A DNA stretch of 64,000 nucleotides, from contig NZ_JAXCIL010000002.1 in assembly GCF_034387475.1 (NCBI RefSeq), positions 372,001 to 436,000 of the forward strand, read 5' to 3'. Of the stretch, positions 1-64,000 are shown in pieces (the first letter of the stretch is position 1; every line of letters begins with the position of its first letter). The position numbers were made by a program, and so were the translations under genes. Origin of the DNA: Pseudomonas sp. Teo4. Lineage in GTDB: Bacteria; Pseudomonadota; Gammaproteobacteria; Pseudomonadales; Pseudomonadaceae. The notes beneath the pieces were generated by a model. The model was given only the letters and a program-made list of their open reading frames with translations. It did no database searches and was not told the origin of the DNA.

Positions 1-10
1 GTAAACGAAC

Positions 11-38
11 GTAGGAGCGAGCCTTGCTCGCGATGCGC
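11..38. repeat. REP-like palindrome upstream of prmA
   Basis: A GTAGGAGCGAGC sequence is followed by TTGCTCGCGAT, so GCGAGC and GCTCGC can pair around a CTT loop. This is a common Pseudomonas repetitive extragenic palindrome, of a different sequence family from the others in this window. Only one copy is visible before the window edge. The stretch 39-210 contains no gene signal beyond the prmA leader. Confidence 0.55.
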
Positions 39-210
39 CGCGCGGGCGGCGCTCGATCTCCCAAGCAACACAAATCCACCGGCAAACACCTTGCGCCCCA
101 TATACGGTCTCAAGACTGACCCCTGCTCTACAAACCCCCCGCACTCGCGTAAACTGCCAGCCTTCGCGCAGCCTCGGGCTGCCCCTGTCGATTTACCAAA
201 GGTGCCCGCC

Positions 211-1089
211 ATGCCTTGGCTGCAAGTACGCCTGGCCATCAGCCCGGAACAAGCCGAAACCTACGAAGACGCCCTGCTTGAAGTGGGCGCCGTCTCGGTG
301 ACGTTCATGGATGCCGAAGATCAACCGATCTTCGAGCCCGACCTCAACACCACCCCGCTGTGGTCGCACACTCATCTGCTGGCCCTGTTCGAGGCCGATG
401 CCGAGCCAGAGCAGGTGTTCGCCCACCTGCGCCTGCTGACCGGCGCCGAGTTGCCCGAGCACCAGGCCGAAGTGATCGAGGACCAGGACTGGGAACGCAG
501 CTGGATGGACAACTTCCAGCCGATGCGCTTCGGCCAGCGCCTGTGGATCGTGCCAAGCTGGCACGAGGCACCCGAGAAAGACGCGGTCAACCTGCTGCTC
601 GACCCGGGCCTGGCCTTCGGCACCGGCACCCACCCGACCACCGCCCTGTGCCTGGAATGGCTCGACGGCCAACAGCTCGAAGGCACCCAGGTGCTGGACT
701 TCGGCTGCGGCTCGGGCATCCTGGCTATCGCCGCGCTGCTGCTGGGCGCCCGCGAGGCGGTCGGTACCGATATCGACGTGCAAGCCATCGAAGCTTCCCG
801 TGACAATGCCCAGCGCAACGGCATCGCCGATGAGAAGCTCGCGCTGTACCTGCCCGGGCACATGCCAGCCATGCAGGCCGACGTGCTGGTCGCCAACATC
901 CTGGCCGGCCCGCTGGTTTCGCTGGCACCGCAGTTGTCCGGTCTGGTTCGCCAAGGCGGCCTGCTGGCGCTGTCGGGCATCCTCGCCGAGCAGGGTGAGG
1001 AAGTGGCCGCAGCCTACGCCGCCGACTTCGACCTGGACCCGATCGTCGTGCGCGACGGCTGGGTGCGCATCAGTGGTCGCCGCCGCTAA
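211..1089 (+). CDS. prmA: Ribosomal protein L11 methyltransferase PrmA
   Basis: A 292-residue cytoplasmic enzyme that trimethylates ribosomal protein L11 using S-adenosylmethionine. The N-terminal L11-recognition region begins [10 protein letters not shown]. The C-terminal Rossmann methyltransferase domain carries the SAM motif [16 protein letters not shown] at about residues 162-177 and the acceptor-side motif [11 protein letters not shown]. The reading frame is open further upstream, but the ATG at 211 gives the family's usual N-terminus and length and has a purine-rich AAAGG just before it. The start of a conserved Pseudomonas block with the zinc-ribbon gene, dusB and fis follows downstream. 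Confidence 0.96.
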
Positions 1090-1131
1090 GCGGGCCTAAA
1101 ATACTCCTCTGCATAGCTCCCGGACCGCCGC

Positions 1132-2463
1132 ATGACCGACAGTTTCGTCACCCAGTGCCCGCATTGCCAGACCAGCTTTCGCGTCACCCATCACCAGTTG
1201 AGCGTGGCACGCGGTGTCGTGCGCTGCGGCCACTGCCTGCAGGTGTTCAACGCGGCCAAGCAACTGTTGGAGCAGAACCGCGCAGGCACCGCCCGCGCGC
1301 CGGTGGCCCCGGCAGAGCCTGAAGCTGCGCCGGCGGTCGCGCCGTTGCCGCCGGTCAGCGAACCCGCTGCCGAGCCGGCTGACTGGGCCGCCACCGCACA
1401 AGCGCTGGACGCGCTCGACCTGGACCAGGAACTGGCCCGACTCGAGCGCCGCGGCAAATCCGTCGAACCTCAGACGCCGAGCGCGGATGAAGCACTGCAC
1501 GCCCGTCGTGACGAACCAACCTCGCCCGGTGTGGCAGACGAACCGTTCGGCACAGCGACCGACGAACCGCTGGAGCCACATGCAGCATCGGAGCCTGCCC
1601 CGGTATTGCTGGAGCAGGAGCCTCTGGAGCTGGAGCCTGAACCCGGAGACCGTACCGAACCCACTTTGGGGACAACCCTGGACCTGGACCTCGACGATGA
1701 GCCGCCAGCGCGGACCAGCGCCGAGGTCGAAGCGCAGGAAACCTTCGGCGAGCACCTGTCGGTGCTTGATGATGAAATCCACGTCAAAGGTCTAAGTGCC
1801 CGGGACGATGACGATACCGATCTGCACCTGTCGGCCCGCGACGATGAACCGCTCGAGCCGGTACCAGGCGAGCGCATCGAACCCGACCTGGTCGCCATGG
1901 CCGAGCGCCCTACGCGCAAGGAACCGTTGGTCGATGTGGTCGACGACCCTCTGCAACTGGACTGGGAAAAACCCCGGGCCAACTGGGGCAAGCGCCTGTT
2001 GTGGGGCGTACTGACATTGCTGGCCGCCGGTCTGCTGGCCTTCCAGTACATCTGGTTCCATTTCGACGAGATGGCTCGCCAGGACCAGTACCGCCCGTGG
2101 TTCCAGCAAATCTGCCCGCTGCTTGGCTGCGAGGTGCCAACCCGCGTCGACATTTCCCGCATCAAGAGCAGCAACCTGGTGGTGCGCAGCCACCCCGACT
2201 TCAAAGGGGCGCTGATCGTCGACGCAATCATCTACAACCGTGCGCCATTCGCCCAGCCGTTCCCGCTGCTGGAGCTGCGTTTTGCCGACCTCAACGGCCA
2301 GTTGATCGCCAGCCGTCGCTTCAAACCCAGCGAGTACCTTTCCGGTGAACTGGCCGGGCGTGGCGAAATGCCCAGCCAGACCCCGATCCATATCGCCCTG
2401 GACATCCTGGACCCGGGGCCCAAGGCCGTGAACTACAGCCTCAGCTTCCGCTCTCCCGAGTAA
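1132..2463 (+). CDS. Zinc-ribbon and DUF3426 domain membrane protein
   Basis: A 443-residue protein of unknown function. The first 45 residues hold an MJ0042-type zinc ribbon with two CxxC pairs, CPHC and CGHC. A long acidic, low-complexity linker rich in Glu, Pro and Asp follows (about residues 50-270). A single membrane helix lies at about 287-307 (LLWGVLTLLAAGLLAFQYIWF), then a DUF3426 domain, probably on the periplasmic side. The Glu/Pro-rich linker contains several DDEPLEP-like repeats. It starts 42 bp after prmA on the same strand, so the two may be co-transcribed. The family is found next to prmA in other pseudomonads, but its role is not established. Confidence 0.85.
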   Translation: MTDSFVTQCPHCQTSFRVTHHQLSVARGVVRCGHCLQVFNAAKQLLEQNRAGTARAPVAPAEPEAAPAVAPLPPVSEPAAEPADWAATAQALDALDLDQELARLERRGKSVEPQTPSADEALHARRDEPTSPGVADEPFGTATDEPLEPHAASEPAPVLLEQEPLELEPEPGDRTEPTLGTTLDLDLDDEPPARTSAEVEAQETFGEHLSVLDDEIHVKGLSARDDDDTDLHLSARDDEPLEPVPGERIEPDLVAMAERPTRKEPLVDVVDDPLQLDWEKPRANWGKRLLWGVLTLLAAGLLAFQYIWFHFDEMARQDQYRPWFQQICPLLGCEVPTRVDISRIKSSNLVVRSHPDFKGALIVDAIIYNRAPFAQPFPLLELRFADLNGQLIASRRFKPSEYLSGELAGRGEMPSQTPIHIALDILDPGPKAVNYSLSFRSPE

Positions 2464-2481
2464 GCTTCAAGCCGCAAGCTG

Positions 2482-2533
2482 CAGGCCACAAGAAAAGCGA
2501 GCCGATCAGCGGTCAGCTTCTGCTTGTGGCTTG
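2482..2533. repeat. Inverted repeat after the DUF3426 gene
   Basis: CAGGCCACAAG at 2482-2492 and CTTGTGGCTTG at 2523-2533 form an 11-bp stem with one mismatch. The flanks repeat AAGCTTCAAGC and GCAAGCTGC words, typical of a common Pseudomonas intergenic repeat. It lies 20 bp after the stop codon and may work as a 3' end or terminator, although no clear T-run follows. The rest of the gap, to 2676, should hold the promoter of dusB-fis. Confidence 0.5.
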
Positions 2534-2676
2534 TGTATTACCGCTCGAAACTCAAGAGCATTAGCCGACAGTTGTACAGATTTTATCCAAATCCATCTTT
2601 ATCCGGTCACCGAGAGCGGGTATCATGCCAACCCTTTTTCGACTCCAATGATTCGGCCCCACAACAGGGAACACCT

Positions 2677-3690
2677 ATGTCGGCGGTACGCATCGGCCCT
2701 TATACACTGCGAAACAACCTGATCCTTGCGCCCATGGCCGGGGTCACGGACCAGCCTTTCCGGACACTTTGCAAGCGCTTGGGCGCGGGCATGGTGGTGT
2801 CGGAGATGGTGACCAGCGACATGAGCCTGTGGAACAGCCGCAAGTCCAGCCTGCGCCGCATCCATGAAGGCGATCCCGAGCCACGCTCGGTCCAGATCGC
2901 CGGAGGTGATGCACAGATGATGGCGGCGGCGGCCCTGGCCAACGTCGAAGCTGGCGCCCAGATCATCGATATCAACATGGGCTGCCCAGCAAAAAAAGTC
3001 TGCAACAAAGCCGCAGGCTCTGCTTTATTGAGAGATGAAGCCTTGGTCAGCGAGATTCTCCACGCCGTAGTCGGTGCAGTGGACGTCCCGGTGACACTGA
3101 AGATCCGCACCGGATGGGATCGGACAAGCAAGAACGGCCTGAACGTGGCGAAAATCGCCGAACAGGCTGGCATCCAGGCGCTGGCGGTGCATGGCCGCAC
3201 ACGCGCCGACCTGTATACCGGCGAAGCCGAGTACGACACCATCGCTGCCATCAAGCAGGCGGTGTCGATCCCGGTTTTCGCCAACGGCGATATCACGTCG
3301 CCAGAAAAGGCCCGGGCGGTACTGGACGCCACCGGCGTCGACGGCCTGCTGATTGGCCGGGCTGCCCAAGGGCGGCCATGGATCTTTCGCGAGATCGAGC
3401 ATTACCTGAGGACTGGCGAACACTTGCCAGCCCCCACGCTGGACGAAGTGGAACACATCCTGCTAGAGCACCTGGCCGCGCTGCATGCCTTCTATGGCGA
3501 TGTAATGGGCGTACGTATCGCCCGCAAGCACGTCGGCTGGTACCTGGCAACAAAACCCGGCGGCAAGGAGTTTCGCTCCCGGTTCAACGCTTTGGAAGAC
3601 ACACAAGCGCAGTGCGCCAACGTTCGCGCCTTTTTCAGCGAGCGTCGACAGAGCCTTGAGACAGAGGACGAACAAGGGGTGGCCGCATGA
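2677..3690 (+). CDS. dusB: tRNA-dihydrouridine synthase DusB
   Basis: A 337-residue flavin enzyme that reduces specific uridines in tRNA to dihydrouridine with NADPH. A TIM-barrel FMN domain begins with [15 protein letters not shown]. The catalytic cysteine motif [19 protein letters not shown] is intact, followed by the FMN phosphate-binding motif [11 protein letters not shown] and [18 protein letters not shown]. The frame is open further upstream, but the ATG at 2677 matches the family start [20 protein letters not shown]. Its stop overlaps the fis start by four bases (ATGA), the conserved dusB-fis arrangement of gammaproteobacteria, so both are on one message and are probably translationally coupled. 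Confidence 0.96.
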
Positions 3691-4007
3691 CGATGATGAC
3701 CGAGACATTAGTGAGTGGAACAACGCCCGTGAGCGACAACGCCAACCTCAAACAGCACCTCAACACGCCGAGCGAAGAGGGCCAGACCCTTCGCGACAGC
3801 GTCGAGAAGGCGCTGCACAACTACTTCGCCCACCTGGAAGGCGCTACCGTTACGGACGTGTACAACCTGGTGCTCTCCGAAGTCGAGGCGCCCCTGCTCG
3901 AATGCGTGATGAACTACGTCAAGGGCAACCAGACCAAAGCCAGTGAGATGCTCGGGCTCAACCGTGGCACCCTGCGCAAGAAGCTCAAGCAGTACGACTT
4001 GTTGTAA
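3687..4007 (+). CDS. fis: DNA-binding protein Fis
   Basis: A 106-residue nucleoid protein that bends DNA and adjusts transcription of rRNA, tRNA and many growth-linked genes. The C-terminal helix-turn-helix ([22 protein letters not shown]) is nearly identical to the enterobacterial protein. The N-terminal 20 residues are the variable Pseudomonas extension. The start overlaps the dusB stop by ATGA and a Rho-independent terminator follows within 20 bp, so the operon ends here. Confidence 0.97.
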
Positions 4008-4025
4008 AGCCAGAATCCCAATCAG

Positions 4026-4059
4026 AAAAGGCGGCTCCGTTACCAGAGGCGCCTTTTTT
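4026..4059 (+). terminator. Rho-independent terminator of dusB-fis
   Basis: AAAAGGCG-G-CTC pairs with GAG-G-CGCCTTTT around a CGTTACCA loop, with one internal mismatch, and the hairpin runs into six T residues. It lies 19 bp after the fis stop codon and 30 bp before purH. Confidence 0.85.
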
Positions 4060-4088
4060 GCTGACTCCACCGCGTTATGGAATCCGAA

Positions 4089-5696
4089 ATGACCGACCAG
4101 ACTACCCGCCTGCCGATCCGCCGCGCCCTGATCAGCGTCTCCGACAAGACCGGTATCCTCGAATTCGCTCGCGAGCTGCAACAGCTCGGTGTCGAGATCC
4201 TGTCCACCGGCGGCACCTACAAGCTGCTCAAGGACAACGGCGTGAACGCGGTGGAAGTGGCTGACTACACCGGCTTCGCCGAAATGATGGACGGCCGGGT
4301 CAAGACCCTGCACCCGAAAATCCACGGCGGCATCCTCGGCCGTCGCGGTGTCGACGATGCCATCATGAACGAGCACGGCATCAAGCCGATCGATCTGGTC
4401 GCCGTCAACCTGTACCCCTTCGAAGCCACCATCGCCAAGCCTGGCTGTGACCTGCCGACCGCTATCGAGAACATCGACATCGGCGGCCCGACCATGGTCC
4501 GTTCGGCAGCCAAGAACCACAAGGACGTGGCCATCGTGGTCAACGCCAGCGACTACGCCAGCGTCCTGGAAGGCTTGAAAGCCGGCGGCCTGACCTACGC
4601 CCAGCGCTTTGACCTGATGCTCAAGGCCTTCGAGCACACTGCCGCCTACGATGGCATGATCGCCAACTACATGGGCACCATCGACCAGGCCAAAGAGACC
4701 CTGAGCACCGAAGGCCGCAGCGAATTCCCGCGCACCTTCAACAGCCAGTTCGTCAAGGCCCAGGAAATGCGCTACGGCGAGAACCCGCACCAGAGCGCGG
4801 CATTCTACGTCGAGGCCAAGAAAGGCGAAGCCAGCGTCTCCACCGCCATCCAGCTGCAAGGCAAAGAGCTGTCGTTCAACAACGTGGCCGACACCGACGC
4901 CGCGCTGGAGTGCGTGAAGAGCTTCGTCAAACCGGCCTGCGTCATCGTCAAGCACGCCAACCCATGCGGCGTGGCCGTCGTCCCTGAAGACGAAGGCGGC
5001 ATCCGCAAGGCCTACGACCTGGCCTACGCTACCGACACCGAGTCGGCCTTCGGCGGCATCATCGCCTTCAACCGCGAGCTGGACGGCGAAACCGCGAAAG
5101 CCATCGTCGACCGCCAGTTCGTCGAAGTGATCATCGCCCCGAAAATCTCCCAGGCTGCCCGTGAAGTGGTTGCTGCCAAGCAGAACGTGCGTCTGCTGGA
5201 ATGTGGCGAGTGGCCAGCTGAGCGCGCCACCGGTTGGGACTTCAAGCGCGTCAACGGTGGCCTGCTGGTGCAGAGCCGCGATATCGGCATGATCACCGCC
5301 GATGACCTGAAGATCGTCACCAAACGTGCGCCGACCGAGCAAGAGATCCACGACCTGGTGTTTGCCTGGAAAGTGGCCAAGTTCGTCAAATCCAACGCCA
5401 TCGTCTACGCCAAGCAGCGTCAGACCATCGGTGTCGGCGCCGGCCAGATGAGCCGCGTGAACTCCGCCCGTATCGCCGCCATCAAGGCCGAGCATGCTGG
5501 CCTGCAGGTTCAAGGCGCGGTCATGGCTTCGGATGCGTTCTTCCCGTTCCGTGACGGCATCGACAATGCGGCTAAAGTGGGTATCAGCGCCGTGATCCAG
5601 CCTGGCGGCTCGATGCGTGATGCCGAAGTGATTGCAGCTGCCGACGAAGCCGGCATTGCTATGGTCTTTACCGGTATGCGCCACTTCCGCCACTGA
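4089..5696 (+). CDS. purH: Bifunctional AICAR formyltransferase / IMP cyclohydrolase PurH
   Basis: A 535-residue enzyme for the last two steps of IMP synthesis: formyl transfer from 10-formyl-tetrahydrofolate to AICAR, then ring closure to IMP. The N-terminal cyclohydrolase domain starts [20 protein letters not shown] and includes the STGGTYKLL phosphate-binding loop. The C-terminal transformylase domain carries the catalytic [10 protein letters not shown] motif and the [11 protein letters not shown] segment. An in-frame ATG at 4077 would add four residues. [12 protein letters not shown] at 4089 is the more usual start. purD follows 182 bp downstream, separated by a branched hairpin. Confidence 0.97.
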
Positions 5697-5738
5697 TTTA
5701 CGGCAATCGGCCGCACTGAAGCAGGCATCTGCTGCGTT

Positions 5739-5798
5739 GGGGCCGGTTCCGCTGATGCTCATTGCCAGAAGGCAACTCCGCTCATCGGAACCGGCCCC
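5739..5798 (+). terminator. Branched hairpin in the purH-purD gap
   Basis: GGGGCCGGTTCCG (5739-5751) and CGGAACCGGCCCC (5786-5798) form a perfect 13-bp stem. Its 34-nt loop contains a second hairpin, TTGCC-AGAA-GGCAA (5762-5775). There is no T-run afterwards, so it may be an attenuator, a processing site or an inefficient terminator between two co-directional purine genes. Confidence 0.5.
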
Positions 5799-5878
5799 GC
5801 CTTGCATCTACCTGCTTCATTGCGACCTCGTACAGTGTGAGGCCTAGCCTCCCGTCCGAAAGAATTCGAGGTTTTGAC

Positions 5879-7174
5879 ATGAAAGTTTTGATCATCGGCA
5901 GCGGCGGCCGTGAGCACGCCCTGGCCTGGAAAGTCGCCCAGGACCCACGCGTCGAGAAAGTCTTCGTCGCCCCGGGCAACGCCGGCACCGCCACCGAAGC
6001 CAAGTGCGAGAACGTCGCCATCGACGTGCTGGCCCTGGAGCAACTGGCTGACTTCGCCGAAAAGAACGTGCAGATGACCATCGTCGGCCCTGAAGCGCCG
6101 CTGGTTGCGGGTGTGGTCGACCTGTTCCGCAGCCGTGGCCTGGACTGCTTCGGCCCGACCAAGGGCGCGGCGCAGCTGGAAGGCTCCAAAGCCTTCACCA
6201 AGGACTTCCTGGCCCGTCACAAGATTCCGACCGCCGACTACCAGAACTTCACCGAGATCGAGCCAGCCCTGGCCTACCTGAAGGAAAAGGGTGCACCGAT
6301 CGTGATCAAGGCCGACGGCCTGGCCGCGGGCAAGGGCGTGATCGTCGCCATGACCCTGGAAGAAGCCGAAGACGCCGTGCGTGACATGCTGGCCGGCAAT
6401 GCCTTCGGTGACGCGGGTTCGCGCGTGGTGATCGAAGAGTTCCTCGACGGCGAAGAAGCCAGCTTCATCGTCATGGTCGACGGCCACAACGTGCTGCCGA
6501 TGGCCACCAGCCAGGACCACAAGCGCGTCGGCGACCAGGACACCGGCCCGAACACCGGCGGTATGGGCGCCTACTCCCCTGCCCCGGTGGTCACCGCCGA
6601 AGTGCACCAGCGTGTGATGGACCAGGTGATCTGGCCGACCGTTCGCGGCATGGCCGAGGAAGGCAACGTCTACACCGGTTTCCTCTATGCTGGCCTGATG
6701 ATCGACAAGGCGGGCAACCCCAAGGTCATCGAGTTCAACTGCCGCTTCGGCGACCCGGAAACCCAACCGGTCATGCTGCGCCTGGAGTCGAGCCTGGTGC
6801 TGCTGGTCGAAGCCGCATTCGCCAAGGCCCTGGACAAGATCGAAGCCCAATGGGACCCGCGCCCGAGCCTGGGCGTGGTGCTGGCAGCCGGCGGTTACCC
6901 GGGCGACTACGCCAAGGGCGACGTGATCAGCGGCCTGGATGCAGCGGCCAAGATCGAAGGCAAGGTGTTCCACGCCGGCACTTCGCTCAAGAATGGCCAA
7001 GTGGCGACCAACGGTGGTCGTGTGCTCTGCGCCACCGCGATGGGCAGCACCGTTGCCGACGCTCAGCAGCAGGCTTACCGCCTGGCCAAGGAAGTCTCCT
7101 GGAACGGCAGCTTCTACCGTACCGACATCGGCTACCGGGCCATCGCCCGCGAGCGCGGTGAGCACCAGCAGTAA
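5879..7174 (+). CDS. purD: Phosphoribosylamine-glycine ligase PurD
   Basis: A 431-residue ATP-grasp enzyme of purine synthesis that joins glycine to 5-phosphoribosylamine to form GAR. It starts MKVLIIGSGGREHALAWK, the dinucleotide-fold-like N domain. ATP-grasp landmarks include VIKADGLAAGKGVIVA, the IEEFLDGEEASFIVMVDG strand and the metal-binding EFNCRFGDPETQ. The C-terminal domain includes GVVLAAGGYPGDY. The open frame begins earlier, but this ATG has GAGG upstream and gives the family's length. It follows purH in the same orientation and precedes retS, the order also known in P. aeruginosa. Confidence 0.97.
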   Translation: MKVLIIGSGGREHALAWKVAQDPRVEKVFVAPGNAGTATEAKCENVAIDVLALEQLADFAEKNVQMTIVGPEAPLVAGVVDLFRSRGLDCFGPTKGAAQLEGSKAFTKDFLARHKIPTADYQNFTEIEPALAYLKEKGAPIVIKADGLAAGKGVIVAMTLEEAEDAVRDMLAGNAFGDAGSRVVIEEFLDGEEASFIVMVDGHNVLPMATSQDHKRVGDQDTGPNTGGMGAYSPAPVVTAEVHQRVMDQVIWPTVRGMAEEGNVYTGFLYAGLMIDKAGNPKVIEFNCRFGDPETQPVMLRLESSLVLLVEAAFAKALDKIEAQWDPRPSLGVVLAAGGYPGDYAKGDVISGLDAAAKIEGKVFHAGTSLKNGQVATNGGRVLCATAMGSTVADAQQQAYRLAKEVSWNGSFYRTDIGYRAIARERGEHQQ

Positions 7175-7309
7175 GTTTTACCGAATCGCCGTGGTGCCTT
7201 GCGCCCACGGCCTTCGGCTCGTCGACAGGGCCTGGCCAAGGCCTTGCCTTCGACTTGGCGCGCCGCGCATAGTTAATACCCGGCACATCAGCTAAGAAGG
7301 GATTTCGTC

Positions 7310-10081
7310 GTGCGTCGGCTTCGGATTGCCACAGCCCTGATCGTCAGCTTGCTGACCTTGCTCTGCCTGCTTCCGGCTTCGGCCGAACAAGGCGGAGGGT
7401 GGTCGGTTCTGCTCGATGAACAGGCCAACCTGCAATTGAGCGATGTGCGCTCCGACCGTTACCGAAGCCAATTCAGCCCCATCGACCTTGGCGACCTGGA
7501 TGCCGCCCCTGCGGAACAGGCACTGTGGTTGCACTATCGGCTGGAACCCGGCGATCAGGAGCAACTGCTGCGGGTTTTCGCCCCGGACCTGTCACGTCTC
7601 GACCTCTACGCCCTCAACGGCGACCAATTGCTCCGTCAGCTGCACCATGGGCGCCAGGCCGGCAACGCCAGCCCGACCCTGCGCGGCAGCGACCATGTCT
7701 TACCTTTGCCCAACCGCCAGCAGCCGTTGGACATCTACCTGCGCCTGGTCTCCGAGCACCAGCTGCGCCCGGCCATCAGCCTTGAGCCTGCAGCGGTAGC
7801 CGCATCCGATCAGGGCCAGCCCTTGCTGTTCGGCATGCTCTTCGGCGGCCTGGTGATGCTCATCCTGCATAACCTGATCCGCTTCCTCTACACCCGCTCC
7901 AGCACGACCCTGGTACTGGCCCTGTATCACGGGCTGATGCTGCTCAGCGGCCTGATCCTGCTGAACCTCAGCGGCCCGTGGTGGCATCTGTGGCACAGTG
8001 CGCAAACCCCGGCGGCCTACCTGACCCTGGTCCTGGCAGGCCTGGCCGGGTTGTACTTCACCCAGCATTTCTTCTCTTCTTGCAGCTCGCCGCGGCTCAA
8101 CCGCTTGCTGCAGGGTGAGATGCTGGTCACTGCGGTCAGCGGGCTGGTCCTGCTGTTCGTCGACACTTTGCCACTGAACCTGATGACCTACGCCCTGCTG
8201 GCACTGGGCAGCGTCAGCATGCTGCTGGTCAGCAGCTTCCACTGGTACAAAGGCTATGCGCCAGCACGCCTGTTCAGCATCGCCATGGTGGTCTACAACC
8301 TGGGCGGGCTAGTGTTGCTGCCGGCGCTGCTCGGCCTGACTCGAACCTCCACACCCTGGCTGCTGTGCATCCTCATGGCCATGACCGTGGCCAGCGGCCT
8401 GCTGCTCAACCTGGCTGTCAGCGAACGCCTGCGGCGGATGAGCGAGGAGCGCTTCAGCGCCAGCCGCGCCCTGGCCGCCAGCGATGCCGAAATCAACGCC
8501 AAGGCCGAGTTCCTGGCCAAGATCAGCCACGAAATCCGTACTCCCATGAACGGCGTGCTGGGCATGACCGAGTTGCTGCTCGGCACCCCGCTGTCGGTCA
8601 AGCAGCGCGACTACGTGCAGACCATCCACAGCGCCGGCAACGAACTGCTTACCCTGATCAACGAGATTCTCGATATCTCCAAGCTCGAATCCAGGCAGAT
8701 CGAGCTGGACGATGTGCAGTTCGACCTCAACGCCCTGATCGAAGATTGCCTGAATATCTTCCGGGCCAAGGCCGAACAGCAGAACATCGAGCTGATCAGC
8801 TTTACCCAGCCGCAGGTACCACGGGTGATCAGCGGAGACCCGACACGCCTGCGCCAGGCATTGTCGAGCCTGTTGGAAAACGCCCTGAAAAACACCGACC
8901 AAGGCGAGATCCTGCTGGTCGTCGCGCTGGACCAGCGCGGCGAGGTGCCACGCCTGCGGATCGCCGTCCAGGACAGCGGCGAGCCACTGCCAGCGGCAGA
9001 GCGCGAGGCCCTGCTGCAGGCCGAGTTGCACAGCCACCACTTCCTGTCGAGCAACAAGCTGGGCGGCCACCTTGGCCTGGTCATCGCCAAGCAGCTGATC
9101 GGCATGATGCAGGGCGAATTCGGCATCAAGAGCAGTACCAACATGGGCAACACCCTGTGGCTGACGCTGCCGCTTGACCCTTCGCGCCTCGAGCAACCCC
9201 CGACCGACCTCGACGGCCCGCTGCGCGATGCCCGGGTACTGGTGGTGGACGACAACGACACCTGTCGCAAGGTACTGGTACAGCAGTGCAGCGCCTGGGG
9301 CATGAACGTCAGCGCCGTGCCTTCGGGCAAGGAGGCACTGGCCCTGCTGCGCACCAAGGCGCACCTGCGCGATTACTTCGATGCAGTGCTGCTGGACCAG
9401 AACATGCCCGGCATGACCGGCATGCAACTGGCCGCCAAGATCAAGGAAGACCCGAGCCTGAACCACGACATCCTGGTGGTGATGCTCACAGGCATCAGCA
9501 ATGCGCCGAGCAAGGTCATTGCCCGCAATGCCGGGGTCAAGCGGATCCTGGCCAAACCGGTAGCCGGCTACACGCTCAAGACCACGCTGGCAGAAGAACT
9601 GGCACAACGTGGCCGCGAACAGGCCGTGCCCGCCCCCGTGCCTGGCACCGCACCGGCGCTTGAGTTGCCCCGAGATTTTCGCGTACTGGTGGCCGAAGAC
9701 AACAGCATCTCGACCAAGGTGATCCGCGGCATGCTTGGCAAGCTGGACCTCGAGCCCGACACGGCCAGCAATGGCGAAGAAGCACTGCAGGCCATGAAGG
9801 CGCAACGCTACGACCTGGTGTTGATGGACTGTGAAATGCCGGTGCTGGACGGGTTCTCCGCGACCCAGCAATTGCGCGCGTGGGAAGCCGCCAATCAGCG
9901 CCAGCGCACCCCGGTTGTCGCTTTGACTGCACATATTCTTGCCGAGCACAAAGAGCGCGCGCGCCTGGCTGGCATGGACGGGCATATGGCCAAGCCGGTA
10001 GAGCTGTCGCAGCTGCGGGAGCTGATCCAGTATTGGGCGAACAACCGTGAAGCCCACACGGACACGGCGCAAACCTCGTGA
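7310..10081 (+). CDS. retS: Hybrid sensor kinase RetS
   Basis: A 923-residue inner-membrane sensor. Order of parts: signal peptide (1-25), periplasmic 7TMR-DISM extracellular domain (about 30-165), seven membrane helices (about 175-375), a HisKA dimerisation domain with the phosphorylatable histidine in [12 protein letters not shown] (His407), an HATPase domain (to about 620), and two receiver domains with Asp696 and Asp840. In P. aeruginosa RetS binds and inhibits the sensor GacS and so blocks the Gac/Rsm switch to biofilm growth. Identity here rests on this architecture and on the conserved purH-purD-retS order. The ATP-binding boxes look eroded: DSGEPL replaces DxGxG, and the G2 region reads [11 protein letters not shown]. 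Confidence 0.9.
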
Positions 10082-10133
10082 TGTCAGGGGCCTGATACAC
10101 TTCCCACACCCACCCCTGCCATGGACCTTGCCC

Positions 10134-10730
10134 ATGCTCCATGAGTTGTTCAGCGTCTATCTGAAGATGCTGGTGCTCTACAGCCCATTCTTCGTGCTGT
10201 CGTGCTTCATCAGCCTGACCCGTGGTCACTCCAGCAAGGAGCGCAAGCAACTGGCCTGGCGCGTGGCCTTCGCCGCGCTGGTGGCCAGCGTGCTGCTGTA
10301 CTTGTTCGGGCGGGTGATCTTCGGGGTGTTCGGCATCACTGCCGACGCCTTCCGCATCGGCGCCGGCAGCGTGCTGTTCATTTCGGCTTTGGGTATGGCC
10401 CAGGGCAAACCGGCGGTGCAGGCGGACAATGTGCAACAGGACGTCACCATCGTGCCGCTCACCATCCCTCTGACCGTCGGCCCTGGCACCATTGGTGCCC
10501 TGCTGGTGATGGGGGTGGGCCAACCGCATTGGGACGACAAGCTGCTGGCGATCATCAGCATCGCACTGGCAAGTTTTACCGTAGGCCTGGTGCTTTACCT
10601 CTCCAACAGCATCGAACGGATTCTGGGCGACCAGGGCTTGCAGATCGTCAGCCGTTTGATGGGCCTGTTCGTCTGCGCCTTGGCGGCACAGATTATTTTC
10701 ACCGGGATCAAGGGTTACTTGCTGCCGTAA
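10134..10730 (+). CDS. MarC family integral membrane protein
   Basis: A 198-residue protein with about six hydrophobic helices, matching the MarC/UPF0056 (YhgN-like) family. Family-type segments include the TIVPLTIPLTVGPGTIGALL stretch and a closing GIKGYLL. Its function is unknown: the original link to multiple antibiotic resistance was not upheld, and a transport role is only presumed. The ATG at 10134 gives the expected N-terminus MLHELFSVYLKM. Its last 16 bp overlap the end of a convergent unknown gene on the other strand. Confidence 0.88.
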   Translation: MLHELFSVYLKMLVLYSPFFVLSCFISLTRGHSSKERKQLAWRVAFAALVASVLLYLFGRVIFGVFGITADAFRIGAGSVLFISALGMAQGKPAVQADNVQQDVTIVPLTIPLTVGPGTIGALLVMGVGQPHWDDKLLAIISIALASFTVGLVLYLSNSIERILGDQGLQIVSRLMGLFVCALAAQIIFTGIKGYLLP

Positions 10731-11383
10731 CGTATTAGTTTGGCTATGAACTGGCGATCCTGCGACGTGACGAATTTCTCTACTTTCTGGTGATGGTGGT
10801 CCCGAAACAAACGCAGGTTGAATCGAATCAACTCTGCACTTTGTGCTCGTAACCCCAGGCCCTCACCGTGGCTTGCAAAAAGAACGTTCAAATAGTCGTC
10901 TAACTGAGTTGCTTCCAGGTGGAACAGCACCATGTCGAAATAACTACCGGAGCGCCTTACGCATGGCATGAACTGAATGTGCTTGGTGTCCGTCTCTCTC
11001 ATCCTTGTTTCCAGACGCAAACGCAACGCAGAGTCATGCTGCAATGCCCACAAGGACCGCTCTGTTTCAGCGACATGCTCCTGCGAGCCTACCTGTCCTA
11101 TCCCGCGTAAAACCTTCTCCACCAGTTGCTCACGACTTGGGCCAGGAAGCTTAACGATGGGCGGCGGGGTGGCATCCCAGCCCAGGAAACTCAGCTTGCG
11201 CCGAAAATTGGGAAACCAGTCCAGGAAAAGCGGTGCCTCGCTCTCACTGGTAGCCACCAAGTGGGCATAACGGATAACCAGCAGAATGTCCTCGCGTTCA
11301 TCCAGGCTGACATTTGAACCGAACGGCATGATGGTGCTTTCGACTATCGTGCCACATGTGGATTCAGGGTTGAGATCAGACAT
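10715..11383 (-). CDS. Unrecognised protein, second gene of a two-gene cassette
   Basis: A 222-residue, probably cytoplasmic protein with no signal peptide or membrane segment. I do not recognise its family. The ATG is preceded by GGGAG at suitable spacing. A segment near residues 40-70 (SESEAPLFLDWFPNFRRK followed by LSFLGWDA) resembles the RRAVDAWFNDYLDTMGASGW segment of the upstream neighbour, suggesting a diverged paralogous pair. The C-terminal part is rich in charged residues (RLFRDHHHQKVEKF). GC content is visibly lower than in the flanking core genes. Its 3' end overlaps the end of the convergent marC gene by 16 bp, which suggests insertion beside marC. Confidence 0.7.
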   Translation of the reverse strand: MSDLNPESTCGTIVESTIMPFGSNVSLDEREDILLVIRYAHLVATSESEAPLFLDWFPNFRRKLSFLGWDATPPPIVKLPGPSREQLVEKVLRGIGQVGSQEHVAETERSLWALQHDSALRLRLETRMRETDTKHIQFMPCVRRSGSYFDMVLFHLEATQLDDYLNVLFASHGEGLGLRAQSAELIRFNLRLFRDHHHQKVEKFVTSQDRQFIAKLIRYGSK

Positions 11384-11454
11384 GGTCCATACTCCCTAAC
11401 GGTCGCATCCAGGCAAGAGGTCAGGCGCCTTGCTCCCGACCCCAGCTTCATTGA

Positions 11455-12141
11455 TCAAGGCAGTACACGCTCGGCCAGTACCTTGCGTGCATCGGCATCA
11501 AGCCCCTTTTCGATCAGGTCGCGAACAGCCCCGTAACTCCTGCGGCTGAAGCTCAGTGTTGCCCCGCAGGCGTAGGTGATGGAGCCGCGGTGTTCCCATT
11601 TACCCAGCAGCGTTTCACCTTTCTTGGTCGGAATTTCGTCGTTCTGCAGGGCGCAGACCAGCATGACCACTTCACCATTTGCCGACTCGACGCACTTGCA
11701 CAGGCTGATGCTCACGCGGTCATCTTTAATGCTGCGGGTGTCCAGCAACTTGAGGACTTCGCGGTCCTTCAGGGCATCGATAATGGCGCCGCCCAGGTCT
11801 TTCAGGCTTTGCTTGATGTCGCCGGTAGCCGCACCGTATGCAGTCTGGAGACCCTGATAGAACAGATTGCTCATCTCCACATACGAACCAACTTCGGTGA
11901 TTTTCCTGACCTCATACTTGAGCCTGGTCCAGCCGCTGGCGCCCATGGTATCCAGGTAATCATTGAACCAGGCGTCCACAGCCCGCCTTGGATGATGCCG
12001 TTTGTTGGCATTTCGTGTGGCAAACGCGTGGCAGTCCCTGCTTGCCTCGCGAGCCAGCTCACTGACGTTGTCGCTGAAGACAAACAGGTTCTGGTCGGCA
12101 AGCAATTGCAGGGTCTGTTTCTTTTCTAGGGTGTCGGTCAT
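11455..12141 (-). CDS. Unrecognised protein, first gene of a two-gene cassette
   Basis: A 228-residue protein with no signal peptide and no clear membrane helix. I do not recognise its family. The frame is open to 12156, but the ATG at 12141 (MTDTLEKKQTLQLL) has GGAGAG 8 bp upstream and is the better start. The N-terminal third is helical in character and carries RRAVDAWFNDYLDTMGASGW. The C-terminal part (LLGKWEHRGSITYACGATLS) looks like beta structure. It lies 71 bp before the second cassette gene on the same strand and 118 bp after cobJ, so it could receive read-through from the cob operon. The lower GC suggests later arrival. Confidence 0.7.
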   Translation of the reverse strand: MTDTLEKKQTLQLLADQNLFVFSDNVSELAREASRDCHAFATRNANKRHHPRRAVDAWFNDYLDTMGASGWTRLKYEVRKITEVGSYVEMSNLFYQGLQTAYGAATGDIKQSLKDLGGAIIDALKDREVLKLLDTRSIKDDRVSISLCKCVESANGEVVMLVCALQNDEIPTKKGETLLGKWEHRGSITYACGATLSFSRRSYGAVRDLIEKGLDADARKVLAERVLP

Positions 12142-12259
12142 TGGGTATCTCTCCATGGTAGGGATGGGCGGAGCACTGTGGCCCCGCCTGCAAACCTACC
12201 GATCGCCAGATACCTTGCCTTGCGCGAAAGACTTCCTGCCCTGCAGCCGTTTCAGTGGC

Positions 12260-13957
12260 TTACGGCTTGTTGCCGTACCAGCGTGGGGTGTACGCCCAGA
12301 GCCCGCCATCCGCGCGCTCGAAGGTGCAAGTGGTGGAGGAACCGAGCAGCACCATGGTGCGCATATCGACCATTTCTGGCACCAGGTCGGCCAAAAGTAC
12401 GACCCTGAGTGTCTGCCCCGGCCTACCGATATCTCGGCCGAGGACTACAGGCGTTTTCCCGTCCCGATGCTGACGCACAATCTCCAGAGCGCGCCCCAAC
12501 TGCCACGGCCGCGAACGCGAGATCGGGTTGTAGAACGCCAGAACAAGGTCGGCCTGGGCCGCGAGGTCCAGACGACGTTCGATGATCGACCAGGGCTTGA
12601 GGTTATCCGACAGCGACATCACGCAGAAATCATGCCCCAGAGGGGCGCCAGCTTGCGCGGCAGTGGCCAGCGACGCGGAAACACCCGGCAGGATCTCCAG
12701 GTCTACCCGATGCCAGGCCGGGTCGGTCGATTCGTGCAGGGCCTCCAACACTGCGGCAGCCATGGCGAACACCCCAGGGTCCCCCGACGACACCACCACC
12801 ACCGAGCGCCCTTGGGCGGCCAGCTCGAAGGCATGGCGAGCACGCTGCATCTCTTCACGGTTGTCGGTGCAATGCAGTACCTGGTCGGCACGGAACGGGC
12901 CAGCCATACGCACATAGGTTTCGTAGCCAAGCACGTCCTGAGCGCGGGCCAATTCAGCCTTGACGGCTGGCACCATCAGCTCTGCCGCACCAGGCCCCAG
13001 CCCGATGACCGCCAGGCGACCACGGGGGCGGCCAACCTGTGCGACATCTACAGGTGCAGGTGCCACGGCAATGACCACGCCCCCTTGCTCGATAACTCGG
13101 GCCTCAGGCAAGGCTGCGACAGCCATCTCGACCAGGCCGGCCCGCTTGGAAGCGAAACGCAGTGCCACGCCAAGCGCCTGCGCGGCTTCGTGCAGGGAAG
13201 GCTCTGCCATGGCCTGTTCGGCCACCAGCAAGCAGGCCAGCGAAGGCTCGGCGATGCCTGCAGCACGCAACGCATCACGCACCTGGTCAACCAAAGCAGG
13301 CCCCGCAGACTCGACGACGACCACCACCGAGCGTGCGTGAATCTGCAATTCGTCCCGGTTGGCCGGACGCGCCTCACACCCAACATGAATGATGCGTTGA
13401 GCGGACTCACTGGACGGTAGCTGAACCTGTGCAAGCCACAGGGCGTCGCCTTCGACACGCACTGTCTCGCCGGCCAGCAGATCGGAGACGAAACGCTTGC
13501 CCTGCTCAAGATCCGCCAGCGCATAGCCTTCGGGCGGGTTCAGCAGGCACGTGCCGAATCGCAATTCGCCGCTGGTGGTGATCGCCGCAGGCACCCCCAG
13601 CGCATCACCGACCTCGCGGGCCATGACATTCACCCCGGCCAGCCCGCCCAGCAGCGGCACCACCGCACTGCCATCCTCGGCGACCGCCAGCACAGGCGGC
13701 TCGACGCCCTTCTCGTTGAGCAGGCTGGCCAGGCTGCGGATGACGATTCCCGCCGCACACAGTGCGATGATCGGCGTGTCCTGCTGGTACAAACCGCGCA
13801 GCGTTTCGCCGAACGACGCATAGCTGTGATCGGCGCCTTCGACCCGTCCGCTCAGGCCATGGATCGATGCGTCGGGATAAAGCCCTTTGATTCGCTGCGC
13901 CGTGGCCAGGCTGCCAGGGCCAAGAATGATGATCGCCGGTGCTTTGAGCATGCTCAT
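12260..13957 (-). CDS. cobJ: CbiG-CobJ fusion: precorrin-3B C17-methyltransferase
   Basis: A protein of about 565 residues for corrin ring contraction. Residues 1 to about 300 resemble CbiG (cobalt-precorrin-5A hydrolase-like; [32 protein letters not shown]). Residues from about 310 form the CobJ/CbiH SAM methyltransferase ([56 protein letters not shown]). The family contracts the ring by methylating C17 of precorrin-3B. The start at 13957 overlaps the cobI stop by ATGA; an ATG six bases on is also possible. It is the last gene of the leftward operon cobG-cobH-cobI-cobJ. Confidence 0.92.
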
Positions 13958-14685
13958 CCCTGCCATTTTTCACCCGGCACGATGATCAGCGAGAAGTACG
14001 GCGACGACTGCGGGTCGACCTCATCCAGCGGCACGATCTTCTGGTTGGCCATGGTTGCGCGCTCGACATACAGCGCACGCCGGTCCAGGCCCAGCTCGGC
14101 AAGCACCTCGCGCACCTTGGGGAAGTTGCGGCCAAGCTTCATGATCACCGCCGCATCGGCGTCGGCCAGGCGGCGCTTGAGTTCTTCGGCCGGCAACACG
14201 CCAGACAGCACCGACAGGCTCTGGTTGCGGTACACCAGTGGCGCACCCAGCACAGAAGCACCGCCGAGCATCGAGCACACGCCCGGAATCACCTCAGCGT
14301 CGTAGCGCTCGGCCAAGCGGTCGTGCAGATACATGTACGAGCCGTAGAAGAACGGGTCCCCCTCACAGATCACCGCCACGTCACGGCCGGCATCCAGGTG
14401 TTCGGCCACCTGGACGCTGGCTTCGTCGTAGAAATCGCTGATCACTTGCTCGTAGGACAACGGTGCCGGCAAGGCTTCGGTGGTCACCGGGTACACCAAC
14501 GGCAGCAGCGTCTGCTCGGGCTGCAGGTGTGCCTCGATGATGCCGAAGGCATTGCCACGCTTGCCCTTGGCCACGAAGTAGCCAACCACCGGCGACTCGC
14601 GCAGCAAGCGCAGCGCCTTGACGGTAATCAGTTCAGGGTCACCAGGGCCTACGCCCAGGCCCAGCAGGCGTCCGCGCGGCGTCAT
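13954..14685 (-). CDS. cobI: Precorrin-2 C20-methyltransferase CobI
   Basis: A 243-residue SAM-dependent methyltransferase that adds a methyl group at C20 of precorrin-2 to give precorrin-3A. It has the tetrapyrrole methylase fold, with [20 protein letters not shown] at the N-terminus, the [14 protein letters not shown] loop and a [20 protein letters not shown] segment. The ATG shares one base with the cobH stop (TGATG), a sign of translational coupling, and its own stop overlaps cobJ. Confidence 0.95.
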
Positions 14686-15311
14686 CACTCCACCTCCGTG
14701 GCCAGGGCGTTGACCGCGGCGGCGGCCATCGCGCTGCCGCCCAGGCGGCCCTGCATGATCACGAACGGCACGCCACGGCTATCGGCGGCGAGCATGGCCT
14801 TGGACTCGGCGGCCCCGACGAAACCGACCGGGAAGCCGAGGATCAACGCAGGCTTCGGCGCACCGGCATCGAGCATCTCCAGCAGGTAGAAGAGTGCGGT
14901 CGGCGCGTTGCCGATCACCACTACACTGCCCTCCAGGTGCGGGCGCCACAGCTCCAGTGCAACGGCAGAACGGGTATTACCGGCGTCCTTGGCCAGGCTC
15001 GGCACGCTCGGGTCGCGCAGGGTGCAGATCACCTGATTGTTGGCAGGCAGGCGCGCACGGGTGATGCCCTCGGCCACCATGTGCGCGTCACACAGAATCG
15101 GCGCACCGTTGGCCAGGGCCTGGCGCCCTGCGCTGCCCGCGCCGTCGGAGAACTGCAGGCCATCGATGGCCTCGACCATGCCGCAGGCATGAATCACCCG
15201 CACGGCGAGCTTCTCAAGGTCTGCGGGAATCCGCTCGAGTCGGGCCTCCTCACGGATGATCCGGAAGGAATTGCGATAGATCTCCTGACCATCGCGGATG
15301 TAGTCAATCAT
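14685..15311 (-). CDS. cobH: Precorrin-8X methylmutase CobH
   Basis: A 208-residue enzyme that moves the C11 methyl group of precorrin-8X to C12, giving hydrogenobyrinic acid. Family segments seen are [13 protein letters not shown], the catalytic-histidine region [36 protein letters not shown] and the closing [18 protein letters not shown]. The start at 15311 overlaps the cobG stop by 8 bp and its stop shares one base with the cobI start, so the operon is tightly packed. Confidence 0.95.
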
Positions 15312-16635
15312 CAAGGTGCTCCGTCGGCAGGTCGAGCATGGCGCCTGCTTCGTTCAAGGTGAGGTTGGCGGCGCGCAGGGCACCGAAGCCCGGCAAGCGC
15401 GCATCGCGCAGGTAAAGGTCGTAACGGCCCGGTGAGCGGGCCAGCAAGGTGGCCGGGGCGACATGGGCCACGGCGCAGGATCTGAGGCAGCCGGACAAAT
15501 GCACGCTGCCGGGAGCGCCAGGGCGCAACAGGGTGGCCAGGACAACGGCATCGGCCTTGGTTTCAGCCTGGGCCTTGGCACAGCCGCTGGCACCGGTGCA
15601 CGCTGTGATTCGGGCAAGGGGAGCCTGGCTGTCGCACAACAGGCCTTGTGCTGACAGCGCAGCCAGCGCCTGTTCATTGCGATCAGCATCAATATTGGTC
15701 AACACCAGGCTTTGCCAAGGGCTCATGCGCAGGCTGCCATCGCCCATTTCACGGGCCACGTCCGCGGCGCAGCGCAACATGCTGGGTGTCAGGCGACCCA
15801 GCGGCGGGGCGACACCCAAGGCGATGCCTTGTGCCTGGGGCAAGACGCCCAGCCAGTCGGCGGCGCGGGCCGTACGCTGCCAGCCGAGCACGGCTGAATC
15901 GCAACGGATGTCCAGCCCGAGCCCCTCGACGAACGCCTGGGCTGTGCAGCTTTCCAGCAACTGGCGCATGCGCGACTGTTCGGGGCTTGCCAGGTCGAGG
16001 AAGCGCTCCAGCACGGCACGCACCAGGGCCAAGCCCTGCTCCACCGGCACGGCCCCCAGCACCTGGCCATCGGCAGGGCAACCCGCCAGGCCAAATGCCA
16101 ACCAGGTACGCTGCTCCAGACGCACGGCCGACAGCCACAGGTCGTGCGGGTGTTCAAGCATGGCCAGGCCCTCGCCGCCATCCAGCTGCACGGCGAACTT
16201 GGCCGACAGCTGATGCAGGCGCGGAGTACTTTCCAGCATGTGCAGAATCTGCCCGGCCAACGGCCGCACATCCAGCAGCATCGCCGGGTCATGCCCGGCC
16301 AGCGGGCTAAGCATCAAGTTGCGTACATCGTCGCCAGCGGCCTCTCGCGGGCCGAGCCCCGCAGCCAGCAGGCTGTCGATCAGGCCGCGTTGGTCGCTGC
16401 CGATGCCGCGAATCTGCAGGTTGCCGCGGTTGGTCGCCTCGATCACGCCCCCCGCGTAACGCTCGGCAGCGGTGGCCACGGCGTCGGCCTGGTCGGCCAG
16501 CAGCAGGCCACCAGGCAGCTTGATCCGGCAGATACCGCCGTCCAGAGCACTGACGATACGCCACAACCCCGGGCAGGCCGAGGGGCGAGGCGAAACTTCG
16601 GGGGCGTTTACCTGCTTCAAAGGGGTGTCCGGCAA
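15304..16635 (-). CDS. cobG: Precorrin-3B synthase CobG
   Basis: A 443-residue monooxygenase of the oxygen-dependent cobalamin pathway that hydroxylates precorrin-3A at C20 and forms the lactone. It belongs to the nitrite/sulfite reductase ferredoxin family. Two half-domain repeats are visible, and the Fe-S ligands appear as C-x5-C (CTGASGC) and C-x3-C (CLRSC) near residues 350-390. No ATG gives the family N-terminus; the best start is a TTG at 16635 (M-PDTPLKQVNAPEV). It is the first gene of the leftward cob operon and is divergent from cobL across a REP pair. Confidence 0.92.
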   Translation of the reverse strand: MPDTPLKQVNAPEVSPRPSACPGLWRIVSALDGGICRIKLPGGLLLADQADAVATAAERYAGGVIEATNRGNLQIRGIGSDQRGLIDSLLAAGLGPREAAGDDVRNLMLSPLAGHDPAMLLDVRPLAGQILHMLESTPRLHQLSAKFAVQLDGGEGLAMLEHPHDLWLSAVRLEQRTWLAFGLAGCPADGQVLGAVPVEQGLALVRAVLERFLDLASPEQSRMRQLLESCTAQAFVEGLGLDIRCDSAVLGWQRTARAADWLGVLPQAQGIALGVAPPLGRLTPSMLRCAADVAREMGDGSLRMSPWQSLVLTNIDADRNEQALAALSAQGLLCDSQAPLARITACTGASGCAKAQAETKADAVVLATLLRPGAPGSVHLSGCLRSCAVAHVAPATLLARSPGRYDLYLRDARLPGFGALRAANLTLNEAGAMLDLPTEHLDD

Positions 16636-16750
16636 TCCGTGAAAATGCGCTTGAGTGTAGAAGGCGCGGTATTATGCCTGCTTTGTCCGGCGGCATGAAA
16701 AACCGGTGGTCGAGCATCAGTGGCGATTGAGCAGAAATTCATGACCCTTT

Positions 16751-16827
16751 CGCGGGTAAACCCGCTCCCACAGGTAATGCGCTGCCCTCGACAGCAGCAC
16801 CGGCCTGTGGAAGCGGGATTACCCGCG
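16751..16827. repeat. REP pair between cobG and cobL
   Basis: A GCGGGTAAACCCGC-type unit at 16751-16774 faces an inverted, slightly altered unit at 16804-16827 (GCGGGATTACCCGC). It is the P. putida 35-bp REP family. It lies between two divergent operons, which is uncommon for REPs since they usually follow gene ends. No cobalamin riboswitch was seen in this gap. Confidence 0.85.
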
Positions 16828-16849
16828 ATGGGGCACCTTTAACGGCGGA

Positions 16850-18070
16850 ATGAAACAGATGGCACCCTGGCTGACAGTTGTAGGTATCGGCGAAGACGGC
16901 TTCAGCGGGCTGGGCAAGCAGGCCCGGCGCGCCCTGCTCAGCGCCTCGCAGATCTTCGGCAGCCCACGCCAGCTGGCCTTGCTGCCGCGCTGCATCGGCG
17001 CCGAACGGCAGGAATGGCCAAGCCCCTTCTCGCTGGCACCGGTTCTTGCCCAGCGCGGCGAGGCGGTCTGTGTGCTGGCCAGCGGCGACCCGATGTTCTA
17101 TGGCGTCGGCGCCAGCCTTGCACGCCAGGTACTTGCTGAAGAGATGCAGGTGCTGTCGATGCCATCATCCTGCGCCCTGGCAGCTGCCCGTCTCGGCTGG
17201 CCACTGCAGGATGTCCAGATACTCTCCGTGGTTGCACGTCCGCTGGCGGCGCTCAATGCGCATCTGCACAGTGGCGTGCGCCTGCTGGTACTGAGCAACG
17301 ATGGCGACAGCCCAGGCGCCATCGCCAACATGCTGCGCGAGCGAGGCTATGGGCCGAGCCGCATGCAGGTGTTCGAACACCTTGGCGGCACGGATGAGCG
17401 CCAGCTGTCTGGCACCGCCGAGGACTGGCCGCACGCCCAGGTTGCCGCACTGAACCTGGTGGCCATCGAGTGCCGCGCCGCGCCCGATGCACTGCGCTTG
17501 CCGCGGGTCGCGGGCCTGCCCGACAGCGCCTTCCGTCATGACGGCCAGTTGACCAAGCGCGATGTCCGCGCCATCACCCTGGCTCGCCTGGCACCACAGC
17601 CTGGCGAGTTGCTGTGGGATGTGGGTGCCGGGTGCGGCTCCATCGGTATCGAATGGATGCGTTCGCACCCCGCCTGCCGAGCCCTGGCGATCGAGGCCGA
17701 TGAAGGCCGCCAGGGCTTCATCGAATACAACCGGGATGCCCTGGGCGTACCCGGCCTGCAGTTGGTTCGCGGCAAGGCCCCGGATGCCTTGCAAGCGCTG
17801 GAACTTCCCGACGCCATTTTCATCGGCGGTGGCGTCACTCGCGAAGGCGTACTGGACCTGTGCTGGCAGCGCCTGCGCCCAGGCGGGCGTCTGGTAGCCA
17901 ATGCCGTTACCTTGCAGAGCGAACTCGCACTGGGCATTTTCCGTGAACAGCACGGTGGCGAGCTGACCCGCATCCATGTCGCCCACGCACAACCCCTTGG
18001 CAGCTTCGACACCTGGCGCCAAGCCCTGCCGATCACCCTGCTCGAGGTGGTGAAGCCTGTCGATGCGTGA
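16850..18070 (+). CDS. cobL: Precorrin-6Y C5,15-methyltransferase (decarboxylating) CobL
   Basis: A 406-residue bifunctional enzyme that methylates C5 and C15 and decarboxylates the C12 acetate chain of precorrin-6B. Residues 1 to about 200 are the CbiE half, a tetrapyrrole methylase with [15 protein letters not shown] and [17 protein letters not shown]. The rest is the CbiT half with the SAM motif [18 protein letters not shown] and the [15 protein letters not shown] strand. A second in-frame ATG at 16859 is possible. It leads the rightward operon cobL-cbiD-cobK; its stop overlaps cbiD by 8 bp. Confidence 0.95.
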
Positions 18071-19157
18071 AGAAACCCGAGAACAACCGGCCCCCCTGCG
18101 CAGCGGACTGACCACCGGCAGCTGCGCCACAGCCACCAGCCTGGCCGCGGCGCGCCTGCTGCTGACCGGTGAATGCCACGATGCGGTAAGCATTACGTTG
18201 CCCAAGGGCAAGGTGGTGCAGATGCGCCTTGAGTTTTGCCGCAAGGACGGCGAACGCGCCGAAGCCGGCACGCTGAAAGATGCCGGCGACGACCCGGACG
18301 TCACCCATGGGGCGTTGCTCTACACCCAGGTGCGTTTAGTCGTTGAACCTGGCGTTCGCTTCGTCGCTGGCAAAGGTGTCGGCACGGTCACTCGCCCTGG
18401 GCTGGTGCTGGCGGTGGGTGAACCGGCGATCAACCCAGTGCCGCGACGAATGATCAGCGAGCATCTGCAACAACTGGCCTGCGACTGCGCCTACAACGGT
18501 GGCTTCGAGGTTACGGTCAACGTGCGCGACGGCGAACAGCTGGCGCTCAAGACCATGAACCCACGGCTGGGCATTCTTGGCGGTTTGTCGATTCTTGGCA
18601 CCAGCGGCATTGTGCGGCCCTTCTCCTGCGCCGCTTACATCGCCTCGATCCATCAAGGCATCGACGTTGCCCACACCAACGGCTACACCCACATTGCGGC
18701 CTGTACCGGCAACGCCAGCGAGGACACCATACGCCGCATCTATGGCCTGCCGGAAATTGCCCTGATTGAAATGGGCGACTTTGTCGGCGCGGTGCTCAAG
18801 CACCTGCGCAAGGTGCCCGTGGCCCAAGTGACCCTGTGTGGCGGCTTCGGCAAGATCAGCAAGCTGGCCGCCGGACACATGGACCTGCACAGCCGCCATT
18901 CGAGCATCGATCTGCCGCAACTGGCCGGCTGGGCGGCAAACATCGGTGCTGATCAAACGCTGCAAAACGCAATCATCGCTGCCAACACCAGCCAGCAGGC
19001 CCTGGCCCTGGCCCATGCACAAGGCATTGCCCTGGGTGATGAGGTCTGTGCCCACGCCCTGGCCTTCGCCCGCAGCGTGGTGCCGGCACAGGTGCAGGTG
19101 GAAGTGATCGCCATCGACAGACAAGGCGGCATCGTTGGCCGGGCAGGTACCCTATGA
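18063..19157 (+). CDS. cbiD: Cobalt-precorrin-5B C1-methyltransferase CbiD
   Basis: A 364-residue enzyme whose family methylates C1 during corrin synthesis. The N-terminus [19 protein letters not shown], the [13 protein letters not shown] segment and the [20 protein letters not shown] segment are typical. CbiD belongs to the anaerobic route, while CobF does this step in the classical aerobic route. Here it sits beside CobG, so it presumably replaces CobF. The start overlaps cobL by 8 bp and the stop overlaps cobK by ATGA. Confidence 0.94.
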
Positions 19158-19873
19158 GCAATCGCATACTACTGCTGGGTGGCGTCACCGAAGCCCTGGC
19201 CATCGCCCGTCGACTTGGCCCCGAGCACATCTACAGCCTGGCCGGTATTGGCCGCGTACCCCAGGACCTTGGTTGCCAGGTAAGGGTTGGTGGTTATGGT
19301 GGCGCAGAGGGCCTGGCCAACTACCTGCGTGAAGCAGGAATCACCCTGCTGATCGACGCCACCCACCCCTATGCCGCGCAAATCAGCCACAACGCCGCAC
19401 TTGCCGCGCAGGCCGTCGGCATTCCTTGCTGGGCCCTTCGTCGACCAGCCTGGGAGGCGCAGCCCGGCGATGATTGGCGCGAGGTGGAGGACTGGGCCGG
19501 CCTGATCGAAGCGCTCAAACCCTTCCGACGCCCGCTATTCACGCTGGGACGCGAGCCGTTGCAGCATCTGGACGAGATTCCGCCCGACCAGTTCTGGACA
19601 CTCCGCGCACTGGAAGCCTGCCCAGGCAACGAACGCTGCGAGGTGATCGGTGCCCGTGGTCCATTCAACATCGACGACGAGCGCGCACTGTTCGAACGTC
19701 GGGCCATCGATGTGCTGGTCAGCAAGAATAGCGGCAGCGTGGCCACCGAGCCAAAGCTTGAGGTGGCGCGTGAACGTGGGGTGCCGGTGTTGATCCTCAA
19801 GCGCCCGACGCTGCCCGAGGTGGACCTGGCGTTTACAGGGGTGAGCCTGTTGCTCTCCAGGTTGGGGCTTTGA
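19154..19873 (+). CDS. cobK: Precorrin-6A reductase CobK
   Basis: A 239-residue NADPH-dependent reductase converting precorrin-6A to precorrin-6B. Family features are the N-terminal [17 protein letters not shown] nucleotide fold, [13 protein letters not shown], the [15 protein letters not shown] segment and the C-terminal [20 protein letters not shown]. It is the last gene of the rightward cob operon, after cobL and cbiD. No terminator-like hairpin was seen before the next gene. Confidence 0.94.
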
Positions 19874-19891
19874 CTGCCGGCCTGCAGAAAC

Positions 19892-19912
19892 GTATATCTG
19901 ATTGTCATATAC
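19892..19912. promoter_or_regulatory. Possible VapB operator palindrome
   Basis: GTATAT-N9-ATATAC is a perfect 6-bp inverted repeat, 54 bp upstream of the VapB start codon. Antitoxins of this class usually bind inverted repeats in their own promoter. The assignment is inference from position only. Confidence 0.4.
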
Positions 19913-19965
19913 ACCCCTACACACAAAAACTCAGTCACACATTGCAGCTTCCAAGGAGGCCTAAC

Positions 19966-20181
19966 ATGGAGCAAGGTGCTGTCTTCAAAAGCAACCGTAG
20001 CCAGGTCATCCGCTTGCCAAAAACCGTCGCACTTCCCGATGACATCACCCGCGTAGACATCGTAGCGGTTGGGCGCACCCGAATTATTACGCCGGCCGGG
20101 GAGTCATGGGACAGCTGGTTCGACGGTGAGGATGCCAGCCCGGACTATATGGCCAGCCGAGAACAACCTGCCGACCAGTAA
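19966..20181 (+). CDS. Orphan VapB-type antitoxin
   Basis: A 71-residue protein with an N-terminal AbrB/MazE-like DNA-binding fold (MEQGAVFKSNRSQVIRLPK, then VDIVAVGRTRIITP) and a C-terminal acidic tail with WDSWFDGEDASPDYM, which is the toxin-binding type of end seen in VapB. A strong AAGGAGG lies 6 bp before the ATG at 19966; the longer upstream frame has no such signal. VapB normally neutralises a PIN-domain VapC ribonuclease encoded immediately downstream, but no VapC frame follows: a REP fragment and a DUF2946 gene come next. Confidence 0.85.
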   Translation: MEQGAVFKSNRSQVIRLPKTVALPDDITRVDIVAVGRTRIITPAGESWDSWFDGEDASPDYMASREQPADQ

Positions 20182-20192
20182 CGCGAAGGGTT

Positions 20193-20219
20193 TATGGGAG
20201 CCAGCTTGCCGGCAATGGG
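20193..20219. repeat. Single degenerate REP unit
   Basis: TATGGGAGCCAGC followed by TTGCCGGCAATGGG is a single, altered unit of the GCCGGCTTGCCGGC REP family. It begins 12 bp after the vapB stop, where a vapC gene would be expected. Confidence 0.7.
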
Positions 20220-20330
20220 TCGGATCAACCACATACACCCAACCCCACCTGCGTCACTTCACCGCACCCTGCCATTTTTACCTATACTCCGCCTTACAAT
20301 AGCCACCACGATTCCTGACCGGATCTCTCC

Positions 20331-20720
20331 ATGCCCCCACGTCGGCACATTGCCTGGATAGCCTGCCTTGCTGTGCTGTTCAACCTGCTGGCCATGCCGC
20401 TGTCCTCTGCCGCGCCCAAGGGCCCGGCCGAACAGCTGCTGTGGGGGGCTTTCTGTTCGAGCGTGGCGGGCAAGGCCAAGGTCGATGTCCAGGCCCTGGC
20501 CAAGATCGACCTCGGCAGCCAAAGCGACGACCACTCGAACATGCAACACTGCTGGTGCTGCTCGTGTGCTGCGCCGTTGCTGGCCCTGCCGGGCTATCCG
20601 CCGCAACTGCACAACCCTCCGACAGTGCTTGCCGGGCTCGCGCCGCAGTTCACGGCCTACCAACCTACGCCGCGCCAGCTCTGGCCCGCGCTCAATCCCC
20701 GAGCCTCTCCCCTGGTCTGA
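20331..20720 (+). CDS. DUF2946 protein, probably copper-linked (first copy)
   Basis: A 129-residue secreted or membrane-anchored protein. It has an N-terminal hydrophobic signal (IAWIACLAVLFNLLAMPL) and a small His/Cys cluster MQHCWCCSCAAPLL near residue 75, which could bind metal. It matches the DUF2946 family, often encoded beside copper genes. The function is not established. It is the first gene of a block with a PCu(A)C chaperone, another DUF2946 gene, OprC and a PepSY protein, all on the same strand. Confidence 0.78.
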   Translation: MPPRRHIAWIACLAVLFNLLAMPLSSAAPKGPAEQLLWGAFCSSVAGKAKVDVQALAKIDLGSQSDDHSNMQHCWCCSCAAPLLALPGYPPQLHNPPTVLAGLAPQFTAYQPTPRQLWPALNPRASPLV

Positions 20721-20767
20721 GTTCATCACGCTTTCGGTTTGAACCTGAACAGAATGGAGACTCACCC

Positions 20768-21253
20768 ATGCTCAAACACGCACTCATGCTGGCTGCCCTG
20801 CTGCTGCCTGGCACCTACGCCAGCGCTCACGAATACACCGTAGGCGACCTGCACATCGCCCACCCCTGGTCGCTGGAACTGCCTCCGAACGCACCCAACG
20901 TCGCTGCCTATTTCGTCGTGCACAACAACGGCAAGGCCGACGACCGTTTGCTCGGTGTCGACAGCCCGATCAGCGACGACGCGCAATTGCACGAACATGC
21001 CAGCACCAGCAGCGGCACCATGAAGATGCAGCAAGTGCCGAGCGTGGTGGTACCGGCAGGCAAGGACCTGACCTTCGCCCCTGGCGCCTACCACGTGATG
21101 CTGATGCAACCCAAGGACCGCAGCCTGCTCAGCGATGGCAAGCGCTTCCCGCTGACCCTGCACTTCGAGAAGGCCGGCAACATCACGGTTGATGTGGCCG
21201 TGCAGAAGCAGCCACCGACGGACCAGCCCCAGGCCCACGAACACGCGCACTGA
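20768..21253 (+). CDS. Periplasmic copper chaperone, PCu(A)C family
   Basis: A 161-residue protein with a signal peptide (MLKHALMLAALLLPGTYASA). It has the PCu(A)C/DUF461 beta-sandwich with the copper ligands in the order LHEHAS, TMKMQQV and YHVMLM, which fits the H(M)-x10-M-x21-H-x-M pattern. The family delivers Cu(I) to cytochrome oxidase or other periplasmic targets. A His-rich tail (HEHAH) follows. The ATG at 20768 gives a normal signal peptide. It lies between two DUF2946 genes. Confidence 0.9.
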   Translation: MLKHALMLAALLLPGTYASAHEYTVGDLHIAHPWSLELPPNAPNVAAYFVVHNNGKADDRLLGVDSPISDDAQLHEHASTSSGTMKMQQVPSVVVPAGKDLTFAPGAYHVMLMQPKDRSLLSDGKRFPLTLHFEKAGNITVDVAVQKQPPTDQPQAHEHAH

Positions 21254-21276
21254 CTGACACCTGACAGGCACTCACC

Positions 21277-21714
21277 ATGAGCCTGCCACGCAGCCAGACC
21301 AGCCGTACCACCCGCCCTGAACGCAGGCGCATCGGTGGCGGTTGGCTGAGCCTGTTCGCCATGTGGATGATCTTCATCGGCCCGCTGATTTCTCAGTCGA
21401 TGCCGATGGATCACCACGCCGGAATGACCATGCCGATGAGCATGGACATGTCCATGTCCGCAAGCCACGAACAAGGTGGTGACGCGCAGCATGGCCACGG
21501 TGGCGATGGTCAGTTGCACGTCATGTGGGAAAAGTGCGGTTACTGCAGTCTGCTGTTCAACTGCCCCGCACTGCCGCAAACCTTAAGCCCGCTCACCGCC
21601 GGCATCATTGTTCCCTCCCCCGCCCTCACTGCGCCAACGCGCCATGGCCACGCCCGGCAGGCGGTGTTCCCCGGTGCGCGCAGCCGAGCACCGCCCCTTT
21701 CGATCAACGTCTGA
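21277..21714 (+). CDS. DUF2946 protein, His/Met-rich (second copy)
   Basis: A 145-residue protein with an N-terminal hydrophobic anchor (WLSLFAMWMIFIGPLI). It has a strongly metal-binding-like stretch MPMDHHAGMTMPMSMDMS, then HEQGGDAQHGHGG, and a WEKCGYCSLLFNCPALP segment typical of DUF2946. It probably sits at the outer face of the inner membrane and may bind copper; this is inferred from composition and neighbours. It begins 23 bp after the PCu(A)C gene. Confidence 0.8.
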   Translation: MSLPRSQTSRTTRPERRRIGGGWLSLFAMWMIFIGPLISQSMPMDHHAGMTMPMSMDMSMSASHEQGGDAQHGHGGDGQLHVMWEKCGYCSLLFNCPALPQTLSPLTAGIIVPSPALTAPTRHGHARQAVFPGARSRAPPLSINV

Positions 21715-21781
21715 AACCAACTTTTTTCGCCCGGAGCCAGGAGGCTTCGCGCACACTCATGACTGATCGACTGGAATCACT

Positions 21782-23848
21782 ATGTCCGGCTGCACCCCTG
21801 TTTTTGTCTTGTCCCTGCGAGGGACACTCGCCGCGTTGTGCGGCTCGCTGCTCACCCCGATGGCCCTGGCCGCCGACCTCGGCCATGAAGGCCATGAGCA
21901 CGAGCACGCCGAGCTGAGCCCGACGGTCATCACCGCCGTCGCTCCCAGCTCGCCACTGACTGTGGTCACCAACCCGAAAGACCCACGCCAGCCGGTGCCG
22001 GCCAGTGACGGCGCCGACTACCTCAAGACCATCCCCGGCTTTTCGGCGATCCGTTCCGGTGGCACCAACGGTGACCCGGTGCTGCGCGGCATGTTCGGCT
22101 CACGGCTGAACATCCTCACCAACGGCGGTGTGATGCTCGGCGCCTGCCCCAACCGGATGGACGCGCCGACCTCCTATATTTCACCGGAAACCTACGACCG
22201 CCTGACCGTGATCAAAGGCCCGCAAAGCGTGATCTGGGGGCCTGGCGGCTCGGCGGGCACCATTCTGTTCGAGCGCGAACCGGAGAAATTCGGCACCCTC
22301 GGCAGCCGCGTCAACGCCAGCCTGCTGGCTGGTTCCAACGGCCGCTTCGACAAGGTGCTCGACGCCGCCGCCGGCAACAGCCTGGGTTATGCCCGCTTCG
22401 TCGGTAACCAGTCGCGCTCGGATGACTATGAGGATGGCAACGGCGACACCGTGCCATCGCGATGGGACAAATGGAACGGCGATGTGACCCTGGGCTGGAC
22501 ACCAGACCAGGACACCCTGCTGGAGCTCACTGCCGGCAAGGGCGACGGCGAAGCACGCTACGCCGGGCGTGGCATGGATGGCGCGCAGTTCAAGCGCGAG
22601 AGCCTGGGCCTGCGCTTTGAAAAATCCAACCTGGGCGAGGTGCTCGACAAGGTCGAGGCGCAGGTCTACTACAACTACGCCGACCACGTGATGGACAACT
22701 ACAGCCTGCGTACTCCGTCAGGCACCGGCATGATGGCCGGGCCGATGGCCGCCGCCGTCGAACGCCGTACGTTGGGCGCGCGCATCAAGGCCACCTGGCG
22801 CTGGGCCGATGTGCAACTGATCAGCGGCATCGACGCGCAGACCAACGAGCACCGTGCACGCAGTGCAATGGGTGTCGACACCTACAAGAACGAGCCTTGG
22901 GACAAAGACGCCGACTTCCACAACTACGGTGCGTTCGGCGAACTGACCTGGTACGCCACCGGCGAAGACCGCCTGATCACCGGCGTGCGTCTGGACCGCG
23001 CCTCGGCCAGGGACTTTCGCGATGACAGCGCCACCAACGGCAACACCCGTGCCGACACGCTGCCCAGCGGGTTCGTGCGTTATGAACACGACCTGGCGGC
23101 GCTGCCAGCCACCACCTACATCGGCCTCGGCCATGCCCAGCGCTTCCCCGACTATTGGGAGCTGTTCTCCCCGGACCAGGGCCCTGCCGGTTCGGTCAAT
23201 GCCTTCGACAGCATCAAGCCCGAGAAGACCACCCAGCTCGACTTCGGCATCCAGTACCGCGATGAGCGCCTGGAAGCCTGGGCCTCGGGTTATGTCGGGC
23301 AGATCCGCGACTACATCCTGTTCGACTACCGCACCGGCATGATGGGCATGACCTCCACCCAGGCGCAGAACATCGACGCTCGCATCATGGGCGGCGAACT
23401 GGGGGCTGCCTACAAGCTGACCGAAAACTGGAAAGCCGACGCCACGTTGGCCTACGCCTGGGGCAAAAACAGCAGCGACGGCAAGGCCCTGCCGCAAATG
23501 CCACCGCTGGAAAGCCGCCTGGGCCTGACCTACAGCCGCGACACCTGGAGCGTCGGCGCCCTCTGGCGCTTGGTGGCGGCGCAGAACCGCATCGCCGAGA
23601 ACCAGGGCAACGTGGTGGGCAAGGACTACCAGAAAAGCGCGGGCTTCGGCGTGTTCTCGCTCAACGGTGCCTACAAGGTGAACCACAACCTCAAGCTCAG
23701 CGCAGGCGTCGACAACCTGTTCGACAAAACCTACGCCGAGCACCTGAACCTGGCAGGGAATGCCGGGTTCGGCTACCCGGCCATCGATCCACAGCCGGTG
23801 AACGAGCCAGGCAGGACCTTCTGGACCAAGGTCGACTTCAGCTTCTGA
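21782..23848 (+). CDS. oprC: TonB-dependent copper receptor OprC
   Basis: A 688-residue outer-membrane receptor. A signal peptide is followed by a His-rich mature N-terminus (HEGHEHEHAE), a plug domain (LKTIPGFSAIRSGGTNGDPV, RLTVIKGPQSVIWGPGGSAG) and a beta-barrel ending in the outer-membrane terminal phenylalanine (FWTKVDFSF). In P. aeruginosa OprC copper is held by a CxxxM pair and an HxM motif. Both occur here, as CPNRM (Cys122, Met126) and HVM (His302, Met304), supporting copper import. A PepSY gene follows 58 bp downstream. Confidence 0.92.
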   Translation: MSGCTPVFVLSLRGTLAALCGSLLTPMALAADLGHEGHEHEHAELSPTVITAVAPSSPLTVVTNPKDPRQPVPASDGADYLKTIPGFSAIRSGGTNGDPVLRGMFGSRLNILTNGGVMLGACPNRMDAPTSYISPETYDRLTVIKGPQSVIWGPGGSAGTILFEREPEKFGTLGSRVNASLLAGSNGRFDKVLDAAAGNSLGYARFVGNQSRSDDYEDGNGDTVPSRWDKWNGDVTLGWTPDQDTLLELTAGKGDGEARYAGRGMDGAQFKRESLGLRFEKSNLGEVLDKVEAQVYYNYADHVMDNYSLRTPSGTGMMAGPMAAAVERRTLGARIKATWRWADVQLISGIDAQTNEHRARSAMGVDTYKNEPWDKDADFHNYGAFGELTWYATGEDRLITGVRLDRASARDFRDDSATNGNTRADTLPSGFVRYEHDLAALPATTYIGLGHAQRFPDYWELFSPDQGPAGSVNAFDSIKPEKTTQLDFGIQYRDERLEAWASGYVGQIRDYILFDYRTGMMGMTSTQAQNIDARIMGGELGAAYKLTENWKADATLAYAWGKNSSDGKALPQMPPLESRLGLTYSRDTWSVGALWRLVAAQNRIAENQGNVVGKDYQKSAGFGVFSLNGAYKVNHNLKLSAGVDNLFDKTYAEHLNLAGNAGFGYPAIDPQPVNEPGRTFWTKVDFSF

Positions 23849-23859
23849 CAACAACAACC

Positions 23860-23879
23860 GGCGCGCTTTCGGGCGCGCC
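23860..23879 (+). terminator. GC-rich hairpin after oprC
   Basis: GGCGCGC and GCGCGCC pair as a 7-bp stem around TTTCGG, 12 bp after the oprC stop. There is no run of T residues, so it may only partly reduce read-through into the PepSY gene. Confidence 0.5.
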
Positions 23880-23906
23880 TCTCAGCTGGTCAAACAGGAG
23901 GTTCCC

Positions 23907-25271
23907 ATGAGCGGAACACGTGTTTCTTTCTACAACCTGGCCTGGCGCTGGCATTTCTACGCAGGGCTGTTCGTCGCACCCTTCATGATCCTGTTGGCGA
24001 TCACCGGGATCATCTACCTGTTCAAACCGCAGCTCGATCCGCTGATGTATCGCGACCTGATGGTGGTCGAAGCCGGCACACAGCGACAGGGCGCCGACAC
24101 CCTGCTGGCCGAAGTACGCCAGGCCTACCCGCAAGGCCACGTGGGCCAGTACCTGCCGCCAGTCAACGCCGAGCGCAGTGCGCAGTTCGTGGTGCACGAC
24201 GGCGGCCACGAGTTGAACGTGTTCGTGAACCCCTACAGCGGCAAGATTCTCGGTGATCAGGATGCCAAGCAGAACCTGCAGGCCATCGCCCGTGCCCTGC
24301 ACGGCGAGCTGATGGTCGGCACGGTCGGCGACAGGCTGGTGGAGTTGGCCGCCGGTTGGGGCATCGTGCTGGTGGTATCTGGCCTGTACCTGTGGTGGCC
24401 ACGTGGGCGCACCAGTGGCGGTGTCTTATGGCCAAGGCTGTCTGCCCGTGGCCGCGTGTTGTGGCGCGACCTGCATGCGGTCAGCGGGTTCTGGGGCTCG
24501 GCGCTGCTGCTGATGATGCTGCTCAGCGGCATGACCTGGACCGGGCTGTGGGGCAAGCAGTACGCCGACCTGTGGAACCGCTTTCCGGCGGCCATGTGGA
24601 ACGATGTGCCGAAGTCCGACCAGCAGGCCGGTGAGCTCAACAACGCCCACCGCCAGACGGTGCCCTGGGCCATGGAGAACACGCCGATGCCGCAGTCTGG
24701 TGCCCATGCCGAACACGCCGGGCACCACATGATGTCGAACAAGCCAGCGGCGCCCCAGGTGAACCTGCAACAGGTCGAGGACCTCGCCAACGCACGCCAG
24801 GTCGAACCGGGCTACAGCATCACTCTGCCGACCACTGCCGATGGCGTGTTTACCGTCTCGGTGTTCGCCGACGACCCTCGCAACGACGCCACCCTGCACG
24901 TTGACCAGTACACCGGCCAGGTGCTGGCCGATGTCCGTTGGCAGCATTACAGCCCAGTGGCCAAGGCCACCGAGTTAGGTGTCATGCTGCATGAAGGGAA
25001 GATGTTCGGGGCGCTGAACCAGATCATCATCCTGCTGGTGTGCCTGATGATTCTGCTGGGCTCGGTCAGCGGGCTGGTGATGTGGTGGAAGCGCCGGCCG
25101 GTCGGTGGCATGGGCGTGCCGCCACTGCGTCATGACCTGCCGCGCTGGAAGACGGCGGTGGTGGTAATGCTGGCACTGGGGGTGGTTTTCCCGCTAGTGG
25201 GCGTTTCGATGCTGCTGATATGGATAGCCGACAGCGTGTTGGTGCGACGCAGAGTATTGGCCCAGGCATAA
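23907..25271 (+). CDS. PepSY-associated membrane protein
   Basis: A 454-residue inner-membrane protein of the PepSY_TM family. Helices are near residues 17-45, about 140-165, 190-215 and 370-400, with a final pair at the C-terminus. Two PepSY-like periplasmic regions lie between them. A His/Met-rich insert (MPQSGAHAEHAGHHMMS) near residue 255 could bind metal. Such proteins often sit beside TonB-dependent receptors and are thought to reduce or move metal across the membrane, though the exact reaction is not known. AGGAGG precedes the ATG. Confidence 0.88.
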   Translation: MSGTRVSFYNLAWRWHFYAGLFVAPFMILLAITGIIYLFKPQLDPLMYRDLMVVEAGTQRQGADTLLAEVRQAYPQGHVGQYLPPVNAERSAQFVVHDGGHELNVFVNPYSGKILGDQDAKQNLQAIARALHGELMVGTVGDRLVELAAGWGIVLVVSGLYLWWPRGRTSGGVLWPRLSARGRVLWRDLHAVSGFWGSALLLMMLLSGMTWTGLWGKQYADLWNRFPAAMWNDVPKSDQQAGELNNAHRQTVPWAMENTPMPQSGAHAEHAGHHMMSNKPAAPQVNLQQVEDLANARQVEPGYSITLPTTADGVFTVSVFADDPRNDATLHVDQYTGQVLADVRWQHYSPVAKATELGVMLHEGKMFGALNQIIILLVCLMILLGSVSGLVMWWKRRPVGGMGVPPLRHDLPRWKTAVVVMLALGVVFPLVGVSMLLIWIADSVLVRRRVLAQA

Positions 25272-25283
25272 GCTCATAGCGAG

Positions 25284-25309
25284 CCCATCGCCGGCTTACC
25301 GGCGATGGG
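25284..25309. terminator. Hairpin after the PepSY gene
   Basis: CCCATCGCCGG-CTTA-CCGGCGATGGG is a perfect 11-bp stem with a 4-nt loop, 12 bp after the stop. The arms belong to the REP family around GCCGGCTTGCCGGC, shortened to one compact hairpin. It may end the copper transcripts. Confidence 0.65.
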
Positions 25310-25418
25310 ACTGCTACCCAAAAGTCGAGTCGATCTGTCGCGCCCCGAGCTGAAACGTCCGTGTTAGCCTTGCCGGCTACCTCTGACAAGCAGACTGACT
25401 CTCAATGGAATGCAGCCT

Positions 25419-26819
25419 ATGACTTCAACCTCACCTGCTGACGACCAGCACCTGCAACGCAACCTGACCAACCGCCACATCCAGCTCATCGCCATTGGCG
25501 GTGCCATCGGCACCGGCCTGTTCATGGGTTCGGGCAAGACCATCAGCCTCGCCGGCCCTTCGATCATCTTCGTCTACATGATCATCGGCTTCATGCTGTT
25601 CTTCGTCATGCGTGCCATGGGCGAACTGCTGCTGTCGAACCTCAACTACAAGTCGTTCATCGACTTCTCCGCCGACCTGCTCGGCCCCTGGGCAGGCTAC
25701 TTCACCGGCTGGACCTACTGGTTCTGCTGGGTGGTCACTGGCATTGCTGACGTGGTCGCGATCGCCGCGTACACCCAGTTCTGGTTCCCCGACCTGCCGC
25801 AGTGGATACCCGCGCTGACCTGCGTGGCGGTACTGCTGTCGCTGAACCTGGTCACGGTGAAGATGTTCGGCGAGCTGGAATTCTGGTTCGCCCTGATCAA
25901 GATCGTCGCCATTCTCGGTCTGGTCGTCACTGGCCTGTACATGGTCATCACCGGTTTTGAATCACCCAACGGGCGCACCGCGCAACTGGCCAACCTGTGG
26001 AACGACGGCGGCATGTTCCCCAATGGCCTGATGGGCTTCTTCGCCGGTTTCCAGATCGCCGTGTTCGCCTTCGTCGGCATCGAGTTGGTCGGCACCACGG
26101 CCGCCGAAGCGAAGAACCCCGAGCGCACCCTTCCACGGGCGATCAACTCGATCCCGGTACGGATCATCGTCTTCTATGTACTGGCGCTGATCGCAATCAT
26201 GGCCGTGACACCCTGGCGTGACGTGGTACCGGGCAAGAGCCCGTTCGTCGAGCTGTTCGTGCTGGCCGGCCTGCCGGCGGCGGCCAGCATCATCAACTTC
26301 GTGGTGCTGACCTCGGCTGCCTCGTCGGCCAACAGCGGCGTGTTCTCCACCAGCCGCATGCTCTACGGCCTGGCCCAGGAAGGTGATGCACCACAAGCGT
26401 TCGAGAAACTGTCGCGCCGCGCCGTACCGGCCAACGGCCTGTACTTCTCCTGCACCTGCCTGCTGCTTGGGGCGGTGCTGATCTACCTGGTGCCCAACGT
26501 GGTCGAGGCGTTCACCCTGGTCACCACCGTGTCGGCGGTACTGTTCATGTTCGTCTGGACGCTGATCCTGCTGTCCTATCTCAGCTACCGCAAGAACCGT
26601 GCGGCGCTGCACCAGGCATCGACCTACAAGATGCCGGGCGGACGGTTCATGTGCTATGCGTGCCTGGTGTTCTTCGCGTTCATCCTGGTGCTGCTGAGCC
26701 TGGAGGACGACACCCGTGCGGCGTTGCTGGTGACGCCGATCTGGTTCGTGCTGCTGGCCGCCACTTACCAGGGCGTGCGCAGCAAGCGGCATCCGCGTAG
26801 TGCCGTTCGCGAGAACTGA
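25419..26819 (+). CDS. cycA: D-serine/D-alanine/glycine permease, CycA-like
   Basis: A 466-residue amino acid-polyamine-organocation permease with 12 expected helices. It is very close to E. coli CycA over its whole length: RNLTNRHIQLIAIGGAIGTG, GPWAGYFTGWTYWFCWVVTG, FAGFQIAVFAFVGIELVGTT and TSAASSANSGVFSTSRML. CycA imports glycine, D-alanine and D-serine with protons. An ATG at 25410 would add three residues. It stands alone between the copper block and the urea transporter. Confidence 0.9.
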   Translation: MTSTSPADDQHLQRNLTNRHIQLIAIGGAIGTGLFMGSGKTISLAGPSIIFVYMIIGFMLFFVMRAMGELLLSNLNYKSFIDFSADLLGPWAGYFTGWTYWFCWVVTGIADVVAIAAYTQFWFPDLPQWIPALTCVAVLLSLNLVTVKMFGELEFWFALIKIVAILGLVVTGLYMVITGFESPNGRTAQLANLWNDGGMFPNGLMGFFAGFQIAVFAFVGIELVGTTAAEAKNPERTLPRAINSIPVRIIVFYVLALIAIMAVTPWRDVVPGKSPFVELFVLAGLPAAASIINFVVLTSAASSANSGVFSTSRMLYGLAQEGDAPQAFEKLSRRAVPANGLYFSCTCLLLGAVLIYLVPNVVEAFTLVTTVSAVLFMFVWTLILLSYLSYRKNRAALHQASTYKMPGGRFMCYACLVFFAFILVLLSLEDDTRAALLVTPIWFVLLAATYQGVRSKRHPRSAVREN

Positions 26820-26827
26820 TCAACCAC

Positions 26828-26947
26828 TGGGGCTGCTCTGCAGCCCATCGCAGGCAAGCCAGCTCCCACAACAATTGCATTGCTCTAGAGGCCAACGCCA
26901 TACCTGTGGGAGCCGGCTTGCCGGCGATGGGCCGCTGTGCGGCCCCA
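26828..26947. repeat. REP pair between cycA and urtA
   Basis: Two inverted units of the GCCGGCTTGCCGGC family (left arm about 26828-26870, right arm 26905-26947), with outer GGGGC(T/C)GC flanks that extend the pairing. It begins 9 bp after the cycA stop and could form its 3' end. Confidence 0.85.
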
Positions 26948-26971
26948 ATGCTGTGCATGCAAAACATTCAA

Positions 26972-26986
26972 GCACCAAACTGGATC
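26972..26986. promoter_or_regulatory. Candidate NtrC binding site for urt
   Basis: GCACCAAACTGGATC matches the NtrC pattern GCACC-A-N3-T-GGTGC with a perfect left half and a partial right half. It is about 70 bp upstream of a sigma-54 promoter, a usual enhancer distance. A nitrogen-control site is expected before a urea transporter. Confidence 0.5.
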
Positions 26987-27040
26987 CACTTCGCGCCCTA
27001 ATACCTCGCACAGCCCCTCTATTACGGCTCTTTCGCCGCT

Positions 27041-27056
27041 AGGCACACCCCTTGCA
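27041..27056 (+). promoter_or_regulatory. Sigma-54 promoter of urtABCDE
   Basis: AGGCACACCCCTTGCA has GG and GC exactly 10 bp apart and matches the consensus TGGCAC-N5-TTGC at all but the first base. Transcription would start near 27067, about 40 bp before the urtA ATG. It fits nitrogen-limitation control through RpoN and NtrC. Confidence 0.8.
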
Positions 27057-27107
27057 ACACCCCTCTCCGAGTAGCCAACACCACAACAAACTCATCGGAG
27101 AGAGCAC

Positions 27108-28373
27108 ATGAAGCGTCGCAGTCTGATCAAGGCTTTTACCCTCAGCGCGTCTATCGCGGCGATGGGCCTGAGCTGGAGCATCCAGGCCGCCGAGACCATC
27201 AAGGTCGGCATTCTGCATTCGCTGTCCGGGACCATGGCGATTTCCGAGACATCGCTCAAGGACATGGCCTTGATGACCATCGAAGAGATCAACGCCAAAG
27301 GTGGTGTAAACGGCAAGATGCTCGAGCCGGTGGTAGTGGACCCGGCCTCCAACTGGCCGCTGTTCGCCGAAAAGAGCCGCCAGCTGCTGACCCAAGACAA
27401 AGTCGCGGTGGTGTTCGGCTGCTGGACCTCGGTGTCGCGCAAGTCTGTGCTGCCGGTGTTCGAAGAACTCAATGGCCTGTTGTTCTACCCGGTGCAGTAC
27501 GAGGGTGAAGAGATGTCGCCGAACGTGTTCTACACCGGCGCTGCGCCCAACCAACAAGCGATTCCGGCAGTGGAATACCTGATGAGCGAAGACGGCGGCA
27601 GTGCCAAGCGCTTCTTCCTGCTGGGCACCGACTACGTCTACCCGCGCACCACCAACAAGATCCTGCGCGCCTTCCTGCACAGCAAAGGTGTGGCCGACAA
27701 GGACATCGAAGAGGTCTACACGCCGTTCGGCCATGCCGATTACCAGACCATCGTCGCCAACATCAAGAAGTTCTCCGCTGGCGGCAAGACCGCCGTCATC
27801 TCCACAGTCAACGGCGACTCCAACGTGCCGTTCTACAAAGAACTGGCCAACCAGGGCCTGAAGGCCACCGACGTGCCGGTGGTGGCGTTCTCGGTGGGTG
27901 AAGAAGAACTGCGCGGCATCGACACCAAACCGCTGGTGGGCCACCTGGCGGCATGGAACTACTTCGAGTCGGTGGATAACCCGGTGAACCAGAAGTTCGT
28001 CGCCGACTGGAAGGCCTATGCCAAGGCCAAGAACCTGCCAGGCGCCGACAAGGCGGTGACCAACGACCCGATGGAAGCCACCTATGTGGGTATCCACATG
28101 TGGGCGCAAGCGGCTGAGAAAGCCAAGTCGACCGATGTCGACAAGGTCCGCGAAGCCCTGGCCGGGCAGACCTTCAAGGCACCGTCGGGCTTCACCCTGA
28201 CCATGGACAAGACCAACCACCACCTGCACAAGCCGGTGATGATCGGCGAAATCCAGGACGACGGTCAGTTCAGTGTGGTGTGGGAAACCGAGCAACCGCT
28301 GCGGGCGCAGCCATGGAGCCCGTTCATTCCGGGTAACGAGAAACGGCCTGACTATGCGGTGAAAGGTAACTGA
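27108..28373 (+). CDS. urtA: Urea ABC transporter substrate-binding protein UrtA
   Basis: A 421-residue periplasmic binding protein. The signal peptide MKRRSLIKAFTLSASIAAMG has a twin-arginine-like RR but could be a normal Sec signal. The mature part follows the UrtA/AmiC fold (AAETIKVGILHSLSGTMAIS, VVFGCWTSVSRKSVLPVFEE, NGLLFYPVQYEGEEMSPNVF). The family binds urea with high affinity for uptake as a nitrogen source. It follows a sigma-54 promoter and is separated from urtB by a REP pair, which would fit a more abundant urtA message. Confidence 0.95.
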   Translation: MKRRSLIKAFTLSASIAAMGLSWSIQAAETIKVGILHSLSGTMAISETSLKDMALMTIEEINAKGGVNGKMLEPVVVDPASNWPLFAEKSRQLLTQDKVAVVFGCWTSVSRKSVLPVFEELNGLLFYPVQYEGEEMSPNVFYTGAAPNQQAIPAVEYLMSEDGGSAKRFFLLGTDYVYPRTTNKILRAFLHSKGVADKDIEEVYTPFGHADYQTIVANIKKFSAGGKTAVISTVNGDSNVPFYKELANQGLKATDVPVVAFSVGEEELRGIDTKPLVGHLAAWNYFESVDNPVNQKFVADWKAYAKAKNLPGADKAVTNDPMEATYVGIHMWAQAAEKAKSTDVDKVREALAGQTFKAPSGFTLTMDKTNHHLHKPVMIGEIQDDGQFSVVWETEQPLRAQPWSPFIPGNEKRPDYAVKGN

Positions 28374-28380
28374 GTGCCCT

Positions 28381-28483
28381 GGGGCCGCTTTGCGGCCCAA
28401 TCGCCGGCAAGCCGGCTCCCACAAGGTAATCACTGCCCTTGAGAGCTGTGCAGGACCTGTGGGAGCTGGCTTGCCAGCGATGA
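28381..28483. repeat. REP pair between urtA and urtB
   Basis: Inverted units of the GCCGGCTTGCCGGC family lie at 28399-28423 and 28458-28483, with an extra GGGGCCGC-TTT-GCGGCCC hairpin just before the left unit. It lies inside the urt operon, where it may protect the upstream urtA message or cause partial termination. Confidence 0.85.
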
Positions 28484-28512
28484 ATCCACCGCCGATTTCC
28501 AGGATTACCCGC

Positions 28513-30000
28513 ATGCTCAGACTACTGCTCACCCTTCTCCTGCTGTTGCCCCTGGCAACCCAAGCCAGCGAAGGCGAATTCTTCCTCACCGCCAAGCCCG
28601 CCGAGCAAGCGCAACTGCTCGAAGGCTGGGCGGCGCAACCCGATGCCGCGCGCCTGCCGCTGCTGGAAAACCTGCGCCAGGGCCGTATTGCCGAAGGCGA
28701 CACCCGCAAAGTTCGCCTGAACAACCGTCTGCGCGGCCTGATCGACAACGCTCTGGCCAGCCACCAGTTGCTCGGCGACAACGTCGAAACCCGCCTGGCC
28801 GCTGCCCAGCAGTTGCAAAAAAGCGCGCAACCGGCGCAGATGGCCTTCCTCGACCGCCGTTTCGCCAGCGAACCCGATGCCGCCGTGCACGCCGCCCTTG
28901 GCTTGGCACTGGCCAACCTGCAACTGGGCGCCAGCGAACCCGCAGTACGCCTGGCCGCCGTCCGGCTGCTCGGCGAAACCGGCGACCCTGTGGCCCGCAC
29001 CCGCCTGGAAGCACTGTTGCAGCCCGGTGCAGAGACCGACGCCAACGTACGTACCGCCGCTGAAACCAGCCTGGCGCAGGTCAAACGCAAACTGCTGTTC
29101 GGTGAACTGCTCGGCCAGGCCTTCAGCGGCCTGTCACTGGGTTCGATCCTGCTGCTGGCCGCCCTTGGCCTGGCGATCACCTTCGGCCTGCTGGGTGTGA
29201 TCAACATGGCCCATGGCGAAATGCTGATGCTCGGCGCCTACAGCACCTATATGGTCCAGGTCCTGATGCAACGCTATGCCCCTGGTGCCATCGAGTTCTA
29301 TCCACTGATCGCGCTACCTGTGGCCTTCGCCGTCAGCGCCGGGGTCGGCATGGCGCTGGAGCGCACCGTCATCCGTCACCTTTACGGCCGTCCCCTGGAA
29401 ACCCTGCTGGCGACCTGGGGTATCAGCCTGATCCTGATCCAGGCCATTCGCCTGATCTTCGGCGCGCAAAACGTCGAAGTCAGCAACCCGGCCTGGCTGT
29501 CTGGCGGTATCCAGGTGCTGCCCAACCTGGTGCTGCCGTACAACCGCCTGGTGATCATCGGCTTCGCCCTGGCCGTGGTGCTGCTGACCTGGCTGCTGCT
29601 CAATCGCACCCGGTTGGGCCTGAATGTGCGCGCCGTCACCCAGAACCGCAACATGGCGGCTTGCTGTGGCGTGTCCACCGGCCGTGTCGACATGCTCGCC
29701 TTCGGCCTTGGCTCCGGCATTGCCGGGCTTGGCGGCGTGGCCTTGAGCCAGGTCGGTAACGTCGGCCCCGACCTGGGCCAGAGCTACATCATCGACTCGT
29801 TCCTGGTGGTGGTGCTCGGCGGTGTCGGCCAACTCGCCGGCAGCCTCTGGGCAGCCTTTGGCCTAGGCATCGCCAACAAGCTGCTGGAGCCGCAGATCGG
29901 CGCGGTACTCGGCAAGATCCTCATCCTTGCGTTGATCATTCTGTTCATCCAGAAACGCCCGCAAGGCCTGTTCGCCCTCAAGGGACGGGTAATCGACTGA
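28513..30000 (+). CDS. urtB: Urea ABC transporter permease UrtB
   Basis: A 495-residue inner-membrane permease. The first 20 residues form a signal-like helix. Residues about 25-190 are a helical periplasmic extension rich in Ala, Leu and Gln, typical of UrtB and absent from LivH. The remainder is a LivH-type permease (GLAITFGLLGVINMAHGEML, TRLGLNVRAVTQNRNMAACC, FLVVVLGGVGQLAGSLWAAF). The ATG at 28513 is chosen because the open frame upstream runs through a REP. The stop shares one base with the urtC start. Confidence 0.95.
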   Translation: MLRLLLTLLLLLPLATQASEGEFFLTAKPAEQAQLLEGWAAQPDAARLPLLENLRQGRIAEGDTRKVRLNNRLRGLIDNALASHQLLGDNVETRLAAAQQLQKSAQPAQMAFLDRRFASEPDAAVHAALGLALANLQLGASEPAVRLAAVRLLGETGDPVARTRLEALLQPGAETDANVRTAAETSLAQVKRKLLFGELLGQAFSGLSLGSILLLAALGLAITFGLLGVINMAHGEMLMLGAYSTYMVQVLMQRYAPGAIEFYPLIALPVAFAVSAGVGMALERTVIRHLYGRPLETLLATWGISLILIQAIRLIFGAQNVEVSNPAWLSGGIQVLPNLVLPYNRLVIIGFALAVVLLTWLLLNRTRLGLNVRAVTQNRNMAACCGVSTGRVDMLAFGLGSGIAGLGGVALSQVGNVGPDLGQSYIIDSFLVVVLGGVGQLAGSLWAAFGLGIANKLLEPQIGAVLGKILILALIILFIQKRPQGLFALKGRVID

Positions 30001-31079
30001 TGAACCAGCCACTGCTTGTTACCGCTTCGCAAAAGGCCGGGCCGCGCCTGACCCTGGCCATCGGTGCCCTCGTCGTGCTGGTGCTGGTGGCACTGCCACT
30101 GCTGTCGCTGCTGCCGAGCGACAACGCCCTGCAGGTCTCGGCCTACACGCTGACCCTGGTCGGCAAGATTCTCTGCTATGCCATCGTCGCCCTGGCACTG
30201 GACCTGGTGTGGGGCTATGCCGGGCTGCTGTCGCTGGGCCACGGCCTGTTCTTTGCCCTGGGCGGATACGCCATGGGCATGTACCTGATGCGCCAGGCTG
30301 CTGGCGACGGCTTGCCCGGGTTCATGACATTCCTGTCGTGGACCGAGCTGCCATGGTATTGGGCCGGCACCCAGCATTTCGCCTGGGCCTTGTGCCTGGT
30401 GGTGCTGGCGCCCGGGCTGCTGGCGCTGGTGTTCGGCTTCTTCGCCTTCCGCTCGCGGATCAAGGGCGTGTACTTCTCGATCATGACCCAGGCCCTGACG
30501 TTCGCCGGCATGCTGCTGTTCTTCCGCAACGAAACGGGCTTCGGTGGTAACAACGGATTCACCAGCTTCCGCACCATCCTGGGCTTCGATATTGCCGCCC
30601 AGGGCACCCGGGCGGTGCTGTTCCTGCTCACCGTCGGCCTGCTGCTGGCCAGCCTGTACCTGTGCTGGCGCCTGACCCAGAGCAAGTTCGGGCGCTTGCT
30701 CACCGCCGTGCGCGACGCCGAGAACCGCCTGATGTTCTGTGGCTACGACCCGCGTGGTTTCAAGCTGCTGGTGTGGGTGCTGAGCGCGGTTTTGTGCGGC
30801 CTGGCCGGCGCCTTGTACGTGCCCCAGGTGGGCATCATCAACCCCAGCGAGATGTCGCCGACCAACTCCATCGAAGCCGCCGTATGGGTGGCCCTGGGCG
30901 GGCGCGGCACGCTGATCGGCCCGCTGCTTGGCGCGGGCCTTGTCAATGGCATGAAGAGCTGGTTCACCGTGGCCTTCCCGGAGTTCTGGCTGTTCTTCCT
31001 CGGCGCGCTGTTCATCCTCGTGACCCTGTACCTGCCCAAGGGCGTGGTCGGCCTGTTGAAGAAAAGGAGCCAGCCATGA
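30000..31079 (+). CDS. urtC: Urea ABC transporter permease UrtC
   Basis: A 359-residue inner-membrane permease of the LivM type with about ten helices. Family segments are LALDLVWGYAGLLSLGHGLF, FFRNETGFGGNNGFTSF and the permease loop LTAVRDAENRLMFCGYDPRG. It forms the channel with UrtB. Its start overlaps the urtB stop as TGATG and its stop overlaps urtD as ATGA, so the genes are probably translationally coupled. Confidence 0.95.
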   Translation: MNQPLLVTASQKAGPRLTLAIGALVVLVLVALPLLSLLPSDNALQVSAYTLTLVGKILCYAIVALALDLVWGYAGLLSLGHGLFFALGGYAMGMYLMRQAAGDGLPGFMTFLSWTELPWYWAGTQHFAWALCLVVLAPGLLALVFGFFAFRSRIKGVYFSIMTQALTFAGMLLFFRNETGFGGNNGFTSFRTILGFDIAAQGTRAVLFLLTVGLLLASLYLCWRLTQSKFGRLLTAVRDAENRLMFCGYDPRGFKLLVWVLSAVLCGLAGALYVPQVGIINPSEMSPTNSIEAAVWVALGGRGTLIGPLLGAGLVNGMKSWFTVAFPEFWLFFLGALFILVTLYLPKGVVGLLKKRSQP

Positions 31080-31933
31080 AAGGCGTGCCCCCCGTGCATC
31101 CCGAATTCATGCTCGAACCGGTGTTCGACAACCTGGGGCCCAGCCGCGACGCCATCGGCCTTGGCCAGGCTCGCAAAGCCGGCCTGGACACCCGCCACGG
31201 CACGGTGTTGAGCCTTGAAGACATCAGCGTCAGCTTCGATGGCTTCAAGGCCCTCAACGCGCTGAACCTGTACATCGGCGTGGGCGAACTGCGCTGCATC
31301 ATCGGCCCCAACGGCGCGGGCAAGACCACGATGATGGACGTGATCACCGGCAAGACTCGCCCTGATACCGGAAGTGCCTACTTCGGTGACACCCTCGATC
31401 TGACCCGCATGAGCGAGTACCAAATTGCCCAAGCCGGGATTGGCCGCAAGTTCCAGAAACCAACGGTGTTCGAGGCGCTGACGGTGTTCGAGAACCTGGA
31501 ACTGGCGCTGAAAACCGACAAGTCGGTGTGGGCCAGCCTGGCAGCGCGGTTGAGTGGTGAACAGCGCGCACGCATCGAAGAGGTGCTGACCACCTTGCGC
31601 CTGTTGCCACTGGCCGAGCGCCAGGCGGGGTTGCTGTCCCATGGCCAGAAGCAGTTCCTGGAGATTGGCATGCTGCTGGTGCAGGAGCCGCAGCTGTTGC
31701 TGCTCGACGAGCCGGTGGCGGGCATGACCGATGCCGAGACCGAGTTCACCGCAGAGCTGTTCAAAGGCCTGGCCGGCAAGCATTCGCTGATGGTGGTGGA
31801 GCATGACATGGGGTTCGTGGGCAGCATTGCCGACCATGTCACGGTGCTGCACCAGGGCAGCGTGCTGGCAGAGGGGTCGCTTGAGCAGGTGCAGGCGGAC
31901 GAGCGGGTGGTCGAGGTGTATCTGGGCCGCTAG
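31076..31933 (+). CDS. urtD: Urea ABC transporter ATPase UrtD
   Basis: A 285-residue cytoplasmic ATPase of the LivG type. The first 40 residues are the family's extra N-terminal segment. Then come Walker A (GPNGAGKTT), the signature LSHGQKQFLEIG, Walker B (LLLLDEPVAGM) and the switch histidine (VVEHDMGFV). The frame is open upstream within urtC, but the ATG at 31076 overlaps the urtC stop as ATGA and gives the expected length. A REP pair separates it from urtE. Confidence 0.95.
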   Translation: MKGVPPVHPEFMLEPVFDNLGPSRDAIGLGQARKAGLDTRHGTVLSLEDISVSFDGFKALNALNLYIGVGELRCIIGPNGAGKTTMMDVITGKTRPDTGSAYFGDTLDLTRMSEYQIAQAGIGRKFQKPTVFEALTVFENLELALKTDKSVWASLAARLSGEQRARIEEVLTTLRLLPLAERQAGLLSHGQKQFLEIGMLLVQEPQLLLLDEPVAGMTDAETEFTAELFKGLAGKHSLMVVEHDMGFVGSIADHVTVLHQGSVLAEGSLEQVQADERVVEVYLGR

Positions 31934-31949
31934 GTATCGAAACCTGTGC

Positions 31950-32045
31950 CGGCCTCTTCGCGGGTAAACCCGCTCCCACAGGTTCGGTACTGGTCTTGAG
32001 AACCGTGCAGTCCCTGTGGGAGCGGGTTTACCCGCGAAAGGGCCG
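31950..32045. repeat. REP pair between urtD and urtE
   Basis: GCGGGTAAACCCGC-type units face each other at 31950-31982 and 32013-32045, with matching GGCC flanks. This is the second REP pair inside the urt operon and belongs to a different family from the pair between urtA and urtB. Confidence 0.88.
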
Positions 32046-32076
32046 CTACAGGCAACGCAGAATCCAGGAGCCGCAC

Positions 32077-32775
32077 ATGCTAAAGATCGATTCCCTGCAC
32101 CAGTTCTACGGCGGCAGCCACATCCTCCGTGGCCTCTCCTTCGAAGCCAAGGTCGGCGAGGTAACTTGCCTGCTGGGGCGCAATGGCGTGGGCAAGACCA
32201 CCCTGCTGCGCTGCCTGATGGGCCTGGTAGCGTCCCGCGAGGGCAGCATCGAGTGGGAAGGCAAGGCCATCACCGCACTCAAGCCCCAGCAACGGGTTCA
32301 TGCCGGCATCGCCTATGTGCCCCAGGGCCGCGAGATTTTTCCGCGCCTCACCGTCGAAGAGAACCTGCTGATGGGGCTGTCACGCTTTCCTGCCCGCGAA
32401 GCACGCGAGGTGCCCGCGTTCATCTACGAGCTGTTCCCAGTGCTTGAGCAGATGAAGCAACGCCGTGGTGGCGACCTTTCCGGCGGTCAGCAACAACAGC
32501 TGGCCATCGGCCGTGCCCTGGCCAGCCGCCCACGCCTGCTGATTCTCGACGAGCCCACCGAAGGTATCCAGCCCTCTGTGATCAAGGAGATCGGCGCGGT
32601 AATCCGTCGCCTGGCAGAACGCGGCGACATGGCCATCCTGTTGGTGGAGCAGTTCTACGATTTTGCCGAGGAGCTGGCCGACCAGTACCTGGTCATGGCC
32701 CGTGGCGAGATCGTTCAGCGCGGGCGTGGCGAAAACATGCAGGCAGAAGGTGTGCGCGGGCTGGTAACCATTTAA
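32077..32775 (+). CDS. urtE: Urea ABC transporter ATPase UrtE
   Basis: A 232-residue cytoplasmic ATPase of the LivF type. Walker A is GRNGVGKTT, the signature LSGGQQQQLAIG, Walker B LLILDEPTEGI and the switch histidine is replaced by Gln in LLVEQFYDF, which is normal for LivF/UrtE. The ATG at 32077 follows CCAGGAG. It is the last urt gene. No urease genes are in this window. Confidence 0.95.
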   Translation: MLKIDSLHQFYGGSHILRGLSFEAKVGEVTCLLGRNGVGKTTLLRCLMGLVASREGSIEWEGKAITALKPQQRVHAGIAYVPQGREIFPRLTVEENLLMGLSRFPAREAREVPAFIYELFPVLEQMKQRRGGDLSGGQQQQLAIGRALASRPRLLILDEPTEGIQPSVIKEIGAVIRRLAERGDMAILLVEQFYDFAEELADQYLVMARGEIVQRGRGENMQAEGVRGLVTI

Positions 32776-32806
32776 TCTGCGAGCAATGTTCCTGCGAGAC
32801 GCTGTC

Positions 32807-33322
32807 ATGAGTCACTTTATCCGCGACGCCCAGCCCGCCGATGTAGCGGGCATCCTCGATATTTACAACGATGCCGTGCGCAACACCACGGCGATCTGGA
32901 ATGAAACCCCGGTGGACCTGGCCAACCGCCAGGCCTGGTTTGAAGCGCGGGCGCAACAGGGTTACCCGATTCTGGTGGCGGTGGACGACAGCGGCGTGCT
33001 GGGTTATGCCTCGTTCGGCGACTGGCGGCCGTTCGAAGGTTTTCGTCAGACCGTTGAGCACTCGGTGTACATCCGCGATGACCAGCGCGGCAAGGGCCTG
33101 GGGCCGTTGCTGATGGCTGCGCTGATAGAGCGTGCGCGGGGCTGTGGCAAGCATGTGATGGTGGCGGCCATCGAGAGTGGCAACGCGGCGTCGGTGCGCC
33201 TGCATGAGCGGCTGGGGTTCGTGGTGACCGGGCAGATGCCGCAGGTGGGAGTGAAGTTCGGCCGCTGGCTAGATCTGACTTTCATGCAACTGGTGTTGAA
33301 CCCGGGGGCGAAGCCGGCCTGA
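32807..33322 (+). CDS. GNAT acetyltransferase, phosphinothricin/methionine sulfoximine type
   Basis: A 171-residue cytoplasmic N-acetyltransferase. It has the acetyl-CoA loop DDQRGKGLGPLLM and the family ending RLHERLGFVVTGQMPQVG then GRWLDLTFMQ. Members acetylate phosphinothricin and methionine sulfoximine, which are glutamine synthetase inhibitors, and so protect nitrogen assimilation. A homologue lies near the urea genes of P. aeruginosa (PA4866). An upstream ATG at 32786 would add seven residues. It follows urtE by 31 bp and may be in the same transcript. Confidence 0.85.
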   Translation: MSHFIRDAQPADVAGILDIYNDAVRNTTAIWNETPVDLANRQAWFEARAQQGYPILVAVDDSGVLGYASFGDWRPFEGFRQTVEHSVYIRDDQRGKGLGPLLMAALIERARGCGKHVMVAAIESGNAASVRLHERLGFVVTGQMPQVGVKFGRWLDLTFMQLVLNPGAKPA

Positions 33323-33364
33323 GACTCGAAGTTGTGAGGAACTAGCCGGCTCCTGCATTGACCG

Positions 33365-33396
33365 TGTGGGAGCCGGCTTGCCGGCGATGAGGCCGG
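33365..33396. repeat. REP unit after the acetyltransferase gene
   Basis: A full TGTGGGAGCCGGC plus TTGCCGGCGATGAGG unit, with only a short partner (GCCGGCTCC) before it. It lies between two convergent genes, where it can serve both transcript ends. Confidence 0.8.
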
Positions 33397-33407
33397 AACC
33401 GGCAACA

Positions 33408-33713
33408 TCACACCTGGATAAACCGCCCCAACCGCTGCCTCAGCATGCTGTTCTCACTGCGCAATTGCTGCAGCTCCTGCAGCAGCTCCAGCGCCAGCGC
33501 CACCCCTTCCCATTCCAGCTCCAGCTCTTGATGCAGCTTGACCGCACGCTTGGCCAACAACGGCGCCTGGTCATCGAACAGCCAGTCTTCCGGCGTTCGC
33601 CCTGAAGGTTCAACAATGCCGTGCTCGACGATTTCAATCACGTAGTCGGCCGTGATATCGGCCTCCTGGCAAAGGGTCCGCATGTCCAGTTGAACGATCA
33701 GGGTGCTGCTCAT
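33408..33713 (-). CDS. cbpM: Chaperone modulator CbpM
   Basis: A 101-residue MerR-like helical protein. In E. coli, CbpM binds the J-domain of CbpA and blocks both its co-chaperone and DNA-binding activities. The segments LCQEADITADYVIEIVEHGI and EPSGRTPEDWLFDD match the family, and the C-terminal half is a helix or short coiled coil (LALELLQELQQLRSENSML). It starts 2 bp after the cbpA stop, so the inhibitor is made together with its target. Confidence 0.9.
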   Translation of the reverse strand: MSSTLIVQLDMRTLCQEADITADYVIEIVEHGIVEPSGRTPEDWLFDDQAPLLAKRAVKLHQELELEWEGVALALELLQELQQLRSENSMLRQRLGRFIQV

Positions 33714-33715
33714 GA

Positions 33716-34666
33716 TCAGTTACTCCAATGGGTCCTCGGATTGAACGCAGCCTTCTCGGAAAGCTTGGTCCACAGTTCGCGGGTAGCCGCGTCGGATGTC
33801 GTCGGCATGACCACCTTGAGCTGCGCGTAGAGGTTGCCGCGCTCGCCCTGCTTGTTCGCCAGCCCCATGCCTGGCACGCGCAAGCGCTGGCCGCTCTGGC
33901 TGTCGGGGCGGATGGTCAGGTTGATCTTGCCGGTCAGCGTCGGCACCGCCACCTTGGTGCCCAGGGCCGCTTCCCACGGCGCCAGCGGCACGGTGATGAT
34001 CAGGTCATGACCTTCGACATCGAACAGCGGGTGCGGTGCCATGCGAATGGTCAGGAACAGGTCGCCATTGGCCCCGCCGCCACTGCCCGGCGCGCCCTGG
34101 CCCTTCAGGCGAATACGCTCGCCGTCGGTCACCCCGGCCGGAATCTTCACGTTCAGGGTCTTGGTGGTGAACCCGGTGCGCTGACCGGCGGCGTTGGTCT
34201 GCGGCACCTGGAAGCTGATCTGCTTGGATTCCTTGCTCAGGGTCTCCTCAAGGAAGACCGCCAGTTCCAGTTCCACGTCCTGCCCTCGCCTGCCTGCGCT
34301 GCGCTGTTGACCACGGCCTCCGAACGGGCTGCCGCCACGGGAGCCGAAGATCGAGCTGAAGAAGTCGGAGAAATCGCCGCCTTCGAAACCGCCGCCACCA
34401 CCACGGTTCTCCCAGCCCGGCGGGGCCTGGAACGGCCGGCCGTGTTGGCCGCCATACTTGCGAATTTCGTCGAACTCGGCGCGTTTCTGCGCATCGCCCA
34501 GCACTTCGTAGGCCTCGTTGGCCTCCTTGAATTTCTCCTCGGCGTCACGCTCCTTGCTGACGTCGGGGTGATACTTGCGCGCCAGCTTGCGGTACGCGGC
34601 CTTGATCGCCTTCTCGTCCGCTGTGGGCTCTACGCCAAGTATCTTGTAGTAGTCTTTGAAGTCCAT
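33716..34666 (-). CDS. cbpA: Curved-DNA-binding DnaJ-like protein CbpA
   Basis: A 316-residue type II J-protein. The J-domain ([20 protein letters not shown]) carries the HPD motif in KYHPDVSKE, followed by a Gly/Phe/Arg-rich linker ([18 protein letters not shown]) and two C-terminal beta domains. It stimulates Hsp70 ATPase and binds curved DNA. It lacks the zinc fingers of DnaJ. The open frame extends further upstream, but this ATG gives the family start. It is divergent from a YegD-type Hsp70 gene, which may be a partner. Confidence 0.94.
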
Positions 34667-34768
34667 CTGTGGATCACCAGTGTGAAATTTCGTGTTGCTT
34701 CTGAAGATTGGGGTCAAGCATAGCCTTTCAAGCTTTGCTTGGCTTTGCTTGACGGCAGACAGCCGGTC

Positions 34769-34796
34769 TTGATTCTGTTGCCAAGTGGCATAAACT
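34769..34796 (+). promoter_or_regulatory. Likely sigma-70 promoter of the Hsp70-like gene
   Basis: TTGATT and TAAACT are separated by 16 bp, and the start point would be about 25 bp before the ATG. The match is moderate (four of six in each box). Confidence 0.45.
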
Positions 34797-34829
34797 GCGC
34801 GGCCGTTTTGCCTCCGGAAGCCTTTTCCC

Positions 34830-36101
34830 ATGTCTGACGTATCACCGGCCCGCGCCCTCGGCATCGACTTCGGCACCTCGAACTCCACCGTCGGCTGGCA
34901 CCGCCAGGGCGCTTCGTCGCTGATCGCCCTTGAAGACGGCAAGATCACTTTGCCCTCGGTGGTGTTCTTCAACATCGAAGAACGTCGCCCGGTATACGGC
35001 CGTCTGGCGCTGCACGAGTACCTGGAGGGCTACGAAGGCCGTCTGATGCGCTCGCTCAAGAGCCTGCTGGGTTCCAAGCTGATCAAGCACGACACCAGCG
35101 TGCTGGGCAGCGCCCTGCCGTTCAAGGACCTGCTGGGCATGTTCATCGGCGAGCTGAAAAAGCGCGCCGAAGCTGACGCAGGCCGCGAATTCGACCAAGT
35201 GGTGCTGGGCCGTCCGGTGTTCTTCGTCGATGAAGACCCAGCCGCCGACCAGGAAGCCGAAGACACCCTCGCCGAAGTAGCGCGCAAAATTGGCTTCAAG
35301 GACGTGTCGTTCCAGTACGAACCTATCGCCGCAGCCTTTGACTACGAGTCGGGCATCAGCCGCGAAGAGCTGGTACTCATCGTCGATATCGGCGGTGGTA
35401 CTTCAGACTTTACCCTGATCCGCCTGTCGCCGGAGCGCCACCAGGTGGCCGAACGCCAGAGCGACATCCTCGCCACCGGCGGCGTGCACATCGGCGGTAC
35501 CGACTTCGACAAGCAGTTGAGCCTGCAGGGCGTAATGCCTTTGTTCGGCTATGGCAGCCGGATGAAAAGCGGCGCGCTGATGCCCACCAGCTACCACCTA
35601 AACCTGGCCACCTGGCACACCATCAACGCCCTTTACTCGCAGAAGTCGCAACTGGCGTTGGGCAGCATGCGCTACGACATCGAGGGCACCCTCGGCATCG
35701 ACCGCCTGTTCAAGCTGATCGAACAGCGCGCCGGGCACTGGCTGGCTATGGAAGTGGAAGCCAGCAAGATCGAGCTGACCGACCACGACAGCCGCCGCAT
35801 CGACCTGGGCCGCGTCGAGCGGGAGCTGGGTGTTGACCTGACCCGCGCACTGTTCGAGGCGGCCATCGAGGGGCTGCTGGAGCGTGTACGCGGCAGCGTG
35901 ACCGACCTGCTGGGCAAGGCTGGCGTCACTGCGGACCAGGTGGATACCGTGTTCTTCACTGGTGGTTCCAGCGGGATTCCAGCGCTGCGTAACAGCGTGG
36001 CGGCGATGCTGCCCAATGCACAGCATGTGGAAGGCAACATCTTCGGCAGCATTGGTAGCGGGTTGGCGATTGAGGCGCGCAAGCGTTACGGCGCGGTCTG
36101 A
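34830..36101 (+). CDS. Hsp70-family protein, YegD-like
   Basis: A 423-residue protein containing only an actin-like Hsp70 ATPase domain, without the substrate-binding domain of DnaK. ATP-site motifs are [29 protein letters not shown] and [18 protein letters not shown]. coli YegD is the closest type; its client is unknown. The gene is divergent from cbpA-cbpM, suggesting shared control with a J-protein. The last residues (ARKRYGAV) end cleanly before a REP. Confidence 0.88.
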
Positions 36102-36108
36102 TAGAGCT

Positions 36109-36218
36109 TGGGGCTGCTTTGCAGCCCATCGCAGGCTTCGCCAGCTCCCACGAACACAGGAAATGAGCTGTGCCCGTGGGAGCTGGCGAAGCCTGCGATG
36201 GGCCGCACAGCGGCCCCA
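36109..36218. repeat. Long REP pair with a 29-bp perfect stem
   Basis: Left arm 36109-36152 and right arm 36175-36218. The inner 29 bp of each arm are perfectly complementary and carry the variant core GCAGGCTTCGCCAGC in place of GCCGGCTTGCCGGC. It lies between convergent genes and may work as a two-way terminator. Confidence 0.88.
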
Positions 36219-36226
36219 TGAAGAGG

Positions 36227-37234
36227 TCAGACCAGCTCGGCCCGCTTCAACTCACTCTTCAGATACGCGTAATACACAGGCCCCGCCACCACCCCCGGCA
36301 GCCCGAATGCCGCCTCGAACACCAGCATCGCCAGCAACAGCTCCCAGGCCTTGGCACTGATCTGCCCACCCACGATCCGCGCGTTGAGGAAATACTCGAC
36401 CTTGTGGATAACGATCAGATAGCCCAATGCCGCCGCCGCCACCCAGATCGACAGTGACAGCCCGACGATGGTGATCAGGGTGTTGGACATCAGGTTGCCG
36501 ATCACCGGCAACAGGCCCAGCAGGAAGGTCAGCACGATCAGCGTCTTGGTCAGCGGCAGGTGCACGCCGAACAGCGGCAGCACCACTGCCAGGAAGATAC
36601 CGGTGAACACGGTATTGAGCAGCGAGATCTTGATCTGCGCGAAGACGATGTTGCGAAACGCCTGCACCAGCAGGCTCAGTCGCTCGAACAGCGCCGCCGC
36701 CAAGGGTTTGCGCCGGGAAATGTCGGGAATGCGCTGAAGGGCGACGATGGCCCCGAGGATCATGCCGATCAGCAGGGTCACGAACATGTGCGCCATGCCC
36801 TTGCCCACCAGCTGCAGATCGCTCAGGTGGCTTTTGATCCAGTCACCGATGGCCACTTTGAACTCGGCGGCACTGGCCGGCAGGTAACCTTCGATGAACG
36901 GCGGCAGCTGGCCACGGGCGCGTTCCACCAGGCCCATGAACTTGTCCAGCGAGGCGCCGGGGTTCTCTGCCTCGTGCAACAGGAAGCTGAATGCACCGGC
37001 AATCAATAACGTCAGGGTACTGACCACCAGCGTGCCCAGCAGGGCCACGGCCAACCAACGCGCGCGCTGCCCGGCAATGACCGGCTGCAGTCGGGGCGTG
37101 AGCATGTTGACCAGCTCGAACACCAGCAACCCGGCCAGCAGGCTGGGCAGCAATTTCAGGGGCAGCGCCAGCAACAGGCCGGCAAACACGATGATCCAGC
37201 TGGCCAGGGTGACCTGGCGGGGGGTGAAGGTCAT
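36227..37234 (-). CDS. AI-2E family transporter
   Basis: A 335-residue inner-membrane protein with about eight helices, of the AI-2E (PerM/YdiK) family. Features are the paired N-terminal helices, a periplasmic segment (HEAENPGASLDKFMGLVERA) and the GLLPVIGNLMSNTLITIVGL segment. The family name comes from an AI-2 exporter claim; members also include Na+/H+ antiporter-like proteins, so the substrate cannot be told from sequence. It starts 70 bp upstream of a small PsiF-family gene on the same strand. Confidence 0.85.
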   Translation of the reverse strand: MTFTPRQVTLASWIIVFAGLLLALPLKLLPSLLAGLLVFELVNMLTPRLQPVIAGQRARWLAVALLGTLVVSTLTLLIAGAFSFLLHEAENPGASLDKFMGLVERARGQLPPFIEGYLPASAAEFKVAIGDWIKSHLSDLQLVGKGMAHMFVTLLIGMILGAIVALQRIPDISRRKPLAAALFERLSLLVQAFRNIVFAQIKISLLNTVFTGIFLAVVLPLFGVHLPLTKTLIVLTFLLGLLPVIGNLMSNTLITIVGLSLSIWVAAAALGYLIVIHKVEYFLNARIVGGQISAKAWELLLAMLVFEAAFGLPGVVAGPVYYAYLKSELKRAELV

Positions 37235-37305
37235 ACAGCCTCAGCGGCAGACAACGGAAAAGACCCGCAGTCTGCCAGCCTTCGTCCTACAGGCATAGGC
37301 ACAGG

Positions 37306-37578
37306 TCATTTCTTCTTCAGGCAGTCGCTCATGAAGGCCTTGCGCTCGTCGCCCTTGAGCGCCTTGGTGGTGGCGTCGGCGTTGCAGGTTTTCATCTTTT
37401 CCTGCTGGGTCGCCTTCAGGCATTTGCTCATGAATGCCTTACGCTCGTCACCCTTGAGGGTTTGTTCGGTGGCTTCGGCATTGCAGGTTTTCATCTTCTC
37501 CTGCTGCGCCGTGGCGGCGAATCCTTGCCCACAGATCAACACACCCAACACCAGCACAGGCACTTGCAGCATCTTCAT
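37306..37578 (-). CDS. PsiF-repeat periplasmic protein
   Basis: A 90-residue secreted protein. After a signal peptide (MKMLQVPVLVLGVLICGQG) come two PsiF repeats of about 30 residues, each with two cysteines: KMKTCNAEATEQTLKGDERK and KMKTCNADATTKALKGDERK. E. coli psiF is induced by phosphate starvation; the function is unknown. An upstream in-frame start would add 11 residues, but the ATG at 37578 begins a proper signal peptide. The tail is KKK. Confidence 0.88.
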   Translation of the reverse strand: MKMLQVPVLVLGVLICGQGFAATAQQEKMKTCNAEATEQTLKGDERKAFMSKCLKATQQEKMKTCNADATTKALKGDERKAFMSDCLKKK

Positions 37579-37640
37579 GGAGTGGTCTCCTTGTCTCCGC
37601 ACCCGATGCACGGACGTGGGGCTGAGTGTAGTAGCTTTTT

Positions 37641-38531
37641 TTACAGCCCCGCCGCCTTGAGCCGGGCTGCGTGTTCGGTGAACAGCCGCACCGGTTCGGC
37701 GCCTTTGCCCACTGCGCCAAGTTGCTGATTGACGATGTCCAGATGGTCGAGTGGGTAGTCATCACCAATCACTTTCCCAAGGTGCGAGCTGAAGCGCCCG
37801 ACCATGCCGTCGCAGTGCCCATGCTCTTTAACGAAACTGCGGGCGAACAGGCGGCAGAAGCGGTTGCTGCCATCGAACCGGTTACGACCCCGGTCGGTCA
37901 GCCCAGGTTGCAGCGTACCCGACCAGGAATAGTAGCGAACGCCGTTGACCTCTTCCGGCCCTTCACCACCCCAGGTTTGCGGCAAGCCTTGTGGATAAGT
38001 CTGGTTGAACAGCGCGACTCCGGCGCTGGTCAGCGACTGGTGCGAGGCATGTACGTCGATGGGCAGCGGGTCGCGCCGCCAGCTGGTTTCCAGCCACACC
38101 AGCAGCACTGCAAGGCCGTGCAGCAGCGCTTTGAGCACGCGTCCTTGAGGGGAGTCACCAGGGGCGACGCGCTCCAGGTGGTCAGCCAGCTCCGAGCCGT
38201 GGTTGGGCCCAGCCACCGAGGTCACCGAAGCGACTCGATCCGGGCGTTTGGCCGCCGCATAACGCGCATCCAGCGCCCCTTGGCTGTGGCCGATGAGGTT
38301 GACCTTTTCCGCGCCGGTGCGCTTGCAGATGTCTTCGATGATGGTCAGCAATTGCTTGCCGCGCACCTCGCTGGAGTGCACGGGCGACACCTGAACCGGA
38401 AACACCTGCGCCCCACCGCGGCGCAGGGCCGGGACGATGCCGAACCAGTAAGGGTAGAGCAGCACCCGCACGAACCCGAGCATGCCCGGCACCAGTACCA
38501 ATGGGTATCGCGTTGCCAATTCCTGTGCCAT
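37641..38531 (-). CDS. Alpha/beta-hydrolase, triacylglycerol lipase type
   Basis: A 296-residue lipase of the Pseudomonas lipase family I. The nucleophile serine is in NLIGHSQGALDARY (about residue 95), the oxyanion region is YPLVLVPGMLGF, and the catalytic Asp and His are probably in the C-terminal third (GMVGRFSSHLGK, DYPLDHLDIVN). The ATG at 38531 gives no signal peptide, so the protein may be cytoplasmic or leave by another route. A start near 38678 would add a hydrophobic segment but would run into the osmE promoter region. Confidence 0.82.
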   Translation of the reverse strand: MAQELATRYPLVLVPGMLGFVRVLLYPYWFGIVPALRRGGAQVFPVQVSPVHSSEVRGKQLLTIIEDICKRTGAEKVNLIGHSQGALDARYAAAKRPDRVASVTSVAGPNHGSELADHLERVAPGDSPQGRVLKALLHGLAVLLVWLETSWRRDPLPIDVHASHQSLTSAGVALFNQTYPQGLPQTWGGEGPEEVNGVRYYSWSGTLQPGLTDRGRNRFDGSNRFCRLFARSFVKEHGHCDGMVGRFSSHLGKVIGDDYPLDHLDIVNQQLGAVGKGAEPVRLFTEHAARLKAAGL

Positions 38532-38655
38532 TGCCCCAGCCCTTGTCCGTGGACGACGGCCTAACACTACCGCGCTGCCAATGAGCACCGCAATCGAACT
38601 CCCGGCGGGCGCTGTGGTTCCAAACCAGAACAGACCCTGAGCAAGGAGCGGGACC

Positions 38656-38997
38656 ATGTACAAGCAGACCCTGGCCATTCTTCTGGCAAGTACCGCGTTG
38701 GCCGCGTGTGGCAGTCGCCCGGAAAACCCGGTGGACTATGTCACCTACCGTGACGAGCCGCTGGTGAAGCAGGTTGAGCATGGCATGACCATGCAGAAAG
38801 TGATCGCCATCGGTGGCAGCCCTTCGAACGTGATCGACCTGCCCCACGGCGGCACCTGCAACGACTACATCCTCAACCGCGACGGCCACCAGCAGCCTTA
38901 CTACGTGCGTTTCGACGCGACCGGCCATGTCGATGCCAAGGGTTTCAAGACCTGCAAACAACGTGAGGAAGACAGCAAGGCCACCCGCGGCGCATGA
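38656..38997 (+). CDS. osmE: Osmotically inducible lipoprotein OsmE
   Basis: A 113-residue outer-membrane lipoprotein of the OsmE/SmpA-OmlA group. The signal peptide ends in a lipobox (LLASTALAAC, acylated Cys18). The mature part carries VTYRDEPLVKQVEHGMTMQK and YYVRFDATGHVDAKGFKTC. In E. coli, osmE expression rises with osmolarity and in stationary phase. It is divergent from the lipase gene and precedes a ferritin-like gene, a pairing that fits a stress role. Confidence 0.9.
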   Translation: MYKQTLAILLASTALAACGSRPENPVDYVTYRDEPLVKQVEHGMTMQKVIAIGGSPSNVIDLPHGGTCNDYILNRDGHQQPYYVRFDATGHVDAKGFKTCKQREEDSKATRGA

Positions 38998-39044
38998 ACC
39001 TTCCCGACACCTGACCACCCGTCCTGATCTGTTTGGAGACCACC

Positions 39045-39575
39045 ATGAGCAACGTTGAACTGACCGATGTGAACACCTTGCGCAAGCGGGCCCGCCAGCA
39101 TGTCGAGCAAGGTGCCGTGACCGAGGGGTACCAGGCTGACCGCGAAACAATCCTGCGCCTGCTCAACGAGTCGCTGGCCACCGAGATCGTCTGTACCTTG
39201 CGCTACAAGCGGCACTACTTCATGGCCATTGGTATCAAGGCCGGTGTGGCGGCGGCGGAGTTTCTGGAGCATGCCAATCAGGAAACCGAACATGCGGACA
39301 AACTGGCTGAGCGGATTGTGCAGTTGGGGGGTGAGCCTGATTTCAATCCAGATAACCTGACGAAAAACTCGCATGCTCAGTATGTGGCGGGGAAATCGCT
39401 GAAAGAGATGGTGTTGGAAGACTTGGTGGCTGAACGGATTGCTATCGACAGTTACCGGGAGATCATTCAATACATCGGTGACAAAGACCCAACTACGCGG
39501 CGTATCTTTGAAGATATTCTGGCGCAGGAAGAGGAACACGCTGACGATATGTCGGACTTGCTGCAAGGTCTTTAA
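39045..39575 (+). CDS. Ferritin-like protein, bacterioferritin/Dps type
   Basis: A 176-residue four-helix ferritin-like protein. Likely di-iron ligands are in ESLATEIVCTLRYKRHYF, EFLEHANQETEHADKLAERI, LVAERIAIDSYREI and QEEEHADDMSDLL, matching the E...ExxH...E...ExxH arrangement. It probably stores iron or protects DNA from iron-driven oxidation. A similar gene lies near osmE in P. aeruginosa (PA4880). The ATG at 39045 follows TTGGAGA; an upstream ATG four codons earlier is less likely. Confidence 0.87.
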   Translation: MSNVELTDVNTLRKRARQHVEQGAVTEGYQADRETILRLLNESLATEIVCTLRYKRHYFMAIGIKAGVAAAEFLEHANQETEHADKLAERIVQLGGEPDFNPDNLTKNSHAQYVAGKSLKEMVLEDLVAERIAIDSYREIIQYIGDKDPTTRRIFEDILAQEEEHADDMSDLLQGL

Positions 39576-39585
39576 GCTTCAAGCT

Positions 39586-39615
39586 TTTGCTTTGCTTTGC
39601 TTTGCTTTGCTTTGC
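39586..39615. repeat. Six copies of TTTGC
   Basis: A perfect pentanucleotide tandem repeat beginning 10 bp after the ferritin-like gene's stop and directly touching the large inverted repeat. A degenerate version (GCAGA words) flanks the other end of that element near 40291-40303. Confidence 0.95.
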
Positions 39616-39617
39616 TC

Positions 39618-40288
39618 TTGCTTCTAGTGCGCGCTAGTTCAGGCGCCACAAATTGCGACGTCAGGAGGCCGAGCGGAGGTCTTGCGGAGGGAGGTGACGG
39701 CCATGGATGGCCGTCAAGCGCTGCGGCCCAGGATGGGCCGTACAGCGCGGTCCTCCCGGGAGCAAGACCGGAGCGAGGGAACCCCGAAGCGCAGCGTAGG
39801 GGCCGGATGTAGGAGCCAGACTTTTTTGGTTACTTTTTGGGGCGTTTGCCAAAAAGTGACCCGCTGTAAGAGCGGAAAGGTGATTAAGCGTCGCCTTGGC
39901 AAATGGATATGCTTGCAAATTTAAAAACCAACTTCAAAACAAAAAACAAAAAACAAAAAACAAAAAACAAAATTAAGCGTAGGCATCTATACAGCGTGAA
40001 TATCCATTTGCCATGGAGGCGCTTATTCACCTTTTCGCCTTTACGGCGACCTACTTTTGCTCTTGGGCAAAAGTAGGCAAAAACCGCTCGCTCCTACATC
40101 CGGCCCCTGCGCTTCGCTCCGGGGTACCCTCGCTCCGGTCTTGCTCCCGGGAGGACCGCGCTGTACGGCCCATCCTGGGCCGCAGCGCTTGACGGGCATC
40201 CATGCCCGTCACCTCCCTCCGCAAGACCTCCACTCGGCCTCCTGAAGTCGCAATTTGTGGCGTCTGGACTATCGCGCACTAGAAGCAA
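39618..40288. repeat. Large inverted repeat of two diverged multi-hairpin elements
   Basis: Arm 1 (39618-39910) and arm 2 (40000-40288) are inverted, imperfect copies of about 290 bp around an A-rich 89-bp centre. Each arm is a row of small hairpins. Examples are GACGGCCAT-GG-ATGGCCGTC (39696-39715) against GACGGGCAT-CC-ATGCCCGTC (40191-40210), and CCGCT-GTAAG-AGCGG (39861-39875) against TCGCC-TTTAC-GGCGA (40035-40049). Arms differ in sequence but keep pairing. Short ORFs in both arms encode the same peptide type (PGGPRCTAHPGPQRLT), probably as a by-product. No transposase is present. The gap 39576-40339 has no other gene signal. Confidence 0.9.
39940..39967. repeat. Four copies of CAAAAAA in the centre of the inverted repeat
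   Basis: A perfect heptanucleotide tandem repeat in an extremely A-rich stretch (39926-39974), in sharp contrast to the GC-rich genome around it. Its length is likely to vary between isolates. Confidence 0.95.
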
Positions 40289-40339
40289 AAGCAGAGCAGA
40301 GCAAGGACCTATACATGTGCAGTTCGCTGGGGATGATCG

Positions 40340-42406
40340 CTATTTCTTACCCTTCACCGCCGTAGGCGCCTTCCCTGCCTTCATCTGCTGCAACAACGGC
40401 GTACATTGATTCGGCTCATCACCACTACTCGGAGCAATCAAAGCCAACAACCCTGCCGCCGGCCCCGCAACAACCCCAAGCGCCACCATCCCCGCCCCAC
40501 GCAGCGCCAACGGCACCGCCTGCACCCCCGCACTGGGCTTGGCAAACGGCCCGCGCACGTAAAGCGGCGAGCGCAGCGAGAACAACCGCAAGCCCTTGGA
40601 CTCCGGCGTAATCTTCAAATCGAGCTGTTCACTGGCAAAATTGGCCGTGCCATCGATATAGATGATCGCGTTCTCGGTATCGAAGATGAACAAACGCGTC
40701 GTCGCCAGACCATTCTTGATCCCCACATCCGCCGCCGCACAGTTGATCTTCACGTCCTCATCGCCGAACAACTTGCCAATCACGTAGTTACCCACATTGA
40801 GCCCGGCGATTTCCATCAGGCTGCGGCTGATCGCGCCATCGTTGATCAGCATGCGCAAGTCACCATTGGCAGTGCCCAGCAAAGCCGCTATCGAGTTGCC
40901 ACGGCCACTGATGTCCGCATCACCGTTCAGCTCACCAAAACTGGTCTGCATCGGCGCGAAGCTGGGGAACAGCTGTTTGAGCTTGAACCCCCTGGCAGTC
41001 AGCTTGGCGCGCCCCTGCAGAGGCACGTTGCGACCGTCCAGGCGAATATCGGATGCCAGGTTGCCGCCCGCCACACCAAATCGCAGCGGCTCCAGGCGGA
41101 GCAAACCATCGTCGAGAATCACGTGGGCGGACAAATCAGTGAAGGGCAATTGCGCACTGTGGACAATCCGCTTGCCGCTGAAGGTGACGTCGGCATCCAT
41201 GGCACGCCAGCGCTCGGTACGAAACTCCTCCACAGGCAATACCTTGCCCGAGGGCTGTTTGCTGGCCCCGCCCCGGGCCTTTTGCTCGGCGTTGGAGTCA
41301 GCACCAATCAGTGGAGCCAGGTCCTTGAACAACAGCTGGTTGGACACCAGGTTCCCGGATAGCTTTGGCCGGGGCTGACTGGCGACAAAAGCCAGGTCGC
41401 CATGGATGTCGCTGTCACCGATCTTGCCGTTGAAATCCTGGTAATGGAACGTCGCACCATCCGGCGCATGCAGGTTGGCGCTCAGGCGGCCGTCAGTGGA
41501 ATACGCCGGGGTATCCGGCAGGGTTACGCCAGTCAGCGGATAAAGGTTACCCAGGCTTGCGCCGGACAAGCGCAGACGCAAATCCAGGGCTCCCAGATTG
41601 CGCGGGTCGGTCAAGGTACCCGCCAGCACCACATGGGTGTCGGCAATGCGCACGTCGGCTTGCAGCGGGAACGGCTGGCTGGCGTCCTGCAAGGCCAGCA
41701 GACCGCCAATCTTGCCCGTGCCAGACACCGGTTGACCCTTGTAACGGCCCTGGGCCTTGAGGCCGAACGCGTAATCCTGGGCGCCGCCTGCCTTCTCGGC
41801 ACGGGCTTTGCCGACGATGTCACTGAACGGGATCGGCTTGCCCAGCGGGTCGATCTGCACCTTCATGCTGGTTTTCAGGGTCTGATCGTCGACACTGACA
41901 TTACCTTGGTCGAATCCGATGGCTCCGATATCCAACTGCCAGCTGGACGGCGCTTCGCTTTCATCCTTTGGCCCGAAGTCGAAATTCCAGTTGGCACGGC
42001 CGTCGGCCAAGCGGGTGAGGCTGGCGGTGGGCTTGGTCAGGTCGATACGGGGGATGACGATCTGCTGGAAGATCAAAGGCAGCGGCGACAGACGGAACTC
42101 CACACGCTCCAGACCAACCATCTTCGGCTCCTTCAACCAGTCTGGGTTACCCAGAGTCAGGTCTTCAGCGATGAAGCGCGGCCATGGTACCCAGGCCCGC
42201 CAGCCACCCTCTTGCGGCTCGGTGCGCCACTGCACGGCCAGGTTGCCATTGATCGCGAAGGGCCGATGCAGGGCTGCGGAAACCTTCTCGTTGAGCAGTG
42301 GTTTGACACGATTCCAATCGAACGTGGCAATCACCACCACGATGATCGCCAACACGGTCAAAAGGCTGCTGAGGGTCCAGACGAGTATTCTGGCGGGACG
42401 CGTCAT
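40340..42406 (-). CDS. AsmA family protein
   Basis: A 688-residue envelope protein. A membrane anchor lies at about residues 8-28 (WTLSSLLTVLAIIVVVIATF). A long periplasmic beta-rich region of the AsmA/VPS13-like lipid-transfer type follows (FDWNRVKPLLNEKVSAALHR at the start; LMEIAGLNVGNYVIGKLF near the end). AsmA-like proteins help move phospholipids to the outer membrane. The tail is Lys-rich. The frame is open to 42514, but the ATG at 42406 (MTRPARILVW) begins the anchor normally. It faces the inverted repeat at its 3' end. Confidence 0.88.
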   Translation of the reverse strand: MTRPARILVWTLSSLLTVLAIIVVVIATFDWNRVKPLLNEKVSAALHRPFAINGNLAVQWRTEPQEGGWRAWVPWPRFIAEDLTLGNPDWLKEPKMVGLERVEFRLSPLPLIFQQIVIPRIDLTKPTASLTRLADGRANWNFDFGPKDESEAPSSWQLDIGAIGFDQGNVSVDDQTLKTSMKVQIDPLGKPIPFSDIVGKARAEKAGGAQDYAFGLKAQGRYKGQPVSGTGKIGGLLALQDASQPFPLQADVRIADTHVVLAGTLTDPRNLGALDLRLRLSGASLGNLYPLTGVTLPDTPAYSTDGRLSANLHAPDGATFHYQDFNGKIGDSDIHGDLAFVASQPRPKLSGNLVSNQLLFKDLAPLIGADSNAEQKARGGASKQPSGKVLPVEEFRTERWRAMDADVTFSGKRIVHSAQLPFTDLSAHVILDDGLLRLEPLRFGVAGGNLASDIRLDGRNVPLQGRAKLTARGFKLKQLFPSFAPMQTSFGELNGDADISGRGNSIAALLGTANGDLRMLINDGAISRSLMEIAGLNVGNYVIGKLFGDEDVKINCAAADVGIKNGLATTRLFIFDTENAIIYIDGTANFASEQLDLKITPESKGLRLFSLRSPLYVRGPFAKPSAGVQAVPLALRGAGMVALGVVAGPAAGLLALIAPSSGDEPNQCTPLLQQMKAGKAPTAVKGKK

Positions 42407-42747
42407 TGCGTGAGTCACCTGACGGCATGGCACAAAACAAGCACAACAGTGGCACTTAGTAATTCGGACTAATGAAAACCCGCAGGGTTTTATCGGCGCG
42501 GCCATGATAACCAAGTTTTTCCTGGCGGCCGGCTCAGCTTTTGGTCTGGACGCCCCCTTCGCACACCGACGGAAACACAGTAGCCAATTGCCTTCTAATG
42601 ACCTGAAACAACCGCACTAGAGCCACTGCAAGTCTCTATCAATCCTGTCGATTGTCACCATTACCCTTATGAACTTCTCTCTGGCGTTACCAAGCGTAGC
42701 ATTGGCTTCGTACCCACTTTTCAGCCCCCGAGAGGAGCAACCCAATC
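42407..42747. other. Divergent intergenic region before the repeat-protein gene
   Basis: 341 bp between the AsmA gene and the 15-residue-repeat gene, on opposite strands, so it should hold both promoters. GAGAGGAG lies 12 bp before the right-hand ATG. I see no convincing promoter boxes, hairpins or repeats in it. Confidence 0.6.
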
Positions 42748-43335
42748 ATGAAACGCCATCTGCTGACCCTGACCCTGTCCATCCTTGCAGCCAACGCTTT
42801 CGCCATGCCAGCTGACGATCAGCACCTGACCGCTGAATCTCGCTCCAGCGCCGCTGAAATCGCCCAGCCTCTGAAAACCCTGGCAGAAGGTGGCGCTGAC
42901 CGTCTGCAAGAACGCGCTGGCCGTGTCGCTGAAGGTGGCTCGGATCGCCTGATCGAACGCACTGGTCGCGTCGCCGAAGGTGGCTCGGATCGTCTAATTG
43001 AACGCACTGGCCGCGTCGCTGAAGGTGGCTCGGATCGTCTGATCGAGCGTACTGGCCGCGTCGCTGAAGGTGGTTCGGATCGTCTGATCGAACGCACTGG
43101 CCGCGTCGCTGAAGGTGGCTCGGATCGTCTGATCGAACGCACTGGCCGCGTCGCTGAAGGTGGCTCGGATCGTCTGATCGAACGTACTGGCCGCGTTGCC
43201 GAAGGTGGCTCGGATCGTCTGATCGAACGTACTGGCCGTGTAGCCGAAGGTGGCTCGGATCGTCTGATCGAACGCACTGGCCGTGTAGCCGAGGGTGGTT
43301 CGGATCGCCTGGTCGAAATCAGCCGTGTGAGCTGA
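42748..43335 (+). CDS. Secreted protein of ten 15-residue tandem repeats
   Basis: A 195-residue protein with a signal peptide (MKRHLLTLTLSILAANAFA) and a short linker to residue 45. Ten 15-residue repeats make up the rest. Copies 2-9 are identical as protein (AEGGSDRLIERTGRV); copy 1 and copy 10 are altered. The repeat is amphipathic, charged and Gly-Gly containing. Similar Pseudomonas proteins have been labelled phage infection protein, but I know of no evidence for that and give no function. It ends at a strong terminator 50 bp on. Confidence 0.88.
   Translation: MKRHLLTLTLSILAANAFAMPADDQHLTAESRSSAAEIAQPLKTLAEGGADRLQERAGRVAEGGSDRLIERTGRVAEGGSDRLIERTGRVAEGGSDRLIERTGRVAEGGSDRLIERTGRVAEGGSDRLIERTGRVAEGGSDRLIERTGRVAEGGSDRLIERTGRVAEGGSDRLIERTGRVAEGGSDRLVEISRVS
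42883..43332 (+). repeat. 45-bp tandem repeat, ten copies, within a gene
   Basis: Ten in-frame units of 45 bp; the middle eight differ only at a few third positions. Near identity at DNA level suggests recent expansion or gene conversion. Copy number could change by slippage without breaking the reading frame. Confidence 0.95.
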
Positions 43336-43384
43336 TCACCATGGCCGAAAAGAACAATCCCACGCAAAGCGCCTGCTCCCCTCC

Positions 43385-43417
43385 AAGCCCGGTCCATTGA
43401 CCGGGCTTTGTTTTTTT
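43385..43417 (+). terminator. Rho-independent terminator of the repeat-protein gene
   Basis: AAGCCCGGT-CCATTG-ACCGGGCTT is a perfect 9-bp stem, followed by TG and seven T residues. It ends 8 bp before the first possible start of the TetR gene, so that gene has very little room for a promoter of its own. Confidence 0.92.
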
Positions 43418-43424
43418 ATCCAGA

Positions 43425-44090
43425 ATGCCCAGCCGTACAGTCACAGAATTCGCCCCCATGCTGCCTCGCGCCGAACAGAAGCTACAGACCCGCCAGGCCC
43501 TGCTGGATGCCGCCTGCCAGTTGATGGAGAGTGGCCGCGGGTTCGGCAGCATCAGCCTGCGTGAAGTGGCCAGGGCCGCTGGCATCGTGCCCACCGGTTT
43601 CTACCGGCACTTCAGCGACATGGATGCCTTGGGCTTGGCCCTGGTCGCCGAAGTCGACACTACCTTCCGTCAGACCATTCGCCTGGTGCGGCACAACGAG
43701 TTCGAACTCGGCGGCATCACCGACGCTTCGGTCCGCATCTTCCTTGACGTGGTCGCCGCCCACCGCGCCCAGTTCCTGTTTCTGGCCCGCGAACAATACG
43801 GCGGTTCACAGGCGGTGCGCCAAGCCATTGCCGGACTGCGCCAGGGCATCAGCAACGACCTGGCCACCGACCTTGGACGCATGAAACGCTGGCATCATCT
43901 GGACGCAGCTGCTCTGGCCGTGATGGCCGACCTGGTGGTGAAAACCGTGTTCGCTACCTTGCCCGAGTTGATCGACAGCCCAGAGCCGGGTTATCCACAG
44001 GTGCTGACACCACAAGAGAAGATCACTCAGCAGCTGCGCTTCATCTTTGTCGGCGCCAGGCATTGGCAGGGGTTGGGCAACCCAGGCTGA
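43425..44090 (+). CDS. TetR regulator of the FabR/DesT type
   Basis: A 221-residue regulator. The helix-turn-helix (ISLREVARAAGIVPTGFYRH) and the following HFSDMDALGLALV resemble FabR and DesT, which control unsaturated fatty acid synthesis. In P. aeruginosa the desT gene lies in the matching chromosomal interval, but no desaturase gene is next to this one. The first ATG (43425) has no ribosome site and touches the terminator; the ATG at 43458 (MLPRAEQKLQTRQAL) is an equally likely start. The promoter was not found. Confidence 0.8.
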   Translation: MPSRTVTEFAPMLPRAEQKLQTRQALLDAACQLMESGRGFGSISLREVARAAGIVPTGFYRHFSDMDALGLALVAEVDTTFRQTIRLVRHNEFELGGITDASVRIFLDVVAAHRAQFLFLAREQYGGSQAVRQAIAGLRQGISNDLATDLGRMKRWHHLDAAALAVMADLVVKTVFATLPELIDSPEPGYPQVLTPQEKITQQLRFIFVGARHWQGLGNPG

Positions 44091-44107
44091 TCAATTGCCT
44101 GCACAGC

Positions 44108-44185
44108 CCCTTTCGCGGGTAAACCCGCTCCCACAGATTACGAAGGCTACTGTGCACTGTGGGAGCGGGTTTACCCGCGAAAGGG
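44108..44185. repeat. REP pair before the AGE gene
   Basis: Perfectly complementary units of the GCGGGTAAACCCGC family at 44108-44136 and 44157-44185. It begins 17 bp after the TetR stop. Confidence 0.9.
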
Positions 44186-44254
44186 CCGGCGCGGCCAACC
44201 CACTACCCCACTTCTGCTAACATGGCGCACTGCCCGATTGCGACGAGCGCCTTC

Positions 44255-45355
44255 ATGTCCGACCCCCGCCCTACCCTGTCCGAGCTGACCACCCGCTTCC
44301 AGCAGCACTTCGCCGAGCGCATCGTGCCGCTGTGGCAAGGCCCGGGTTGGAACGCCGACATGGCCTTGCCCTACGAGGCGCTCGACGACCAGCATCGCCC
44401 GCTACCGGTCCAGCGCTACCGTGCCATGGCCTGCGCCCGCCAGCTGTACCTGTTCAGCAGCCGCATCGAGCAGCCCGGTGCAGCGGAACGCGCCGCCGCG
44501 CTGTTCCGCTCCCTGCAGCGGCACTTCCATGATGCCGAGCATGGCGGCTGGTTCTACAGCATCGATGCTGATGGCAAGCCACTGGACACGCGCAAGGACC
44601 TCTACACCCACGCCTTCATCGTGTTCGCCTGCGCGCACTACTGGGGCAAGGTTCGCGAGAGCCTGGTGGAGTCCACGCTTAACGCGGCCCTGACCGTCGT
44701 CGCCGAACAGTTCGCCCGTGACGACGGCCTGTATGAGGCCAGCCTGGGTGAGGACTGGTCGGACCTGGGCAGCGGACCACTGCAGAACCCGCAGATGCAC
44801 CTGGCCGAAGCCTTTCTTCAGGTGTTGGCAGTGCGTGACGATGATGGCGTGCAACAGGCACTGTTGCAGCTGTGCGATGCATTGCAGGTGCACTTCATCG
44901 AGCCTGAACACGGCCTGATGCTGGAAAAACCGCGCGGCGCTGTGGATAACTGGTTCGAACCCGGCCATCAGTTCGAATGGTTCTACCTGCTCGATACCTC
45001 GGCACTGCTGCGCGGCACGCCACTGCATGCATCGATAGACCGCGCTTTCGGTTATGCCGAGCAATGCGGAGTGAAGGATGCGGCCGTGCTGGCCATGCTG
45101 GATGTGAACGGCAAGGTGATCGATGCCACCCAGCGGATCTGGGCACAAGCAGAGTACCTGCGGGCGCTGGTATTGCGTTCCGGGGGAATGGCTAAACTGC
45201 CGGCACAGCTGAATGCGATGGCACAGCAGTTCCTGCATGCTGGCGGCTGGTATGAGTGCCGGGATGGTGAAGGCGCCGTCAGCCGGCACGACATGCCTTC
45301 GACCACGCCCTATCACCTCGCGACCTGCCTGGAAGGGCTACTGCGGCTGAGCTGA
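44255..45355 (+). CDS. AGE-family sugar epimerase/isomerase
   Basis: A 366-residue (alpha/alpha)6-barrel enzyme of the N-acylglucosamine 2-epimerase superfamily. Segments include RYRAMACARQLYLFSSRI, the catalytic-His-type KDLYTHAFIVFACAHYW, LGSGPLQNPQMHLAEAFL and FEPGHQFEWFYLL. Members interconvert N-acetylglucosamine with N-acetylmannosamine, or free sugars such as mannose and fructose; the last (YihS or mannose isomerase-like) is likely in a pseudomonad, but the substrate is not settled. The frame is open through the REP upstream; the ATG at 44255 gives a sensible N-terminus. Confidence 0.85.
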   Translation: MSDPRPTLSELTTRFQQHFAERIVPLWQGPGWNADMALPYEALDDQHRPLPVQRYRAMACARQLYLFSSRIEQPGAAERAAALFRSLQRHFHDAEHGGWFYSIDADGKPLDTRKDLYTHAFIVFACAHYWGKVRESLVESTLNAALTVVAEQFARDDGLYEASLGEDWSDLGSGPLQNPQMHLAEAFLQVLAVRDDDGVQQALLQLCDALQVHFIEPEHGLMLEKPRGAVDNWFEPGHQFEWFYLLDTSALLRGTPLHASIDRAFGYAEQCGVKDAAVLAMLDVNGKVIDATQRIWAQAEYLRALVLRSGGMAKLPAQLNAMAQQFLHAGGWYECRDGEGAVSRHDMPSTTPYHLATCLEGLLRLS

Positions 45356-45359
45356 CGCA

Positions 45360-45437
45360 TTCGCGGGACAATCCCGCTCCCACAGAACTGCAAGATGGTC
45401 GCGGTCCCTGTGGGAGCCGGCTTGCCGCGATCAGGCC
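45360..45437. repeat. Hybrid REP pair made of two families
   Basis: The left unit (45360-45385, GCGGGACAATCCCGC) is of the GTAAAC family. The right unit (45408-45437) is of the GCCGGCTTGCCG family. They share only the TCCCACAG/CTGTGGGA part, so full pairing between the arms is limited. Confidence 0.8.
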
Positions 45438-45443
45438 GTCAAA

Positions 45444-46211
45444 TCAACCCTTGGCCGAACGGTCGATCGAGAACCCTGCCCAGTCCTGACTCACCGGCAT
45501 CAGTTCAAGGCTGTTGATGTTGATGTGCGCCGGCTGGTTGAGGATCCAGAAGATCGTGTCGGCGATATCCTGCGGTTGAATCGGCTCGGCACCTGCGTAG
45601 GTCGCATCATATTTCGACTGATCGCCACCGAAGCGCACCAGCGAAAATTCGCTTTCGCACAGGCCCGGCTCGATGTTGCTGACCCGCACGCCAGTGCCGC
45701 GCAGGTCACAGCGCAGGCTCAACGAGAACTGGCCGACGAAGGCTTTGGTGCCGCCATACACGTGGCTGCCGGGGTACGGGTAGTTGCCGGCCACCGAACC
45801 CACGTTAAGGATCGACGCACCACGGCCGTGTGCAATCAGACGCGGCAGCAACAGGCGCGTGGTGTACATCAGGCCCTTGATGTTGGTATCGACCATGGTT
45901 TCCCAATCGTCCAGGTCGCACTTCTGCGCCGGGTCCGCCCCCAGCGCCAGGCCTGCGTTGTTGACCAGGCCACGCAGCTTCTCGAAGCCTGCGGGCAGGT
46001 TGGCGATTGCCTCTTCCATGGCTTTGCGGTCACGTACATCGAGTACCAGGCCGTGCACTTCAGTCTTGGCCGACAGTTCGGCGCACAGGGCGTCCAGGCG
46101 CTCCTTGCGTCGACCCGTAAGGATCAGCTTCCAGCCCGCCTCAGCAAAACGCCGGGCAGTGGCCTCGCCAAAACCGGAGGTCGCGCCTGTGATGAATACG
46201 GTGGACGTCAT
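45444..46211 (-). CDS. Short-chain dehydrogenase/reductase, YdfG-like
   Basis: A 255-residue NADP-linked oxidoreductase of the classical SDR family. The cofactor motif is TGATSGFGEATARRF, followed by the NNAGLALG motif and the catalytic SVAGNYPYPGSHVYGGTKAF (Ser, Tyr, Lys). Closest in type to E. coli YdfG, a 3-hydroxy acid (serine and allo-threonine) dehydrogenase. An upstream in-frame start would add 30 residues of no family character, so the ATG at 46211 is used. Confidence 0.88.
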   Translation of the reverse strand: MTSTVFITGATSGFGEATARRFAEAGWKLILTGRRKERLDALCAELSAKTEVHGLVLDVRDRKAMEEAIANLPAGFEKLRGLVNNAGLALGADPAQKCDLDDWETMVDTNIKGLMYTTRLLLPRLIAHGRGASILNVGSVAGNYPYPGSHVYGGTKAFVGQFSLSLRCDLRGTGVRVSNIEPGLCESEFSLVRFGGDQSKYDATYAGAEPIQPQDIADTIFWILNQPAHININSLELMPVSQDWAGFSIDRSAKG

Positions 46212-46360
46212 GCTCTGTTCCTCGCTGTGGATTATCGTCGGCAGGGTTTGCAGCATGCCCTCAGGCAGCGTTGGCAGCAAGCCGTCATCAACACTGGTCA
46301 TTTTTTGTACATATACGCCAAACCCTTGTCATAGAGGGGCCAGCGCTAGGTATGCATAAC

Positions 46361-46769
46361 TTATCCACAAGGCTTTCCCCATGGATTGGGGGCAACTCGT
46401 CGGGGCCGCGGAACCCTTTCAGCGGATCATGGTCGCCTACGGATAACTCCGTGATGGCGCAAGGCTTTCAAACATGCCGCTTGCAGCAGTCTGTCCAAGG
46501 CTTTCCCACAGAGTTATCCACAGGAATTAACAGTATTTCCTTAGCCGTGGCCTGTGCAAAAAATGCCTGAAAAATCATCCACAAAGCATGCCTGATCAAA
46601 AAATGATCAAAGCCTTGCAGGCCTCATGATTAAAGGGATTCAGCGAGGTGCCACCATGTTTTCCACAGGCGGCTCCACATTATCCGTGGAAAAACAGGAG
46701 CTGTGGAAACAACGACTTGCGAGAGGATTGTGGCGTGCTTCGAGAAAGATATGCGACAAGTTGTCCACA
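46361..46769. other. Cluster of DnaA boxes in an intergenic region
   Basis: Two perfect DnaA boxes TTATCCACA (46361-46369 and 46514-46522) and three with one mismatch (TCATCCACA 46575-46583, TTTTCCACA 46659-46667, TTGTCCACA 46761-46769) lie within 410 bp, all in the same direction. Weaker sites are at 46438-46446, 46502-46510 and 46702-46710. AT-rich patches lie between them. No dnaA, dnaN or rpmH is nearby, so it is not the usual Pseudomonas oriC. It may titrate or reactivate DnaA. The whole gap 46212-46816 has no credible gene. Confidence 0.75.
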
Positions 46770-46787
46770 TCCGTTTTGGCGGAAGCT

Positions 46788-46806
46788 GGGGCCGCACAGC
46801 GGCCCC
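46788..46806 (-). terminator. Hairpin after livF
   Basis: GGGGCCGC and GCGGCCCC form a perfect 8-bp stem with a 3-nt loop, 11 bp after the livF stop (on the minus strand). No T-run follows. The sequence matches the outer flank of REP pairs elsewhere in the window. Confidence 0.6.
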
Positions 46807-46816
46807 AACTGATGAC

Positions 46817-47533
46817 TCAGTGCCCGCCCAGGTAGGCGTTACGCACCTCCTCGTTCACCAACAACTCCTGCCCGGTCCCAGTCATGCGGATCTGCCCGTT
46901 GACCATCACATAGGCCCGGTCCGAAAGCTTGAGCGCATGGTTGGCGTTCTGCTCCACCAGGAAAATGGTCATGCCACTCTTGGCCAGTTCCCGCAGGGTG
47001 GAAAAGATCTGCTTGACCACGATCGGTGCCAGCCCCAGCGATGGCTCGTCGAGCAACAGCAACTTCGGCCGGCTCATGAGCGCACGGGCGATGGCCAGCA
47101 TCTGCTGCTCACCACCCGACATGGTCATGGCCCGCTGGTTGCGGCGCTCCTTCAGACGCGGGAACAGTTCGAACATGCGCTGCATGTCCTCGCTGGCATA
47201 TTTGTCACCAATAGGGATGGTGCCCATCATGAGGTTTTCCTCGACGGTCATGTCGGGGAATACCCTTCGCCCCTCAGGCGACTGCGCGATACCGTTGGAA
47301 GCGATGTAGTGCGACGACTTGCGGGTGATGTCGGTGCCGCGGTACACAATGTGCCCGGAGGCCGCACGCGGCTGGCCGAAAATCGACATCAGCAGGGTCG
47401 ACTTGCCGGCCCCGTTGGCGCCGATCAGGCTTACCGTCTCGCCCTCGTTGATGTGCATCGAGACCTTCTTCAGTGCCTGAATCGGCCCGTAGAACACGTC
47501 CAGGTCCTTCAGTTCGAGAATGGGTGCACTCAT
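46817..47533 (-). CDS. livF: Branched-chain amino acid ABC transporter ATPase LivF
   Basis: A 238-residue cytoplasmic ATPase. Walker A is GANGAGKST, the signature MSGGEQQMLAIARALM, Walker B LLLLDEPSLGL, and the switch region reads LVEQNANHAL with Gln, as in LivF. The product works with LivG to drive import of leucine, isoleucine and valine. The start overlaps the livG stop as ATGA. It is the last gene of livK-livH-livM-livG-livF. Confidence 0.95.
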   Translation of the reverse strand: MSAPILELKDLDVFYGPIQALKKVSMHINEGETVSLIGANGAGKSTLLMSIFGQPRAASGHIVYRGTDITRKSSHYIASNGIAQSPEGRRVFPDMTVEENLMMGTIPIGDKYASEDMQRMFELFPRLKERRNQRAMTMSGGEQQMLAIARALMSRPKLLLLDEPSLGLAPIVVKQIFSTLRELAKSGMTIFLVEQNANHALKLSDRAYVMVNGQIRMTGTGQELLVNEEVRNAYLGGH

Positions 47534-48405
47534 ACCAGTTCCTCTTCATCGGCACCCAGATAGGCGGCAATCACTGTCGGGTTGTGGCGGATATCCTGCG
47601 GCGAGCCTTCGGCAATCACGTTGCCGTGGTCCAGCACGACGATGTGGTCGGAAATGCTCATGACCATGCCCATGTCATGCTCGATCAGCACCACGGTGAT
47701 GTCATGCTCGTCACGCAGCACACGGATCATGCCGCTCAGGGCTTCGGTTTCCTGCGGGTTGAGGCCGGCAGCCGGTTCGTCCAGGCAGATGATCTTGGGT
47801 CGGGTGCACATGGCCCGGGCAATTTCCAGGCGCCGCTGCTGGCCATAGGACAGCTCGCCCGCCAGGCGGTTGGCACAGTCGACCAGGTCGACCACTTCAA
47901 GCCAGTAGAAGGCATGGTCGAGGGCATCGCTCTCGGCCTTGCGGTAGGCCTTGGTATTCAGCACGCCGGCCAGCAGGTTACGGTTGACCCACATGTGCTG
48001 GGCCACCAGCAGGTTTTCCACCACCGACATTTCCTTGAACAGGCGAATGTTCTGGAAGGTGCGTGCCAGGCCCGCGCGGTTCACCAGGTGGGTGCCGCCG
48101 AACATCTTGTAGTACATGCGGTTGGCAAAGCGTGCAGGCGAGATGAAGTCCGCCGGCTGGAAACGCTCGCCGAGCAACTGGATGACGTTGGTGTGGCTGC
48201 CGCGCACGTTAAGTTCGATACGCCCGCCACTGGCCTTGTAGAAGCCGGTGAGGCAGTTGAATACCGTGGTCTTGCCCGCACCGTTGGGGCCAATCAAGGC
48301 GAAGATCTGGTTGCGCTTGACCTTCAGGCTCACATCACTGAGCGCCTTGATGCCGCCGAACTGCATCATCAGGTTGTCGACCGAAAGAATGATATCGTCG
48401 CTCAT
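47530..48405 (-). CDS. livG: Branched-chain amino acid ABC transporter ATPase LivG
   Basis: A 291-residue cytoplasmic ATPase. Walker A is GPNGAGKTT, the signature LSYGQQRRLEIARAM, Walker B IICLDEPAAGL and the switch histidine is in LIEHDMGMVMS. A family insertion with ARTFQNIRLFKEMSVVENLL follows Walker A. It pairs with LivF. Both ends overlap neighbours as ATGA, showing tight coupling. Confidence 0.95.
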   Translation of the reverse strand: MSDDIILSVDNLMMQFGGIKALSDVSLKVKRNQIFALIGPNGAGKTTVFNCLTGFYKASGGRIELNVRGSHTNVIQLLGERFQPADFISPARFANRMYYKMFGGTHLVNRAGLARTFQNIRLFKEMSVVENLLVAQHMWVNRNLLAGVLNTKAYRKAESDALDHAFYWLEVVDLVDCANRLAGELSYGQQRRLEIARAMCTRPKIICLDEPAAGLNPQETEALSGMIRVLRDEHDITVVLIEHDMGMVMSISDHIVVLDHGNVIAEGSPQDIRHNPTVIAAYLGADEEELV

Positions 48406-49700
48406 GGCGCCACTCCTTTACGCGGGACCACACCGGTACGGCTGATGCGAATCAGCCCACGCGGTCGCCAGATCATCATCAACACCATCAGCACGCCAAA
48501 CAGCAGCACCCGGTACTCGGAGAAGCTGCGCAGCAGTTCTGGCGCCACCGTGAGCACGAACGCCGCGATCACCACACCCACGGTCGAACCCATACCGCCG
48601 AGTACGACGATGGCGAGAATCAGAGCCGACTCGAAGAAGGTGAACGAAGACGGGTTGACGAAGCCTTGGTAAGTGGCGAAGAACACCCCGGCCAGGCCGG
48701 CGGTGGAAGCCCCGAGGGTGAATGCCGAGAGTTTGACCAGCACGTGGTTCAGGCCCATCGAACGGCAGGCGATTTCGTCTTCGCGCAGCGCTTCCCAGGC
48801 ACGCCCGACCGGCATGCGGGTCAGGCGATGCTTGATGTACAGCACAGCCAACACCACCAGGAACAGCACGGCGTAGATGAACACGAACTTGAGGTTGGCG
48901 TTGTATTCGAAGCCGAAGAACTCGTGGATAGGCACCCCGCCATCCTTGGCCCGACGGCCGAACTCCAGGCCGAAGAAAGTCGGCGACGGTGCCGGCATGC
49001 CGTTCGGGCCACCGGTGAACGACAGCCAGTTGTTCAGCACCAGGCGAATGATCTCGCCGAAGCCCAGGGTCACGATCGCCAGGTAGTCACCGTGCATGCG
49101 TAACACCGGGAATCCGAGTATGCACCCCGCCAACGCCGCGGCGATGGCCGCCAGCGGCAGCACGCTCCAGAAGCCCAGCCCGAGGTACTGGTAGCCCAAT
49201 GCCAGGCCGTAGGCGCCGATGGCATAGAACGCCACGTAGCCCAGGTCGAGCAGGCCCGCCAGACCGACCACGATGTTCAGGCCCAGGCCTAGCAGCACGT
49301 AGATCAGGCCGAGGATGACCACCGTCAGCAGGTACTTGTTGGCAAACACCGGGAAGATGATGGCAATCACCACCAGCGCCGGAATGATGTAGCGCAGGCG
49401 CGACTTGTAGTCCGGCGCGTTGACATGCACGCCCGAGCCACCGCTTTCGAAGCCTTGCAGCATGCGAGTGCCAACGGCGGTCTGCAGGTACAGGCTGAGC
49501 AGGAAACGCCCCAGCATCACTCCGCCGACCAGCCAGGCAACGCGCCGCGGCTCGGCATTGAAGCTGTAGCCGTCGAGCACCACACCGACGACCGGACCAA
49601 AGACAATAAGTGCCAGCAGACCGGCGACGATGGTCTCCAGCAGGCTGCGTTTAAGGTCGAAACCTTTTTGCGTAACAGGGGCAGTATTGGCAGCGGACAT
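48402..49700 (-). CDS. livM: Branched-chain amino acid ABC permease LivM
   Basis: A 432-residue inner-membrane permease. It has an N-terminal extension with three helices before the LivM core (LGLNIVVGLAGLLDLGYVAF, GFPVLRMHGDYLAIVTLGFG, the loop MPVGRAWEALREDEIACRSM). The ATG at 49700 lies 2 bp after the livH stop; an in-frame GTG two codons earlier overlaps it. It forms the transmembrane channel with LivH. Confidence 0.94.
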   Translation of the reverse strand: MSAANTAPVTQKGFDLKRSLLETIVAGLLALIVFGPVVGVVLDGYSFNAEPRRVAWLVGGVMLGRFLLSLYLQTAVGTRMLQGFESGGSGVHVNAPDYKSRLRYIIPALVVIAIIFPVFANKYLLTVVILGLIYVLLGLGLNIVVGLAGLLDLGYVAFYAIGAYGLALGYQYLGLGFWSVLPLAAIAAALAGCILGFPVLRMHGDYLAIVTLGFGEIIRLVLNNWLSFTGGPNGMPAPSPTFFGLEFGRRAKDGGVPIHEFFGFEYNANLKFVFIYAVLFLVVLAVLYIKHRLTRMPVGRAWEALREDEIACRSMGLNHVLVKLSAFTLGASTAGLAGVFFATYQGFVNPSSFTFFESALILAIVVLGGMGSTVGVVIAAFVLTVAPELLRSFSEYRVLLFGVLMVLMMIWRPRGLIRISRTGVVPRKGVAP

Positions 49701-49702
49701 GT

Positions 49703-50617
49703 TCACACCTTAGCCACGAGCGGGCGACCCAGCAGGCCTTGTGGGCGGAAGATAAGGATCATCACCAGCAGCGAGAAGCTGAACACATCCTTGTAGTCGG
49801 AGTTGATCAGGCCAGAGAACAGCGACTCGGAAATGCCCAGGATGATCCCGCCCAGCATGGCGCCGGGGAGCGAGCCGATGCCGCCGAGTACCGCAGCGGT
49901 GAACGCCTTGATCCCGATGATGAAGCCGGCATAGAAGTCGAAGGTGCCGTAGTTCATGGTGATCAGCACGCCCGCCAGGGCGGCCATCACCGCACCGATG
50001 ACGAATACGTAGGAAATCACCCGGTCGGTGTTGATGCCCAGGATCGACGCCATCTTGCGGTCTTGCTGGGTGGCGCGGCACATACGGCCAAGCTTGGTGT
50101 ACTTGATCACGTAGGTGAGCAGGCCCATGCCGACGAAGGCGGCAACCAGAATGAAGATTTTGGTGTAGGTCAGTTGCACGAAGCCGGTGCCGACTTCGAC
50201 GCGCATGGCACCCTCAAGCAGGGTCGGCACGCCTTGCTGGCGGGCGCCCTGGCTGATCTGCGCGTAGTTCTGCAGGATCAGCGAGATGCCGATGGCACTG
50301 ATCAGCGGTGCCAGGCGGGTGGAGTTGCGCAGGGGTTTGTAGGCGATGCGCTCGATGGTGAAGCCGTAGACGCCTGTGACGACGATGGTGAACAACAAGG
50401 TGCCCAGCATCAGCAGGGGGAACGACTCGATACCGAAGTATGCCAGCAATGCCAGGCTGATCGCCGCGAGGTACGCGGAAATCATGTACACCTCGCCGTG
50501 CGCGAAGTTGATCATGCCGATAATGCCATAGACCATTGTGTAGCCGATGGCGATCAGGCCATAGACCGACCCTAGGGTCAGGCCGTTGACCAGTTGCTGC
50601 AGGAAAATACCATCCAT
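49703..50617 (-). CDS. livH: Branched-chain amino acid ABC permease LivH
   Basis: A 304-residue inner-membrane permease with about eight helices: LVNGLTLGSVYGLIAIGYTM, YGIIGMINFAHGEVYMISAY, the permease loop LGRMCRATQQDRKMASILGI and LGGIGSLPGAMLGGIILGIS. It is the partner of LivM. It lies 154 bp downstream of the binding-protein gene, from which it is separated by a GC-rich hairpin. Confidence 0.95.
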   Translation of the reverse strand: MDGIFLQQLVNGLTLGSVYGLIAIGYTMVYGIIGMINFAHGEVYMISAYLAAISLALLAYFGIESFPLLMLGTLLFTIVVTGVYGFTIERIAYKPLRNSTRLAPLISAIGISLILQNYAQISQGARQQGVPTLLEGAMRVEVGTGFVQLTYTKIFILVAAFVGMGLLTYVIKYTKLGRMCRATQQDRKMASILGINTDRVISYVFVIGAVMAALAGVLITMNYGTFDFYAGFIIGIKAFTAAVLGGIGSLPGAMLGGIILGISESLFSGLINSDYKDVFSFSLLVMILIFRPQGLLGRPLVAKV

Positions 50618-50737
50618 AACGCAATCTCACCTGATTGAGATTGCACGAGCGCCGACCACGGCGGGCCTCGGATAAAGCGGCCCTCGCAGCGCAGAACTGT
50701 GCAGATCTACGGATAAAGACAGGTACCGCGGGGCTAT

Positions 50738-50762
50738 GGCCCAGGCGGTTCACGCCCGGGCC
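50738..50762 (-). terminator. Attenuator-like hairpin between livK and livH
   Basis: GGCCCAGGCG and CGCCCGGGCC form a 10-bp stem with one G-U pair and a 5-nt loop, 9 bp after the livK stop. No T-run follows on the minus strand. Hairpins at this place often make the binding protein message more abundant than the permease messages. Confidence 0.6.
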
Positions 50763-50771
50763 TAACCGTTA

Positions 50772-51908
50772 TTATTTTTGTTTGTCCAGCTGGTGGTACT
50801 TGCCGTTGGCATCCCACTGGTAGACCACGTAGTCGGAGACGGTCAGGTCGCCCTTGGTGTCCCACTTCTTCTCGCCCATGACGGTCTTGACCGTGTTGGC
50901 CTTGAGCCACTTGGCCGCGTCTTCGCCCTTGTTCGACTTGGCGCCGTTGAACGCGGCAGCCAGTGCCTGGAGCGAGGCGTAGGCATACAGGGTGTAACCT
51001 TCAGGCTCGGTACCGGCCTTGCGGAACTCTTCCACCACGGTCTTGCTGTCTGGCAGCAGGCGTGGGTCGGCGCCGAAGGTCATGTACACGCCATTGGTGT
51101 ATTGCGCGCCACCGGCAGTGGATACCAGTTCGTCGGTGACGATGCCGTCATCGGACATGAAGGCTACGTCCTTCAGGCCCTGCTCACGCAGCTGACGCAC
51201 CAGTGGGCCGGCTTCCGGGTGCAGGCCGCCGAAATAGACGACGTCGGCGCCAGCGGCACGGATCTTGGTAACCACCGCGCTGAAGTCTTTCTCGCCGCGG
51301 GTCAGGCCTTCGTACAGCACCGGCGTGACGCCACGCTTGATCAGCTGCGCCTTGGTCGCGTCTGCCAGGCCCTGGCCGTAAGTGTCCTTGTCGTGCAGCA
51401 CGACCACTTTCTTGCCCTTGAGCACATCAACGATGTAGTTGCCGGCGACGATACCCTGCTGGTCGTCACGGCCGCACATGCGGAACATCGCGCTCAGGCC
51501 ACGCTCGGTGACCTGCGGGTTGGTGGAGCCTGGGGTGATGGCGATCACGCCGGCCTCGTCGTATACCTCGGAGGCAGGAATGGTGTTGGAGGAACAGAAG
51601 TGGCCGACCACGCCGATCACCTTGTCCTGATCGACCAGGCGGTTAGCCACGGCCACGGCCTGCTTCGGCTCGCAAGCGTCATCGCCCTTGACCAGGACGA
51701 TCTTCTCGCCGTTGACGCCGCCAGCGGCGTTGATCTTGTCGGCCGCTGCCTGCGCACCTTTCATGTACTGCTCGCCAAACGCTGCGTTGGCCCCGGTCAT
51801 GGGGCCCGCGACGCCGATCTTGACGTCGGCCTGAACATACGAAGAAACACCCAGTGCCGTAGCTACGGCCAGAGCCAGGAAACCTTTCTTGTAAAACGTC
51901 TGCGACAT
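50772..51908 (-). CDS. livK: Branched-chain amino acid binding protein LivK/BraC
   Basis: A 378-residue periplasmic binding protein. The signal peptide is MSQTFYKKGFLALAVATALG ending near VQA. The mature part begins DVKIGVAGPMTGANAAFGEQ and contains GVVGHFCSSNTIPASEVYDE and FGGLHPEAGPLVRQLREQGL, as in BraC of P. aeruginosa. It binds Leu, Ile and Val (and Ala, Thr in BraC) and feeds the LivHMGF transporter. It is the first gene of the operon. Confidence 0.95.
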   Translation of the reverse strand: MSQTFYKKGFLALAVATALGVSSYVQADVKIGVAGPMTGANAAFGEQYMKGAQAAADKINAAGGVNGEKIVLVKGDDACEPKQAVAVANRLVDQDKVIGVVGHFCSSNTIPASEVYDEAGVIAITPGSTNPQVTERGLSAMFRMCGRDDQQGIVAGNYIVDVLKGKKVVVLHDKDTYGQGLADATKAQLIKRGVTPVLYEGLTRGEKDFSAVVTKIRAAGADVVYFGGLHPEAGPLVRQLREQGLKDVAFMSDDGIVTDELVSTAGGAQYTNGVYMTFGADPRLLPDSKTVVEEFRKAGTEPEGYTLYAYASLQALAAAFNGAKSNKGEDAAKWLKANTVKTVMGEKKWDTKGDLTVSDYVVYQWDANGKYHQLDKQK

Positions 51909-52419
51909 GAGGTGGTGCTCCTAGAGTTTTTTTGGTTGGCACTACAACTTCTCAGCCCTGTACTTGGAGCAAGGGCCGTGCCATTGGTCATGTGATCCGG
52001 GAAAACACACTGCAAAGGTCGCCCCCAGGCGACCGACGGCCTTTTCTTTATTGAGCGTGCAACCGTCTGCCGCGCGGCGGGCGCCACCACACGTACAGAC
52101 AAGGAGCAACCGTCGAGTGCCATCATTGCAACCTTGGCAAGTGTTTACGTGCAACCAGCCTGTAACAGCAGACGTCACCGAAGTGCACACCACTGGTGCG
52201 CAACTGCTACAGGCGGCACCGTTTCAAGGCTAGCTCGTGCACGAAAAAACACCTGTTTTGCCTGTACCGGACTCTTCGCGGGTAAACCCGCTCCCACCCT
52301 GGGCCAGTGCGCGCCCTACCTGTGGGAGCCGGCTTGCCGGCGATAGGGCCGGCACAGACACATCAACAGCAAAAAGGCTGGCACAATGTCCGCCATTCGC
52401 TGCTTTTGGAGCCCCTTTG
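51909..52419. other. Divergent intergenic region between livK and pncB, with a hybrid REP pair
   Basis: 511 bp without a credible gene. Near livK there is a leader hairpin (GGTCGCC 52017-52023 with GGCGACC 52028-52034). The word GCAACC recurs four times in 52060-52160, which could be a regulator's site, though I cannot name one. A REP pair fills 52268-52352: the left unit is of the GTAAAC family and the right unit of the GCCGGCTTGCCGGC family. No sigma-54 pattern was found. Confidence 0.7.
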
Positions 52420-53625
52420 ATGAGCGAGAGCGCATTCGCCGAGCGCATCGTGCACAACCTGCTCGACACCGACTTCTACAAGCTCACCATGATGCAGGGC
52501 GTGCTGCACAACTACCCGGACGCCGATGTGGAATGGGAGTTCCGCTGCCGCAACGGCGAAGACCTTCGCCCCTATCTAGGCGAGATCCGCAACCAGATCG
52601 AACTGCTCGGCGACCTGACCCTGGACGAAGGCCAGCTCGGCTTCCTCGAACGCATCAGTTTTCTCAAGCCGGACTTCCTGCGTTTTCTCGGGCTGTTTCG
52701 CTTCAACCTGCGCTACGTGCATCTGGGTATCGAAAACAACCAGCTGTGCCTGCGCCTGCGTGGCCCCTGGCTACATGTGATCCTCTTCGAAGTCCCCCTG
52801 CTGGCCATCATCAGTGAAGTGCGCAACCGTCACTTGCACCCTCGTATGCGCCTTTCCGAGGCACGCGACCAGTTGCACCGCAAGTTCGACTGGCTGCGCG
52901 CCCACGCCAGCGACGATGAACTGGCCGAACTGCAGGTGGCTGACTTCGGCACGCGTCGGCGCTTTTCGAGCCGCGTGCAGGAAGAAGTGGTACGCGTGTT
53001 GCGCGACGATTTCCCCGCCCGTTTCGTCGGCACCAGCAACGTCGACCTGGCATGGAAACTGGATGTCAAACCTCTCGGGACCATGGCCCATGAGTGGATC
53101 ATGGCCCACCAGCAGTTGGGGCCACGGCTGATCGACAGCCAAAGCGCCGCCCTTGACTGCTGGGTCCGTGAGTACCGCGGCCTGCTCGGCATCGCCCTGA
53201 CCGACTGCATCACCATGGATGCATTCCTGAGCGATTTCGACCTGTACTTCGCCAAGCTGTTCGATGGCCTGCGCCATGACTCGGGAGAACCGGTGGCGTG
53301 GGCAGAGAAAGCCATCGCCCATTACCAGAAGCTGGGTATCGACCCCATGACCAAGACCCTGGTGTTCTCTGATGGCCTGAACCTGACCCGTTCGCTGGAG
53401 ATCTTCCGGGCCCTGCGCGGTCGCATCAACGTCAGCTTCGGCATAGGCACCAACCTGACCTGTGACATTCCCGGGGTGGCGCCGATGAACATCGTGCTTA
53501 AAATGACCGACTGCAACGGCTCGCCGGTGGCCAAGATTTCCGACGAGGCTGCCAAGACCCAGTGCCGCGACGAAAACTTCGTCGCCTACATGCGCCACGT
53601 ATTCAAAGTCCCCAGCAAGGAGTAA
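52420..53625 (+). CDS. pncB: Nicotinate phosphoribosyltransferase PncB
   Basis: A 401-residue cytoplasmic enzyme that joins nicotinate to PRPP for NAD salvage. The N-terminus [20 protein letters not shown], the [20 protein letters not shown] segment with the catalytic-type histidine in [10 protein letters not shown], and [20 protein letters not shown] are family hallmarks. The ATG at 52420 follows TTTTGGAG; the longer frame runs back through a REP. nadE begins 3 bp after its stop, so both NAD genes are in one operon. Confidence 0.95.
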
Positions 53626-53628
53626 CCC

Positions 53629-54456
53629 ATGCAAGCCGTCCAGCAAGAGATTGCCCAGGCGCTCAAGGTACAGCCGCCGTTCGCCGACGCCGCCGCACTC
53701 GATGCAGAGGTAGCCCGGCGCGTGGCCTTCATCAAGGATTGCCTGGCCAACGCCCGGCTCAAGACCCTGGTGCTGGGCATCAGCGGCGGCGTCGACTCGA
53801 TGACTGCCGCCCTGCTCGCCCAGCGTGCCGTCAACGAACTGCGTGCCGAAACCGGCGATAAGGCCTACACCTTCATCGCCGTTCGCCTGCCCTACCAAGT
53901 GCAGCACGACGAACATGACGCCCAGGCCTGCCTGGACGTGATCAAGGCCGACGAAGTGCACACCGTGGATATCGCTCCGGCGGTACGTGCCCTGGCGAGT
54001 GAAGTAAAAGCGCTGGAAGGCGGCTCGCCAACCCTGGTGGACTTCGTGGTGGGTAACACCAAGGCCCGTATGCGCATGGTGGCCCAGTACACCATCGCTG
54101 GCGCCCGCGCAGGCTTGGTGATTGGCACCGACCACGCTGCCGAAGCGGTGATGGGCTTCTTTACCAAGTTCGGTGATGGCGCGTGCGACCTGGCGCCGTT
54201 GAGCGGGCTGGTGAAAAACCAGGTGCGGGCGATTGCCCGTAGCTTTGGTGCACCGGAGTCGCTGGTGGAGAAAGTACCAACTGCCGATCTTGAAGACCTG
54301 GCTCCAGGCAAGCCGGACGAGGCGTCACACGGCGTGACGTACCAGCAGATCGATGCATTCCTGCATGGGCTGCCGGTCGATCAGGAAGCGTTCGACATCA
54401 TCGTGAACACCTACCGCAAGACCCAGCATAAGCGCGAACTGCCGTTCGCTCCTTGA
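53629..54456 (+). CDS. nadE: NH3-dependent NAD synthetase NadE
   Basis: A 275-residue enzyme that amidates nicotinate adenine dinucleotide to NAD with ATP and ammonia. It is the short, ammonia-dependent form without a glutaminase domain. The P-loop is [20 protein letters not shown]; other landmarks are [20 protein letters not shown] and [17 protein letters not shown]. It follows pncB, an arrangement conserved in pseudomonads, and ends at a large perfect REP palindrome. Confidence 0.95.
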
Positions 54457-54472
54457 TCAAGCTGTAAAAAGA

Positions 54473-54548
54473 CCTGTGGGAGCGGGTTTACCCGCGAAGG
54501 CGTCGGTGAATCCACCATCGCCTTCGCGGGTAAACCCGCTCCCACAGG
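54473..54548. repeat. REP pair with 30-bp perfect arms between nadE and azu
   Basis: Arms 54473-54502 and 54519-54548 are fully complementary. The units face in the opposite order to most pairs here (CCTGTGGGAGC first). It lies between convergent genes, 17 bp after nadE and 19 bp after azurin, and probably ends both transcripts. Confidence 0.92.
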
Positions 54549-54567
54549 GTACTGCGTCAGTCGCTGA

Positions 54568-55017
54568 TTACTTGACGATGACCTTGCCTTTCATCATCGA
54601 GATGTGGCCTGGGAAGGTGCAGAAGAAGCTGTAGTCACCACCGGCTTCCAGCTTGGAAGTATCGAACTTCACTTCGGTTGCTTTTTCCGGCGCGCCAATC
54701 ATCTTGGTGTGGGCGATGATCCCGGCGTTGGCGGCGTTGATGTAATCGTTATCCAGGCCTTTGGCCATGCCTTCGGTGGCAATGCCCTGCATGTCGGCAG
54801 TCTTGCTGATCACCAGGTTGTGGCCCATGACGTTCTTCGGCAGGTTGCCGGAGTGGGTCAGTTTGACGGTGAATTCCTTGCAGCTCTTGTCGACGGTGAA
54901 TTCCTTGCTGGTGTAGGACATCTGGTCGGTCGAGTCGACAGTCACCGAGCACTCGGCTGCGAAGACAGAGGCGCTGGCGAGGGTCAGCAGGGATACCGCT
55001 ACAGCTTTCGCAAACAT
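54568..55017 (-). CDS. azu: Azurin
   Basis: A 149-residue precursor of a periplasmic blue copper electron carrier. The signal peptide is [20 protein letters not shown]. The mature part starts [20 protein letters not shown]. Copper ligands are visible: His in VMGHNLVI, and Cys, His, Met in [12 protein letters not shown], with the disulfide cysteines in the first strands. An adjacent ATG at 55020 is equally possible. AAGGAG lies just upstream. An ANR-like box about 60 bp upstream suggests induction when oxygen is low. Confidence 0.96.
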
Positions 55018-55079
55018 CATGAATCTCCTTGGCAGGGTTTTATCAATTGCGAGACTGCCTGAAACCGTAAAGCCCCCGC

Positions 55080-55093
55080 CTGATATGAATCAA
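55080..55093 (-). promoter_or_regulatory. ANR/FNR box upstream of azurin
   Basis: Read on the minus strand the site is TTGATTCATATCAG, matching TTGAT-N4-ATCAA at all but one outer base. It is centred about 70 bp before the azurin start codon, which puts it near -41.5 if transcription starts about 28 bp before the ATG. The azu gene of P. aeruginosa is known to be activated by ANR. Confidence 0.7.
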
Positions 55094-55133
55094 GGGGGTG
55101 TCAAGTGGCCAGCCAGTAGAATTGTTCGATCGA

Positions 55134-55143
55134 TTGTATACAA
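55134..55143. promoter_or_regulatory. GntR-type palindrome TTGTATACAA
   Basis: A perfect 10-bp palindrome in an AT-rich stretch, 70 bp upstream of the 29-codon ORF. Many GntR/FadR-class regulators bind sites of this form. No GntR gene is in the window, so the regulator is unknown. Confidence 0.45.
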
Positions 55144-55212
55144 CCAATCTAAGAGCACATCATGCCCTTTTAGTAGACGATGGGACAACCTCTCATTTAG
55201 GAGTTGATCGAA

Positions 55213-55302
55213 ATGTCCCTTGGAAGCCTGATGAACAGCCTGCTCGCTGCATATGCCCACGGCGCCAGTGGTGCGATCTGCGAATTCGCCCGTCCCGAGT
55301 AA
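55213..55302 (+). CDS. Possible 29-residue small protein
   Basis: A short frame (MSLGSLMNSLLAAYAHGASG, then a short acidic end FARPE) with TTTAGGAG 9 bp before the ATG and a promoter-like AT-rich region upstream. It ends with TAA 64 bp before the LOG gene on the same strand. Its N-terminal part could be an amphipathic helix. I do not recognise it. It may be a leader peptide for the LOG gene or a small membrane-associated protein. Confidence 0.45.
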   Translation: MSLGSLMNSLLAAYAHGASGAICEFARPE

Positions 55303-55366
55303 AACCGCCCTTGGAACCAGCAGGCATGCGCCGTACCCTGTCACGCAATGCGACTGGAGATGAGCC

Positions 55367-55954
55367 ATGCCTGTACGTTCCGTTTGTGTCTTCTGTGGTG
55401 CCAGCATCGGCGCCAACCCTGCCTACAGTGAGGCCGCCGTCGCCCTCGGCCAGGCCATTGCCCGGCGCGGCCTGACTCTGGTGTATGGCGGCGGCGCGGT
55501 CGGTTTGATGGGCACCGTGGCCGACGCGGCGATGGCTGCTGGCGGTGAAGTGATCGGGATCATTCCCGAAAGCCTGATGAATGCCGAAATCGGCCACAAG
55601 AAACTGACCCGCCTGGAAGTGGTCGACGGCATGCACGCACGCAAGGCACGCATGGCCGAACTGAGCGACGCCTTCATCGCGCTGCCGGGCGGCCTGGGGA
55701 CGCTGGAGGAACTGTTCGAGGTGTGGACCTGGGGGCAGCTGGGCTATCACGCCAAGCCGCTGGGGCTGCTCGATGTGAATGGTTTCTATGAAAAGCTGGG
55801 CGGGTTCCTCGACCATATCGTCGAGGAAGGCTTTGTGCGGCCGCAGCATCGGGCGATGTTGCTGCTGGGTGAGCAGCCGGATGAGCTGCTGGACGGGATG
55901 GACAGGTTCGTCTCGCCAGTGCTGCCCAAGTGGGTCGACAAGAAGCCTGACTGA
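55367..55954 (+). CDS. LOG-family nucleotide phosphoribohydrolase
   Basis: A 195-residue Rossmann-fold enzyme of the LOG (Lonely guy) family, formerly labelled lysine decarboxylase-like. The signature [20 protein letters not shown] holds the PGGxGTxxE motif, preceded by [17 protein letters not shown]. It hydrolyses cytokinin riboside monophosphates or AMP to base and ribose 5-phosphate. The N-terminus [20 protein letters not shown] is typical, and GGAG lies just upstream of the ATG. A homologue follows azu in P. aeruginosa (PA4923). Confidence 0.9.
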
Positions 55955-55975
55955 AAATTTGAAGCCGTAACCATG

Positions 55976-56051
55976 CCTGTGGGAGCGGGTTTACCCGCGA
56001 ATGCGATGGTGGATTCACCGACTTATTCGCGGGTAAACCCGCTCCCACAGG
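55976..56051. repeat. REP pair between the LOG gene and ygiQ
   Basis: Arms 55976-56002 and 56025-56051 are fully complementary over 27 bp, of the GCGGGTTTACCCGC family with the outward CCTGTGGGAGC first. It lies between convergent genes. Confidence 0.92.
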
Positions 56052-56073
56052 GCTCTCTGTTCAGCCTGCCAGA

Positions 56074-58371
56074 TCAGCGCGGGATGACGGGCTGACGCGG
56101 CTTCTTGCCCTTGCCGCCCTTGGCCGCTTCCTTACGCTCTTTCGCCGCCTGCTGATTGCGCGCAAACGCCTCGGCCTTGGCCTTCTCGCGCTTGTCCCAC
56201 GGTTTGCTGCCATCGCTGGCACGCGGTGGCAGGCCAGTGTGCTGGGTGAGGATCTTCTGGTCCTTGCCCACCTTGTGGCTGCCGGCCGGGGTCGAGTTCT
56301 TGCGACGGGCACTCTGGTAGGTGTCGGTCTGCGGCTGGTGCAGCGGAATCAGCTGATGCTTGCCCGGGCCGATCAGGTCGGCGCGGCCCATGCGCTCCAG
56401 CGCCTCACGCAGCATCGGCCAACCCTTCGGGTCGTGGTAGCGCAGGAACGCCTTGTGCAGCCGGCGCTGTTCCTCGCTCTTGACGATCTCCACCCCTTCG
56501 CTCTTGTAGGTCACCTTGCGCAGCGGGTTCTTGCCCGAGTGGTACATGGCCGTGGCCGAGGCCATCGGCGATGGGTAGAACGCCTGCACCTGGTCGGCAC
56601 GGAAGCCGTTGCCCTTGAGCCACAGGGCCAGGTTCATCATGTCTTCATCGGTGGTGCCAGGGTGCGCCGCGATGAAGTACGGAATCAGGTACTGCTCCTT
56701 GCCCGCCTCTTTCGAGAACTTCTCGAACATGCGCTTGAAGCGGTCGTAGGTACCGATACCCGGCTTCATCATCTTGTCCAGCGGGCCACGCTCGGTGTGC
56801 TCCGGGGCAATCTTCAGGTAGCCGCCCACGTGGTGGGTGACCAGTTCCTTGACGTACTCCGGCGACTCGACAGCCAGGTCGTAACGCAGACCCGAAGCGA
56901 TCAGGATCTTCTTCACACCCGGCAAGGCACGTGCCTTGCGGTACAACTCGATCAGCGAGCTATGGTCGGTGTTGAGGTTCTCGCAGATGCCCGGGAACAC
57001 GCACGACGGCTTGCGGCAGTGCTTCTCGATATCGTGGCTCTTGCACGCGATGCGGTACATGTTGGCGGTCGGCCCGCCGAGGTCGGAGACCACGCCGGTA
57101 AAGCCCGGAACCTTGTCGCGCATTTCCTCGATTTCGTTGAGGATCGACTCGTGCGAGCGGTTCTGGATGATGCGGCCTTCGTGCTCGGTGATCGAGCAGA
57201 AAGTGCAGCCACCGAAACAGCCACGCATGATGTTCACCGAGAAACGAATCATCTCGTAGGCCGGGATACGCTCCTTGCCATAGGCCGGATGCGGAATACG
57301 GGCGTACGGCATGCCGAACACGTAGTCCATTTCCTCGGTGGTCATGGGAATGGGTGGCGGGTTGAACCACACATCCACTTCGCCATGCTTCTGCACCAGA
57401 GCCCGGGCGTTGCCTGGGTTGGTTTCCAGGTGCAGCACGCGGTTGGCGTGGGCATAGAGCACCGGGTCGTTACGCACCTTTTCGAACGACGGCAGGCGAA
57501 TGACCGACTTCTCACGGGTTATGCTCGGGCTGTCGAGCAGCTGAACGACCTTGGCTTCGTTCGGGTCTTCCTGCTCGCCCTTGGCCTGCTCGATGGCACA
57601 GGCCTGGGTGTCCTGGGTGTTCACATACGGGTTGATGATCTTGTCGACGCGGCCTGGGCGGTCAATGCGCGTGGAGTCGATCTCGTACCAGCCCTCTGGC
57701 GTGTCACGGCGTACGAACGCGGTACCGCGAACGTCGGTGATGCTCTCGATGCTTTCACCCTGGGACAGGCGTTGGGCCACCTCGACGATGGCACGCTCGG
57801 CGTTGCCGTACAGCAGGATGTCGGCGCTGGCGTCGATCAGGATCGAGTGGCGAACCTTGTCCTGCCAGTAGTCGTAGTGGGCGATGCGGCGCAGCGAGGC
57901 CTCGATGCCACCAAGCACGATCGGCACGTGCTTGTAGGCTTCCTTGCAACGCTGGCTGTACACCAGGCTTGCGCGGTCCGGACGCTTACCGGCCAGGCCA
58001 CCCGGGGTGTAGGCGTCGTCGGAACGGATCTTCTTGTCCGCGGTGTAGCGGTTGATCATCGAGTCCATGTTGCCCGCCGCTACCCCGAAGAACAGGTTCG
58101 GCTCGCCGAGCTTCATGAAGTCGTCTTTCGACTGCCAGTTCGGCTGGGCAATGATGCCCACGCGGAAGCCCTGGGCCTCCAGCAGACGGCCGATGATGGC
58201 CATGCCGAACGATGCGTGATCGACGTAGGCATCACCGGTCACGATGATGATGTCGCAGGAATCCCAGCCGAGCTGATCCATCTCCTCCCTGCTCATCGGC
58301 AGGAAAGGCGCTGGCCCGAAGCATTCGGCCCAGTACTTTGGATAGTCGTAGAGTGGTTTGGCTGCTTGCAT
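56074..58371 (-). CDS. ygiQ: YgiQ family radical SAM protein
   Basis: A 765-residue protein of the UPF0313/YgiQ family. An N-terminal cobalamin-binding-like region ([20 protein letters not shown]) is followed by a radical SAM domain with the cluster motif CFGGCTFC in [20 protein letters not shown], and a C-terminal basic tail ([15 protein letters not shown]). The reaction is unknown. The frame is open to 58461, but the ATG at 58371 ([20 protein letters not shown]) fits the family. A large 911-codon frame on the opposite strand is a shadow. Confidence 0.92.
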
Positions 58372-58475
58372 GTCAGTGACCGGTTCTGGTGTGCAGGGAA
58401 ATCGCGGGCGCGGAATATAGCACAAATTTTGACCAAATCCGACGGTGGTTGTCGGATTCATGGGGTGCCTGTACT

Positions 58476-58568
58476 GGCCTCATCGCCGGCAAGCCGGCTC
58501 CCACAAGGCCACCACAGCTCTCAGGACAGTGGTAATTCTGTGGGAGCCGGCTTGCCGGCGATGAGGCC
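58476..58568. repeat. REP pair between ygiQ and dnaB
   Basis: Arms 58476-58505 and 58539-58568 are fully complementary over 30 bp, of the GCCGGCTTGCCGGC family. The right arm ends 6 bp before the dnaB stop codon (minus strand), so it can form the dnaB 3' end. Confidence 0.92.
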
Positions 58569-58574
58569 GGTGGC

Positions 58575-59972
58575 TTATTCGTCGTCGTCGAAGTTGTACA
58601 TACCCGGCGCGAGGTTCTCGAAACGGGTGTACTTGCCGATGAACGCCAGGCGTACGAAGCCGATGGGGCCGTTACGCTGCTTACCGATGATGATTTCAGC
58701 CACGCCCTTGTGCTCGGTTTCAGGGTGGTACACCTCGTCGCGGTACACGAACATGATCACGTCGGCGTCCTGCTCGATCGCACCCGATTCACGCAAGTCG
58801 GAGTTCACCGGGCGTTTGTTCGGGCGCTGCTCCAGGGAGCGGTTGAGCTGCGACAGGGCGATGACCGGGCAGTTGAACTCTTTGGCCAGGGCCTTGAGCG
58901 AGCGGGAGATTTCGGAAATTTCGTTGGTCCGGTTATCGCCGGCCGAACCCGGAATCTGCATCAGCTGCAGGTAGTCGACCATGATCATGGCAATTTCACC
59001 ATGCTCACGCGCCAGACGGCGGGTACGCGCACGCATCTCAGACGGGCTGATGCCCGCGGTATCGTCGATGAACAGCTTGCGGTCGTTGAGCAAGTTGACC
59101 GCTGAGGTCAGGCGCGGCCAGTCATCGTCGTCCAGCTGACCGGAACGCACCTTGGTCTGATCGATACGGCCCAGGGACGAGAGCATACGCATGATCAGCG
59201 ATTCACCTGGCATCTCGAGGGAGAACACCAGCACCGCCTTGTCGGTACGCAATACGGCGTTCTCCACCAAGTTCATGGCGAAGGTGGTCTTACCCATCGA
59301 CGGACGACCGGCGACGATGATCAAGTCAGCCGCTTGCAGGCCGCTGGTTTTCTCGTCCAGGTCGGTAAAGCCGGTCGATACACCGGTGATATCGCTGTCG
59401 GAGTTGAACAGCGTGTCGATCCGGTCGATGGCCATGGTCAACAGTTCGTTGACCCCCACCGGGCCGCCGGTCTTTGGCCGCGCCTCGGCGATCTGGAAGA
59501 TCTGCCGCTCGGCGTCGTCGAGAATTTCCTCGGCGTTGCGCCCCTGCGGGTTGAAGGCGTTATCGGCAATGTCGGTACTGATGCTGATCAGCTGCCGAAG
59601 GGTGGCCCGCTCGCGAATGATCGCGGCGTAAGCCTTGATGTTGGCCACCGACGGGGTGTTCTTGGCCAGTTCAGCCAGGTAGGCCAGGCCACCGATCTGA
59701 GTCGACAAGCCTTCCTTGTCCAGCTGCTCGTGCAGGGTGACGACGTCGAACGGCTGGTTCGCGTCTGCCAGCTTGTGCACGGCACGGAAGATCAAGCGGT
59801 GGTCATGCCGGTAGAAGTCACCGTCCGACACTTGGTCCAGCACCCGCTCCCAGGCGTTGTTGTCCAGCATCAAGCCACCGAGCACGGCCTGTTCGGCCTC
59901 GATGGAATGCGGCGGCACCTTGAGGGCTGCGGTCTGCAGGTCTAGCTGTTCGGGATTGGTGATCTCGTTCAT
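58575..59972 (-). CDS. dnaB: Replicative DNA helicase DnaB
   Basis: A 465-residue hexameric helicase that unwinds DNA at the replication fork. The N-terminal domain (VPPHSIEAEQAVLGGLMLDN) is followed by a RecA-like motor with Walker A (GRPSMGKTTFAMN), Walker B (IMVDYLQLM) and the SEISRSLKALAKEFNCPVIA, ALSQLNRSLEQR motif region. No intein is present. The ATG at 59972 gives the family start; an upstream in-frame start is unlikely. It is downstream of the rplI operon but behind a terminator. Confidence 0.97.
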   Translation of the reverse strand: MNEITNPEQLDLQTAALKVPPHSIEAEQAVLGGLMLDNNAWERVLDQVSDGDFYRHDHRLIFRAVHKLADANQPFDVVTLHEQLDKEGLSTQIGGLAYLAELAKNTPSVANIKAYAAIIRERATLRQLISISTDIADNAFNPQGRNAEEILDDAERQIFQIAEARPKTGGPVGVNELLTMAIDRIDTLFNSDSDITGVSTGFTDLDEKTSGLQAADLIIVAGRPSMGKTTFAMNLVENAVLRTDKAVLVFSLEMPGESLIMRMLSSLGRIDQTKVRSGQLDDDDWPRLTSAVNLLNDRKLFIDDTAGISPSEMRARTRRLAREHGEIAMIMVDYLQLMQIPGSAGDNRTNEISEISRSLKALAKEFNCPVIALSQLNRSLEQRPNKRPVNSDLRESGAIEQDADVIMFVYRDEVYHPETEHKGVAEIIIGKQRNGPIGFVRLAFIGKYTRFENLAPGMYNFDDDE

Positions 59973-59995
59973 GGCCACGAAAGAATTCTGGAGGA

Positions 59996-60040
59996 TGAAA
60001 AAGACAAAGGGCACGGCCTGTAGAAAACAGGACCGTGCCC
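59996..60040 (-). terminator. Rho-independent terminator of the rpsF-rplI operon
   Basis: On the minus strand GGGCACGG-T-CCTGT pairs with ACAGG-CCGTGCCC (one bulge) and is followed by TTTGTCTTTTTC. It starts 45 bp after the rplI stop and separates the ribosomal operon from dnaB. Confidence 0.9.
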
Positions 60041-60085
60041 GATGTTAACCGGCTGACTCACAAGGAGCCAGCCAGTCAGCGCAGC

Positions 60086-60532
60086 TTAGGCAGCTACGAC
60101 GACCACACGTACGGTGGCTTCAACGTCGCTGTGCAGGTGCACGGCTACGTCGTATTCGCCAACCTGACGGATGGTGCCGTTCGGCAGACGAACTTCAGCT
60201 TTGGCCACTTCAACGCCGGAGGCGGTCAGGGCGTCAGCGATATCGTGGGTGCCGATCGAACCGAACAGCTTGCCTTCGTCGCCAGCGGTGGCAGTGATGG
60301 TCACTTCCAGCTCGGCCAGTTGGGCAGCACGGCTTTCAGCCGAAGTTTTCTTGTCGGCAGCTGCTTTTTCCAGCTCGGCGCGGCGCTCTTCGAACGCAGC
60401 CAGGTTGGCGGCGTTGGCAACGGTGGCCTTGCCGAATGGCAGCAGGAAGTTACGGCCGTAACCAGCCTTAACTTTTACTTTGTCGCCCAGGTTGCCCAGG
60501 TTGGCGACTTTTTCCAGCAGGATCAGTTCCAT
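60086..60532 (-). CDS. rplI: 50S ribosomal protein bL9
   Basis: A 148-residue ribosomal protein: the N-terminal RNA-binding domain ([20 protein letters not shown], then [16 protein letters not shown]), a long connecting helix ([19 protein letters not shown]) and the C-terminal domain ([20 protein letters not shown]). It helps keep the reading frame during translation. It is the last gene of the rpsF operon. Confidence 0.97.
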
Positions 60533-60552
60533 TTGGTAAAACCTCTTAACTT

Positions 60553-61416
60553 TTAACCTTCACCGTTCGCGGAATCATCCCCCTGAGGGGACTTGCGACC
60601 GCGAAAATCAATCAGGCTGTCGACAATGGCCAAAACCACGAGTAACGGATAAATCAGCTGCATGATCAGCGGCAGTGTCACGTACATGCCCACCAGCCAG
60701 AAACCGGCCAGTCGGCCCTGCGCCACCAGCCCGTGCATCAAGGCGATGCCGGCCAGAACGAGCACCAGGCTGGATGCGGAAGCCAGGACGATGAACTGCG
60801 GGCCGATGAACGGACCCAACACCATCACTGCTAACAAGGCCAGCATGGCCCCTCGTGGCAGCTTCAAGGCACGAAATTCGCGACCGAAGCCTCCAGGGTT
60901 GTACAACACCGCTTGCCAATAACGCGCCAGCATCAATGCCAGCAGGCTGAACAACTGCAACATCACCGCCGTGGAAGCGACCAGCACAGGGCCGATCAGC
61001 TCACCGGGAATCACCGGCTTGCCTTCGATTTGCGGCAGGGCTTGTACAAGCGCCTTGGCCAGCACCTCGAAGGTTTCGCGCAGCACCGTGCCCAGGATGA
61101 GGCTGTAGACCAACCCCAACACAACACTGGACATCAACACCCGGTTCCAGGAATGCCCGGCACGCAACAAGGCGGCCAGCCCCAGCGTTCCCAACAGCAC
61201 CAGCAAGGTGCTTGGATCGCCGAAGACCCAAATGGCCACCGCGGGCAAAAGGCCCCAGGCGATGACCGTTGAAGCGTCCTTGAACCCGCGCCGCAGAAGC
61301 ACCAGGCTTCCGGCAGCGGCACTCAACCAGAACAACAGCGGCAATACCGCACTTGCGACCACCACCAGGGTGGCCTGCACACGACCGCGCATGATGAAAT
61401 CAGCTAACGCCCGCAT
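60553..61416 (-). CDS. DUF2232 membrane protein in a ribosomal operon
   Basis: A 287-residue inner-membrane protein with about eight helices, of the DUF2232 (YybS-like) family. Recognisable parts are the N-terminal helices, [20 protein letters not shown] and the C-terminal [18 protein letters not shown]. Its function is unknown. It sits between rpsR and rplI (33 and 20 bp gaps), a place conserved in pseudomonads, so it is co-expressed with ribosomal proteins. The Arg-rich tail ([10 protein letters not shown]) is probably cytoplasmic. Confidence 0.9.
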
Positions 61417-61449
61417 GCTTATCCCTTACTACTTGTCGACGACCCGGTC

Positions 61450-61680
61450 TCAGCGGCCGTGGCTGTCGGTGTAGGGCAGCAGGGCCAGGAAGCGGGCGCG
61501 CTTGATAGCGGTAGCCAGCTGACGCTGATAACGAGCTTTGGTACCAGTGATACGGCTCGGAACGATCTTGCCGGTTTCGGATACGTAAGCTTTCAGGGTG
61601 TTGAGATCTTTGAAGTCGATCTCTTTCACGTCTTCAGCAGTGAAGCGGCAGAATTTACGACGACGGAAGAAACGTGCCAT
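61450..61680 (-). CDS. rpsR: 30S ribosomal protein bS18
   Basis: A 76-residue basic ribosomal protein ([40 protein letters not shown]). It binds next to S6 on the small subunit platform. It contains the family's N-terminal cysteine. It lies 28 bp after rpsF. Confidence 0.97.
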
Positions 61681-61708
61681 GTAATAGGCTCCTCAAAAGG
61701 TCCGTGGA

Positions 61709-62134
61709 TTACTCGTCAGCGTTATCGCTGTTGTCGCTGTCATTGCTGTCATCGCCTTCGGCGGAGTCAGCATGCTCAGGACGTTCACGACGCTCACGGC
61801 GCTCGCTGCGGTTCTCTTCTGCCTTCAGCATCTCGGACTGACCGGTTACGGCTTCGTCACGACGGATGACCAGGTTACGGATAACGGCATCGTTGTAGCG
61901 GAAGTTGTCTTCCAGCTCGGCCAGGGCCTTGCCGGTGCACTCAACGTTCAGCATCACGTAGTGAGCCTTGTGAACATTGTTGATTGCGTAGGCCAGTTGA
62001 CGACGGCCCCAGTCTTCCAGGCGGTGGATCTTGCCACCATCTTCTTCGATCAGCTTGGTGTAACGCTCAACCATGCCGCCGACTTGCTCGCTCTGGTCCG
62101 GGTGAACCAGGAAGATGATTTCGTAATGACGCAT
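61709..62134 (-). CDS. rpsF: 30S ribosomal protein bS6
   Basis: A 141-residue ribosomal protein. The core ([20 protein letters not shown] to about residue 95) is standard. It has a long C-terminal tail that is Arg/Glu-rich ([20 protein letters not shown]) and then acidic ([15 protein letters not shown]). In E. coli and P. fluorescens, RimK adds glutamates to the S6 C-terminus, so this acidic end is a likely RimK target. It is the first gene of its operon, with AAGGAGC upstream. Confidence 0.97.
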
Positions 62135-62255
62135 GAATGCTCCTTACGGGTTAGTAGTCTGCCAGCGAATCTGGTCAGACAAGGAGTGAATGACACTGTA
62201 TGTCTTGCCATGGAGGGGAGGCACATGCGCGCCTGCCAGCTCGGCAAGGGGCGCA

Positions 62256-62284
62256 ATTGTAGAGAAGGCGGGGCGTACAAGCAA
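62256..62284 (-). promoter_or_regulatory. Promoter of the rpsF operon
   Basis: On the minus strand TTGCTT and TACAAT are separated by exactly 17 bp. Transcription would start near 62249, giving a leader of about 115 nt before rpsF. Leaders of rpsF operons can hold an S6:S18-binding structure, but I did not confirm one here. Confidence 0.65.
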
Positions 62285-62319
62285 GGTGATTGGCGAATAA
62301 TTGAACAGCCTGAAACATA

Positions 62320-62401
62320 TTCGCGGGTAAACCCGCTCCCACAGGTTCACCACAGGGTTTAAAGGCTGCGGTGCGCCTGTGGGAGCGGGTTTACCCGCGA
62401 A
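62320..62401. repeat. REP pair between rlmB and rpsF
   Basis: Complementary GCGGGTAAACCCGC-family units at 62320-62345 and 62386-62401 plus flank. It begins 22 bp after the rlmB stop (minus strand) and separates the rlmB-rnr transcript from the rpsF promoter. Confidence 0.9.
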
Positions 62402-62422
62402 GAGGCCCTTACAGGCTATGGC

Positions 62423-63169
62423 TCAGCGCTTGGCCTGGCGCTGACGAACGGCCTCGAACAGGCAGACGCCGGTCGCCACCGAAACGTTCAGGCTACTGAC
62501 GCTACCGGCCATCGGAAGCTTCACCAGGAAGTCGCAGTGCTCACGGGTCAACCGGCGCATGCCCTTGCCTTCCGCGCCCATGATCATCACCAGCGGACCG
62601 GTCAGGTCTTGCTGGTAGATTTCCTGCTCGGCCTCGCCAGCGGTGCCGACCACCCACAAGCCACGTTGCTGGAGTTTCTCCAGGGTACGCGCCAGGTTGG
62701 TCACGGCCACCAGCGGAATCACCTCCGCCGCGCCACACGCCACCTTGCGCACCACCGGGGTCAAGGTCGCCGACTTGTCCTTGGGCACCACAACAGCCGT
62801 GGCACCAGCGGCATCCGCGGTGCGCAGGCAGGCACCCAGGTTGTGCGGGTCGGTGACGCCGTCCAGCACCAGGATCAGCGGCGGCGTTTCAGTACGCTCG
62901 AGCAGTTCCTCGAGCATCAGTTCGCCCCACACCTGGCTCGGGCTGACCTCAGCGACCACACCCTGGTGAACACCCTCGACCCAGGCATCCAGCTCTCGGC
63001 GCTCGGCCTGACCGACCGGCACCCGGTTCTCTGCAGCCAGCGCCAGCAAGCCCTGGATACGTGGCTCGCTGCGTCCTTCCGACAGCCAGATCTGCTTGAC
63101 CCGTTTCGGATGGTGCTGCAGCAACGCCTGCACAGCGTGCACGCCGTAGATTTTTTCCAGCTGACTCAT
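62423..63169 (-). CDS. rlmB: 23S rRNA 2'-O-methyltransferase RlmB
   Basis: A 248-residue SpoU-family enzyme that methylates the 2'-OH of G2251 in 23S rRNA. An N-terminal substrate-binding domain (LEKIYGVHAVQALLQHHPKR) precedes the knotted methyltransferase domain with motifs DPHNLGACLRTADAAGA, VMIMGAEGKGMRRLTREHCD and LPMAGSVSSLNVSVATGVCL. The start overlaps the rnr stop as ATGA. Confidence 0.96.
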   Translation of the reverse strand: MSQLEKIYGVHAVQALLQHHPKRVKQIWLSEGRSEPRIQGLLALAAENRVPVGQAERRELDAWVEGVHQGVVAEVSPSQVWGELMLEELLERTETPPLILVLDGVTDPHNLGACLRTADAAGATAVVVPKDKSATLTPVVRKVACGAAEVIPLVAVTNLARTLEKLQQRGLWVVGTAGEAEQEIYQQDLTGPLVMIMGAEGKGMRRLTREHCDFLVKLPMAGSVSSLNVSVATGVCLFEAVRQRQAKR

Positions 63170-64000
63170 GACTTGCTCTTGCCTTTACGTGGCGCGCCAG
63201 ATTTGGACGGGCCTTTACGGTGCTTGGTCGGCTTGCCGGAGGACGATTTGCTGCCCTTATCCGACTTGCTGCTGGCGTGGCCACTGCTGCGGGCCTCGCT
63301 CATCAGCGCCTTTTTCATTTCGCGGCTCTTGCGCACTTCGGCGTTGCGCTGAACAGCGTCTTTCGGGAAGTACGCCTCGGCGGCTTCGCTCTTGCGGCTG
63401 CGCGGCTTGGGCGTGGCCTTGGCTTCGACCGCAGGCTGCTGCTCGGTTTTTTCCGCGGCTGGAGCTGCACCACGGCCCTTCTTGCCAACCGGGGCAGCGA
63501 GCTGCTGCTCGGACACTTCGAAGTCGATCTTGCGCTCGTCCAGGTCGACGCGCATCACCTTGACCTCGATGGTGTCGCCCAGGCGGAAGCTACGGCCACT
63601 GCGCTCGCCCGACAGGCGATGGTGCACAGGGTCGAAGTGGTAGTAGTCGCCCGGCAGCGCACTGACGTGCACCAGGCCTTCCACGTAGATGTCGGTCAGT
63701 TCGACGAACAGGCCGAAACCGGTCACGGCGGTGATCACGCCCGGGAAGGTTTCGCCCACGCGATCCTTCATGTACTCGCACTTGAGCCAGTTGACCACGT
63801 CACGAGTGGCCTCGTCGGCACGGCGCTCGGTCATCGAGCACTGCTCGCCCAATTGCTCCAGCGTGTTCTCGTCGTACGGGTAGATACGCGCCTTCGGAAT
63901 GCTCATCGCGCCTGCACGCTTGACGTGCGGGGTATCGACCTTGGAGCGGATGATGCTGCGGATGGCACGGTGCACCAGCAAGTCCGGGTAACGGCGGATC
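63166..64000 (-). CDS. rnr: Ribonuclease R, C-terminal part (cut by the window edge)
   Basis: The 3' 278 codons of an RNase II-family 3'-5' exoribonuclease that degrades structured RNA. The end of the RNB domain (RYPDLLVHRAIRSIIRS) runs off the window edge. An S1 RNA-binding domain (KDRVGETFPGVITAVTGFGL) follows, then a long basic tail (KSDKGSKSSSGKPTKHRKGP). The methionine at 63981 is internal; the true start lies beyond 64000. rlmB follows with a 4-bp overlap, the usual rnr-rlmB order. Confidence 0.95.
   Translation of the reverse strand, partial: IRRYPDLLVHRAIRSIIRSKVDTPHVKRAGAMSIPKARIYPYDENTLEQLGEQCSMTERRADEATRDVVNWLKCEYMKDRVGETFPGVITAVTGFGLFVELTDIYVEGLVHVSALPGDYYHFDPVHHRLSGERSGRSFRLGDTIEVKVMRVDLDERKIDFEVSEQQLAAPVGKKGRGAAPAAEKTEQQPAVEAKATPKPRSRKSEAAEAYFPKDAVQRNAEVRKSREMKKALMSEARSSGHASSKSDKGSKSSSGKPTKHRKGPSKSGAPRKGKSKS

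Follow-up and report, generated by a model that had tools for sequence, protein, structure and literature searches.

An inverted-pair repeat of Pseudomonas with a TwoAYGGAY core and putative Rsm/CsrA-binding loops

The window, that is, the whole 64,000-nucleotide stretch of DNA that was analysed, contains a pair of long inverted arms lying between two convergent genes, which code for a ferritin-like protein and an AsmA-family protein. The arms had been placed by an earlier note at 39618-39910 and 40000-40288, and both the coordinates and the sequence were found to be correct. They share about 86% identity in an arm-to-arm comparison, and the inverted repeats I1 (39602-39837/40069-40304, 92%) and I2 (39852-39910/40000-40058, 80%) run through them. 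The features of the locus are the following:

39045..39575, + strand: ferritin-like gene, outside the element; 42 bases from its stop to arm 1
39586..39623: (TTTGC)7.4, a simple repeat placed at the outer left (5') end of arm 1; different units there in other copies
39618..39910, + strand: arm 1, subtype A, full-length
39666..39780, + strand: P0, long closing stem whose internal loops are rich in purines (GA), for example GGTCTTGC (39678-39685) with GCAAGACC (39762-39769)
39693..39752, + strand: match of arm 1 to Rfam RF01731 TwoAYGGAY, 42.7 bits (gathering score 43)
39695..39716, + strand: P1 hairpin of arm 1, loop ATGGAT (39703-39708), an ANGGAN loop of Rsm/CsrA type
39718..39748, + strand: P2 hairpin of arm 1, loop AGGAT (39730-39734), containing GGA and equal to ANGGAN minus one base
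39782..39802, + strand: P3 hairpin of arm 1, CCCC...GGGG
39828..39861, + strand: P4 hairpin of arm 1, GGTTACTTTTTGG/CCAAAAAGTGACC, including a U-G pair
39861..39875, + strand: P5 hairpin of arm 1, CCGCT/AGCGG
39911..39999: linker of 89 bases separating the 3' ends of the arms, with (AAAACAA)5.3 at 39936-39972
40000..40288, - strand: arm 2, subtype B, full-length
40035..40049, - strand: P5 hairpin of arm 2, which reads TCGCC/GGCGA in the sense of the arm
40050..40077, - strand: P4 hairpin of arm 2, CCTACTTTTGC/GCAAAAGTAGG
40154..40213, - strand: match of arm 2 to RF01731 TwoAYGGAY, 43.0 bits (gathering score 43)
40158..40188, - strand: P2 hairpin of arm 2, with AGGAT (arm sense) as its loop, 40172-40176
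40190..40211, - strand: P1 hairpin of arm 2, with ATGGAT (arm sense) as its loop, 40198-40203
40340..42514, - strand: AsmA-family gene, outside the element; 51 bases from its stop to arm 2

Elsewhere in the window, an open reading frame at 42748-43335 contains a 45-base repeat in 9.6 copies (42886-43317) that encodes a repeated RTGRVAEGGSDRLIE peptide and has no Pfam match.

The arms are predicted to fold into several hairpins, and in arm 1 the closing stem P0 surrounds P1 and P2 to form a three-way junction. Each arm folds more stably than its shuffled versions (z of -5.4 for arm 1 and -6.1 for arm 2, with none of 200 shuffles equalling either), and a transcript spanning both arms favours one long hairpin (-552 kcal/mol vs about -139 and -135 for the single arms). 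Three compensatory differences between the arms had been described in the earlier note, namely GACGGCCAT/ATGGCCGTC vs GACGGGCAT/ATGCCCGTC, CCGCT/AGCGG vs TCGCC/GGCGA and GGTTACTTTTTGG/CCAAAAAGTGACC vs CCTACTTTTGC/GCAAAAGTAGG, and all of them are present in the sequence as given. The covariance model that it had proposed was also built, and strong covariation was found in both alignments used, one of 46 full arms from this genome and its relatives and one of 43 core sequences. RNAalifold predicted 47 pairs on the 46 arms, 39 of them with a double change that keeps pairing. In the core alignment, whose structure was written by hand after inspection of the RNAalifold output, double changes are kept at 35 of 43 pairs; 92.7% of cells are paired compared with 73.2% in shuffles, and double-change cells number 327 compared with 94.5, and none of 500 shuffles attained any of these three values. 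These shuffles do not preserve the relatedness of the sequences, but sliding the pairing partners by 1-3 columns left just 36-59 double-change cells. Compensatory change is thus far above chance once many copies are aligned. In the three outer helices of the core, each of the 12 pairs shows change at both of its positions, with 98.8% of cells paired and GA-type internal loops between them as read by eye, and the weakest helix is P3, with 79.2% of cells paired. Since the core is nearly invariant across the 20 copies in this genome, the evidence from covariation comes mostly from other species.

Over 44 of the 47 pairs in the 46 arms we counted 1849 Watson-Crick, 102 G-U and 12 A-C combinations, after exclusion of three poorly kept pairs that would add 18 G-U and one A-C. 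The roughly ninefold excess of G-U over A-C fixes the strand that folds, although it cannot separate RNA from single-stranded DNA, because G-T pairs are tolerated in DNA. All these data indicate that the fold of one strand is under selection.

Paired changes of this kind could also have arisen from template switching in quasi-palindromes, or from gene conversion between arms, with no selection on structure at all. The arms are indeed nearly palindromic and have simple repeats of variable unit at their flanks, and the near-identical core of the 20 arms in this genome suggests homogenisation. However, such correction should make stems perfect, and the U-G pair of P4 stays U-G in 30 of the 46 aligned arms; in addition, the purine internal loops persist, G-U exceeds A-C by 102 to 12 and the loops stay fixed while the stems around them change. 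We therefore regard this origin of the paired changes as improbable.

A short peptide conserved in its own right was also considered, as both window arms share an open frame (peptide MDGRQALRPRMGRTARSS...) and the window frame gave 35 matches among about 5.8 billion protein sequences, a small set of annotated hypothetical proteins. The frame is not kept in the family, however. The ATG in P1 is absent from 18 of 46 arms and a stop falls before residue 40 in 11 of 46, the stops being scattered; of 64 insertions or deletions in the core, 61 have a length that is not divisible by three and break the frame. Likewise, the differences between arms A and B over 136 ungapped bases are spread evenly over codon positions (5, 4 and 3). 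The conserved peptide was accordingly rejected, and that it is the selected feature is hardly credible to us. With strong covariation on one side and a reading frame that is not kept on the other, the suggestion in the earlier note of selection on structure, and not on the short open reading frames, is borne out.

The core of the element, as judged from its sequence and predicted fold, corresponds to the Rfam family TwoAYGGAY, in which a long stem leads to a three-way junction with a pair of hairpins that have GGA loops. The window arms score at about the gathering threshold of this model, and in other species members of this element family score as high as 65 bits. Both hairpins of AYGGAY type are found in each window arm, P1 with ATGGAT and P2 with AGGAT, one base short; the P2 loops of this genome are the shortened form, in which the first N before GGA is absent. 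In the 46-arm alignment the P1 loop columns read C-A-(N)-G-G-A-N-G in 45 arms, of which 7 lack the first N, and GGA is present in the P2 loop of all 46, of which 8 have the shorter AGGA. Both loops are fixed while the surrounding stems vary, and the variation within them lies mainly at the two N positions, which are those that Rsm proteins tolerate. Sequence and predicted fold together thus give a pair of GGA/ANGGA sites exposed in hairpin loops. Loops of the (A)NGGAN type are the CsrA/RsmA motif, and we regard the two loops as putative Rsm sites. In this regard, csrA homologues are present in all eight element-bearing genomes that were checked, four of them in this genome. The TwoAYGGAY model also matches the antisense strand of many arms (L028, L030, L031, L035, L049, L050 and others), so the annotated strand of TwoAYGGAY may be wrong in places. 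Between 37 and 43 kb of the window, no Rfam match to RsmX, RsmY or RsmZ was found with E values up to 1. Matches to Rfam microRNA families and to rli43 fell far under their gathering scores and were taken as chance hits on a long palindrome.

Several published observations bear on these loops. RsmQ binds GGA and ANGGA, and RsmE binds ATGGA/AGGGA forms, in both cases in hairpin loops (PMC9928087). TwoAYGGAY was described in 2010 (Weinberg et al. 2010), and a table in that paper places it in human gut, gammaproteobacteria and Clostridiales (PMC2864571). By 2014 its function was given as unknown, binding by CsrA had been proposed and its outer stem was described with tandem GA (PMC4333381). In P. 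putida KT2440, 75 RNAs were bound by RsmA, RsmE and RsmI, and among them is a "long palindromic region downstream PP_3547", which is intergenic, together with intergenic stretches adjoining copies of ISPpu8; the pull-down libraries were without strand specificity, and in the accessible text the palindromic region is left by its authors as an open question (PMC7937890). This Rsm-bound palindromic region plausibly belongs to the element family described here, because the latter likewise consists of intergenic palindromes that draw insertions of IS elements.

The window copy is one of many. A DNA search of this genome gave 25 matches, 20 of them long, and the covariance model found exactly 20 arms, which form ten inverted pairs, all tail-to-tail, with their 3' ends pointing inward. 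In six of the ten pairs the arms are close, and in the other four they are 1.4-2.8 kb apart and enclose transposase genes of IS481 or IS110 type. Taking the window arms as types A and B, four of the five other close pairs are A+B, and the fifth (L064) joins B to an intermediate arm. The outer ends of the copies run into simple repeats whose unit varies from copy to copy.

The repeat family extends across the genus, as the search of the arms against Pseudomonas genomes suggested in the earlier note makes clear. Our own covariance model matched 170 of 199 sampled genus genomes at E <= 1e-5 and 29 had no match, in a survey that scored at most 16 candidates per genome, so that copy counts are lower bounds, and whose E-values are rough. 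Fuller searches gave 45 matches in genome G015, 31 in G017, 15 in G010 and 35 in G030. An exact 28-base stretch of the core is present in P. shirazensis, P. peradeniyensis, P. soli, P. mosselii and Pseudomonas sp. RIT623. With the Rfam TwoAYGGAY model (E <= 0.001), 21 of the 57 genomes searched as relatives match, this one included, compared with none of 14 control genomes. In a class-wide sample, 22 of 274 genomes match at E 1e-4, again including this one, and several have 4-9 matches; GGA is present in both loops of all 28 arms aligned from 19 loci, six of the arms being from named Pseudomonas, although the arms were found with models that themselves favour GGA loops. Head-to-head pairs of TwoAYGGAY-like cores were also seen outside Pseudomonas, in other gammaproteobacterial families (L141, L139 and L150); inverted repeats flank the core pair in L141 and L139, and in L150 one of the two cores, the second, is only a weak match (E 0.009). 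Plasmid and phage records searched with the window element gave no DNA hit at E 1e-5.

The arrangement of the arms in relatives suggests how the family spreads. Among 58 sampled loci, which are the best matches with about 1.5 kb per side, some of them cut by contig ends and two representing the same place, 27 are head-to-head pairs, 25 are single arms and six are arranged otherwise. The idea that the element is used singly elsewhere and doubled here was therefore only half right, as single arms do occur elsewhere (25 of 58 loci) and doubling is nothing special to this locus, all ten copies in this genome being inverted pairs. In G017, all 11 head-to-head pairs that were fetched join two subtypes, in either chromosomal orientation; these subtypes were read from printed sequences and match lengths, clustering on whole-length distances having only split off two short fragments. 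Because pairs combine two arm subtypes, the inverted pair appears to be what spreads. The arm 3' ends are the outer ends of the G017 units, and 117 distinct arm ends, counted as those whose match extends to the last positions of the model, share GGATAT(G/A)(T/C)AC-C, with conservation dropping sharply after base 6. These conserved 3' ends (terminus sequence GNGTACATATCCGTT) resemble mobile-element termini. The family shows some traits of a MITE: it is multicopy, and in other species it has sharp GGATATG-AC-C ends (117 arm ends; 11 G017 units), which are not seen in the window form. The latter is inside-out relative to the G017 units, with its 3' ends inward and its outer ends in simple repeats. 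As the linkers of G015 and of this genome are partly alike by eye, we considered that the tail-to-tail form may derive from a tandem unit or from circular permutation.

Comparison of the locus with relatives also points to insertion. No element lies beside the ferritin-like gene in 29 relatives read, out of 73 with a match to this gene (two of those read end just behind the gene). The gap between the ferritin-like and AsmA genes is 48-453 bp in the 25 relatives that have the gene pair vs 771 bp here, and in the nearest relative it is 48 bp and has by eye a GC-rich terminator-like hairpin that is not preserved here. No target-site duplication was seen by eye in the 11 G017 copies. An autonomous transposase inside the wide pairs was considered and rejected, given that the enclosed genes differ (IS481, IS110, IS3-like by eye and DUF6124), and no common mobiliser was therefore identified. 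The alternatives put forward in the earlier note, a non-autonomous mobile element or a structured RNA, both appear to be right, the first from the genus-wide repeat and the second from the TwoAYGGAY core.

Some further features of the copies were observed. Short-unit repeats (GCTCTT, GCTTTG, TGCTGTT, GCTCTC, GCTCTG) occupy fixed places, at the outer ends of the copies here and in the middles of G017 units (L163, L166, L167 and L169), and their unit and length vary from copy to copy, as well as from one end of a copy to the other. The elements are recurrent landing places for sequences of IS481 type (L056 3506-4630, L057 3761-4885, L059 3982-5106) and of IS110 type (L057 5200-6375, L058 4174-5352, L096 1780-2808), and the left arms of the four wide pairs break near the same point, at arm position 219-228 in the P4 hairpin. 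Small genes of the DUF6124 family (PF19619) lie near elements in 12 of 79 loci, six of these 12 being among ten hand-picked loci; they are between the arms in L097, L098, L100, L101 and L102 and beside them in L031, L032, L070, L071, L072, L094 and L103. DUF6124 was rejected as cargo of the element, since it is itself multicopy (29-31 matches in each of four genus genomes), and no paper naming it was found in the open-licence literature. Lastly, P. peradeniyensis, P. soli and P. mosselii appear by eye to share a head-to-head pair at one locus (L152, L155 and L158), so that some insertions may predate these species.

How the arms might be transcribed was approached from sequence and gene context. 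A consensus scan of 39560-40345 found no sigma-70-like promoter. The genes next to the ten copies in this genome, called with a codon-composition script and read by eye, are convergent in four cases, co-directional in three and divergent in three (three, four and three if a small open reading frame at L060, set aside as a non-gene, is counted), so not all copies can be transcribed in sense from a neighbour. Single arms in co-directional contexts show no sense bias (3 sense vs 4 antisense), and of the 19 single arms for which a gene was called on either side, 11 sit in a convergent context.

These contexts bear on the idea that the element is a passive palindrome serving as a bidirectional 3' end, either as a terminator or as an exonuclease barrier between convergent genes, a role that has been considered for other intergenic repeats of Pseudomonas. 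The position of the window copy between convergent stops fits this idea, as do the 11 of 19 single arms and the tail-repeat-tail bias reported for intergenic repeat families (Silby et al., PMC2718517). Against it, terminator-like sites are at shuffle level (2 found vs 1.6 expected), six of the ten copies here are not between convergent genes, as read by eye, and the fixed GGA loops are left unexplained. A 3'-UTR or terminator role was thus rejected as a general explanation, with only 4 of 10 copies between convergent genes and single arms without orientation bias, and there seems to be little chance that it accounts for the family.

The strongest rival is a DNA-level role of the fold in transposition, where the fold would be selected as single-stranded DNA or as a cruciform recognised by a transposase, the GGA loops being transposase contacts and the RNA having no function. 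The element is mobile with sharp ends, no promoter was found, single arms lack a sense bias and, G-T being tolerated in DNA, the G-U excess does not discriminate, all of which this explanation accommodates. However, the pattern of the loops matches the Rsm/CsrA consensus and varies mainly at its two N positions, the core is already an RNA family known outside Pseudomonas, and the same loops occur in other gammaproteobacterial families, even if the model used favours such loops. Furthermore, a palindromic intergenic RNA, plausibly of the same family, was found with three Rsm proteins in P. putida (PMC7937890). On this balance we consider a purely DNA-level role rather unlikely.

We therefore favour, as the probable explanation, that the window feature is one instance of a mobile, non-autonomous element and that the RNA of its arms binds Rsm proteins. 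Two inverted arms of different subtype would each encode the same structured RNA, made of the long closing stem, the three-way junction, the pair of ANGGAN/AGGAN hairpins and three further hairpins. Read-through from a neighbouring gene, here the ferritin-like or the AsmA gene, would make the arm a 3'-UTR RNA that folds during its synthesis, and a dimer of the RsmA/CsrA family could then clamp the two GGA hairpins. The outcome would be Rsm docking sites placed genome-wide, which may tether Rsm to host mRNAs, titrate Rsm or allow Rsm to sense the upkeep of the element, whose movement presumably relies on a transposase acting in trans. Several results count against this explanation: the promoter scan was negative, single arms have no sense bias, the gene contexts do not allow sense transcription of every copy, a transcript of both arms favours one long hairpin, and some loops, among them the P2 loops here, lack the N before GGA.

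The inverted pair recalls other mobile repeats. REPINs are REP doublets moved by RAYT, non-autonomous and intergenic, in which the inverted pair is the spreading unit, and each REP is a short hairpin, just one, bearing a GTAG motif. The element described here resembles REPINs in that the inverted pair is the mobile unit (11 of 11 G017 pairs of two subtypes; A+B in 4 of 5 other close pairs here), but unlike REPs its arms are about 290 bases long with several hairpins, and it has no known transposase partner. A comparable distinction holds for the Rsm decoys of Pseudomonas, RsmX, RsmY and RsmZ, which are few genes under GacA-controlled promoters. PMC7937890 mentions upstream GacA sites for both rsmY and rsmZ, and in RsmX/RsmY/RsmZ and CsrB/CsrC the sites bound by CsrA/RsmA are GGA (ANGGA) loops of hairpins (PMC7366521). 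The arm hairpins have such GGA (ANGGA) loops, yet unlike these decoys the element has no promoter that we could find, two loop sites per arm and many mobile copies. As in TwoAYGGAY, tandem hairpins with AYGGAY-type loops lie inside a longer stem with GA-rich internal loops; in contrast to RF01731, which spans 168 positions and describes the core only, the unit here is a multi-hairpin arm of about 290 bases, repeated, mobile and often in inverted pairs of two subtypes. The intergenic P. fluorescens repeats R6, R26, R30 and R200 (120-352 bp; Silby et al. 2009, PMC2718517) are also similar, and one or more of them may be this element family; an Rsm role is not proposed for them in the accessible text of PMC2718517. 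The KT2440 regions downstream of PP_3547 and at ISPpu8 are, like the element, long, palindromic, intergenic and IS-linked, and they are bound by RsmA, RsmE and RsmI in vivo (PMC7937890); ISPpu8 is of the IS4 family (PMC3056050), whereas the insertions in this element family are of IS481 and IS110 type.

The core family, the suggested link to CsrA and mobile inverted pairs in the form of REPINs were already known. New, as far as searched, is that the TwoAYGGAY core lies within a mobile, often inverted-pair, multi-hairpin element in most sampled Pseudomonas and in other Gammaproteobacteria, with its Rsm-type loops fixed; in the open-licence literature we found no paper joining TwoAYGGAY with a Pseudomonas repeat or mobile element. 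If TwoAYGGAY and the KT2440 palindrome are both this mobile family, one explanation would cover the two. More tentatively, and as a possibility that we consider less likely than not, this could be a transposable element family that spans the Gammaproteobacteria and has a docking site for CsrA/RsmA built in, a dispersed and mobile Rsm sponge that either wires host mRNAs (here those of the ferritin-like and AsmA genes) into the Gac/Rsm network or has its own upkeep controlled by the level of Rsm. If this is true, each jump would add 2-4 new Rsm-type hairpins to genomes with tens of copies, making this a transposable element that carries, tens of times over, a site bound by a global post-transcriptional regulator, which would bear on the buffering of Rsm levels and on the persistence of many intergenic repeats in Pseudomonas.
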